This document shows, piece after piece, positions 1 through 40,657 of a stretch of DNA of 40,657 bases. Under the pieces are notes generated by a model that was given only the letters and a program-made list of their open reading frames with translations, did not search any database and was not told the DNA's origin. The position numbers were made by a program, and so were the translations under genes. The stretch lies in the NCBI GenBank assembly GCA_016208915.1, contig JACQXE010000030.1, positions 1-40,657 on the forward strand. The letters are read 5' to 3'. Source of the stretch: Nitrospirota bacterium (lineage in GTDB: Bacteria; Nitrospirota; Thermodesulfovibrionia; Thermodesulfovibrionales; UBA1546). Positions within the stretch are counted from its first letter, which is position 1; each line of letters opens with the position of its first letter.

Positions 1-2
1 AG

Positions 3-65
3 ATCAAAGACTACATTGCTAATCAGGAAAAGCTGGACAGTGAACAAGAAGAGGGCAGATTTTAG
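3..65 (+). CDS. Partial IS200/IS605-type transposase, C-terminal end
   Basis: Only the last 20 codons are inside the window, ending in TAG at 63-65. The tail reads IKDYIANQEKLDSEQEEGRF, which resembles the C-terminal helix of IS200-type Y1 (HUH) transposases, where a YI.NQE-like segment is common. The catalytic tyrosine and HUH motif would lie upstream of the window. The call is supported by the pair of hairpins directly after the stop and by the interrupted toxin gene beyond them. On the peptide alone the assignment would be weak. Confidence 0.45.
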   Translation: MKDYIANQEKLDSEQEEGRF

Positions 66-134
66 TATAAACCTAAACGGCCGTCTTTGAGACGGCTCAC
101 AACCGTCAAGCCTCCCTCTTTGAGGGAGCGTTAT
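3..134 (+). mobile_element. Right end of an IS200/IS605-like element
   Basis: Two tight hairpins follow the transposase stop: a 7-bp stem at 80-86/90-96 (GCCGTCT, loop TTG) and a 7-bp stem at 112-118/122-128 (CTCCCTC, loop TTT). Subterminal hairpins without terminal inverted repeats are typical of IS200/IS605 ends, which the Y1 transposase recognises as single-stranded DNA. The outer boundary is placed near 131-137 because the toxin reading frame on the other strand is normal up to there and meaningless beyond. The left end is outside the window. Confidence 0.55.
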
Positions 135-224
135 GACTTTTTGTGCATAAAATTTTGAATCTCTTGCGATATAATCATGAATCTGCTTTAAGTCGAGTTT
201 TGCAGGTTTTGACCACTTTACCAC
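135..224 (-). pseudogene. ParE/RelE-type toxin, truncated by the IS end
   Basis: Reading leftwards from a GTG at 224-222, which overlaps the antitoxin stop codon, the frame gives VKWSKPAKLDLKQIHDYIAR then DSKFYAQKV. This is a textbook N-terminus of a ParE/RelE mRNA- or gyrase-targeting toxin (beta strand, then the helix DLKQIHDYI). After about 30 codons, at 135-137, the sequence turns into the IS200/IS605-like right end and homology stops. The remaining two thirds, with the catalytic residues, are missing, so the toxin should be inactive. Confidence 0.75.
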
Positions 225-397
225 GACTGTATTTCTCGTTTTAAGTCTTCAATAGAAGTAGATTCTCCACGTTCAACCGCTTCTCTACCCTTTTTGACTT
301 TATCAACAACATAAAGTTCATACATTATATCATCAATGTTTGCTGTCTCTGGTAATTTAGATATTACCCTGATTGCTTCTTGTTTCAAAGTTTCCAT
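218..397 (-). CDS. Small antitoxin of a ParE/RelE module
   Basis: A 59-residue acidic protein starting METLKQEAIRVISKLPETAN and ending KREIQSW. It belongs to the short antitoxin-like family that sits immediately 5' of ParE/RelE toxins, with a DIMYELYVVDKVKKG helix and a GES.SIEDLKREI tail. ATG at 397-395 is preferred to the GTG nine bases upstream because GGAGG lies eight bases before the ATG and would overlap the GTG. Its stop overlaps the toxin start, so the two were translationally coupled. With the toxin broken, this gene is an orphan antitoxin, perhaps still able to neutralise a related toxin. Confidence 0.65.
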   Translation of the reverse strand: METLKQEAIRVISKLPETANIDDIMYELYVVDKVKKGREAVERGESTSIEDLKREIQSW

Positions 398-406
398 CGT
401 TAGCAC

Positions 407-695
407 CTCCTTTGTCGAAACTTATCAATATCTTATCATTTTCACACTCTTATAGTAACTATAAATATCTCTCAGGGATGCAATTTGCGTATAACTTGTT
501 CATAGACGAACTACTTCGCTTTTTGTCCAGATTTGGGATTATGTCCGAAGTATTTCGTATATCTCAACTCTGGCTTAACCTCCCGGTTCCATAGGCATTA
601 GTATATTAAATATTTGCAACACTTCTCTAATGCATCTGAGCGCTATTGTGTAGTATTATATTATGATTTTTTGTTCTATGAGGTAGGGAAGGTTA
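407..695. other. Non-coding spacer between divergent genes
   Basis: This spacer separates the leftward antitoxin from rightward tamB. No convincing gene is seen; a 73-codon frame here looks like chance. It holds an imperfect inverted repeat (506-518 with 546-558, ACGAACTACTTCG against CGAAGTATTTCGT, 27-base spacer). The tamB ribosome-binding site is probably the purine-rich GAGGTAGGGAAGG just before 696. I could not place a confident -35/-10 pair. Confidence 0.5.
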
Positions 696-3600
696 ATGGA
701 GAATACTAAGAGAAAGAACCGCATAATTTACAGCATATCAGCAGCCTTTCTTATCGGGATAATTATCTTTATCTCCCGCGGACCTTACATATCTAATGCA
801 TTAAAAAAGATGATACTGCCTGAGCTTGAAAACATGACAGGCCGCAAGGTAATAGCCCAGAAGATTTATCTTAATATATTCCCCCTGTTTGTGGAGGCGA
901 AAGGTCTCAAGGTCTTTGATGAGCAGGGCAATAAGGTTCTGACAGTAGAGAGGGTAAAAGGCTACCTTAAATTTTGGGGTTTCCTCAAAAAAGAGGCAGG
1001 GCTGAGAAGGATAGTGATAAATGAGCCTGAGGTCTGGACAAACAGGGAGCAGATCGATGACATAATCAGCAATTGTAAAAAATATCTTGCCAAGGAAGAC
1101 CCAAAGAAGATAAAGGTCAGGGCAGACGCAATAGAGGTGCGTCATGGCGCTTTTTCATTTCAGGATGATAATTACAATCTGAGTCTTGCAGGCAGACATC
1201 TAAGTGGTGAAATACTGCTTGGCGAAACTCCCCGGCTGAAGGCGCACATAAAGGAACTTATCTCCAATATCAAGAACATGCCTGAATTAAGAAGTGAAAT
1301 AGAAGGCATTTTGTCTTTCAGAGAGAAAGGCATAGATATAAAGAATATAACAGTCAGGTCATTCGGCTCAGAGATAAAGACAGCAGGTTTTTATTCAGCA
1401 GAAGGAAATGGCGCCTTAAAGACGGATATAAATCTTATTGTTGATTCTGTAAAAAGGCTTTTCGGCTTAAAGAGGAGAGGCGAGGGAAAGATAGATGCAA
1501 AAGGAGATGTGAGATTTGAAGATGGATCACCTTTCTTTGATATTAAACTGAAGGGCAATTTTTATCTCCAGACCCTGATGGAGCTTCTGAGTGTAAAAGA
1601 GAAGGTCGAAGGAATGGTGGATTTTGAAGGCGGCATTAGCGGCGCCATTAAGAATATCACAGGCAGTGCAGAGGCCCGGCTGAGAAAAGGGAATCTTTTT
1701 GGTGTTGCTGTTGATGAGCTTAAATGCAGGGTAATGTACAGTGACGGAGTGATGCAGTTTCAGAACGGAAAGGCAAAATTATATAACGGTTATGCGGATG
1801 CAGAGGCATCAATGAAGCTGCCGGGCGTTGAAGATTATTCTGTGAAAGTTAATTTTACTGATGTTGACAGCCGTAATGCACTCAAATTAATCGGCTGGCA
1901 GCCGGAAATTCCTGAAGGCAAGGTAAAAGGCGAGATGCACACATCAGGGAAAGAGTTTAATCCTTCAGGCTGGTTTGATTATGAAAGCCGAAAGGCCGGA
2001 GATGATGTGCTTGGAAGAGTCAAAAAGATCAAAGGAGATTATAAGGTGCAGGGAGATATTCTATCTCTCTACAATACTGAGGCCAGGACTGAAAGATCTT
2101 TTCTGGGGATACAGGGCACTGTTGATATAAAAGCATCTGTGCTTGATCTTAAAGGCAGGCTCGAGACTTCAGACATCAAAGACCTTACATTTCCGCATTT
2201 TAACCGGCTGCATGGTTCTGGGGTTTTTGAAGGCGCGGTAACAGGCAGATCAGGCGACCCTCAGATATCAGGGAAACTTGATATTCCATCGGCATCGTTT
2301 GATGATTATGGTCTTGGAAAAATTTCAGGAGAGGTTTCATACAGGAAAAATTTTCTCGATGTGACAGAACTGTCAGCCCACACAGAACAACAACAGTGTG
2401 CAGTCAAAGGCTTCATAAGATTCGATGAGGCGAAGGAAATATTTGATCTCAGAAAACCGTTCTACGGATTAACAGCATCACTGAAAGGGATAGATTTTGA
2501 GAAACTTGCCGAAATCGTTTATAGAAAGCTGCCGATAAAAGGAAGGCTCGATTCAAAACTCAAGATAACAGGTAATGGCCCAACACCTGAATATTCAGGA
2601 AGAGGTGTTATTTCCGATGCAACAGCATACGGTTTCCAGGTTGACTCTATATCAGGTGATTTTTCCTATAACTATATGCATTTCATATTGAGCAGAACAA
2701 TGCTTAAGAAAGGCGCCTCATCTGTTTTGCTTGAAGGAATGATATCGGAAAAAGAAAATTTTTTATTTAAGGCATATACTGAAAAGCTGTTTTTGAGGGA
2801 TATAGGGCTTGAGTTCATGCCGGAGGACGCTGTAATCAGCTTGAATACAGAAGGAATAGGCACCTTTGATAATCCTGCTATTAATCTGAGAGGAAAGATT
2901 TCAGGAGGTAAGTTTAGGGGAAAATCATTGGGTGACGGTGTAATTGACGCCTCTGTGAAAGACAGGCATGCCTTACTGAATGCTATGTTTTTTGACGGGA
3001 AGATAAAAATAAAGGGCATTGCGTATTTTGATGATAAGCTTCCATGGTCTGCGGAGGTGGATGTCTTGGCAGGCAGGTATGATTTCTTGCTTTCAGGATT
3101 GCTGAAAGATATACCGGAAGACCTGCTTTTAAATATGAAAGGACATGCTAATCTCACAGGAGACAGAAAGCATTACTCTGGTTCTGCATTTATAGATCAG
3201 ATGACTGTTTCTCTTTTCGATCATAGTTTCTCGAATGCTTCGGATATAAAGCTAAAATTCGAAGATCGCAAGATGTCGTTTACTGAATTTACAATGAGAA
3301 GCGGAGATGCATCCTTTAAGGTCAAAGGTGATGTAGATACAGGCAGAGAATATAATATATTTTTAGAAGGTAAAACAGCCTTAGCGCCTCTTAAAGGGTT
3401 TTCAGAAAAAATCAGCGTTCTCAGAGGAGACGCTGATTTTAAGCTTGATATCGCAGGAAAATGGGATAATCCCAGAATAAGCGGAAATCTCAATGTTACA
3501 AACGGATTGTTCGGACTGAAGGATGTATATCAACGTATCAGCTCAATAAGCGCCTATATTTATTTTGAAGAGGACAGGGTTATCATACAGAAACTCTCAG

Positions 3601-4625
3601 GAAAGCTCAGCGGCGGAGACATTAATATTGCGGGGATTTTATACCTTAAGAGATTTGCCCTGAAAAGATTCTATCTTGATGCGCAGATGAATAATATCAC
3701 GACATCTGTGTCAAGGGATTTTGTTGTTAATTTTGACGGAAATATTATATGTAAAGGCACCCCTGAGTCACAGAATATCTCGGGCGATATGAAGATAAAA
3801 AGGGCAAGATACAGGGAAAGGGTTGAATGGAAAAGCTGGCTTCTGAAGGCAAGGCCTAAGGAGAAACCAAAGGCTGAACCGACAAAGATGGAAAAGACAG
3901 TGCTGAATGTAAGGATATACGGGACAGAAAATATTATCGTGGATAACAATATAGCACGCACTCCCATGAAGGTGGATATGATACTCAGAGGCACAATAGG
4001 ACATCCGTTGCTTTTTGGAAGAATAGAATCAAGAGAAGGCAATGTATATTTCAGGAATAATGAGTTCCGCATATTAAATGTGAGCGCTGATTTTACCGAT
4101 CCAAACAGGATAAATCCTATAGTCGAGATCGTGGCACAGATTACGGTAAAGGGATATAATATCAAACTGAGCCTTGAAGGTCAGTTCCAGCATTTTACCC
4201 TGTCCCTTATCTCTGACCCGCCGCTTGAAGAGACTGACATCCTGAGTCTGCTTGCAGTCGGACAGATAGGAAAAGAGTTAAAGGGTCTTGAAGGCGGTAT
4301 CGGAGCAAGTGAGGCGACCGCATTTCTTACAGGCAAGGTTCAGGATGTATTTGAGGAAAGATTGAGAAATATAACAGGTCTTGACAGGGTGCAGGTAGAT
4401 CCCTATGTCTCAAAATCTACAGGCACTGTCGGTCCCCGGGTCACAGTATCGAAAAGGCTTATCGGTGAACGGCTGTTTGTGACTTACATATCTGCTGTGG
4501 GTTCAACAGAGGAGCAGGTACTGCGTCTCGAATATTTACTTGGCAAGAATGTGTCATTAGTCGGTGTAAGAGACGAGAAGGGAAGCATGGGCGGAGACAT
4601 CAAGTTCAGGTTTGAGTTCAAATGA
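696..4625 (+). CDS. tamB: TamB-like translocation and assembly module protein (DUF490)
   Basis: This 1309-residue protein has one N-terminal membrane anchor (about residues 10-29, IIYSISAAFLIGIIIFIS) followed by a long periplasmic beta-rich body of AsmA/TamB type. The C-terminal DUF490 domain is recognisable from about residue 1000, with DPPLEETDILSLLAVGQIGK and a final beta-rich segment. TamB-family proteins form a hydrophobic groove bridging inner and outer membranes, acting in outer-membrane protein assembly and phospholipid transport. The next gene, a BamA/TamA-type barrel, overlaps by four bases (ATGA), the usual tamB-tamA arrangement in reverse order to E. coli. Length is typical (E. 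coli TamB about 1260). Confidence 0.9.
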   Translation: MENTKRKNRIIYSISAAFLIGIIIFISRGPYISNALKKMILPELENMTGRKVIAQKIYLNIFPLFVEAKGLKVFDEQGNKVLTVERVKGYLKFWGFLKKEAGLRRIVINEPEVWTNREQIDDIISNCKKYLAKEDPKKIKVRADAIEVRHGAFSFQDDNYNLSLAGRHLSGEILLGETPRLKAHIKELISNIKNMPELRSEIEGILSFREKGIDIKNITVRSFGSEIKTAGFYSAEGNGALKTDINLIVDSVKRLFGLKRRGEGKIDAKGDVRFEDGSPFFDIKLKGNFYLQTLMELLSVKEKVEGMVDFEGGISGAIKNITGSAEARLRKGNLFGVAVDELKCRVMYSDGVMQFQNGKAKLYNGYADAEASMKLPGVEDYSVKVNFTDVDSRNALKLIGWQPEIPEGKVKGEMHTSGKEFNPSGWFDYESRKAGDDVLGRVKKIKGDYKVQGDILSLYNTEARTERSFLGIQGTVDIKASVLDLKGRLETSDIKDLTFPHFNRLHGSGVFEGAVTGRSGDPQISGKLDIPSASFDDYGLGKISGEVSYRKNFLDVTELSAHTEQQQCAVKGFIRFDEAKEIFDLRKPFYGLTASLKGIDFEKLAEIVYRKLPIKGRLDSKLKITGNGPTPEYSGRGVISDATAYGFQVDSISGDFSYNYMHFILSRTMLKKGASSVLLEGMISEKENFLFKAYTEKLFLRDIGLEFMPEDAVISLNTEGIGTFDNPAINLRGKISGGKFRGKSLGDGVIDASVKDRHALLNAMFFDGKIKIKGIAYFDDKLPWSAEVDVLAGRYDFLLSGLLKDIPEDLLLNMKGHANLTGDRKHYSGSAFIDQMTVSLFDHSFSNASDIKLKFEDRKMSFTEFTMRSGDASFKVKGDVDTGREYNIFLEGKTALAPLKGFSEKISVLRGDADFKLDIAGKWDNPRISGNLNVTNGLFGLKDVYQRISSISAYIYFEEDRVIIQKLSGKLSGGDINIAGILYLKRFALKRFYLDAQMNNITTSVSRDFVVNFDGNIICKGTPESQNISGDMKIKRARYRERVEWKSWLLKARPKEKPKAEPTKMEKTVLNVRIYGTENIIVDNNIARTPMKVDMILRGTIGHPLLFGRIESREGNVYFRNNEFRILNVSADFTDPNRINPIVEIVAQITVKGYNIKLSLEGQFQHFTLSLISDPPLEETDILSLLAVGQIGKELKGLEGGIGASEATAFLTGKVQDVFEERLRNITGLDRVQVDPYVSKSTGTVGPRVTVSKRLIGERLFVTYISAVGSTEEQVLRLEYLLGKNVSLVGVRDEKGSMGGDIKFRFEFK

Positions 4626-7339
4626 GACCGTTACAATATTATAAGAAAACAGCGCAGAAACTTTATTTAATTAAACTATTGTTCTTCTTTATAGCAGTTT
4701 TTTCTCTCTTGCTATGCATTCCGTCAATCGAAGCTTCTGAAACACCGTCAATACAAAAGATAGAGATCAGAGGGCTGTATTCTATGGATGGTGAGGAATT
4801 TCTCAACCTCTTAGATATAAAGCTTGGAGGCATATTAAATCCATCAAATGTAAGCAGGGGCATAAAGACCGCATTTCTCAAAGGCATATTCGAGGATATA
4901 TCTGTAGAGACAGATGATATCGATAAGACTCACATAAGAATAAATGTTATTGAAAAAGACGTCATAAAAAAAAATTACATCATAGGGAATGATTATTTAT
5001 CAGGCAGAGAGCTGAGAGATAATTTTCTGCTGAAGGAAGATCAGATTATGAGATATGATCTCTTGAATTCTGTGGTCAGCGAATTAAAAGATTTTTTATA
5101 TAAAAAAGGGTTTCATCACGCTGACGCAAGGATAGAGGTATCCAGGACAGGAAGTCCTTACAGGGTCAATCTTATTCTGACGGTGGAAGAAGGGGAACCG
5201 GCAGTTATAGAAAAGATAAGAATACATGGACCTGAGGAAGACGTGAGACAATTGATGACTGTTAAGGAAGGCAGCATTAATGACCAGTTCAGGCTCGATA
5301 AGGAGGTTGAGAATATAAGGGCATACTATAAAAAGAACAACTATCTTAGTCCGTCAGTGATGCTGTATCCGGCAAGCGAAAGCGAACTCGAGATTAGCGT
5401 CAACCCCGGAAGAAAGATTGATATAAGATTTGAAGGTAATATTGCAATAGATTCCAAGACACTTTTAAAGGAGATGTCATTTTTTGATGCGGAGGATTTT
5501 AGGGATGATCTTATAGAAGAGTCTATATCGAGGATCATATCCTTGTATCACACAAAGGGATATCCTTTTGTACAAGTCGCGCCTGTTACATCTGTGAACG
5601 AAGATACGATTTCGATATATTTTTTCATATTTGAAGGAGATGAGATCATAGTTAAAACTGTCAGATTCACCGAGGTGACTATAAATAGGAGAAATCTTAA
5701 AGAGATGATGTCTATCCGGGAAGGCTACGTATATAATCCTGACCTGATAGATTCTAATAAAGAAACCTTACTCGAGTTCTACAACGCACTCGGGTATCTT
5801 AACGCCAATATAGATGATGTAAAGGTGGAGATAAATAATTCGCGGGCTGAGATTTCCATCACTGTCAGTGAAGGGGAACAGGTAAAAATAGAAGACATAG
5901 AGATAAAGGGCTCTCTGCTTGTGGAAAGAGAGAAGATCGAAAAGGTGATCATGGTTAAGAAGGGAGATCCCTATAATGAGGTTGACATAGCAGACGCACG
6001 ATACAGGATTATAGATCTTTATGGGGACCGGGGTCTCATAGATGCAAAGGTTGACATAAAGCAGGAAATAACCGGCAGGGGTGTAAAGGTTATTTTCGAA
6101 ATAGATGAGGGCCTGATAACCTTATTCGGAAAAACAGTAATAAGCGGAAACACAAGAACGAAACACGAGGCGATAAAAAGAGAGTTGCTTTATGAAGAAG
6201 GCACGCCGTTTAATTATACCTTGCTGACAAAGACGCGTCAGAAATTATATAAACTCGGATTATTTACTGATCTAGACATAGAGTCGCCGGAAAAAACAGG
6301 CAAGGTAAGAGATATTCATATCAGGGTTAAGGAGGGTAATGCCGGGATGATAGAACTCGGCGTTGGTTATGGAGATTACGAGCATTACAGGGGATCTTTC
6401 GATGTAAGTTACAGAAATCTGTTCGGAATGAACAGGCAGCCGTCTTTCAGGGCAGAATTAAGCTCTATTGAAAGACGGTATATCCTGAGCTATCTTGAAC
6501 CATGGTTTTTGAAAAGCCCTGTTCCATTCAGGGCGTTGCTCATAAGGGAAGAAAGAACAGAGAAGAGCATTGAGACACGCGAGATAAGATATAAACTCAA
6601 AAGACATACAGCAAGCGCCGGTATAGAAAAAAAACTCAGCAACGAATTCAAGGGTGAGGTTTTCTATGAATTCTCACTGGTAAAGACAGAGGATGTAAAG
6701 CCTGATGTTATACTCACAAAGGAAGATACAGGTACTCTATTGATAAGCTCAATAAAGCCTGGGATAGTTTATGATACGAGGGATAATCCATTCGACCCCC
6801 GGAGAGGCGTGCTTGCCGGAATATCTGTAAAGGCTGCTTCAGGATTTTTGCTCTCAGAAACAGATTTTATAAAGGCAATATTTACAGGCAGTATTTATAA
6901 AGCTATAAGCAGGAGATTTGTAGTGGCAGTATCATTGAAAAGCGGCATAGCTCAGGGTTTTAGGGATACGAGGGAACTTCCTCTTGTCGAAAGATTTTTC
7001 CTCGGAGGGAGAACGACTGTGAGAGGATATGAACAGGATACGCTCGGTCCAAAAGGCGCTAATGGCACTCCAACAGGAGGTAATACATTTATTCTTGCAA
7101 ACCTTGAACTGAGGACGTCTCTCGGCAGAAATTTTGGCTTTGTGACCTTTCTCGATGGTGGAAATGTATGGGCAAAGATAGACGAGATAGATATCATGGA
7201 AATGAAATACACTGCCGGCATTGGCATAAGGTATGACACGCCGGTTGGGCCTCTACGCATTGATTACGGGCATAAATTAGACAGAAAAACAGGAGAGAGC
7301 AGTGGTGAGGTGCATTTTAGCATCGGACATGCATTCTAA
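4622..7339 (+). CDS. BamA/TamA (Omp85) outer-membrane assembly protein
   Basis: This 905-residue protein has a signal peptide (KLLFFFIAVFSLLLCIPSIEAS), several POTRA repeats (roughly residues 45-560, recurring G...D...I.......G beta-alpha units) and a C-terminal 16-strand barrel. The conserved loop-6 motif VRGYEQDTLGP (near residue 800) and the closing GPLRIDYGHKL...EVHFSIGHAF strands mark the Omp85 family. With about six POTRA domains it exceeds E. coli BamA (five) and TamA (three). Coupling to tamB suggests a TamA-like role, but it could serve as the main BamA; neighbouring genes do not decide. It lacks a C-terminal aromatic beyond the usual final F. Confidence 0.9.
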   Translation: MRPLQYYKKTAQKLYLIKLLFFFIAVFSLLLCIPSIEASETPSIQKIEIRGLYSMDGEEFLNLLDIKLGGILNPSNVSRGIKTAFLKGIFEDISVETDDIDKTHIRINVIEKDVIKKNYIIGNDYLSGRELRDNFLLKEDQIMRYDLLNSVVSELKDFLYKKGFHHADARIEVSRTGSPYRVNLILTVEEGEPAVIEKIRIHGPEEDVRQLMTVKEGSINDQFRLDKEVENIRAYYKKNNYLSPSVMLYPASESELEISVNPGRKIDIRFEGNIAIDSKTLLKEMSFFDAEDFRDDLIEESISRIISLYHTKGYPFVQVAPVTSVNEDTISIYFFIFEGDEIIVKTVRFTEVTINRRNLKEMMSIREGYVYNPDLIDSNKETLLEFYNALGYLNANIDDVKVEINNSRAEISITVSEGEQVKIEDIEIKGSLLVEREKIEKVIMVKKGDPYNEVDIADARYRIIDLYGDRGLIDAKVDIKQEITGRGVKVIFEIDEGLITLFGKTVISGNTRTKHEAIKRELLYEEGTPFNYTLLTKTRQKLYKLGLFTDLDIESPEKTGKVRDIHIRVKEGNAGMIELGVGYGDYEHYRGSFDVSYRNLFGMNRQPSFRAELSSIERRYILSYLEPWFLKSPVPFRALLIREERTEKSIETREIRYKLKRHTASAGIEKKLSNEFKGEVFYEFSLVKTEDVKPDVILTKEDTGTLLISSIKPGIVYDTRDNPFDPRRGVLAGISVKAASGFLLSETDFIKAIFTGSIYKAISRRFVVAVSLKSGIAQGFRDTRELPLVERFFLGGRTTVRGYEQDTLGPKGANGTPTGGNTFILANLELRTSLGRNFGFVTFLDGGNVWAKIDEIDIMEMKYTAGIGIRYDTPVGPLRIDYGHKLDRKTGESSGEVHFSIGHAF

Positions 7340-7877
7340 AAGTTACAAGTTACAAGTTACAAGTTGCAAGCTTGTTATTTGCTGCCTTCAATGTTGCTTG
7401 TTCCCAATTTTACTGCTTACTGTCTTTTGCTTACTGCCTTCTGTTTCCCATGCTGAATTGATCGATAAGGTCCTCGCCTTTGTTGATGACACGGCAATAA
7501 CCCTGAGTGAATTTGAGGAGGTTTACAGTAACACAGCGAAGATAAAGCCTGACATAAAGAGGGAAGAAGTACTTAACACAATGCTAAACAGAATACTCCT
7601 TTTGAGAGAAGCAAAAAAACTGAGGATCGAGAGTTCGACAGAGGATGGAATTATCAAGGAATATATAGAATTAAAGATTAAGACATTTATTAAGGTGACA
7701 GAATATGATATAAGAGAGTTTTACGATAAAAGCAGAAGCGAATTCGGACAAGCTGATCTTGATGATGTCAGGGATAAGATAGAAGATTACCTTGTAGAGA
7801 ATCAGGTAAATCGCAGGCTGAAGATGCACATAGAGGAATTGCGGTCAAAGGCATACATGAAAGTAATTGGCAGATAG
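7329..7877 (+). CDS. SurA-N-like periplasmic chaperone without PPIase domain
   Basis: After a signal peptide ending near SVSHA the mature protein begins ELIDKVLAFVDDTAITLSEF, the signature of the SurA N-terminal chaperone domain. The helical core and the C-terminal helix are present, but no parvulin domain, so it probably holds unfolded outer-membrane proteins without proline isomerisation. It follows the BamA-like gene and overlaps its end, which fits that role. ATG at 7329 is chosen; a GTG at 7302 lies in the same frame, and neither has a clear Shine-Dalgarno site. Oddly, the signal peptide is built from two degenerate 7-bp arrays (7340-7374 and 7411-7445). Confidence 0.75.
   Translation: MHSKSYKLQVTSCKLVICCLQCCLFPILLLTVFCLLPSVSHAELIDKVLAFVDDTAITLSEFEEVYSNTAKIKPDIKREEVLNTMLNRILLLREAKKLRIESSTEDGIIKEYIELKIKTFIKVTEYDIREFYDKSRSEFGQADLDDVRDKIEDYLVENQVNRRLKMHIEELRSKAYMKVIGR
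7340..7374 (+). repeat. Heptanucleotide tandem array AAGTTAC x5
   Basis: Five 7-base units (AAGTTAC three times, AAGTTGC, AAGCTTG) begin at the base after the TAA stop of the BamA-like gene. The array is translated as part of the N-terminus of the SurA-like protein (SYKLQVTSCKL). Because seven is not a multiple of three, each gain or loss of a unit would shift the frame. Confidence 0.85.
7411..7445 (+). repeat. Degenerate heptanucleotide array TACTGCT x5
   Basis: Five 7-base units (TACTGCT, TACTGTC, TTTTGCT, TACTGCC, TTCTGTT) encode the hydrophobic core of the signal peptide (LLTVFCLLPS). It is the second such array in the same short gene. Confidence 0.65.
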
Positions 7878-7879
7878 GC

Positions 7880-9598
7880 ATGGACTATTCAATAAAAATA
7901 GGCGGTGAGGCAGGTCAGGGCATTCAGACGATAGGTGATACTCTGACAAAGGTATTTTCAAGGGCAGGATACTATGTCTTCACGCATCAGGATTATGAGT
8001 CGCGTATAAGGGGCGGACATAATTTTTTCCAGATACGGTTTTCTGATAAACCTGTAATGGCGTCAAGAAAGAAGATAGACATACTGGTTGCTCTTGATAA
8101 AGACAGCATACTTCTTCATGAGAAGGAACTTTCAGAAAACAGCTTTATAATTTATGATTCATCCAAATTAAAACAGAGATATGAAGACCCAAGGTTTCTC
8201 GATATCCCTTTTGTGAGTATGGCAATCGAGTATGGCGGCGGCAAGATAATGTCAAATACTGTTGCCACAGGAACAGTGCTCGGGATGCTAGGAATGAAAT
8301 TGGATATTCTGCATGAGATTGTAAAAGATACTTTTAAGAGGAAAGGCGAGGACATAATTAAGGCGAATATCAATTCTGCGGTTGCAGGCCATAATTTTGC
8401 AGTAAAGTCCTGCATGAAGTGTTCATTTGATATTATATCTTCTCAGCAGCAAAGTAAGATTCTTATAAACGGAATAGAGGCCATAGGTCTTGGCTCTATT
8501 GCGTCAGGCTGCAAGTTCTATTCTGCTTATCCAATGACGCCTTCAACCGGTATTATGAACTATATTGCGGGCAAGGGCAAAGAATACGGCATTATCGTTG
8601 AACAGGCAGAGGATGAGATTGCAGCAATTAACATGGCTCTCGGCGCGTCATTTGCAGGCGTAAGGGCGATGACAGGCACATCCGGCGGAGGTTTTGCGTT
8701 AATGGTGGAGGGACTATCCTTGTCCGGCATGACTGAGACACCAATAGTGATTGCTCTCGGACAGAGACCAGGCCCTGCAACAGGATTTCCAACAAGGACA
8801 GAGCAGGCCGAATTGCAGTTTGCTGTTTATACTGCACACGGGGAATTTCCCAGAATTATTTTTGCGCCAGGAACGCCGGAGCAAGTATTTTATCTTACAA
8901 GTAAGGCATTTGATATGGCAGAAAAATATCAAGTGCCTGCAATTATACTTTTTGATCAGTATCTCGCAGACTCAGAATGGACATTTGATAGTTTTAACCT
9001 AAAGAAACTTGTATACAATGATTACAGGCTCAGGGGCGAAAACTTCAGGAATCTTAAGGAATACAGAAGGCATGAATTTACTCCAAGTGGTATTTCGCCC
9101 CTTGGAGTCCCAGGAGATTCACAGCATTTAGTTGTGACAGACAGCGATGAACATGATGAAGAAGGGCATATTGTTGAGGATGCTGATACAAGGATAAAGA
9201 TGGTTCAAAAAAGGTTGCTAAAAAAACTGCCTCTTATCAGAGAGGATATTGAGCCTCCATTTCTTTTTGGTGATGCTAAGCCTGAGATAGTCCTGACAGG
9301 GTGGGGTTCCACATATGGCATAATGAAAGAGGCGGTAGATGCCTTATCAGGAAATAAAAGCATAGCAATGCTTCATTTCAGCGAAGTTTTTCCTTTCCCG
9401 TCAATAAAGAAATTTGACTATCTGAACCTGTTGGATAATGCAAAATTAACTGTCTGTATAGAAAACAATGCAACAGGGCAGTTCGCAAGGCTCATGCGGG
9501 CGGAGACAGGATATGAATTTAAAAATAAAATTAACAAGTACGATGGAAGGCCGTTTTTATTTGAAGAATTAATAAGCCAGATTAACAATAAAATATGA
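7880..9598 (+). CDS. korA: 2-oxoacid:ferredoxin oxidoreductase, gamma-alpha fused subunit
   Basis: This 572-residue subunit joins an N-terminal gamma domain (about 1-185; IKIGGEAGQGIQTIGDTL, ESRIRGGHNFFQIR) to the alpha pyrimidine-binding domain (about 190-560; YPMTPSTGIMNYIAG, QAEDEIAAINMALGASFAG, MTGTSGGGFALM). These enzymes oxidatively decarboxylate 2-oxoacids such as 2-oxoglutarate to acyl-CoA and reduce ferredoxin, or run in reverse for CO2 fixation. No ferredoxin-like delta subunit is present, as in KorAB-type two-subunit enzymes. It starts two bases after the SurA-like stop. Which 2-oxoacid is used cannot be read from sequence here. Confidence 0.92.
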   Translation: MDYSIKIGGEAGQGIQTIGDTLTKVFSRAGYYVFTHQDYESRIRGGHNFFQIRFSDKPVMASRKKIDILVALDKDSILLHEKELSENSFIIYDSSKLKQRYEDPRFLDIPFVSMAIEYGGGKIMSNTVATGTVLGMLGMKLDILHEIVKDTFKRKGEDIIKANINSAVAGHNFAVKSCMKCSFDIISSQQQSKILINGIEAIGLGSIASGCKFYSAYPMTPSTGIMNYIAGKGKEYGIIVEQAEDEIAAINMALGASFAGVRAMTGTSGGGFALMVEGLSLSGMTETPIVIALGQRPGPATGFPTRTEQAELQFAVYTAHGEFPRIIFAPGTPEQVFYLTSKAFDMAEKYQVPAIILFDQYLADSEWTFDSFNLKKLVYNDYRLRGENFRNLKEYRRHEFTPSGISPLGVPGDSQHLVVTDSDEHDEEGHIVEDADTRIKMVQKRLLKKLPLIREDIEPPFLFGDAKPEIVLTGWGSTYGIMKEAVDALSGNKSIAMLHFSEVFPFPSIKKFDYLNLLDNAKLTVCIENNATGQFARLMRAETGYEFKNKINKYDGRPFLFEELISQINNKI

Positions 9599-9603
9599 TC
9601 AGG

Positions 9604-9735
9604 AAAGCAGGATATGATATTCTCGCTCATTCTCGGTCGCCTGAGTCGCCCTCCGAGGTTTTGCCTGCTTTTATTTCCGAAAATTATTATATGAATTGCA
9701 GGCAAAAAAGCCGCTCAAATATTATATCCTGCTTT
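9604..9735 (-). repeat. Nested inverted-repeat element E1 between korA and korB
   Basis: Outer arms at 9604-9621 and 9718-9735 pair almost perfectly (AAAGCAGGATAT against ATATCCTGCTTT). An inner stem pairs TTTTGCCTGC at 9659-9668 with GCAGGCAAAA at 9698-9707. Read on the minus strand, the core has TTTGAGCGG, TTTTTTGCC, GGCAAAA, CTCGGAGG and GAATGAGCGA in order. The same order recurs at 35366-35515 with a different outer stem. It starts five bases after the korA stop and fills most of the korA-korB gap, so it could act on the message as a processing or differential-stability structure. That function is inference. Confidence 0.75.
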
Positions 9736-9762
9736 TTTAAATGTTTCGAAAGGAAGATATAG

Positions 9763-10614
9763 ATGCCGGCATTGGAAGATTATAAAGGGCAAACACCTGC
9801 ATGGTGCCCGGGATGCGGGAATTTTGGGATACTAAAGGCATTTAAAGATGCAGTAGTTGAATTCGGAATTGAACCACATCAGTTGACGATCGTTTCAGGA
9901 ATAGGACAGGCAGGAAAAATTCCGCATTATTTAAGATGTAATACTTTTAACGGCTTGCACGGAAGAACCCTGCCGGTTGCCACAGGTATAAGACTTGCCA
10001 ATCATGAGATGCTTGTAGTTGCTGTTGCAGGTGATGGTGACTGCTATGGAGAGGGCGGAAACCATCTTATCCACGCTATCAGAAGGAACATCAATATAAA
10101 GCTTTTTGTGCATGACAACCAGATATACGGCCTCACAAAGGGACAGGCTTCTCCAACAAGCATGGAGGGCATGGTCACAAAAAATCAGCCGTTCGGCGCA
10201 TTCTCTGAGCAACTAAATCCAATTGCGCTTGCTGTTGCGCTTGACTGCAGTTTTGTTGCGAGGAGTTTTTCAGGCGATACAGAACATTTGAAGGGCATTA
10301 TAAAGGAGGCGATACGACATAAGGGTTTTTCTATTGTTGATATCCTTCAACCCTGCGTCACGTTCAATAAGATAAATACATATGAATGGTACAAACAGAG
10401 GGTTTACCATATCGAGTCTGAATATGAACCAGAAAACAGGATTGAGGCTTTCAAAAAGGCAATGGAATGGGGGGACAGGATTCCCATCGGTATTATTTAC
10501 AGAAACCAACGTGCAATTTTAGAAGAGAGAATCCCCATAATCAAAGACAGTCCATTAGTGAAGCATGCGATTGATATCTCGATGGTAGAGGAGACACTGA
10601 AAGAGTTTTACTGA
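9763..10614 (+). CDS. korB: 2-oxoacid:ferredoxin oxidoreductase, beta subunit
   Basis: This 283-residue subunit binds thiamine diphosphate. It starts with WCPGCGNFGILKA (cluster-ligand cysteines) and carries the GDG-N motif as GDGDCYGEGGNHLIHAIRRN followed by VHDNQIYGLTKGQASPT. Sizes and motifs match KorB-type two-subunit enzymes; a further cysteine at about residue 199 (LQPCVTFN) fits the fourth [4Fe-4S] ligand. It pairs with korA 165 bases upstream, and the gap is filled by element E1. AAAGGAAGATATAG upstream provides a plausible ribosome-binding site. Confidence 0.93.
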   Translation: MPALEDYKGQTPAWCPGCGNFGILKAFKDAVVEFGIEPHQLTIVSGIGQAGKIPHYLRCNTFNGLHGRTLPVATGIRLANHEMLVVAVAGDGDCYGEGGNHLIHAIRRNINIKLFVHDNQIYGLTKGQASPTSMEGMVTKNQPFGAFSEQLNPIALAVALDCSFVARSFSGDTEHLKGIIKEAIRHKGFSIVDILQPCVTFNKINTYEWYKQRVYHIESEYEPENRIEAFKKAMEWGDRIPIGIIYRNQRAILEERIPIIKDSPLVKHAIDISMVEETLKEFY

Positions 10615-10627
10615 TTAAAGCACTTAT

Positions 10628-10948
10628 TTATGTTTTTAGATATTTGATAAGCGCCTGAATTTCTTTCCATGAGAGATCCCTGAACTCAGGCATTCTCGAG
10701 TTAGGGTTATGTTTTTTTGGATTCTTTATCTGATTTCTTATCCAATGACTGTCTTTTATCTCTGTTATGCTTGTAAGGTCAGGGCCTGCACTACCGCCCC
10801 TGCCTTTAAAACTGTGACAATTGATACAGCCTTCTCTTTTAAATATCTCTGAGCCGTCTGGAGTTCCGGTAAAAAAATAAAGCAATGATATAATGCAAAA
10901 AGAAGCAACAATTATTATAATGACCATTCTCGATCTGTTCATATCCAT
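10628..10948 (-). CDS. Small membrane-anchored or exported cytochrome c
   Basis: This 106-residue protein has a hydrophobic N-terminus (about residues 8-26, MVIIIIVASFCIISLLYFF), then a class I cytochrome c domain. The heme site is CINCH (about residues 41-45) and the probable axial methionine lies in SRMPEF near residue 88. It transfers electrons outside the cytoplasm. The signal is not clearly cleavable, so it may stay anchored. It is convergent with korB and divergent from the ArsR-type gene; no partner oxidoreductase is adjacent. Confidence 0.85.
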   Translation of the reverse strand: MDMNRSRMVIIIIVASFCIISLLYFFTGTPDGSEIFKREGCINCHSFKGRGGSAGPDLTSITEIKDSHWIRNQIKNPKKHNPNSRMPEFRDLSWKEIQALIKYLKT

Positions 10949-10990
10949 ATTCTTGGTTAAAGGTTAATGGAGATCAATCAGGATTAAAAC

Positions 10991-11020
10991 TTGACCTTTA
11001 CCCTTCTCTAATAATAAAAT
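10991..11020 (+). promoter_or_regulatory. Candidate promoter of the ArsR-type gene
   Basis: TTGACC at 10991-10996 and TAAAAT at 11015-11020 are 18 bases apart. A start of transcription 7-9 bases downstream would fall on or next to the ATG at 11029, and no Shine-Dalgarno site precedes the gene, so the transcript may be leaderless. Confidence 0.45.
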
Positions 11021-11028
11021 ATAAAACA

Positions 11029-11361
11029 ATGAATCGGGATAAAACATTATATGAAATGCAGTCAGAAGTATGCAAGACACTATCAAGTCCCAAAAGGCTT
11101 GAGATACTCAACGCTCTAAAGAACGGTGAAAAGACAGTAAGCGAACTCGTAGAGATACTTGGCGCCCCAAAGGCAAACGTATCACAGCACCTCGCAGTTA
11201 TGAGACGTGTGGGTATCCTAAAGACGAGAAGAGATGGTGTAAGCATCTACTACAGCGTTTCCAATCCAAAGGTTATTCAGGCATGCGTATTGATGAAAGA
11301 GGTTCTTACAGAACAGATGACTGAAAGAACCAAACTTATCAAGATAGTTTCCAAGAAATAA
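11029..11361 (+). CDS. ArsR-family winged-helix transcriptional regulator
   Basis: This 110-residue protein has the ArsR winged helix: SSPKRLEILNALKNGEKTVSEL, recognition helix region APKANVSQHLAVMRRVGILK, and wing TRRDGVSIYYSV. The metal-binding ELCVCDL motif of classical arsenic/cadmium sensors is absent; only Cys16 and Cys87 or so remain. It may therefore sense redox state or another ligand. It is divergent from the cytochrome c gene, which could be its target. Its stop is only three bases from the stop of the convergent nuclease gene. Confidence 0.88.
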   Translation: MNRDKTLYEMQSEVCKTLSSPKRLEILNALKNGEKTVSELVEILGAPKANVSQHLAVMRRVGILKTRRDGVSIYYSVSNPKVIQACVLMKEVLTEQMTERTKLIKIVSKK

Positions 11362-11364
11362 AAA

Positions 11365-14118
11365 TCAGGAAATCTGAATATACGGGCAGTATGGCCTTTC
11401 ATAACAGTTTCTGCATGTTTGATCAGCTAACGGAGATGCGGTAAAGTTTCCTTTTCTGATTTCTGTTAAGATTTCCTCAAGGTATTTTAAACTTGCTGTA
11501 ATGTAATCCTCTATTGTTCTTCCTGTGCGTGAATCTGTGCCGCCCGGGACCCATGTAACCTTAATATCTTTGAGAGAATAGATGCCTACGCGATTTGCTT
11601 TGAACCCGAGCGATTTCATTAATATGGCGTAAAGAAATAACTGTAAGGTTGCACCTTTGGTAAGGACGTCTGTCTTAACAATCTGTGCATTGCCTGTTTT
11701 ATAATCAATAATCTCGACCTCAGGCGCTTCTGTAACAGTGCTGCCAGCGCCTCCTGATTTAATGTCTACCCTGTCTATTTTCCCTCTGAGCTTTATTCCC
11801 TTAATGACCTCTCCTTCAACTTTCAATTCTGCCTCCATAAATGAATAGCCTTCTTCTTTGAGTTTCTTTTCTATTTTATAGACCTCAGGCAGGATTTCAA
11901 GGAAAGAATCTGTTAAAAGTTTTTTCCAGTATTTCTCTACTGGCTTTTCATGCAGTATTTCTGGCAGAAGTTTTTCTGACTTCTTCTTCATATCTTCGAG
12001 GTCTGCAAATCCCTCCCGAAGCAGTTTTTCCATCACCTCGTGAATTATGCTTCCTAAAAGTTTCGGCTCGATCTCATATTCCTTAATTTTCGAAGGTTCA
12101 ATTTTTAATATTTTTTCTATAAAAAATTTTCTTGGACAGTTTTTGTAATTGTCAATATCTGTAATCCATATATGTTTATTCTTTCCGAACCGTTTATTGA
12201 TGAACGCATTTCCTATATTGCGAATCTCTTTTATATGGGAGAATAATGGATCTTTCCCTTCATTTATAAGGCGTTCTTCCATGCATAATATCCCCGGCGT
12301 CTCTTCCTTGACCTCATCCTCCCATGGAAGAAAAGGCGAAGGCAGGAATAGCTTGTCTGCCTCCATGGCAGGATAGGAAAGATGCATATTAACTGCAGAA
12401 CCTGTCAATTTCTGGAATAGAAACTTCTGAAGATTCAGATATCGTTTCATATTAACAAGACCCAGTCCTGTTCGTACGCTGTCAGGAAGTATATGGTCAA
12501 TGTCAGGCGATAATGGCATATCACCGTCTTTCAATCCTCCGAAATAGAGATATTCAGGCTCGATTCCTCTGAGTTCAAAGAACCCGGCGACCTGAACGCC
12601 CTCAGCCTCTGTCTCGATAGAATTCAGGATGTATTTCAGGCTGTCAATAAATTGGCGGAGGCTGATATTGGTGCATGCTGGTATTAAGTCATCAATAATG
12701 GACAGTTCTTTAAGCATAGGAGCAACCTGTTCTGTGAAATCAATATCAGAGGCTGAGAAAGCAAGATTTTCAAGGAGTCTGCTGAGGACAGTGGAGAATT
12801 GAGTATATGTTCCGGAATCTTTCATGGATTCGAGCAAAGCGAGTTTTTTGAGTACCAATCTCAATCCATTGCTGATTTCAGAGAGGACGTCATCCTTTAT
12901 CCCTAAATCCTGAGCACTAAGCCCTGATCCCTGAAAATGGATCCATGATTCTTTTCCTTTGATTATCCCTGACTTTAATGAAACCTGAGGGATGAATTTC
13001 CTTAGTATTTGGGTAATCTTTTTAAAATAAGGAGAGATTAGAAATTGTGAAAACACCAGCCTTGGATAGTCATCATCAACCGACTCGAGCATAGCTAAGA
13101 TGTCAAGAAAAGGTCTTGTATGACCGATATGTTTCATCGGCGAAAGATCGCATGGAATGCCATATCTCCTGAATATCCGTTCAGTTATATCAGAATACAT
13201 ATCCAGTTTTGGAAATGTCACTATTATATTGTCCAGAATCCTGTTTTTACCTGAGATGAACAGATTCTTTATATGGCGTGCAATCGCTTCTGTCTCTTCG
13301 TCTATGCTTGGATATGATGTGTATGCAATATTCACAGATCTTTTATCAAAGGGGACTATAATCTCTTCAGGAGCGAAATTATCTCTGATAAAATCAGTAA
13401 GGCTTTCTGTTATTTCAGCAAACTTTTCATCATAAGGAATAGAGATACGGATCATCTTTGAGTTTTCGATCAGTTTTTTCAATATTGTTTTTTCTACCGG
13501 GGTTATTTCATAGAAACCATCGAGAATCAAGAGATCAGGGCTGTAAAGGCTTTTTTCTATCAGTTCAGGACACTGTATAAGGACATCATTATCATCCAGT
13601 ACGTTTTTTGTGTTCAGAGCTTCCTGATATATCTCGAATATATCAACAGCATCTATTGCCCTTTTCGCACCTTCTTCAGGCACGTTTAGTTTTTTAAACA
13701 GATCCTCCAGTTCGGTGCGGATAGTTTTAATATCCCTATCAGGCCGGTATTGTTTAATCTCATTGATAAAATTACTAATGATGGTAGAAAAACCAATATT
13801 TTTGCCTGACAGCCTCGAGATAATAACAGGAACAAGGGCTTTGGATATCAGGGTCTTATTTCCATATAATGAATAAATCCTTTTCGAGAACTGTTTTATG
13901 GTCAGCATATCAGGAGGGATGTAAACGCCTTTTATCAGTTTATTGAGCGCCTTCTGACTGCCTTTTATCTTTCTTGGAGTGGGGGCAATGTAGAGTATTT
14001 GGGAGTAGTCATGCCCTTTTATTTCTGAGATACATGTTTTCAAAAGAGTCTCTGTGAAGCCCCTGTGGATGAACGGGACGTGGAAAACCCTTACCTTATT
14101 GTGATGATTGTTATGCAT
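11365..14118 (-). CDS. AddB-like ATP-dependent exonuclease / PD-(D/E)XK nuclease
   Basis: The 917-residue protein has an inactivated helicase-like N-terminal half and a C-terminal RecB-type nuclease. The nuclease region starts about residue 645 with DIDNYKNCPRKFFIEKILK, continues LGSIIHEVMEKLL and shows the catalytic EIIDYKTG motif. Cysteine in NCPRKFF plus CRNCYERPYC near the C-terminus give the four ligands of an AddB-type iron-sulfur cluster. AddB works with AddA in double-strand-break resection. No AddA gene is next to it, so the partner is elsewhere or the protein acts alone. Its start is 38 bases from the divergent permease gene. Confidence 0.8.
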   Translation of the reverse strand: MHNNHHNKVRVFHVPFIHRGFTETLLKTCISEIKGHDYSQILYIAPTPRKIKGSQKALNKLIKGVYIPPDMLTIKQFSKRIYSLYGNKTLISKALVPVIISRLSGKNIGFSTIISNFINEIKQYRPDRDIKTIRTELEDLFKKLNVPEEGAKRAIDAVDIFEIYQEALNTKNVLDDNDVLIQCPELIEKSLYSPDLLILDGFYEITPVEKTILKKLIENSKMIRISIPYDEKFAEITESLTDFIRDNFAPEEIIVPFDKRSVNIAYTSYPSIDEETEAIARHIKNLFISGKNRILDNIIVTFPKLDMYSDITERIFRRYGIPCDLSPMKHIGHTRPFLDILAMLESVDDDYPRLVFSQFLISPYFKKITQILRKFIPQVSLKSGIIKGKESWIHFQGSGLSAQDLGIKDDVLSEISNGLRLVLKKLALLESMKDSGTYTQFSTVLSRLLENLAFSASDIDFTEQVAPMLKELSIIDDLIPACTNISLRQFIDSLKYILNSIETEAEGVQVAGFFELRGIEPEYLYFGGLKDGDMPLSPDIDHILPDSVRTGLGLVNMKRYLNLQKFLFQKLTGSAVNMHLSYPAMEADKLFLPSPFLPWEDEVKEETPGILCMEERLINEGKDPLFSHIKEIRNIGNAFINKRFGKNKHIWITDIDNYKNCPRKFFIEKILKIEPSKIKEYEIEPKLLGSIIHEVMEKLLREGFADLEDMKKKSEKLLPEILHEKPVEKYWKKLLTDSFLEILPEVYKIEKKLKEEGYSFMEAELKVEGEVIKGIKLRGKIDRVDIKSGGAGSTVTEAPEVEIIDYKTGNAQIVKTDVLTKGATLQLFLYAILMKSLGFKANRVGIYSLKDIKVTWVPGGTDSRTGRTIEDYITASLKYLEEILTEIRKGNFTASPLADQTCRNCYERPYCPYIQIS

Positions 14119-14156
14119 GGTTTAATATAATATAAATGAGGTTAATTTATTAAACA

Positions 14157-14921
14157 ATGGAATTCAATGCCATATATGTAATAGTTTCACGGGAATTCAA
14201 GAAGTTTATAAGGGAGAGGTCAAGGCTTATCTCAGCGATAGCAAGACCGCTGGTATGGCTCTTTCTTGTGGGCGCTGGAATGTCGAGGCTGGTTGCTCCT
14301 GTAGACGGTGTCTCGTATATACAGTTCATCTTTCCCGGCATCTTAGGGATGACAATCCTTTTCAGCTCTATGTTTTCCTCAATCTCCATTATCTGGGATA
14401 AGGAGTTCGGTTTTATGAAAGAGATACTGGTCGCGCCTGTTTCAAGACTTTCAATAGTTGTTGGAAAGGCGCTGAGCGGCACAATCGTTTCAACGATACA
14501 GACTGTTATTGTTCTTGCGCTGTTCCCTTTTTTGGGACTTAAGCTCGATCTATTGAATATTGTGAGCGCCATATTGATATGCGCAATGGTTTCTTTTTCG
14601 ATATCAGCCTTTGGGATCGTGCTTGCAACTTTCTATGAGAGCTACGAGAGTTTCAGCGTTATCATGAACTTCATAATAATGCCTATGTTTTTTCTGTCAG
14701 GCGCAATGTATCCTGTAAAGCTTCTTCCTGATGTGCTTAAATTTGTCTCAAAACTGAATCCCCTGACTTATGGGATAGATGCACTGAAACATGTCGTCTC
14801 ACCGGTTACAAAAGGCAATATGAGCCCTGATTTTAGTTTTTTAACTGATATCCTGATTCTTGTTCTGGCATCAGTCGCCTTTGTCTTTGTGGGCGGAAAG
14901 GCTTTTGAGCGGAAAGGTTAA
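14157..14921 (+). CDS. ABC-2 type transporter permease
   Basis: This 254-residue protein has about six membrane segments and the ABC-2 signature region IWDKEFGFMKEILVAPVSRL near residues 80-100, followed by MFFLSGAMYPVKLLP and LNPLTYGIDALKH. It matches the NodJ/DrrB-type exporter permeases. It normally works with an ATP-binding subunit encoded just upstream, but here the upstream gene is the divergent nuclease, so the ATPase is missing from the locus. The substrate is unknown. Confidence 0.88.
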   Translation: MEFNAIYVIVSREFKKFIRERSRLISAIARPLVWLFLVGAGMSRLVAPVDGVSYIQFIFPGILGMTILFSSMFSSISIIWDKEFGFMKEILVAPVSRLSIVVGKALSGTIVSTIQTVIVLALFPFLGLKLDLLNIVSAILICAMVSFSISAFGIVLATFYESYESFSVIMNFIIMPMFFLSGAMYPVKLLPDVLKFVSKLNPLTYGIDALKHVVSPVTKGNMSPDFSFLTDILILVLASVAFVFVGGKAFERKG

Positions 14922-14952
14922 TTGACAGCCTATCGACAATTTGTAGTATAAT
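14922..14952 (+). promoter_or_regulatory. Candidate promoter of tRNA-Asn
   Basis: TTGACA at 14922-14927 and TATAAT at 14947-14952 match both consensus boxes, with a slightly long 19-base spacer. Transcription would start about 15 bases before the tRNA. It begins right after the permease stop codon. Confidence 0.5.
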
Positions 14953-14974
14953 AAAATTCCCAAAACAGAGGATT

Positions 14975-15050
14975 TCCCGGGTAGCTCAGCTGGCAGAGCA
15001 GGTGGCTGTTAACCACCCTGTCGGGGGTTCGAATCCCTCCCCGGGAGCCA
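14975..15050 (+). tRNA. tRNA-Asn (anticodon GTT)
   Basis: The 76-base cloverleaf has acceptor stem TCCCGGG/CCCGGGA, D arm GCTC...GAGC, anticodon arm GGTGG-CTGTTAA-CCACC with anticodon GTT, T arm GGGGG-TTCGAAT-CCCTC with usual TTCGAAT loop, discriminator G and an encoded CCA. It marks the left edge of the recombinase island. The recombinase open frame on the other strand runs into it. Confidence 0.95.
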
Positions 15051-16452
15051 TTTTGCACAATACGAACTGGGGGCTTTCGTGATTTAAAGCGGAAGTCCTT
15101 TGTTCTTTTTGAGTCTTTTTATCCCCGCCCATCCCGACCCCATTTGGAAGAACGGCATTTTTAAAAACGCCAAAATCAGTTGAATAATAAAGATTTATTT
15201 GAATGTCAGATTTTGAATAAAGAATATTTTTGATGAATTTTTTCGCCCAAAGATTCTTTTCAATTCCTCTTTTTTCAGAGATGCCTTTTACAAATAGTTG
15301 AAGGGTTTGCCCGAAAATTTCAGGGGATATTTTTGAGGACTCGGAGCATACTTGCGAAGGTTCGAGTCCCAAACGGTCGCCCGATGGGGTATTATTCGCC
15401 CTGAATATCGAACTCTCGATATAATGCTTATCAAGGGATATTCTTTCGAGATTCTGAAAGACGTAGTCTTCTAATCTGTCTGCGCTGACCTGTTTCGTTC
15501 CGCAACTATCCCAATCTCTTTGCAATGTCTTTGTACAGCGATAGTAGTAATACCTTGTTAACTTGCCCTGTTTCCTTTTGTTAGTATGACAGGGCGTCAT
15601 ATGTAAATCGCACTCCTTACATTTAACCAGACCTGCTAAGGGATAATTTTTATACACTCTCAGAGTTCGTATTCTTTTCTTGTGTATCTCTTGAGCTAAA
15701 TCGAACATGTCCTCGGAGATAATTGGTTGATGCAGTCCTTGTGAGAACTTGCCAGCATATTTAATCTTTCCGGTATAGACAGGATTTCTCAGAATATGAG
15801 AAATTGCACTTTTTGAGGAAGCAAGCCCTTTTCTATCTTTGATACCCTTGTTTTTCAGTTCGTCATAAACTTTAAAAGAAGAACGGGATGTAATATATCT
15901 CTCATAAATATCTTTGACGATTTGTGCTTCTTTCTCATCAATAATTAGTTTCTTATTTTCTGATTTATAGCCAAAGGGAACAATACCACCGTTCCACATG
16001 CCTTTTTGAGCACGCTGAAGCATTTTATCTTTTGTCCTTTCGCTGGCAAGTTCTCTCTCAAATTGAGCAAAGGTGAGCATGATATTTCTAAGAAGCCTGC
16101 CTGATGGCGTCGAAGTATCAAACCGTTCAGTTACAGAAATAAAATCAACACCATGCTTTTCAAATAGTTCGATAAGCTGATAAAAATCTTTTGGTGATCT
16201 CGTCAGGCGGTCAATCTTATATGAAATGACAAGGTTGATTTTATTCTGTCTTATGTCATTGAGCATATCAGTTAAAGCAGGTCGGTTTATGTTGGCTCCT
16301 GTGAATCCTGCATCAGAATAGAGTTTAAAGATTTCCATATTTTCTTGACTATTAATGAATGACCTGATTTTAGCTTCCTGAGCTTCGCAAGAATTAAACT
16401 CAACCTCAGCCTGATTATCCGTGCTTACACGTGTATAGATGGCACATTTCAT
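14986..16452 (-). CDS. Large serine recombinase at tRNA-Asn
   Basis: The 488-codon frame begins MKCAIYTRVSTDNQAEVEFN, with catalytic serine in YTRVSTD (residue 9). The resolvase domain continues to about residue 150 (DRLTRSPKDF, GRLLRNIMLTFAQFERE), then the recombinase DNA-binding domain (ISHILRNPVYTGKIKYAG) and a zinc ribbon with CKEC and later cysteines (about 277-325). The last 21 or so codons are the antisense of tRNA-Asn (GEGFEPPTGWLTA), a read-through typical of integrases lying on a tRNA att site. The functional C-terminus may therefore end earlier. It probably integrates or excises the island with the neighbouring ATPase gene as cargo. Confidence 0.85.
   Translation of the reverse strand: MKCAIYTRVSTDNQAEVEFNSCEAQEAKIRSFINSQENMEIFKLYSDAGFTGANINRPALTDMLNDIRQNKINLVISYKIDRLTRSPKDFYQLIELFEKHGVDFISVTERFDTSTPSGRLLRNIMLTFAQFERELASERTKDKMLQRAQKGMWNGGIVPFGYKSENKKLIIDEKEAQIVKDIYERYITSRSSFKVYDELKNKGIKDRKGLASSKSAISHILRNPVYTGKIKYAGKFSQGLHQPIISEDMFDLAQEIHKKRIRTLRVYKNYPLAGLVKCKECDLHMTPCHTNKRKQGKLTRYYYYRCTKTLQRDWDSCGTKQVSADRLEDYVFQNLERISLDKHYIESSIFRANNTPSGDRLGLEPSQVCSESSKISPEIFGQTLQLFVKGISEKRGIEKNLWAKKFIKNILYSKSDIQINLYYSTDFGVFKNAVLPNGVGMGGDKKTQKEQRTSALNHESPQFVLCKMAPGEGFEPPTGWLTATCSAS
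15123..15141 (-). other. Potential G-quadruplex in recombinase 3' end
   Basis: On the minus strand this reads GGGGTCGGGATGGGCGGGG, four G-tracts with loops of two, two and one bases, inside the recombinase coding strand. Its end (TGGGCGGGGATAAAAA) resembles the tails of the quadruplex-duplex repeats at 28341 and the motif at 18467. No bridging stem is evident. Confidence 0.5.
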
Positions 16453-16510
16453 ATCTTTAGTCCCTCTTTATAAAGCAGTGTAGTAATGTGTATTAGAAAG
16501 ATATACACAG

Positions 16511-17659
16511 TTATCCCTTCCTTAATAGAAATTTCTCTAAGAGAGGTAAGGTGAACCTGTATTTACCCCTTCCTACTCTGAATATCAACCCTTTCTCCAT
16601 AAGGCTTATCAATATCTGATTGAGGTAGTTTTTATCTATTTTTGCCTTTTCTCTTAATTCGGAAAATCTTATTTCCGGTGCCAATCTTGCCATTTCAAAA
16701 AGTATTTTCTGTTCACTGTCCGAAGCTTTATTAAATCTACCTGCAAAAAAACTTTCATCCAATTCTTTTAAGAGCAATGGATACATCTCTTTGAAATCTT
16801 TTAATCCTATTTTTTTCTTGGGGACGTTCTGGATCAGATAATAAGGATAGAATTGCAAGAAATATGGATAGCCGAGGGTTTCTTCTGTAAGGGCATCAAT
16901 CAACTCATTTGTAAAATTAATATCTGAGTTTTTCAAAGGCAACATTATAGCCTTTTGAGAAGCCTCTTTTGAGAGATTTCCTATGCTTTTTACTGTAAAC
17001 ATCCTTTCTGAATAGGTCTTGGTTTTAACAAGATTAGGAAAGAGTTGAGGCAGCCCTGAAAGCACAAGATAATATCTTAACCCTTCCTGTTGAACATGAG
17101 AAAAACTTTCAAGGAGTAAAGAGAGAGGATGGTTGTCAGCTATCTTACCATCTTCAATAAAATGAAACTCGTCATAGAGAAAAACCAGACCATTGTATCC
17201 TGAATCAAGAATAGATTCATAAACATCCGTTAATACAGCTTCCAACCTATCTCCAAGTGTCCCTTTATATTTTTGGATAAGAACAGAAATAAAATCTCCC
17301 TCGATATCTTCCTTATATCCTCTACCAAAACCTATTAGAGGCTTCTTCAGTTTTTTCGCCAGAGAGATTCCCTTTGTCTTTGCGATAATATCTGTCAAGA
17401 GGGCATTTAAAAATTCACTCTCATGATTGAGTTTGATATTAAACTCGCGTTTCACAAGGAGCCATTTTTTCTTGGTGCATATCTCCTCAAACTTTCTTAA
17501 CAAAACTGTCTTGCCTGTTCCACGTATTCCTGAAAGAACCAGATTTTGTGGAAGCGACAGTGCAGAACTCAAGGATTTCTCAAACCCGAGGATTTCATTC
17601 TCTCTACCTGCCAGATAAGGTGGCATTATTCCATTACCTGGACGAAATGGATTGCTCAT
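16511..17659 (-). CDS. AAA ATPase with C-terminal winged helix
   Basis: This 382-residue protein begins with an N-terminal Phe-Pro-rich lead and a Walker A motif GIRGTGKTV near residues 45-53. Walker B is LVFLYDEFHFIE near residues 150-160. A C-terminal winged-helix-like segment follows (about 310-380, LREKAKIDKNYLNQILISLM). The family of ATPases with orc1/cdc6-like or archaeal-ATPase architecture often accompanies mobile elements and toxin or defence cargo. It sits 59 bases upstream of the recombinase and in the same orientation, so it is likely island cargo. Its substrate is unknown. Confidence 0.75.
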   Translation of the reverse strand: MSNPFRPGNGIMPPYLAGRENEILGFEKSLSSALSLPQNLVLSGIRGTGKTVLLRKFEEICTKKKWLLVKREFNIKLNHESEFLNALLTDIIAKTKGISLAKKLKKPLIGFGRGYKEDIEGDFISVLIQKYKGTLGDRLEAVLTDVYESILDSGYNGLVFLYDEFHFIEDGKIADNHPLSLLLESFSHVQQEGLRYYLVLSGLPQLFPNLVKTKTYSERMFTVKSIGNLSKEASQKAIMLPLKNSDINFTNELIDALTEETLGYPYFLQFYPYYLIQNVPKKKIGLKDFKEMYPLLLKELDESFFAGRFNKASDSEQKILFEMARLAPEIRFSELREKAKIDKNYLNQILISLMEKGLIFRVGRGKYRFTLPLLEKFLLRKG

Positions 17660-17679
17660 TTTTCTCCTTGTATATAATT

Positions 17680-17728
17680 GTATAGTTAAATTTACTACAC
17701 TATACTACACTTAATTTTATCCTGTCAA
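17680..17728 (-). promoter_or_regulatory. Promoter with palindromic operator for the ATPase gene
   Basis: On the minus strand TTGACA (17728-17723) and TATAGT (17704-17699) are 18 bases apart. The -10 box is one arm of an inverted repeat (GTATAGT at 17705-17699, AACTATAC at 17687-17680) and overlaps the direct repeat TGTAGTA...TGTAGTA. TACTACAC also occurs in the recombinase leader near 16485-16492 on the opposite strand. A repressor covering the -10 box is plausible. Confidence 0.5.
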
Positions 17729-17823
17729 GAGTTTTTCTTAAGTTTGTCAAACCAATTTAGAAATGTCCTTCAAATTAAATTGCTTCCTTCCTTTTTTTTC
17801 AGGGAGTCCACTGGGGGACGGAA

Positions 17824-17930
17824 GGGGCTGGCAAGTCTTAGCTGGCGATGGACTTGCCATAGTGTGAGCTTGTCGAACTATTAGCAAGGACTATGACAGA
17901 TAAGTCTTGACAGCATGGGTGGGCAGAGGG
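17824..17930 (+). repeat. Quadruplex-duplex repeat, copy D
   Basis: A GGGG tract (17824-17827) leads into a stem GCTG-G-CAAG (17827-17835), closed by CTTG-A-CAGC (17906-17914) with an internal G.A mismatch. It is followed by ATGGGTGGGCAGAGGG (17915-17930). The apical part holds the local hairpin GGCAAGTC/GACTTGCC (17830-17837/17851-17858), which competes with the outer stem, and REP-like copy r1. The arrangement matches copies A-C at 28272-28901; D is the most diverged copy. Confidence 0.65.
17859..17881 (+). repeat. REP-like stem-loop r1
   Basis: ATAGT and ACTAT arms (17859-17863, 17877-17881) enclose a GAGCTTGTCGA loop (17866-17876). It lies in the apical part of quadruplex-duplex copy D. 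Confidence 0.6.
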
Positions 17931-17946
17931 ATATGGATAAAATTCA

Positions 17947-17993
17947 CGGCTAAGTGTTGCTTTACGTCTGTTTTGTAAGGCAGCTCTTAGCCG
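17947..17993 (+). repeat. Inverted-repeat hairpin
   Basis: CGGCTAAG-T-GTTGC (17947-17960) pairs with GCAGC-T-CTTAGCCG (17980-17993): 13 pairs with a central T.T mismatch and a 19-base loop. It lies between copy D and the recombinase remnant, in the stretch 17731-18008 that holds no gene I recognise. Confidence 0.6.
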
Positions 17994-18008
17994 AGCTTCC
18001 GAATGAAT

Positions 18009-18088
18009 GGCAAACCCTTCAACTTTTTGTAAAAGGCATCTCTGAGAAAAGAGGAATTGATAAAAATCTGTGGGCGAAAAAATTCATC
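18009..18088 (+). pseudogene. Remnant of a serine recombinase 3' end
   Basis: These about 80 bases encode [20 protein letters not shown] then WAKKFI, almost identical to residues about 390-415 of the intact recombinase at 14986-16452, but on the opposite strand and about 2.6 kb away. At the DNA level the match is close to 90 percent by eye. Both ends stop abruptly. It is the scar of a second, related element that sat in this locus in inverted orientation. Confidence 0.8.
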
Positions 18089-18110
18089 ATGGTTCGACGT
18101 TGCTCACCAT
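18089..18110 (-). repeat. REP-like stem-loop r2
   Basis: On the minus strand ATGG...CCAT arms enclose GAGCAACGTCGA (loop motif GAGC-N3-GTCGA). It begins where the recombinase remnant ends. With r3 it forms a larger inverted repeat of about 19 bases (17 matching) around a 38-base spacer. Confidence 0.65.
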
Positions 18111-18148
18111 TTCCAAATACAGATCTATTAGATATAATGTCATACTGG

Positions 18149-18170
18149 ATAGTGAGCAAGGTCGAACTAT
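18149..18170 (+). repeat. REP-like stem-loop r3, containing the GIY-YIG start
   Basis: ATAGT (18149-18153) and ACTAT (18166-18170) arms enclose GAGCAAGGTCGA. The ATG of the GIY-YIG gene is at 18169-18171, so its first two bases are the end of the stem. No Shine-Dalgarno site is seen between stem and ATG. Confidence 0.7.
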
Positions 18171-18447
18171 GTGGACTGTATATATTCTCAGGTGCAGCGA
18201 TGGTTCATTTTACGTTGGATTGACAAATGACTTAAAACAGCGTATTCGAGATCATCAATCCGGCGATGGAGCTCAATATACACGTGCACGCCTTCCAGTT
18301 AGCCTCAAATATTCAGAAGGATTCAAATCAAAAAAAGAAGCAGAGAATCGTGAGCATCAATTGAAACGTTGGTCAAAAGCAAAGAAAGAAGCACTTATAA
18401 AGAGCGATATGGCAAAATTGCGACAGTTATCTCGAAATAAATCCTGA
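18169..18447 (+). CDS. GIY-YIG nuclease of the UPF0213/YhbQ type
   Basis: A 92-residue single-domain GIY-YIG protein, [20 protein letters not shown]: the two-strand signature reads VYI...FYVGLT, the conserved arginine is in [11 protein letters not shown], and the metal-ligand glutamate is in [16 protein letters not shown]. Such proteins cleave DNA or RNA; this small class has no firmly known role. The longer frame from 18070 is rejected because its first 33 codons are recombinase remnant and REP sequence. The start codon lies in REP r3 and the stop TGA (18445-18447) in REP r4, so the gene is exactly bracketed by repeats. Confidence 0.88.
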
Positions 18448-18461
18448 GCTTGTCGAAGGGT
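18441..18461 (+). repeat. REP-like stem-loop r4, containing the GIY-YIG stop
   Basis: CCT (18443-18445) and AGG (18457-18459) arms enclose GAGCTTGTCGA; the gene's stop codon is formed by the T of the left arm and the first two loop bases. The loop core matches r1 exactly and r2/r3 with one substitution block. Confidence 0.7.
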
Positions 18462-18483
18462 TAATATGGGCGGCGGGAATATT
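18461..18483 (+). repeat. 23-base G-rich motif shared with 28678-28700
   Basis: The 23 bases around TATGGGCGGCGGGAATATT are identical, in reverse complement, to 28678-28700. The tail of quadruplex-duplex copy A (TGGGCGGGGGAAAATATTC) is similar. The shared motif links the two structured non-coding clusters, 10 kb apart. Confidence 0.75.
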
Positions 18484-18503
18484 TTTATAAGTCTTTATTT
18501 TTC

Positions 18504-18532
18504 TTTGATTTTTCTGATAAAGTAGTTATAAT
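18504..18532 (+). promoter_or_regulatory. Candidate promoter of the transporter locus
   Basis: TTTGAT at 18504-18509 and a perfect TATAAT at 18527-18532 are 17 bases apart, 52 bases before the start of the binding-protein gene. Confidence 0.55.
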
Positions 18533-18584
18533 TTAACCAACTATTTTTACTCATAACTCTGAACTTTAAAATATGGAGGGTATT

Positions 18585-19670
18585 ATGAAAAGAATTAAGC
18601 ATAAGCCTTTAGCAGTCCTTATAGTAATTTCTCTAATCGTAGCTTCTTTGATGGTCTTTTCTTTTGGGTGTATGAAGAAAGAGGAGAAAGAGATAAAGAT
18701 AGGGGCAATATTGCCTTTGACTGGGGATTTTGCAATTTTGGGGGAGGAGATAAAAAAAGGTATTGAACTTGCTATAGAAGAAACAAAAAGTACTGGTTTG
18801 CCTTTAATCGTATTTTACGAAGATGACCAAAGCTTGTCTCCGGTGGCTGGTGTTAACGCAGCGAATAAATTGATCACTGTAAATAAAATCGATGTTGGGC
18901 TGACGATGATAGTTGAGGAATCGCGGCCTATTTCTTCATTTTTTGGAAAGAGTAAAGTTCCACTTATAGTTTTATGGGATAGTAATAAATTTATTAAAGA
19001 AGATGGTGAATATATTTTTAGCAATGGGTTTTCAACAGAAAAAGCTGGCGAGAAGATGGCAGAGTTTGCTTTTTCCAAATTAGGCTTAAGAAAGTTTGCA
19101 ATTATAAAACATGTAGACCCATGGGCTGAAATTATTTCTGAATCGGTTGAAACTAAAATTAGAAATTCGGGTGGAACAATAGTTCTTAAAGAAACTTTAC
19201 AGCCTACGGATACAGATTATCGAACTGCTATTTCCAAAATTAAAAAGGCAGGCCCCGATAGTGTTTATGTTGCATTAGTCCCCCCAAACTCTTCTCTCTT
19301 TCTAATCCAAGCTAAAGAATTAGGGGTGCGAGTTCCGCTTTTAACAGGTGATGCATTGATACAACAGGTCATTGATGCTGCAGGCAAATCAGCAGAGGGA
19401 GCTTATTTGACAAATATTTATACAGAGTCTAACAATGCGACTTTATTGACCGAGAAATATAAAAATAAGTACAAAAAAGCTCCTTTCGATATTGCCCTTG
19501 TTTCTTTCGGTTACGATGGAATAATGAAAGTTGCCGAAGCGATGAAACTTCATAAAAGAACGCTTCAAGAGGCTTTGATTTCAATTTTTGGTGAAAACCG
19601 ATCTGCCGATAGGATAGAGAAAATATATAGGATTATCAACGGAAAACCTGTAGAAGTAGAAGTTGAGTAA
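18585..19670 (+). CDS. Substrate-binding lipoprotein of a Liv-type ABC transporter
   Basis: This 361-residue protein starts at ATG 18585, set by GGAGG five bases upstream; an ATG at 18573 overlaps that site and is not used. The lipobox FSFGC lies after a hydrophobic leader. The mature protein is a type I periplasmic-binding-protein fold: IGAILPLTGDFAILGEEIKKG, then ITVNKIDVGLTMIVEESRPI and TDTDYRTAISKIKKAGPDSV. It should capture a branched-chain amino acid, amide or similar small ligand for the LivHMGF components encoded from 23039 to 26255. Its ligand is not predictable here. Confidence 0.87.
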   Translation: MKRIKHKPLAVLIVISLIVASLMVFSFGCMKKEEKEIKIGAILPLTGDFAILGEEIKKGIELAIEETKSTGLPLIVFYEDDQSLSPVAGVNAANKLITVNKIDVGLTMIVEESRPISSFFGKSKVPLIVLWDSNKFIKEDGEYIFSNGFSTEKAGEKMAEFAFSKLGLRKFAIIKHVDPWAEIISESVETKIRNSGGTIVLKETLQPTDTDYRTAISKIKKAGPDSVYVALVPPNSSLFLIQAKELGVRVPLLTGDALIQQVIDAAGKSAEGAYLTNIYTESNNATLLTEKYKNKYKKAPFDIALVSFGYDGIMKVAEAMKLHKRTLQEALISIFGENRSADRIEKIYRIINGKPVEVEVE

Positions 19671-19694
19671 GTATAATCAAAGGGGGTAAATAGA

Positions 19695-20876
19695 ATGAGC
19701 CTGCAAGACTTAACTGAAATTGAAGATTTAGTATCCTACGAAATCTTAAAGAGGGAGGAAGCAAAAGCACCCTACATCATGCAAGGAAATCCTGAGGATA
19801 AAACTCTGGATATCTATCACCTTATTTTAGCACCAACGCATGCATGTAATTTGAGATGTAAACATTGCTATCTGCCGGATCATACCGAAGAGTTTCTTCC
19901 AAAGGATGTTGCCTTAAGAATAGTTGATGAATGGAGCGAAATTGTTTTGGAAGAGCGCGGCCAATACGGCGGCATCTTTCACGTTAAGGGCGGCGAACCT
20001 TTTATGGTGCCGTATCTCGAAGATGTACTGGATAGGTTATCGGAGCTACAATCTCTCCGCTTGATGATGACGACTAATGGTACCTTTGTAGATGAGAATA
20101 TTTTTAGAATGCTTTATAGTTGCAATGACGCACTCAATGGGCATGTCACTATTATTGTATCATTGGATGGTGCTACTGAAAAGACACATGCAATACTTAG
20201 AGGAAAGGGACAGTTCGCAAAGACTCTAAAGTTTCTTGAAAGGCTTCAAAAATATGGATTGTCTTTTTACTTAAATTGCGTACTCCATAAGGGAAATATT
20301 CATGAGCTTTCAGAATATATTGATATTGCCAATGCTTATGGTGCTTGTCAGGTGAATTTTTTGTCTTTCGTTCCACGAGGTATGGGATCTGACTTACGTC
20401 TATTTCAGATTCCTCATCTTGATGTCTATAAGCACCTCTCTAAAATTTATGAAAATGCCGATGAGGCAACCAGAAAGTTACTCGCGGGAAGTTTACCACA
20501 CATAAAACATAGAGAAACTTATGAGCACTGTCAGACGTCGAACGAATGTGTGGCGGCGTATCAGGGGCTCTTTTATATAACTCCAGATGGATATGTTTAT
20601 CCCTGTCCAAATATAGTCTCTACTGAATTTACTATTGGTAATGTCTGCCGAGAAAATCTTCGAGACATTTCGGATAATCGTGTTGCTCTTTATAAAAAAA
20701 TTAATCCTTACGCCGGGGCTTATCTATGTGCTGGCGAAAAAATGCTTTATGAGAGAAACAAAGATTTATCATGCGTGAATATGATTTATGATCTTCAGAA
20801 GAATCTTTCCAAGAATCATCATAGTACTAAATTGGAATCTCTGACCACATCTTATTGTTTTAATAGGAATTGGTAA
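19695..20876 (+). CDS. Radical SAM/SPASM-domain protein
   Basis: This 393-residue protein has the radical SAM cluster motif CNLRCKHC (about residues 52-59) with HVKGGEPFMVPYLEDVL and MTTNGTFVDE, giving a TIM-barrel-like core to about residue 250. A C-terminal SPASM region carries further cysteines (HCQTSNECVAAYQ, YPCPN, YLCAGEK, LSCVN) for auxiliary clusters. SPASM proteins usually modify peptides, or form links in RiPPs and enzyme cofactors. It lies between a binding protein and a membrane protein of a transporter locus; no precursor peptide is evident nearby. The tail ends SYCFNRNW. Confidence 0.88.
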   Translation: MSLQDLTEIEDLVSYEILKREEAKAPYIMQGNPEDKTLDIYHLILAPTHACNLRCKHCYLPDHTEEFLPKDVALRIVDEWSEIVLEERGQYGGIFHVKGGEPFMVPYLEDVLDRLSELQSLRLMMTTNGTFVDENIFRMLYSCNDALNGHVTIIVSLDGATEKTHAILRGKGQFAKTLKFLERLQKYGLSFYLNCVLHKGNIHELSEYIDIANAYGACQVNFLSFVPRGMGSDLRLFQIPHLDVYKHLSKIYENADEATRKLLAGSLPHIKHRETYEHCQTSNECVAAYQGLFYITPDGYVYPCPNIVSTEFTIGNVCRENLRDISDNRVALYKKINPYAGAYLCAGEKMLYERNKDLSCVNMIYDLQKNLSKNHHSTKLESLTTSYCFNRNW

Positions 20877-20891
20877 ATTGGAGGTCTTGTG

Positions 20892-21560
20892 ATGGATAAA
20901 ACGCTCAATTTTATAGCGCAACATATTTTAGGAAGGCTGGTATATCGCATAGCTATTGGAATAATAATTATTGTTGTAATTACTATTATGACACTACAAA
21001 AAATTTCTGATGAACCTTCGACACGTTATTTTCAGAATATCTGGATATTTGCTGGATTCATAATCACATTACTAATAACTGGATTTTCACTACTTCATAT
21101 TACTTATAACAGTTTCGATAAACTTGTTCCTGCATTAAAACCAGTTATAGCTTTTTGTGGTTTAGGATTTCTTGCATTAATTGTTTTAGTAGCGTTTGGA
21201 CTAGGAAGCGGGATGTTGCAGAACTGGCCAACATTCGTTTTTAATTTATTAGCTATTGCGATTTCTATTTATATCTTCGTAATGGATTATTTACTTAAGA
21301 AATCAGGATATTTCCCTCTTGTCACGGATTCTTGGAACTTTGTTTTTGAATTCGATATAGGCATTATTATAGCAGTCGTTCTGGTTGTTATCTTTGGACA
21401 TATTATCGAAGGATTTCATGGAAAATTTGTAGCAGCAGGGTTTATCGGTGGAGCTACTGCTTTTCAACTATTGATAGCAAATGTTTTATTTAACCCCATT
21501 TATTACGAAATTAAAGAGGAGGGGAACAAACAAGCTATTATTAAGGAAAATAATAAATGA
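20892..21560 (+). CDS. Multi-pass membrane protein of unknown function
   Basis: This 222-residue protein has about six predicted membrane segments (for example IAIGIIIIVVITIMTL, IWIFAGFIITLLITGF, VIAFCGLGFLALIVLVAFGLG, IGIIIAVVLVVIFGHII) and a charged, cytoplasmic tail. ATG 20892 is chosen because GGAGG lies seven bases before it; GTG at 20889 is in the same frame. I recognise no family. It directly follows the radical SAM gene (15-base gap), which suggests an operon, and it might serve as transport or membrane partner for that gene's product. Confidence 0.7.
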   Translation: MDKTLNFIAQHILGRLVYRIAIGIIIIVVITIMTLQKISDEPSTRYFQNIWIFAGFIITLLITGFSLLHITYNSFDKLVPALKPVIAFCGLGFLALIVLVAFGLGSGMLQNWPTFVFNLLAIAISIYIFVMDYLLKKSGYFPLVTDSWNFVFEFDIGIIIAVVLVVIFGHIIEGFHGKFVAAGFIGGATAFQLLIANVLFNPIYYEIKEEGNKQAIIKENNK

Positions 21561-21575
21561 CATCAAAAACAAAAT

Positions 21576-21650
21576 ATGCTTAATCAACTCTTCTTAAACG
21601 GCCTTATCGCAGGCTCTATCTATGCCCTCATAACCCTCGGCTTCAATTGA
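21576..21650 (+). pseudogene. Truncated 5' end of a second livH
   Basis: Twenty-four codons encode MLNQLFLNGLIAGSIYALIT then LGFN and a stop. They match the start of livH at 23039 (MFNQLLLNGIIAGSIYALIA) but the DNA differs at about a quarter of positions, so this is a diverged paralogue rather than a recent duplication. The stop codon TGA is the first three bases of the 8-bp tandem array, which cut the gene. Confidence 0.85.
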
Positions 21651-21735
21651 GTTTATGAGTTTATGAGTTGGTGAGTTAATGAGTTAATGGGTTAATAGGT
21701 TGATGAGTTGATGGGTTCATGAGTTAGGGAGTAAA
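21648..21735 (+). repeat. Octanucleotide tandem array TGAGTTNA x11
   Basis: Eleven 8-base units run without gaps: TGAGTTTA twice, TGAGTTGG, TGAGTTAA twice, TGGGTTAA, TAGGTTGA, TGAGTTGA, TGGGTTCA, TGAGTTAG, GGAGTAAA. It starts inside the livH remnant and marks the left border of inserted toxin-antitoxin genes. Confidence 0.9.
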
Positions 21736-21810
21736 ATGGGAAATGCAGACTTTAGACTGTAGACATGAAACTTAGGAGAACAGACTTTATAAAAGAGAGA
21801 GGTGAGTTTT

Positions 21811-22006
21811 ATGAAACTAAGAGTGGTAATAGAGCCTGACGAGGATGTTTTTGTTGCATATTGCCCTGAGTTGCCCGGATGTGTAACATATGGTAAGACT
21901 GAAAAAGAGGCGCGTAAAAATATTGTTTGAGGCTATTGAGTTATATTTAAGACCTTCAAAAGAAGAAATGGCAAAGGATGCTAAAGTTATTGAGGTTGCT
22001 GTTTAA
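21811..22006 (+). pseudogene. HicB-family antitoxin, frameshifted
   Basis: The reading MKLRVVIEPDEDVFVAYCPE then LPGCVTYGKTEKEARKNIV is a classical HicB/UPF0150 N-terminus. The frame hits TGA at 21928, but removing one T from GTTTGAGG restores EAIELYLRPSKEEMAKDAKV then IEVAV and a stop at 22004-22006. The frameshift therefore comes from an extra T. An assembly or sequencing error cannot be excluded. No HicA toxin gene is adjacent. Confidence 0.8.
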
Positions 22007-22011
22007 TATAG

Positions 22012-22344
22012 ATGCAGAATCTCAAATCTCTTTACAAAGAAACGAAAAAGAACTTTGACGGTCTTGAAAAGGAAATCGTTGATTGTTATGTTTCCTTCTT
22101 AAGGAAAGTGGCAAAATATTATCTACAGCAAGGCAGAAGGGTATTTTTCAGTGAGAATCGGGTAGTTCATTGGGGTGAAGGAAATTTTGGATGGCTTTTG
22201 ATCGAAGGAAAGGAAGAGACAGATGAGGTATTCGGAGAATATATTTCAGAGATTCGATTTGAGCCTAAAATCAATGAAAAAACTATAAAAGGTTATACAG
22301 AAATCAAAAAGGATAATCTTGGAGCCATAGGGTACGGCATTTGA
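22012..22344 (+). CDS. Hypothetical protein
   Basis: A 110-residue protein beginning MQNLKSLYKETKKNFDGLEK, charged, with no membrane segment and one W-rich central stretch (VVHWGEGNFGWLLIEGKEE). I do not recognise a family. It starts six bases after the hicB remnant and precedes a DUF4258 gene, so it may belong to the inserted toxin-antitoxin cluster. No start site other than the ATG is better supported. Confidence 0.55.
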   Translation: MQNLKSLYKETKKNFDGLEKEIVDCYVSFLRKVAKYYLQQGRRVFFSENRVVHWGEGNFGWLLIEGKEETDEVFGEYISEIRFEPKINEKTIKGYTEIKKDNLGAIGYGI

Positions 22345-22396
22345 TCAAAATGCTATGATTACTGATTCAGACAAGATATAAGGAGAATAGTAACAT

Positions 22397-22714
22397 TTGA
22401 TACCCATTGAGAAGATTAGAAGTTTTATTGAAAACGAAGACTATGAATTTTACGTTCACGCTATCACTGAAGCAAAAAAAGACGGTATTGAGCCTGAAGA
22501 CATAATTTATGTATTACTTACCGGCAAAATCACTGAATCGTACCCGGAACGCGAAAGAGTTCTGGTCTATGGGGAGATGATCAATAGAGTGCCGTTGCAT
22601 GTAGTTTGCAACTACTCTGATCCGACTTTGATGTATATTGTCACGGCGTATATTCCTTCGGATGATGAATGGACATGCAATTATCAAAAACGCAAAAAAG
22701 GAGGGAAAAGATAA
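22397..22714 (+). CDS. DUF4258 protein, probable toxin of a TA pair
   Basis: This 105-residue protein, probably starting at TTG 22397, has the DUF4258 pattern: YEFYVHAITEAKKDGIEPED, a central VLLTGKITESYPE segment and a hydrophobic YIVTAYIPSDDEW end. DUF4258 proteins resemble RelE/MqsR-like RNases and usually pair with YgiT-type zinc-finger proteins. The TAA stop shares its last A with the ATG of the next gene, giving translational coupling. A second, minus-strand copy of the pair is at 39600-40126. Confidence 0.82.
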   Translation: MIPIEKIRSFIENEDYEFYVHAITEAKKDGIEPEDIIYVLLTGKITESYPERERVLVYGEMINRVPLHVVCNYSDPTLMYIVTAYIPSDDEWTCNYQKRKKGGKR

Positions 22715-22986
22715 TGCTTAAAGAAAAAAGGAGATTGTGCCCGGAATGCAAGGGGCAAATAGAGCCTGGACATACCGATATGGTTTATGAATTAAAAGGC
22801 ATCAAAATAACGATCAAGTATGTTACTGCCAACATTTGCAGCAAGTGTGGACAATCCTTTGTCTCAGGCCATGTAGCGGAAGAAGTCAACCGCCTTGTAA
22901 ACAGAGTCAATGAGGATGTTAACAGTTTCATTAAAACTCAGCCCGAAACCGGCAAAAGACACAAGGAAGTTGCAATTGCAGTGTAG
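22714..22986 (+). CDS. YgiT-type zinc-finger antitoxin
   Basis: This 90-residue protein has an N-terminal zinc ribbon, with CPECKG and CSKCGQ (CxxC pairs about 30 residues apart), followed by a helical part. This is the MqsA/YgiT zinc-finger half, without a full HTH. ATG 22714 is used because it follows AGGAGGGAAAAGATA; a frame from 22669 is merely the DUF4258 tail. It would neutralise the DUF4258 protein and perhaps regulate the pair. Confidence 0.82.
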   Translation: MLKEKRRLCPECKGQIEPGHTDMVYELKGIKITIKYVTANICSKCGQSFVSGHVAEEVNRLVNRVNEDVNSFIKTQPETGKRHKEVAIAV

Positions 22987-23038
22987 ATGAAAAAATGCTT
23001 GCTGACATCAAAAAATAGCAGAGTGCAAGGAAGAATAG

Positions 23039-23916
23039 ATGTTTAACCAATTATTATTAAACGGCATTATCGCAGGCAGCATATATGCCCTCATCGCTAT
23101 CGGCTTTGCCGTCATCTACAAAACCGTTCGTTTCTTCCATTTTGCTCATGGTGTTGTCTATACAGCAGGGGCATATTTTGCCTATAGTCTCTCAATCTCT
23201 TTAGGTATAAATCCAATCCTGTCTTTTTTTTTGCCTCAATCCTTTCAGCCATCTTCGGCATAGCCATTGATAGGATTGTCTATTTTCCTCTGAGAAAAAG
23301 CAACTCTCCGGGATTGGTCTTTCTCATAGCCTCATTCGGTATATTCATATTCATTCAAAACCTTCTCCAGCTTCTATACGGAGCACAAATACTCACTTTA
23401 AGAACCGGGCCTGTTGTTGAAGGCTATCAGATATTCTCGGCAGTCATAACACCAATACAGATACTTATCCTTTCTGCTTCACTAATAATCTTTGCAGTTC
23501 TCTGGTTTATTGTGGACAGAACAAAGATGGGAAAAGCAATCAGGGCGGTGGCGGATGACCCGGTTGGTGCAAGCGTTTCAGGTATTTATCCTGAGAAGGT
23601 TATCCTTTATGCATTCGGTATTGGCTCTGCCCTTGCAGGCATGGCAGGGATTTTAATCTCTCTTGAAACAAATATAGAGCCTACCATGGGACTGAATGCA
23701 ATCCTCAAGGGGATTATTGCCTCTATCATCGGCGGCATCGGTAGTATTCCGGGTGCAGTGCTTGGAGGTTTCTTCCTCGGCATAGTTGAAAACCTTGGTA
23801 TCTGGAAGATTCAGGCTGGATGGAAAGACACTATCGCATTTGCAGTTCTTATAATTTTTCTCTTATTGAGGCCCCAGGGCATACTTGGAAATAAAACAGA
23901 TAAGGAAAGATTCTGA
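23039..23916 (+). pseudogene. livH: LivH-type ABC permease with one-base frameshift
   Basis: The two frames (23039-23263 and 23281-23916) together give a normal LivH of about 292 residues: MFNQLLLNGIIAGSIYALIA, then DRTKMGKAIRAVADDP and IIGGIGSIPGAVLGGFFLGI. They are joined by a run of nine T at 23224-23232; a tenth T restores a continuous frame reading SFFFASILSAIFGIAIDRIV. The gene is either broken, decoded by slippage, or affected by a homopolymer error. livM overlaps its stop by one base (TGATG). It forms the channel with LivM. Confidence 0.85.
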
Positions 23917-24785
23917 TGGAATATTTTTTACATATAATCATAATCTCAGGCATCTATATAATTCTTACCCTCAGCCTTAACCTCATAGTTGGCTTTACAG
24001 GACTTCCTGCTTTAGGGCATATTGCCTTTGCCTGCGTCGGCGCTTATACATCAAGTCTCCTTGCATTAAATTATGGCATATCACCATGGATTGGGCTTGT
24101 TATCGGAGCATGGTTTGCTTCTATACTCGGACTTATTATCGGTTTTCCTTCAATAAGGCTGAAAGGCGATTATCTCGCCCTTGCAACTTTTGGCTTCGGG
24201 GTGATTGTCTATTCTGTATCGAAAAACTGGGTTGATTTAACAAGGGGGCCGATGGGTCTGCCCGGAATACCGAAGTTTTCATTTCTTGGTTTTGAGCTTC
24301 AGCCTGTATGGGCTTATTTAGTGTTAGTCATAGCATTTGTTTTTATCACAGCATTTGTGATTAACAGGATTATAGATTCTCCCTTTGGCAGAATCCTGAA
24401 AAGCATCAGGGAAGATGAGATAGCAAGTATTTCAATAGGCAAGAACGTTAACAAATATAAACTCACTGTTTTTGTCATCGGGGCATTTTTTGCAGGTATT
24501 GCAGGAAGTTTGTATGCCCATTATATAACTTTCATTGACCCTTCAAGCTTTACTGTCATGGAATCTATCGCTGTTCTTTTAATGGTTGTTTTTGGCGGGA
24601 TGGGAAGCATCAAGGGTTCTTTTATAGGCGCTTTAATACTTGTGATATTCCCTGAAATGCTCAGATTTCTGGGAATGCCGAGTTCAATAGCAGCGCCGCT
24701 CAGACAAATGATTTACGGACTGCTTTTAATTGTTTTAATGATTAAGAGACCACAGGGAATTATAGGGAGATATAGGTTTAAGTAA
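23916..24785 (+). CDS. livM: LivM-type branched-chain amino-acid ABC permease
   Basis: This 289-residue protein has around eight membrane segments and the family motifs [26 protein letters not shown] and [22 protein letters not shown]-like (actual [19 protein letters not shown]). It dimerises with LivH to form the transmembrane channel. It overlaps livH by one base and livG by one base. Confidence 0.93.
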
Positions 24786-25558
24786 TGGAAATACTTCAGA
24801 TAAGAAATCTATCCAAAACCTTTGATGGAATAAGGGCAGTTGATGACATTTCATTCGGAGTTGAAAAGGGGACAATCACTGCCCTCATAGGTCCTAATGG
24901 CTCAGGAAAGACAGTAACTTTTAATCTGATTACCGGCTTTTACAGACCAACAACAGGCAAAATCTATTTTAAAGAAAGAGACATTACATATCTTGCTCCT
25001 CACAAAATTTTTAATCTCGGTATTGGCAGGACATTTCAGAACATACGCTTATTCCCACAGATGACGGTGCTTGATAATGTAATGCTGGGTCTTGAATATA
25101 ATAACGGAGAGAGTCTTTCTGCAGCAATATTTAAAGCACCTGCAATGCTCAGGGAAGAAAAAGAGAACAAAGAGAAGGCGATGGAACTCCTTAACACCGT
25201 TGGACTCGTGGAGAAAAGGGATGAGTTTGCAGGAAATCTTTCTCATGGACAGAGAAGGCTGCTTGAGATAGCAAGGACTCTTGGGACTGATTCTGAATTC
25301 TATCTCTTTGATGAACCCACAGCAGGGGTGTTTCCAAATACTATACCTAAGCTTCTTGATATTATTGAAGGGCTTAAAGCTTCAGGCAAAACAATTCTCT
25401 TTATAGAACATAACATGAAAGTCGTGATGGATATTTCAGATAATATTATTGTGCTTAACCACGGGCAGAAGATTGCCGAGGGCACTCCTTCTGAAATACA
25501 GCACAATGAAACCGTGCTTGATGCTTACATGGGGAAAAGGAGAAAAATTGTTGCTTGA
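24785..25558 (+). CDS. livG: LivG-type ABC transporter ATPase
   Basis: This 257-residue ATPase has Walker A GPNGSGKT (about 37-44), the family insert [21 protein letters not shown], signature [16 protein letters not shown], and Walker [10 protein letters not shown] followed by the switch histidine in [10 protein letters not shown]. It powers uptake with LivF. The phrase LSHGQ replaces the usual LSYGQ or LPYGQ. It overlaps livM by one base, and its 3' end overlaps the livF start. Confidence 0.93.
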
Positions 25559-26255
25559 AGCAAAAAACATAAGTGTCTCTTATGGGGCAGTCAAAGCTAT
25601 AGAGGATGTAACTTTTCATGTCAATTCAAATGAGATAGTGGCAATGATAGGCCCTAATGGGGCAGGGAAATCAACCGCTCTTAAGGCTGTATTTGGGATG
25701 GTTGATATATTATCAGGCGACATTCTTTTTAATGGGGAAAGCATTAAAGATGTAAGACCTGATAAACATGTCTCAATGGGAATCTCCCTTGTACCTGAAG
25801 GCAGAAGGCTGTTCCCTTCAATGACGGTTATAGAAAACCTTGAAATGGGTGCTTTTCTAAGGAAGGGTAATAATGGTAAGGCTAATATAGAAAACATTCT
25901 TGAACTTCTTCCTGTTTTAAAGGATAAGAGAAAACAAAAGGCTGGTGTGCTCTCCACAGGTGAACAGCAGATGCTTGCCCTTGGCAGGGCCTTGATGCAA
26001 AAACCAAAGCTTCTTCTAACTGATGAACCATCGCTTGGCTTATCCCCCTCTTATGTAGATATAATTTTTGAAAAGCTCATTGAGATAAATAAATCAGGGA
26101 CAAGTGTTCTTCTTGTTGAACAAAACGCTCGAATGGCTTTAGAAATAGCTCATAGGGGATATGTTTTTAAGATAGGGAAAATATTCATGGAAGACACAGG
26201 TAAGAATCTTCTTGAAAGTAAAGAGGTAAAAAAGGCTTTTTTAGGAGGGGTATAA
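25548..26255 (+). CDS. livF: LivF-type ABC transporter ATPase
   Basis: This 235-residue protein has Walker A GPNGAGKS (about 40-47), the family [15 protein letters not shown]-like segment ([14 protein letters not shown]), signature [16 protein letters not shown] and Walker [15 protein letters not shown]. Length is typical for LivF. A TTG at 25548 is the best start: AGGAG lies five bases before it, and it overlaps the end of livG by 11 bases. The longer frame from 25449 would be the livG shadow and is rejected. Confidence 0.92.
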
Positions 26256-26303
26256 AATTATTATTAATGGTCAACTACTGGCAAAAATGGAAGAAGGAAA
26301 AAC

Positions 26304-28142
26304 ATGGAAAAATTAGAAAATATTGAATTGGAAAATATTAAACAAATTATGGAAAAAGTTTTGAGTGCTTCAATTGGAAAGATAGAACTTAAAAATTTTT
26401 TAGATGTGGTAGTTGAAATAGGCAGTAAAAAATTAGAAGCAAAATCTTGCAGTATATTTCTATTAGTAGATGGTCAGGGGACTTTAGAAATAGTAGCTGG
26501 TTCTGGTGATATTGGTAGAAAGCTTACAGAAGCAGAAGCGAAATATTGTGTTCCTGAAAGAAACCCTCTTTCCCAAAAGCCTGAAGAAACATATGTGTAT
26601 AACACGTGGGAGGAAGAAAAGAAATTAATTGAAGAAGGAAAACTTGGGATGGGCATCACAGCGTGGGTTGTTAAAACAGGAGAATCTGTTAGATATGGCG
26701 GAAGAGATGAGTTTGAGAAACATCCAGAACATCGTGGTAAATTTGAAAAAACTCAAAATGAGGAATGCCAATCAATTGTAGAAGTTCCTTTATATTTCAA
26801 AAAAGATAAGAATAAAAAAGGTCGAGCAAAGGCTGATGGAGTAATAAAAGTTGAAAATCCTGTTAATAAAAAAGAATTTGATCAAGCTGATAAGTTTATT
26901 CTATCTATTTTATCCAGTTGTGTATCTGCTGCGATTCAGAAGATAGAAATTGATGAGCCTAAATCTTATAAACAGTTATTTAATGGAGCTAAACTATTGG
27001 TTGATATAATAAATTGGCATGAAGTAAATAAAGATAGTATTGATGGTACGAATAGGGCTCTTATGAAAGAAATATCAAAATTCTCAAAAGAGATTTTGAA
27101 ATGGAATATTTATGGAATAGAAAAAATGTACGATAAAATAATTATAATTATAAAGGATATCAATAAAATACTTGGTTTTAAAGATAATGATTGTATCAAA
27201 ATTATTGAAGAGATCACTAGAAAATATGAGGAAATCTTAGGGACAGGTCTTCGATATAGAGAACATCTTATACACCAATTCCAGGTCTTCTTGTTAGGGC
27301 TTCATATTATAAATAGCAATAAAAGGATCCAAACGGCAATGAAAAGTTATCTTAAGGCGAATGGAATCAATGATAATTTTGATAATGTAATAAGGTGCTG
27401 GTTTTTATCATCAATTTTTCATGATTTTGCATATTCGATTGAAAAGATTAATGATTGGCTTGGAGAGTATTTTAAGACATTATTTTCTTCTGAATTGAGT
27501 AAAGAAAAATTGCCATTTGTGTTTTTGTGGGAGAATCTATTCACAGTTGAGAAGTACGAATACTATAAGAATATTCTTATAAAACTGATTAGGGAAAAGC
27601 TTGCTGTGCCCTTTGAGTCAGATGAAGCAGCAGAAATACATTATTCTTTTATTACAATATTAATGTCTAAGTCAGATATGAGAAAGAAAAATCATGGTTT
27701 GTTTGGGGCATTAGTTCTTAGTAATCGGCTCTTAAAAGAAAAATTTGATGATCCAGATATTTCCAAAATAGTGTTAGAAGGAGGTTTTTCAATTGCACTT
27801 CATGCTCTTGATGTTTATCAAGATCTTTTTAATGTGCAGAAAGCTTTACTTCAGAATATTCCGTTCGCTTTCTTGTTAGTATTTTGTGATAATGCTCAAG
27901 AATGGGGACGTCCTTGGATGAACGAATTAGAACCGGGGGCAATTGAATTAGATGTGATTAATATTGCAGATGAATTCGTAGAGATTAAATTGATTTGTGA
28001 TGTTAGTAAAAATGTGGATGTAAAAACCCTCGCAAATATGGTTGGTGGAATAAGAAAATATTGGAAACATGAAATAGATGGTGTTAAATTTCATTTAATT
28101 TACATAAATAAAGATACTGGGGCAACAGTAGCTAACTTATAG
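26304..28142 (+). CDS. GAF domain plus HD-like phosphohydrolase-type protein
   Basis: In this 612-residue protein the first 220 or so residues form a GAF-like sensor (LDVVVEIGSKKLEAKSCSIF, TAWVVKTGESVRYGG, CQSIVEVPLYF). A helical linker follows. From about residue 340 an HD-type core can be traced: YREHLIHQFQVFLLG, CWFLSSIFHDFAYSIEKI, NHGLFGALVLSN, IALHAL and AFLLVFCDNAQEWGRPW. This pattern H...HD...H...H...D fits metal-dependent HD phosphohydrolases, although a few positions are altered (IFHDFAY instead of HDIG). A signal-dependent nucleotide hydrolase is plausible. It follows livF by 48 bases and precedes the structured non-coding cluster. The gene is visibly AT-richer than livHMGF. Confidence 0.65.
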   Translation: MEKLENIELENIKQIMEKVLSASIGKIELKNFLDVVVEIGSKKLEAKSCSIFLLVDGQGTLEIVAGSGDIGRKLTEAEAKYCVPERNPLSQKPEETYVYNTWEEEKKLIEEGKLGMGITAWVVKTGESVRYGGRDEFEKHPEHRGKFEKTQNEECQSIVEVPLYFKKDKNKKGRAKADGVIKVENPVNKKEFDQADKFILSILSSCVSAAIQKIEIDEPKSYKQLFNGAKLLVDIINWHEVNKDSIDGTNRALMKEISKFSKEILKWNIYGIEKMYDKIIIIIKDINKILGFKDNDCIKIIEEITRKYEEILGTGLRYREHLIHQFQVFLLGLHIINSNKRIQTAMKSYLKANGINDNFDNVIRCWFLSSIFHDFAYSIEKINDWLGEYFKTLFSSELSKEKLPFVFLWENLFTVEKYEYYKNILIKLIREKLAVPFESDEAAEIHYSFITILMSKSDMRKKNHGLFGALVLSNRLLKEKFDDPDISKIVLEGGFSIALHALDVYQDLFNVQKALLQNIPFAFLLVFCDNAQEWGRPWMNELEPGAIELDVINIADEFVEIKLICDVSKNVDVKTLANMVGGIRKYWKHEIDGVKFHLIYINKDTGATVANL

Positions 28143-28271
28143 AACAGTTAAGAAAAGGTTAAAGGAAAAGTTTAAGGTAGCCGAAGAAATAGGGTCTTCA
28201 AACTTCATTCAACCTCTCTAACCAAATCCCCCATATTTTCACATAAATTCTTTATTTTGTCACTATTTTAA

Positions 28272-28353
28272 GGGGGAGTAGGCACACAAAGGGCGATGCG
28301 GAATACCCAAAGGGGATGAAGCCGCCTGACTGTGACTGCTGGGTGGGCGGGGG
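28272..28353 (+). repeat. Quadruplex-duplex repeat, copy A
   Basis: G-tract GGGGG (28272-28276), stem AGTAGGCACA (28277-28286) pairing with TGTGACTGCT (28331-28340), with a G.A mismatch, then tail GGGTGGGCGGGGG (28341-28353). The apical part holds GCGG/CCGC and a smaller ATACCC/GGGGAT hairpin. The order G-tract, stem, three G-tracts would form a quadruplex with a duplex as one loop. Confidence 0.7.
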
Positions 28354-28355
28354 AA

Positions 28356-28479
28356 AATATTCATCAAGCAACACGAATCCCGATGGGACAAAAGTCTTTA
28401 CCGACTTACTCGGTAATGTCTTTTGGTGTTGCGGTCTTTCCCGCTATTTTGAAGAAATGGTGGGATAGTGATGAATATT
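28356..28479 (+). repeat. Three-way structured element downstream of copy A
   Basis: A perfect 11-bp outer stem pairs 28356-28366 with 28469-28479 (AATATTCATCA). Inside are two hairpins. The first (about 28370-28430) stacks AACAC/GTGTT, AAAAG/CTTTT and TTACCGA/TCGGTAA. The second (about 28438-28465) pairs TCCCGCTATTT with AAATGGTGGGA using wobbles. It abuts the tail of copy A. No open frame of interest lies in it. Confidence 0.7.
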
Positions 28480-28530
28480 TAAAGGCGGTGGCAATTTATT
28501 TTAATTGATAAAATTCCTTTCTTCCTTTAA

Positions 28531-28611
28531 GGGGGAAAGCAGGCTCAGAGCGCAAGTAGGCTGAGACTACTGGCTCAGCCCTGAGCACTGAGACTGCTTT
28601 GGGTGGTGGGG
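28531..28611 (+). repeat. Quadruplex-duplex repeat, copy B
   Basis: GGGGG (28531-28535), stem AAAGCAGGCTCAG (28536-28548) with CTGAGACTGCTTT (28588-28600) and the same central G.A mismatch, then GGGTGGTGGGG (28601-28611). The apical hairpin is GGCTGAG/CTCAGCC. The final GGGG could alternatively pair with CCCC at 28625-28628, which would break the quadruplex. Confidence 0.7.
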
Positions 28612-28653
28612 CATGTGGTTTAATCCCCGACGGTTACGGCGGGGGCGGACTCA

Positions 28654-28732
28654 ACCGAGCAAAAAACACCGATAAAGAATATTCCCGCCGCCCATATTAA
28701 AAAAAGAATTCAATAAAGAATTTTTGCTCGGT
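28654..28732 (+). repeat. Long hairpin downstream of copy B
   Basis: A perfect 12-bp stem ACCGAGCAAAAA / TTTTTGCTCGGT pairs 28654-28665 with 28721-28732. Its 55-base loop contains, in reverse complement, the 23-base G-rich motif of 18461-18483 (28678-28700). Confidence 0.7.
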
Positions 28733-28745
28733 GGAGGACGCATAA

Positions 28746-28778
28746 CTGCCTTGCCTGACTTGCAGGCAGGCAAGGCAG
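28746..28778 (+). repeat. Twelve-base-pair hairpin before copy C
   Basis: CTGCCTTGCCTG at 28746-28757 pairs with CAGGCAAGGCAG at 28767-28778 around a 9-base loop. Copy C begins eight bases later. Confidence 0.7.
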
Positions 28779-28786
28779 ACCGATAA

Positions 28787-28901
28787 GGGAGGCAGGCTCG
28801 GAGCGGAGGGAATGGAAGACAGCCGACAGGCTGGCTGAAGGGAGTTTATCCCGATAAGCGTAAGCGACATCGGGAAGCACCGAGACTGCGGGTGGGTGGG
28901 G
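28787..28901 (+). repeat. Quadruplex-duplex repeat, copy C
   Basis: GGG (28787-28789), stem GCAGGCTCGG (28792-28801) pairing with CCGAGACTGC (28880-28889), again with one G.A mismatch, then GGGTGGGTGGGG (28890-28901). The apical domain is longest here and carries CAGCC/GGCTG and TCCCGAT/ATCGGGA hairpins. Confidence 0.7.
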
Positions 28902-29188
28902 TTCATTTCCTTAAATTTAGTTTCTTACATTGATGAATTGTGTTCGGTAAAAATATTGGAACAGTTCGCAGAGAATTTGAGAGCGGAGCCAACTCATCAT
29001 TTCGAATCATCTATGGACAGCTCCTTGTCACGCTAAAATATTTCTTTAGCATTTCATAACCTATTGTAACCAGTTGTTATAAAAGCATTTTTTTCTATGC
29101 TCTCGGAATAAGAGTCATACTTTTTAACAAAGGAAGACTAATGATATAATAGAATACTACGATTAACTTTTTCAAAGGAGGAAACCTT
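28902..29188 (+). promoter_or_regulatory. htrA leader with candidate promoter
   Basis: This non-coding stretch ends with AAAGGAGG before the htrA ATG. TATAAT at 29145-29150 is a good -10 box, with a weak TTTTAA-like -35 about 17 bases before. GCTAAAATATTTCTTTAGC near 29033-29051 is a small hairpin. I see no gene between 28143 and 29188. Confidence 0.45.
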
Positions 29189-30661
29189 ATGACACCAAAG
29201 AAAAGGACAGTGATTGTGGCGACGATATGTATCCTGATTGGCCTGATTATCGGACTTGGTATATCGTCAAACTTTAATATTCATTCAAAGGCTTATACTG
29301 AAGAGCCGCAGATATCAAAAGAGGCCATAGATATACTTTCAAAAACAGGGCAGGCTATGGCTGAGGTTGCGGCTGCAGTACGGCCGGCAGTTGTAAACAT
29401 ATCTTCGACACGAACGATAAAAACTCCAGAAGCAATGTCTCCATTCTTTAATGACCCGTTCTTCAGAAGATTTTTTGGAGATGAGTTTGGATTTCATGAA
29501 AGGCAGAGAGAGCATAAGCAGGCGAGTCTTGGATCAGGGGTTATTGTAGACAAGGATGGATATATCCTTACGAATAGCCATGTTGTTAAGGATGCTGACG
29601 AGATAAAAGTGAAGTTGTCAGATAAAAGGGAGTTTAAGGGAAAGATTATCGGAGTTGATCTAAAAACTGACATTGCTGTTATAAAGATAGGTTCAGATCA
29701 TCTTCCTGTACTCAGACTTGGAGATTCTGATAAATTGAGGATTGGAGAGACTGTTATTGCAATCGGAAATCCTTTTGGATTAAACCAGACTGTGACATCA
29801 GGTATTGTGAGTGCAACTGGCAGGGCGAATGTGGGTATTGCAGATTATGAAGATTTCATTCAGACTGATGCAGCGATTAATCCCGGCAATTCAGGCGGCG
29901 CACTGGTGAATGTAAAGGGAGAACTTATCGGGATTAATACTGCGATATTCAGCACATCAGGCGGCTATCAGGGAATCGGATTTGCCATACCGAGCAATAT
30001 GGCTAAGGTTGTGATGGAGAGCCTTGTAAAGAAGGGAAAGGTAGTGAGGGGCTGGCTTGGCGTTTCAATACAACCGATCACGCCTGATCTTGCCAAACAA
30101 TTTGGCCTGAAAAATGAAAAAGGTGTTCTGATTGGAGATGTTGTTGAAGCCGGCCCTGCAGAAAAGGCAGGACTTCAGAGGGGAGATGTTATCGTAGAGT
30201 TTGCAGGCAAGGAGGTTGATGACCCGTCAAATCTCAGGAATATGGTTGCAAGCATTCCACCTGATACTGAAGTAACTGTCAAGATATTGCATGACGGGAA
30301 ACAGAAAACAGTGAAGGTTGTGATTGCTGAACTCCCTGCAGACAGACAGAAAATGTCAGGCACTGGGGTATTCGAAAATATTATGAAGGGAGTTCATGTT
30401 CAGGATATATCTCCAGAACTAAGAGAAAACCTTAATATACCTAAGAGGATAGGCGGCGTTGTTATTACTGATATAGAGGATGAAAGCCCTGCAGAAGGGA
30501 TTTTAGCGGCGAATGATATCATACTGGAGATAAACAGAACTAAGATTGCCAATAGCAAAGATTATGAGACAGTGCTTTCAAAGGTAAAACAGGATCAGAG
30601 CGTGCTGCTTTTAATCTACAGGAACGGTTCGACGATCTATCTAACGCTGTCTCCCAGATAA
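29189..30661 (+). CDS. htrA: HtrA/DegP-family periplasmic serine protease (Do family)
   Basis: This 490-residue protein has an N-terminal signal anchor (about residues 7-27), a trypsin-like domain with the catalytic triad His in LTNSHVVKDADE, Asp in DLKTDIAVIKI and Ser in NPGNSGGALVN, then two PDZ domains (about residues 285-370 and 395-485). It degrades or refolds misfolded envelope proteins, in keeping with the envelope genes at 696-7877. Length is typical. A 13-bp stem follows the stop. Confidence 0.95.
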   Translation: MTPKKRTVIVATICILIGLIIGLGISSNFNIHSKAYTEEPQISKEAIDILSKTGQAMAEVAAAVRPAVVNISSTRTIKTPEAMSPFFNDPFFRRFFGDEFGFHERQREHKQASLGSGVIVDKDGYILTNSHVVKDADEIKVKLSDKREFKGKIIGVDLKTDIAVIKIGSDHLPVLRLGDSDKLRIGETVIAIGNPFGLNQTVTSGIVSATGRANVGIADYEDFIQTDAAINPGNSGGALVNVKGELIGINTAIFSTSGGYQGIGFAIPSNMAKVVMESLVKKGKVVRGWLGVSIQPITPDLAKQFGLKNEKGVLIGDVVEAGPAEKAGLQRGDVIVEFAGKEVDDPSNLRNMVASIPPDTEVTVKILHDGKQKTVKVVIAELPADRQKMSGTGVFENIMKGVHVQDISPELRENLNIPKRIGGVVITDIEDESPAEGILAANDIILEINRTKIANSKDYETVLSKVKQDQSVLLLIYRNGSTIYLTLSPR

Positions 30662-30684
30662 TGTATTTTTATCCCATAAGGTAT

Positions 30685-30722
30685 CATGAGGCAGGCTTTC
30701 AGCCTGCCTCATGCAATTTTTG
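30685..30722 (+). terminator. Rho-independent terminator of htrA
   Basis: A perfect 13-bp stem CATGAGGCAGGCT / AGCCTGCCTCATG (30685-30697, 30701-30713), loop TTC, is followed by CAATTTTTG. The T-run is short and starts three bases after the stem, so strength is uncertain. Confidence 0.65.
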
Positions 30723-30774
30723 TCGGTCTTATCTTATAATCTAATAATTATTATTACTGTTGAAAATAACTGGG

Positions 30775-30948
30775 GAAAAGGCTGAATGCTAAAGAAATAC
30801 AATGACGACACCTTTAAAAATTAATCCACATCTGAGTATTAATAGAAACATCAATAACATTGTTCCCTTTAAAGCTGCTTATCAAAACAAGGTTGCACAT
30901 CTTAATATCCTGTCGATTCATTGTATTTATTCGGCGTTCAGCCTTTTC
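30775..30948 (+). repeat. 31-bp inverted-repeat element (MITE-like) before transketolase
   Basis: Arms 30775-30805 and 30918-30948 pair at about 27 of 31 positions (GAAAAGGCTGAA and AAATACAATGA segments exact). A further CGACA/TGTCG pair continues inward after a 2-base bulge. The spacer is about 110 bases, mostly AT-rich, with no credible gene; a 67-codon frame overlapping it reads as nonsense. No target duplication was noticed. It separates htrA's terminator from the transketolase gene. Confidence 0.65.
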
Positions 30949-30991
30949 ATAAATCTTTTTCGGATAAATATGAATAGTAAAGGAAGAAGGA

Positions 30992-33043
30992 ATGACAGGT
31001 ATTGATGATCTCTGCATAAACACTATCAGGATGCTCTCTGTTGATATGGTTGAGAGAGCAAAATCCGGCCATCCCGGCATGCCAATGGGTGCGGCTACAA
31101 TGGCATATGTGCTATGGACTCGGTTTCTAAGGCATAATCCCAAAAATCCGAAATGGTCTGACCGAGACCGCTTTATCCTTTCCGCAGGGCATGGTTCAGC
31201 GCTTCTTTATTCACTTTTGCATCTTACAGGGTATGATCTGTCTTTAGAGGAGCTCAAGAATTTCAGACAATGGGGGAGCAAGACCCCAGGTCATGTTGAA
31301 TCTCGAGACACTCCTGGTGTTGAATGTACAACTGGTCCCCTTGGGCAAGGATTTGGAATGGGTGTTGGCATGGCAATAGCCGAGAGATTTCTTGCATCAA
31401 AATTTAATCGTCCTGATTTTGAAGTAGTCAGCCATTATACCTATGCGATCGTGAGCGATGGAGACTTGATGGAAGGGATTTCGTATGAAGCAGCATCTCT
31501 GGCAGGGCATCTTAAATTGGGAAGGCTTATTTATCTCTATGACAATAACCATATCTCTCTTGCAGGTGAGACAAAACTGACCTTCACTGAAGATGTCTGC
31601 AAGAGATTCGAGTCTTTAGGCTGGCATGTTCAATCTGTTGAAAATGGAAATGATATTGATGCAATTTTCAATGCAATCGTAAATGCACAGAAAAAAACAC
31701 TTCGTCCCTCTTTAATCTCGATAAGGACACATATAGGTTATGGCAGTCCCAAAAAGCAGGATACATACGAGGTTCACGGCTCTCCTTTAGGGCATGAAGA
31801 GGTTCTTGCAACAAAAAAGAATCTTGGATGGACCTCTGAGTCTGAATTTTATATCCCTGAAGATGCTCTCAGACATTTCAGAAAGGCTCTGAATAAAGGC
31901 AAAGAACTTGAAACAGAATGGAGGAACAGATTTGAAGCTTATATGAAAAAATATCCAGAGCTCGCTTCAGAATGGGATCTGATGATGACCCTGAAACTTC
32001 ATGATAACTGGGAAAAGAATGTGCCTGTATTTTCCACTGATCAAAAGGGTATTGCAACGCGCGCTGCATGCGGCAAGGTTATAAATTCAACTGCTGATCG
32101 TATGCCATTTTTAATTGGCGGCTCTGGAGATCTTAATCCTTCAACAAACACTGAATTAAAAGGTAGGGGAAATTTTCAATCCCCTGATCCAGGAGACAAA
32201 AATGTTCAGGGCGCTGCAACAGGCTTATGGGGTTATGACGGCGCAAATATTGCTTACGGTGTAAGAGAACATGCAATGGGATGTATAACGAATGGAATCG
32301 CACTTCATGGAGGATTACTCCCGTTTGCAAGCACATTTCTTATATTCTCAGACTATATGAGGCCTTCTATAAGGCTGGCATCTTTGATGAAGCTAAATGT
32401 TATCTATATATTCACTCATGACTCTATCGCACTTGGTGAAGACGGACCAACCCATCAGCCGATAGAACATCTTGCAAGTCTCAGGGCCATGCCAGGGCTG
32501 ACTGCTATAAGACCAGCAGATGCAAATGAGGCAGGAGAGGCATGGAAAATAGCTGTTACACATAAGAATGGACCTGTTGCCTTAATAATGACAAGACAGA
32601 AAGTGCCTGTGATAGACAGAAGGAAGTATGGTCAGGCATCCGGAATTATGAAAGGCGCATATGTGCTTGCAGATTCCTCTCCATCAAATCCTGAGATAAT
32701 ATTAATTGCGTCAGGGTCAGAAGTTCATCCTGCACTGGAGGCATATGAAAGGCTTAAATCTGAGAATGTTAAGATGCGTGTTGTAAATATGGCTTCGTGG
32801 GAGCTTTTTGAGATGCAGCCAGAAGAATATAAAGATGCAGTATTGCCTCCTGATGTCAAGAAAAGAATATCTGTGGAGGCAGGCTCAACGCATGGCTGGC
32901 ATAAGTATGCAGGGACAGACGGTATAATAATAGGCATTGATGATTTTGGAGCCTCTGCGCCTGGAGAGATACTCCTTGAAAAATTCGGTTTTACATCAGA
33001 GAATATAATGAAAAAGGCAAAAGAACTTTTAAAAAAGCAATGA
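30992..33043 (+). CDS. tkt: Transketolase
   Basis: This 683-residue full-length transketolase carries family motifs: [25 protein letters not shown], the thiamine diphosphate motif [20 protein letters not shown] (here SDGDLMEG), [15 protein letters not shown], and the second-domain GVREHAMG and [19 protein letters not shown]. It transfers two-carbon ketol units in the pentose phosphate pathway. AGGAAGAAGGA before the ATG is a good ribosome-binding site. No transaldolase or other pentose-phosphate gene adjoins. Confidence 0.95.
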
Positions 33044-33217
33044 AGCCATTGTTCGAAAATTTCTTTAACTCGATTATTATTAAAGTCATCTAGTTGTGTA
33101 TTATAGACAAAGTTAAATTGTTAATATCATCAATTAAAGTAAATTAAGGTATCGAAAAATAAATTTTCTCTCAACACCTTCATTACTTTAAATGCAGTTG
33201 AGTATACGGAGGGATAA

Positions 33218-34846
33218 ATGGCTCAAGAATTTAAGGACGCTTCTTCTTGCTGGAAAGAGATAATGTCTGATGTCTCGAAGAATAAAGAATTGCTTTCTGT
33301 TATAGAGAAATTTGCAATGGAGAATAATGCCCCTGCAAAAGTCGTTTTTGGCACATCTGGCTGGAGGGGAGAGATAGGGAATGATTTTACATTCAACAAT
33401 CTGCGTATTGTAACCTCTGCCATAATAGAGATGCTCAAAAGTGAAGATAAATCTGTAATGGATGCAATGGGCATACCAGATTTTAATGAGGTAAAAAGAC
33501 GCGGAATTATTGTAGGACATGACAACAGGTTCCTTGGAAAAGATTTTGCCTTTGAGGTTATCGGGATGCTTCAGAAAGAAGGCATAAAGACATGGTATGC
33601 AGGAGAGACAATAACGCCTGAGATATCAGCAGGCATTGAGATGCTCAATGCTGCATGTTCTATAAATCTCACCCCATCACATAACCCTGCAAACTATGCA
33701 GGGTTTAAGTTTAATCCCTCAGATGGCGGGCCTGCAGGTACAGAGCTAACCTCTAAAATTGAAGAAATTGCAAATAGCAAGATGAGCCAGTCTCTTATTT
33801 TTGAGCAGGCTAAGCCAGTAAAGATAGAGAATATTGATCTTACATCTCTTTACATAAAATATATTACAGAGAGAAATACGATTGATTTGGAAAAAATACG
33901 CAGTTTTATTAACAAGGAAGACTGCATAATCTGTGTAGATAATGTTCATGGAGCAACAAGGGGAAAGATACAGAGAATTCTCGGAGATAGTCCAAAGATT
34001 AAATATCTGAGAACAGAGGATGATCTTCTTTTCGGTGGCGTAGCCCCTGAGCCTTCAGAAAAGAATATGCATAGAGTTGAACAGGTCTTAAGAGAGAGCA
34101 GGGCAAGGTTCAGACTTGGCGTTATCATGGATCCTGACGGTGACCGCATAAGGCATACAGATGCAAAGATGCAACTGCCAATGAACTATTTCGGAGCAAT
34201 GGCCTTCCATTTTCTCAATGTGCATAAGGGAATTTCAGGGGTTGCTGTTAAATCTGTCGGCACGAGCAATCTCCTAAATGCTATAGCAGAGAAGCAGGGC
34301 ATATCTGTTAAAGAGACAAAGGTCGGGTTTAAAAACTTCAGGCCATATCTTCTCAAGACCTCAAAAGAAAGGGCAATAGTTGCCTTTGAAGAATCAGATG
34401 GGATAACAGGGTATAATCACACACTCGAAAAAGATGCGATCTTTGGCCTCCTCTTGGCAATCGAGATGGTAGCTGTTACAGGCAGAGATCTGAGTGAATA
34501 CTTAAAAGACATTATGGATGAATTCGGATATTATTACCCTGACCGTTCAGGCATTGCTGTTGACCGCGCTCTTGTAGGAGAACCCCTGTTAACAAAGCTC
34601 TCGGTTATCAGAGAGCTTTATAAAAAAGGGACTGAGGTTGATGTAGGCGGACAGAAACGAATGGTGAAAGATGTGATAACAGTTGACGGAACGAAACTTG
34701 TGTTTGATGATAGTTCATGGCTGATGATAAGGCCATCAGGCACAGAGCCAAAGGTGAGGTTTTATATAGAGGCAAGGACACAAGAGGGAAAGAAGGCTGT
34801 TTTTGAGACAGCAGAGAGGATAACAAAAGAGGCGCTTAGGGACTGA
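33218..34846 (+). CDS. Phosphoglucomutase/phosphomannomutase-family phosphohexomutase
   Basis: This 542-residue protein has the four-domain alpha-D-phosphohexomutase fold: catalytic serine loop LTPSHNPANYAGFKFNPSDG, metal site MDPDGDRIRH, and the sugar-recognition and phosphate loops FEESDG and IRPSGTEPKVRFYIE. It interconverts hexose 1- and 6-phosphates, feeding glycogen, cell-wall and nucleotide-sugar synthesis. GGAGG sits eight bases before the ATG. The 173-base gap after transketolase shows no gene. FolK follows four bases after the stop. Confidence 0.9.
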   Translation: MAQEFKDASSCWKEIMSDVSKNKELLSVIEKFAMENNAPAKVVFGTSGWRGEIGNDFTFNNLRIVTSAIIEMLKSEDKSVMDAMGIPDFNEVKRRGIIVGHDNRFLGKDFAFEVIGMLQKEGIKTWYAGETITPEISAGIEMLNAACSINLTPSHNPANYAGFKFNPSDGGPAGTELTSKIEEIANSKMSQSLIFEQAKPVKIENIDLTSLYIKYITERNTIDLEKIRSFINKEDCIICVDNVHGATRGKIQRILGDSPKIKYLRTEDDLLFGGVAPEPSEKNMHRVEQVLRESRARFRLGVIMDPDGDRIRHTDAKMQLPMNYFGAMAFHFLNVHKGISGVAVKSVGTSNLLNAIAEKQGISVKETKVGFKNFRPYLLKTSKERAIVAFEESDGITGYNHTLEKDAIFGLLLAIEMVAVTGRDLSEYLKDIMDEFGYYYPDRSGIAVDRALVGEPLLTKLSVIRELYKKGTEVDVGGQKRMVKDVITVDGTKLVFDDSSWLMIRPSGTEPKVRFYIEARTQEGKKAVFETAERITKEALRD

Positions 34847-34850
34847 TAAT

Positions 34851-35306
34851 ATGTCAATCGCATACATAGGCATAGGCTCAAATCTTGGGAACAGAGAAGA
34901 AAATTGCAATAATGCTATAAATCTTCTCAAAGAAAATGGCATTGTCATAAAAAAACAATCTTCTATGCATGAAACAGCTCCATGGGGAATAAAAGACCAG
35001 CCAAAGTTTATGAACATGGCAATAGAGATCGAAACAGACAAAACCCCTGAAGAATTGTTGAATGTATTAAAGTACATAGAGAAAACAATGGGTCGTGAGG
35101 ATGCTCAAAGATGGGGCCCGCGTATCATTGACCTTGATATACTCTTCTATGACGACGTGATCTTGAAGACACAGGAATTGGAAATTCCCCATTCTCATAT
35201 GCATGAAAGGGAGTTTGTCTTGAAACCTCTGTGTGAGATTGCCCCGGATCTAAGACATCCTGTGACAGGAAAGACAATAAGGAAAATGCTCAATTCGTTT
35301 CTCTAA
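34851..35306 (+). CDS. folK: 6-hydroxymethyl-7,8-dihydropterin pyrophosphokinase
   Basis: This 151-residue FolK has IGIGSNLGNREEN, ETAPWGIKDQPKFMN, and the signature RWGPRIIDLDILFYDDV that holds the magnesium-binding aspartates. It transfers pyrophosphate from ATP to the pterin in folate synthesis. Length is typical for the single-domain enzyme. It closely follows the phosphohexomutase, but no other folate gene is present. Structured element E2 follows its stop. Confidence 0.94.
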   Translation: MSIAYIGIGSNLGNREENCNNAINLLKENGIVIKKQSSMHETAPWGIKDQPKFMNMAIEIETDKTPEELLNVLKYIEKTMGREDAQRWGPRIIDLDILFYDDVILKTQELEIPHSHMHEREFVLKPLCEIAPDLRHPVTGKTIRKMLNSFL

Positions 35307-35365
35307 TCAGACATATCGTGTCCCTTCAAAACTTTCTCACCAGATATGCTTGCTTGTAAAAAAAA

Positions 35366-35515
35366 ACAGGAGGGAATTGTCTTTGAGCGGATTTATTTTG
35401 CCGATATTCCAGCAGTATGAAATTAAATAATTGAGAGGCAAAATACTTCGGAGGCCGTAAGGCCGACCTGCCTGCCGGCAGGCAGGGAATGAGCGAAAAG
35501 ATTGTTCCCTCCTGT
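35366..35515 (+). repeat. Nested inverted-repeat element E2
   Basis: The outer stem ACAGGAGGGAA (35366-35376) pairs with TTCCCTCCTGT (35505-35515). Its core carries the same ordered blocks as E1: TTTGAGCGG, TTTTGCC, GGCAAAA, CTTCGGAGG, then GAATGAGCGA. An additional palindrome, CCTGCCTGCCGGCAGGCAGG (35467-35486), is inserted where E1 has none. Outer stems of E1 and E2 differ in sequence yet each pairs with itself. E2 lies between convergent folK and hisH and could act as a bidirectional terminator; that is inference. Confidence 0.75.
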
Positions 35516-35529
35516 GTTATCAAAATAAT

Positions 35530-36144
35530 TTATGCCTTTTTCACAAACTCCCCGAATCCCTTTAAAATCTTCAGCCCAAGTTCCTGGCTTTTCTCAGGGT
35601 GAAACTGCATTGCAAAGACATTATCCTTCCAGACCATTGAAGTAAAGCTGATGCCATAGTCTGTTGTCGATGCAATGATCTCTTGATCAGCAGGCACAAC
35701 ATAAAAGGAATGCACAAAATAGAAATATTCCTTATCTTTTATTCCATCAAAGACAGGCGGTCGTTTCTTCATATCAAGGGTATTCCAGCCCATGTGCGGA
35801 ACCTTTAACTCGCTCTTTGGAAACTTCACAACCTTTCCCTGAAAGACGTTGAGCCCCTTGCACACCCCGAATTCCTCTGATTCAGTAAAGAGCACCTGAA
35901 GCCCCAGACAGATTCCAAGATAAGGCTTCCCTTTCTGTATTGCCCGTATAATGGCTTCTGTCAGTTTCATATCAGTGAGGTTTTTTATGCAGTCAATGAA
36001 TGCGCCTACGCCCGGAAGGACGACTCCTTTGGCATTGTCGATTGATGCAGGATCAGTGACAATGCGCGCATCAACGCCGACTTTAAGAAAGCCCTTTTCA
36101 ACGCTCCTCAGGTTTCCCATCCCATAATCAACAATCGCAATCAT
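35530..36144 (-). CDS. hisH: Imidazole glycerol phosphate synthase, glutaminase subunit
   Basis: This 204-residue class I glutamine amidotransferase starts MIAIVDYGMGNLRSVEKGF. The nucleophile cysteine is in YLGICLGLQVLF (about residue 80), and the catalytic His and Glu are in MQFHPEKSQ. It hydrolyses glutamine and channels ammonia to HisF in histidine synthesis. No hisF or hisA is adjacent, so the subunit is encoded alone here. Confidence 0.94.
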   Translation of the reverse strand: MIAIVDYGMGNLRSVEKGFLKVGVDARIVTDPASIDNAKGVVLPGVGAFIDCIKNLTDMKLTEAIIRAIQKGKPYLGICLGLQVLFTESEEFGVCKGLNVFQGKVVKFPKSELKVPHMGWNTLDMKKRPPVFDGIKDKEYFYFVHSFYVVPADQEIIASTTDYGISFTSMVWKDNVFAMQFHPEKSQELGLKILKGFGEFVKKA

Positions 36145-36249
36145 AGATTAAATTACTTGTTAATGCTGGGTTTTGTCAAATAAATAGGGTGAATGCGATA
36201 GTATGCAAAATTCAGATATATTCTGAGGGATGCCTAAGTTCATATGTTT

Positions 36250-36311
36250 TTGTTGGCAGGATTGGCTTGAGCGATATCTGCAGAAAGCGAAAGTCAGTCC
36301 TGCCATAACAA
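36250..36311 (+). repeat. Hairpin element E3, possible minimal form of E1/E2
   Basis: A stem of 14 pairs including wobbles joins GGCAGGATTGGCTT (36255-36268) to AAGTCAGTCCTGCC (36291-36304), extended by TTGTT/AACAA across a 2-base bulge. The loop begins GAGCGA and ends AAGCGA, echoing the TTGAGCGG and GAGCGA borders of E1 and E2. It sits in the 209-base gap between hisH and the MidA-type gene, where no gene is seen. Confidence 0.55.
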
Positions 36312-36353
36312 TCCACTTGGAATAATATCAGTCAAAGTTTATAATCTCTTCAC

Positions 36354-37508
36354 ATGAATGTTCTAAAACAAAAAATCATACAAAAAATTAAAGACAAAGG
36401 CCCGATCACCTTCGAGACATTCATGAATATGGCTTTGTATGAACCAGAACTCGGATATTACGCGTCTGGAAAAGCAAGGATTGGACGAGAAGGAGATTTT
36501 TATACCAGCTCTCATCTTCACCCTGTGTTCGGAACAATGATCGGAAAACAGATTGAAGAGATGTGGGAGATGATGGGGAAACCACAGGATTTTCAGATTG
36601 TTGAAATGGGCGCTGGTGCAGGTTATCTCTGTAAGGATATGCTTGATTACTATAAAGGGGGCCAAGGGTCAAGGGTTAAAGGAGCAAGTGAGGAGAGGGA
36701 TATCTTTAAGAATCTTCAATATAGGATAGTCGAACTGAATCCTGTGATAAAAGACCGTCAGAAAAATCTTTTGGCTGATTTTCTGGACAGAGTAGGGTGG
36801 GTGTCGTCTCTGAATGAACTAAAAGATATCAAGGGATGTATTCTTTCAAATGAGCTTTTGGATGCCTTCCCTGTGCATCTTATAGAGATGGAGGATGAGA
36901 TTAAGGAAATCTTTGTTGGTTTACAGGAAGAGGAATTAATAGAGAAAAAGCAGATGCCAAGCACGGATGAAATTGCCAAATATCTCGAAGAATTTTCTAT
37001 CGAGATTCAGAAGGGATACAGGAGTGAAGTGAACCTGGAAATCAGGAAATGGCTTAAGGAGATTGACAATGCATTAACAGAGGGTTTTATCCTGACGATA
37101 GATTATGGTTATCCTTCGTGGGACTATTACAGCGAGGAAAATGATAGGGGGACATTGCTCTGCTACTATAAACATCAAGTTACAGAAGACCCTTATCAGA
37201 ATCTGGGTGAACAGGATATCACTGCGCATGTTAATTTTTCATCTGTTAAAAAGTGGGGTGAAGAATTGGGGATTAAGACAATTGGTTTTTGCCGGCAGGG
37301 GACATTCCTGATGTCTTTGGGGATTGATGAAGAGATTGCCCGGATACATCAGAGCTCAGATGATTATGTGTTCGAGGTAGCTAAGATTAAGAGGCTTATC
37401 CTTCCCGGAACAATAGGAGAGACTCATAAGGTGATGATACAGCACAAAGGGAAGGAGAGCGTTGAATTGAAGGGGTTTTCTATGAAGAATCAGAAGGAAA
37501 GGCTATAG
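36354..37508 (+). CDS. MidA/NDUFAF7-type SAM-dependent methyltransferase (DUF185)
   Basis: This 384-residue protein has the family start GPITFETFMNMALYEPELGY and GREGDFYTSSHLHPVFG, SAM-binding VEMGAGAGYLCKDML, LNPVIKDRQK and the later SNELLDAFPVHLIE. MidA/NDUFAF7 proteins methylate an arginine of respiratory complex I. A short insert around residues 102-112 (GGQGSRVKGAS) is coded by a degenerate 7-bp array (36662-36689) and looks foreign to the fold. Confidence 0.88.
   Translation: MNVLKQKIIQKIKDKGPITFETFMNMALYEPELGYYASGKARIGREGDFYTSSHLHPVFGTMIGKQIEEMWEMMGKPQDFQIVEMGAGAGYLCKDMLDYYKGGQGSRVKGASEERDIFKNLQYRIVELNPVIKDRQKNLLADFLDRVGWVSSLNELKDIKGCILSNELLDAFPVHLIEMEDEIKEIFVGLQEEELIEKKQMPSTDEIAKYLEEFSIEIQKGYRSEVNLEIRKWLKEIDNALTEGFILTIDYGYPSWDYYSEENDRGTLLCYYKHQVTEDPYQNLGEQDITAHVNFSSVKKWGEELGIKTIGFCRQGTFLMSLGIDEEIARIHQSSDDYVFEVAKIKRLILPGTIGETHKVMIQHKGKESVELKGFSMKNQKERL
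36662..36689 (+). repeat. Heptanucleotide array inside the MidA-type gene
   Basis: Four degenerate 7-base units (CCAAGGG, TCAAGGG, TTAAAGG, AGCAAGT) follow an AAAGGGGG tract. The insert keeps the reading frame. Closely spaced G-tracts here could also form a weak quadruplex. Confidence 0.6.
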
Positions 37509-37515
37509 CTAATAA

Positions 37516-37893
37516 TTAATGTTTAGCTGAAATATAATCCTCTATTGTTTTCACATACTCAGGATATAGTTCTTCAGCCATTTTAACTGCGTCGTGAACC
37601 AATGAATGTTCAAGCAGGTCGTATTCATGGACAAGTCTGTTTCTAAGGCCGGCTGATGGGGCAAGTTTTTCTGCGAGAGATGCCGGAATTATCTTGAGTT
37701 CTCCTGCCCTAATAAAACTTTCATAATAATCATCAGGGGCTATGTTACCAGTCTGGACAATGATATGCGTATTTATATCGATGGCTGCCTCAATCAACTC
37801 CTGCAAGAGTCTTTCAGTAGCCTTTCTTTTATACAAATCTTCGATATATTCATCTCGTGTTATCTCTTTTTCAACTGTATCGTAGGTTGCCAA
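37516..37893 (-). CDS. HepT-like (DUF86) toxin, probably N-terminally altered
   Basis: This 125-residue HEPN-type protein has the RX4-6H active-site motif as LRNRLVHEYD and the family helices RLLQELIEAAIDINTHIIVQ and AEKLAPSAGLRNRL. HepT RNases pair with an MntA nucleotidyltransferase antitoxin, which is not present here. The frame opens at a TTG (37893-37891) inside a fragment of the UXS gene, so the first about 10 residues (MATYDTVEKE) derive partly from that fragment and the usual N-terminal helix appears shortened. It could be non-functional. Confidence 0.72.
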   Translation of the reverse strand: MATYDTVEKEITRDEYIEDLYKRKATERLLQELIEAAIDINTHIIVQTGNIAPDDYYESFIRAGELKIIPASLAEKLAPSAGLRNRLVHEYDLLEHSLVHDAVKMAEELYPEYVKTIEDYISAKH

Positions 37894-37936
37894 TTTAATT
37901 TCTCCTTAGCCAATGTTATATCAGGTTGCCTATTTC
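37884..37936 (-). pseudogene. 3' fragment of a UDP-glucuronate decarboxylase gene
   Basis: On the minus strand this encodes [16 protein letters not shown], identical in protein to residues near 285-300 of the intact UXS gene at 38545-39507. The two DNA segments match at roughly 44 of 52 bases. Homology stops sharply after CCTAC, at the HepT-like gene. It is the remains of a duplicated or displaced copy. Confidence 0.85.
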
Positions 37937-37956
37937 TCAATAGGGAAGGGGGATGC

Positions 37957-37995
37957 AAGCGAATAAGCGAGAAAGCTGACAAGCCAGTGAGAAGC
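37957..37995 (-). repeat. Octanucleotide array GCTTNNNN
   Basis: AAGC on the plus strand recurs at 37957, 37965, 37973, 37981 and 37992 (spacing 8, 8, 8, 11). On the minus strand units read GCTTNNNN. It lies between the DUF5615-like stop and the UXS fragment. Confidence 0.7.
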
Positions 37996-38000
37996 TGTTA

Positions 38001-38222
38001 TTATGTAGTATAAATCCATTTTGCACGCTTTTCTGAAACGATTACCAGATAATCTTTAAATTGTTCAGGGTTGTGCTGGCTTAAAAGAGGCAGAAGAATC
38101 TCTATAATCTTATGTGAGATTGTTGGATAAACCTTGAGCCGTATTACTCCATGGTTACGTAATGCTTGAGCTACATCCAAGCTGAACATTTGATCCAGAT
38201 ACAGTTTATAAGTTTCAGGCAT
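38001..38222 (-). CDS. DUF5615 PIN-like protein with internal deletion
   Basis: This 73-residue protein keeps both ends of a DUF5615 protein (about 115 residues normally): MPETYKLYLDQMFSLDVAQA at the start and VIRLKVYPTISHKIIEILLP plus FKDYLVIVSEKRAKWIY at the end. The central part, with most of the PIN-like acidic site, is missing. The join lies at RNHG-VIRL and is in frame. The toxin is therefore probably inactive. Its ATG overlaps the end of the DUF433 gene by eight bases. Confidence 0.75.
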   Translation of the reverse strand: MPETYKLYLDQMFSLDVAQALRNHGVIRLKVYPTISHKIIEILLPLLSQHNPEQFKDYLVIVSEKRAKWIYTT

Positions 38223-38454
38223 TAACAGCTTTGAGTTCTATGTGATCAAGAGACGCACGTGCGTAATGAATGGCAGCATGAATATCTTCATGTGTTAATT
38301 CTGGATATCCAGCAAGTATTTTTTCCCAGGATTCACCTTCTGCTATCTGTTCAAGAATAACTGATACTGGGATTCTTGTTCCCTTTATTACAGGTTTCCC
38401 GTTACAGACTCTTGGATCAAGTTCAATTCTCTCTAATAAAGTCATATTAGCCAT
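38215..38454 (-). CDS. DUF433 antitoxin
   Basis: This 79-residue DUF433 protein, TLLERIELDPRVCNGKPVIK then GTRIPVSVILEQIAEGESWE, is an HTH-like antitoxin family regularly found upstream of DUF5615 PIN-like toxins. The pair is translationally coupled. The TTG/ATG choice is not critical; ATG at 38454 is used. Confidence 0.88.
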   Translation of the reverse strand: MANMTLLERIELDPRVCNGKPVIKGTRIPVSVILEQIAEGESWEKILAGYPELTHEDIHAAIHYARASLDHIELKAVNA

Positions 38455-38499
38455 GTTATATCATGAAGAAAACGGAATATTCTATTTTTCCATCACAAT

Positions 38500-38535
38500 A
38501 AGCTAAAAAGCCATCAAGCGAGCAAGCCTGCAAGA
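38500..38535 (-). repeat. Octanucleotide array GCTTNNNN x5
   Basis: AAGC on the plus strand recurs every eight bases exactly at 38500, 38508, 38516 and 38524, with AAG at 38532. It lies just downstream of the UXS gene's stop (minus-strand sense). Confidence 0.75.
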
Positions 38536-38544
38536 TAGAAATCG

Positions 38545-39507
38545 TCACTTTTTCTCATTTTCGATCATACTTTCAAAATACTCAATCGTATTTTTTAATC
38601 CGTCGTTTAGTGGAACAGTAGGCTGCCAGTTCAATTTTTCCTTAGCAAGTGTAATATCAGGCTGCCTTTGCGTCGGATCGTCTGGTGGTAATGGGTTAAA
38701 AACAATCTTCGATTTCGAACCTGTCGGTTCGATCACCTTTCTTGCAAGTTCAAGGATTGTGAATTCAGTGGGATTGCCCAAATTAACAGGCCCGGTGAAA
38801 TCATCAGGGCTATTCATAAGTTTAATCAAGCCATCAATCAAATCATCAACATAACAAAAACTTCTTGTCTGACTGCCATCCCCATAGACTGTAATATCTT
38901 CATTTCTTAAAGCCTGCATTATAAAGTTGCTCACAACGCGGCCATCGTTGGGATGCATTTTTGGTCCGTAGGTATTAAATATCCTCGCTACTTTAATTTT
39001 AAGTTTGTGCTGTCTCCAATAGTCGAAGAAGAGTGTTTCTGCGCACCGTTTGCCTTCATCATAGCATGACCTGAATCCGATGGGATTAACATTCCCCCAA
39101 TAGGCTTCAGTTTGTGGATGGACTGTTGGATCACCATAGACTTCAGATGTTGATGCCTGAAGTATTTTAATTTTAAGCCTTTTGGCAAGACCAAGCATAT
39201 TTATTGCCCCATGAACAGAGGTCTTTGTTGTCTGGACAGGATCAAATTGATAATGAATAGGGGAGGCAGGGCAGGCGAGGTTATAGATTTCATCAACTTC
39301 AATATAAAGCGGAAAGCATATATCATGACGTAGGACTTCAAATAGTGGGTTTGCAATAAGATGCGCAATGTTTGAACGCCTGCCAGTATAGAAATTATCA
39401 ACACACAGGACTTCATGCCCTTCATTGAGAAGTCTCTCGCATAGATGCGACCCGAGAAAGCCCGAACCACCTGTTACAAGGATTCTTTTACTGCTATAGT
39501 TTTTCAT
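38545..39507 (-). CDS. UDP-glucuronate decarboxylase (UXS-type SDR)
   Basis: This 320-residue extended short-chain dehydrogenase has NAD motif [19 protein letters not shown], catalytic [15 protein letters not shown] and YDEGKRCAE (Tyr-x3-Lys), and substrate segments [19 protein letters not shown] and [16 protein letters not shown]. The pattern SCYDEGKR with [11 protein letters not shown] is typical of UXS, which makes UDP-xylose from UDP-glucuronate for surface polysaccharides. No other sugar gene is adjacent. A fragment of the same gene type lies at 37884-37936. Confidence 0.9.
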
Positions 39508-39519
39508 AGTTTCCTCTCA

Positions 39520-39542
39520 AAGCAGCCGACAAGCGAACAAGC
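39520..39542 (-). repeat. Short octanucleotide array GCTTNNNN x3
   Basis: AAGC on the plus strand occurs at 39520, 39531 and 39539. It is the third array of this type within 1.6 kb and sits upstream of the UXS gene. Confidence 0.5.
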
Positions 39543-39599
39543 TATTTTCCTATAAAAACCCTATAACAATTTGCTCACTTCGCTTCGCAAGGCATTCGG

Positions 39600-39812
39600 T
39601 TATGCCGCTACCAAGACTTCTCTTAGCTTCTCTTCCAATGCCTTAAGCATATTCTGGATCGCCTCAACCTCTTTTTCCTCAAAGTATCTTTCCCCGCACT
39701 GCGAGCATACATAACCAGGGATTTTCTCAATAAAGAGATGATATCCATTTCTGTCCACGGTGTATGAGACTGAAGCTTTATCCATTTCCCCGTTGCAAAA
39801 CAGACATTTCAT
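39600..39812 (-). CDS. YgiT-type zinc-finger antitoxin
   Basis: This 70-residue protein, MKCLFCNGEMDKASVSYTVD then YVCSQCGERYF, has two CxxC pairs of the YgiT/MqsA zinc ribbon and a helical tail. It pairs with the DUF4258 gene upstream, whose stop overlaps its start by four bases. It is a second, diverged version of the pair at 22397-22986. Confidence 0.85.
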   Translation of the reverse strand: MKCLFCNGEMDKASVSYTVDRNGYHLFIEKIPGYVCSQCGERYFEEKEVEAIQNMLKALEEKLREVLVAA

Positions 39813-40126
39813 TTTTTTCTCCTTGTTTTAAAGTCCTCTTGCCATTTTTCCAAAGAGGGGATATATGCTGTTATTATAGCAAGATATTCTTCTTTAGGTG
39901 CACATACGACATGAATGGGTCTTTGGGTTTCAGGTATTCCAAGCATTAAGCAACTGTGTCCTCTTTTATCTTTTGGATAATCCTCTATTATCTCGCCATT
40001 TAAGACTACCTGCCTGACTTCTGCCACCGTTATCAGCTTGTCTTCTGCGTTCATCTCATCAACTGCATGTGAGGTATAAATAATCTTCCTTACTGCTGCT
40101 TGCTTTATTTGATCAATAAGATTCAT
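39809..40126 (-). CDS. DUF4258 protein, probable toxin
   Basis: This 105-residue DUF4258 protein carries IIYTSHAVDEMNAEDKLITV, VRQVVLNGEIIEDYPKD, RPIHVVCA and AIITAYIPSLEKW, the standard family pattern. Such proteins resemble RelE-type RNases and are neutralised by the YgiT-type partner. Gene order, length and overlap match the copy at 22397-22714, although sequence identity is modest. Confidence 0.85.
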   Translation of the reverse strand: MNLIDQIKQAAVRKIIYTSHAVDEMNAEDKLITVAEVRQVVLNGEIIEDYPKDKRGHSCLMLGIPETQRPIHVVCAPKEEYLAIITAYIPSLEKWQEDFKTRRKK

Positions 40127-40177
40127 AAACTTGACTATTTCCTGTAGCTTTCTGCAGGAACACAGGTTTTATTTTCC

Positions 40178-40377
40178 TTAATGTTTTCCATAAACTTCAA
40201 TAAGCCGGTTCCATTTTTTAAAAGCATATGAGGTAATTTGTAGTTTGGGAAGAGATCCAGCTATTTCATCTATTTTAAACTAATTAAGAACATCAACAAT
40301 CCTTCCATATTCAAGAAACCTTCGCATAATCCAAAGATATAAATTTGAACCGCGTTTTTCTTTTAGAAAAGACAGTA
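40178..40377 (-). pseudogene. Gene fragment cut by the IS3-type element
   Basis: Minus-strand frame reads GKIILSFLKEKRGSNLYLWI then MRRFLEYGRIVDVLN, TAG at 40282-40280, and continues FKIDEIAGSLPKLQITSYAF with a final stop at 40180-40178. The style resembles small proteins with a helical FLEYG segment found next to nucleotidyltransferase or TA genes, but I do not recognise it for certain. The 5' part is lost at the IS boundary and an internal stop is present. Confidence 0.55.
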
Positions 40378-40657
40378 TGATCTTCCCCTGTTTTCACGGA
40401 CACTAAGTTAAGTTAGGCTGCCATAGCCTCCAGCTCAAATGATACCGGTGAACGGTATCCCAGGGCTGAATGCCTCCTCTGACGATTATAAAACATTTCA
40501 ATATATTCGAAAATGCTCTGCCGAGCCTCTGCCCGTGTTTCATAGCGGTAATCATATACATGCTCTGTCTTTAACGTATGGAAAAAGCTCTCAGCAACCG
40601 CATTGTCGTAACAATTGCCCTTCCTGCTCATACTCTGGATAAAGCCATAGGTCTTTA
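40378..40657 (-). mobile_element. IS3-family element, end inside the window
   Basis: The terminal sequence at 40378-40402 starts TGATCTTCCCC and ends CGGACA, which fits an IS3-family inverted repeat (TG...CGGACA). The transposase reading frame on the minus strand starts 11 bases further in. The other end and orfA lie outside the window. Confidence 0.75.
40413..40657 (-). CDS. IS3-family transposase OrfB, C-terminal part
   Basis: The partial frame (open at the window edge) has the final third of the integrase-like rve domain: [20 protein letters not shown], with the catalytic Glu in [13 protein letters not shown], then [20 protein letters not shown]. This is the classical IS3 OrfB C-terminus. 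No frameshift is seen in the visible part. The catalytic Asp residues lie beyond the window. Confidence 0.92.

Follow-up and report, generated by a model that had tools for sequence, protein, structure and literature searches.

Bacterial genomes commonly contain short palindromic repeats, and RAYT and other Y1 transposases are the known movers of those of the REP type. Proteins of the Ssn family are reportedly GIY-YIG nucleases that act site-specifically on single strands and come with cognate repeats (SsnA and the NTS/dRS3 repeats of Neisseria), and the Neisseria Ssn/NTS pair is said to police incoming or transferred single-stranded DNA. In RAYT-REPIN systems, palindromes are found at the transposase gene and dispersed as inverted pairs, and the enzyme subfamilies are each associated with different palindromes (PMC3116915). 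CGTC-tagged REPs, which occur mostly as inverted pairs in alphaproteobacteria, Bacteroidetes, Spirochaetes and others, come without a dedicated transposase, and the dRS3 repeats of Neisseria have been classed among them (PMC3733652); they are characterised by a CGTC tag, a stem of 8-9 bp opening with A-T pairs, a loop of 4-5 nt and a CCA tail.

The locus described here combines a small GIY-YIG nuclease gene with four hairpins, each recognised by its sequence and a match to a common core. Coordinates refer to the window, that is, the whole stretch of 40,657 nt that was analysed:

17859-17881, plus strand: hairpin r1, ATAGT(GT)GAGCTTGTCGA-ACTAT, imperfect stem
18089-18110, minus strand: hairpin r2, ATGGT-GAGCAACGTCGA-ACCAT
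18149-18170, plus strand: hairpin r3, ATAGT-GAGCAAGGTCGA-ACTAT, inverted partner of r2, overlapping the start codon of the nuclease gene
18169-18447, plus strand: GIY-YIG nuclease gene, 92 aa, of a subfamily with a WSxxKKEALI tail (PF01541, E = 2.4e-21)
18443-18459, plus strand: hairpin r4, CCT-GAGCTTGTCGA-AGG, holding the stop codon

A pattern search of the whole window for GAGCN{2,3}GTCGA returned exactly four matches, at 17866 (+), 18094-18105 (-), 18154 (+) and 18446 (+); all are packed into less than 600 bp (17866-18456). With 0.23 matches expected per window (sd 0.49) and four reached in 0 of 100 shuffles, a chance cluster is excluded, and the four stem-loops with a common GAGC-N2/3-GTCGA loop and differing arms that a first-pass annotation had reported are real. 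Their placement within 18149-18461 holds for r3 and r4, whereas r1 and r2 both lie outside this interval. The coordinates also bear out the position it gave for the two ends of the gene: the ATG (18169) takes the last two bases of the right arm ACTAT of r3 (18166-18170), and the stop codon TGA (18445-18447) is made up of the arm T and the GA of the loop of r4. Hairpins r2 and r3 form an inverted pair, in which 48 bp separate the cores and one compensated base pair distinguishes the stems (ATGGT/ACCAT versus ATAGT/ACTAT); the stem of r1 contains a 2-nt bulge, and that of r4 consists of just 3 bp and a wobble. A start codon inside a hairpin arm is peculiar to the window copy, as the nearest upstream hairpin in relatives ends at least 11 bp before the start, and overlap of a hairpin with the 3' end of the gene is also seen in some relatives. 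The exact overlap of start and stop codon with hairpins is incidental, but the association of gene and hairpins is not. Just upstream of r1, two minus-strand genes (14986-16452 and 16511-17659) encode a large serine recombinase and an AAA ATPase whose C-terminal part shows weak AbiEi-like similarity; this pair is possibly an insertion of another kind beside the hairpins.

Among 101 genomes of relatives searched initially, six genes with 45-51% identity (L010-L015) all have hairpins of the same type nearby, and most of the weaker GIY-YIG matches from the same order (L016-L031) have none. In one of the six (L011, 1177-1488), the reading frame of the homologue continues into an array of GAGC-GAA-GTCGA hairpins, which results in SEVEG-type C-terminal repeats. 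A scan of a genome collection, in which loci were picked on protein sequence alone, yielded 80 loci, spread over more than ten phyla of bacteria plus one archaeon. Around these genes the density of the strict core is 5.1 per kb in the first 50 bp and 0.06-0.09 per kb beyond 1 kb. When only GAG...CGA sites enclosed by a stem of 4 bp or more were counted, there were 156 hairpins in the 39.2 kb lying no more than 250 bp from the gene versus 18 in the 273.7 kb more than 1 kb away (4.0 versus 0.07 per kb), an approximately 60-fold enrichment beside the gene. At least one such hairpin is present at 58 of the 80 loci and, within Sphingomonas, at 38 of 46, in 31 cases on both sides, usually with the matched domain preceded at about 40 bp by a plus-strand hairpin and followed at about 30 bp by a minus-strand one; since these loci share descent, the counts do not represent independent events. 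Orthologues thus mostly carry the flanking motif pointed out in the first-pass annotation, and the motif is not equally common beside unrelated genes; it was found near none of 30 Y1_Tnp loci, and near none of those retrieved from the genome of the window. The 22 loci without such a hairpin, which include the three most divergent of the 80 (L053, L106, L110), count against the reading of gene and hairpins as one module.

The number of hairpins in a genome also follows the gene. Counting gene-side copies too, Sphingomonas genomes (121 in total) have a median of 18.5 core sites when the gene is present (n = 76) versus 5 when it was not detected (n = 45; p = 1.6e-4), and genomes of the order to which the window belongs have 10 versus 2 (p = 0.0015). 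Eight Sphingomonas genomes with at least 20 core sites and no detected gene count against the module reading. More distant plasmid-borne GIY-YIG loci (L255-L260) showed no matching hairpin in their flanks. Judged by these searches, the hairpin is a feature of one GIY-YIG subfamily.

For an analysis of covariation, every GAG-N4/5-YCGA near the gene was considered, regardless of whether it was enclosed by a stem. Stems of at least 4 bp are formed by 142 of 225 such sites near the gene versus 13 of 187 far from it, and the two loop positions S and S' hold complementary bases in 188 of the 225 (122 expected if independent) and in 62 of the 187 (54.5 expected). This covarying inner pair occurs as C-G, G-C and T-A, and the stems, with 25 distinct 4-nt arms, vary with compensation. 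The palindrome consists of a self-complementary stem of variable sequence that encloses the fixed core GAG-S-N2/3-S'-(T/C)CGA. A plausible fold of the core comprises, from the stem inwards, sheared G.A/A.G pairs (predicted from the sequence), a G-C pair, one unpaired Y, the S-S' pair and a loop of 2-3 nt. The loop subtype does not track the phylogeny of the protein: loops with a G-C inner pair are scattered on the tree and require six changes, the same as after shuffling.

The protein itself belongs to the GIY-YIG superfamily by its domain match, its fold and its conserved catalytic Tyr, Arg and Glu. Among 50 homologues, Y15, G17, H29 and E62 are invariant and Y5 and R25 nearly so, and the AlphaFold model of the 92-aa protein (pLDDT 92.8) adopts the GIY-YIG fold. 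The nearest solved structures are the UPF0213 proteins 1zg2 and 1ywl, by both sequence and fold, followed by the branched-DNA nuclease Slx1. A homing endonuclease gene would be expected within an intron or intein that occupies a conserved target; this gene stands alone between unrelated genes, and no Rfam family reaches its gathering score in 17600-18700.

Other small GIY-YIG genes were found next to other palindromes. Two genes of another subfamily (L032, L033) are flanked by GTCATTCT-GAGC-GTCA-GCGA-AGAATC hairpins (TTCT-GAGC-GTCA-GCGA-AGAA). At six loci (L030, L031, L034, L035, L037 and, in the genome of the window, L120 at G000:C76:27012), small GIY-YIG genes lie directly at the 3' ends of tRNA-Asp or tRNA-Ala genes, with palindromes and incomplete copies of the tRNA tail on their flanks; subfamily and palindrome are again different. 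A second small GIY-YIG gene in the genome of the window (L121, G000:C64:32271) has GTCATTGCGAGGAGCGGAGCGACGTGGCAATC and a related inverted sequence in its flanks, yet another palindrome family within this genome.

Evidence for mobility comes from relatives. In the 2.5-Mb genome of the window (88 contigs), a loose version of the core occurs 28 times versus 22 times for a reversed-pattern control, which is hardly above background, and the only other well-stemmed sites among those inspected were inverted pairs on contigs C5 (two copies) and C69. The hairpin family is thus small in this genome, with few clusters, and its activity there may be weak or past. The two pairs on C5 (L001, at about 310-430 and 1680-1800) are identical, with the outer ends AAAAAGTC/GACTTTTT; they are 1.4 kb apart and bracket an ATP-binding-type gene in a composite element-like arrangement. 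A genome of the same order (G031) contains about five copies of gene plus hairpins on different contigs, up to 96-99% identical, with similarity beginning tens of bases outside the first hairpin. In another genome (G103), four further sites carry hairpin pairs that match the one immediately upstream of the gene with 76-83% identity along about 140 bp, and similarity stops near the outer hairpin edges. In a third (G174), close hairpin pairs are of the plus/minus type in 31 of 31 cases and show preferred spacings of 33-34 and 53-57 bp, which corresponds to the REPIN layout. A replication-strand bias of the hairpins was rejected, as they lie in plus/minus pairs.

Presence and absence can be compared at the trmJ locus of Sphingomonas, where the gene order is nrdR, GIY-YIG, RNA methyltransferase. 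Upstream of trmJ, no stem-forming GAGC-N2/3-G-Y-CGA was found in 24 of 25 genomes without detected gene; the sole exception (L199) retains a gene remnant and one hairpin. Several of these genomes share a GAGCCRTTCGA at a constant position some 290-310 bp upstream of trmJ; this match is outside the hairpin family. The interval that measures about 30 bp in L182 is about 597 and 661 bp long in two filled loci (L183, L202); the pair L180/L181 was set aside as a clean empty site because L181 carries unrelated DNA. At trmJ, gene and hairpins are therefore present or absent together, as a unit. The same comparison was discarded for the window copy, whose neighbouring gene (18573-19670) shares no more than 30-34% identity with its homologues in the family. 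At five hsdR loci of Bacteroidota, Geobacteraceae and Verrucomicrobiota (L040, L049, L083, L093, L115), the GIY-YIG domain is inserted in frame immediately ahead of the DECH helicase motif; translated hairpins border it on either side, and the flanking domains are present. These five copies form a single clade (100/97), which rules out independent insertions and indicates one old insertion that was carried between phyla with hsdR.

From these sequence comparisons we consider it likely that the locus represents a single copy of a module of wide distribution, in which a small, catalytically intact GIY-YIG nuclease is paired with a palindrome family that it most likely recognises and that would spread, or be maintained, via nicking. 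The GIY-YIG protein is the only gene product found constantly linked to the hairpin. This constant link, the lack of a Y1 enzyme in five hairpin-rich genomes, the retained catalytic residues, the fold and the nearest structures together lead us to infer that the protein binds the hairpin, most likely in single-stranded DNA, and nicks it. When DNA becomes single-stranded during replication, transformation or transfer, the hairpin would fold and be nicked by the nuclease, and repair or recombination would then copy or insert the hairpin-bounded DNA; insertion being beyond the reach of a nuclease by itself, host repair is assumed for this step. The nuclease would in this way act as mover, the gene would spread together with its hairpins, and the shorter, REPIN-like inverted pairs would represent non-autonomous derivatives. 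The association, the joint presence or absence, the multi-copy spread and the REPIN-like pairs all favour what the first-pass annotation had suggested, namely a REP-nuclease unit or hairpins serving as substrate of the protein. That the module represents a cross-phylum class of mobile elements, in which a GIY-YIG nuclease replaces the HUH transposase and hairpin-bounded gene units as well as non-autonomous inverted pairs move via single-stranded DNA, is a serious but tentative possibility. If true, the missing enzyme of transposase-less palindromic repeats would have been found, and the hairpin partner would differ between GIY-YIG subfamilies. A gene that travels with its palindromes makes the question of the missing transposase of CGTC-tagged REPs testable, with an enzyme-substrate pair predicted from sequence alone, and structure-specific single-strand nucleases are possible tools.

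Alternatively, the hairpins might be recognition sites through which a GIY-YIG nuclease polices single-stranded DNA that comes in or is transferred, and they would be kept or spread for the benefit of the host or by recombination without the nuclease being a mover. The pairing of protein and repeat is of the same kind as that reported for Ssn, the gene looks long resident at trmJ, where it stays in many Sphingomonas genomes (open frames of about 360-450 aa), and several genomes bear hairpins without the gene. However, the spread of gene plus hairpins in several near-identical copies within G031, their presence or absence as a unit and the conserved spacing of the REPIN-like pairs fit movement. 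Each of these observations is still compatible with a policing role, but as the whole explanation we regard it as unlikely.

Movement by the nuclease also has to be weighed against movement in trans by a RAYT or other Y1 transposase, with the hairpins being ordinary REPs and the GIY-YIG gene a passenger that landed among them. The REP and REPIN layout would agree with this, and the genome of the window contains ten Y1_Tnp (IS200/RAYT-type) matches. Yet five hairpin-rich Sphingomonas genomes lack any Y1_Tnp (PF01797), so that a RAYT as mover is rejected for at least these five; the hairpin is missing from the inspected Y1_Tnp loci, and its constant neighbour is the GIY-YIG gene. This explanation is thus very improbable. 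Hardly credible, finally, are transcription terminators, regulatory RNA elements of the gene or a chance cluster. The hairpins do lie at the borders of the gene, with the stop codon inside r4, but no terminator-like site was found in 17650-18600 and no Rfam family came near its gathering score in 17600-18700; inverted pairs of these hairpins are also found well away from the gene, hairpins even occur inside a reading frame, and chance is excluded by the shuffles.

With the RAYT-REPIN system, to which the first-pass annotation had likened the locus, the module shares a gene flanked by its palindrome and dispersed inverted palindrome pairs, the latter in relatives and, in the genome of the window, only on C5 and C69. 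In contrast to RAYT-REPIN, the enzyme is a GIY-YIG nuclease and no Y1 HUH transposase (PF01797), and several hairpin-rich genomes have no Y1 gene; with the defining enzyme absent, the system works like RAYT-REPIN but is not a member of it. CGTC-tagged REPs resemble the present hairpins in the arrangement of palindromes as inverted pairs and differ by their 4-5 nt loops and 8-9 bp stems from the mismatched core and variable stem found here. In the flanks of 141 hairpins, GTC is present within 14 nt left of the core in 50, and G is preferred at position -7; CGTC and CCA tags are not clear. The present hairpins may be relatives of CGTC-tagged REPs. UPF0213 and other single-domain GIY-YIG proteins provide the closest solved structures (1zg2, 1ywl), but unlike the module most of their more distant members (L016-L031 and the plasmid loci) are not accompanied by the hairpin. 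A literature search with the hairpin sequence and for GIY-YIG in connection with REP or RAYT found no paper linking them. A pairing of GIY-YIG proteins with repeats has apparently been published for Ssn, which makes the present association less surprising. As in the Ssn pairs, a small single-domain GIY-YIG protein occurs with a repeated palindrome both near its gene and dispersed in the genome; the palindrome, with its internal GA mismatches and the core GAGS..S'YCGA, is a different one. The system is probably related to the Ssn GIY-YIG/repeat pairs; in addition, it shows multi-copy units of gene plus hairpins, their joint presence or absence and REPIN-like pairs.
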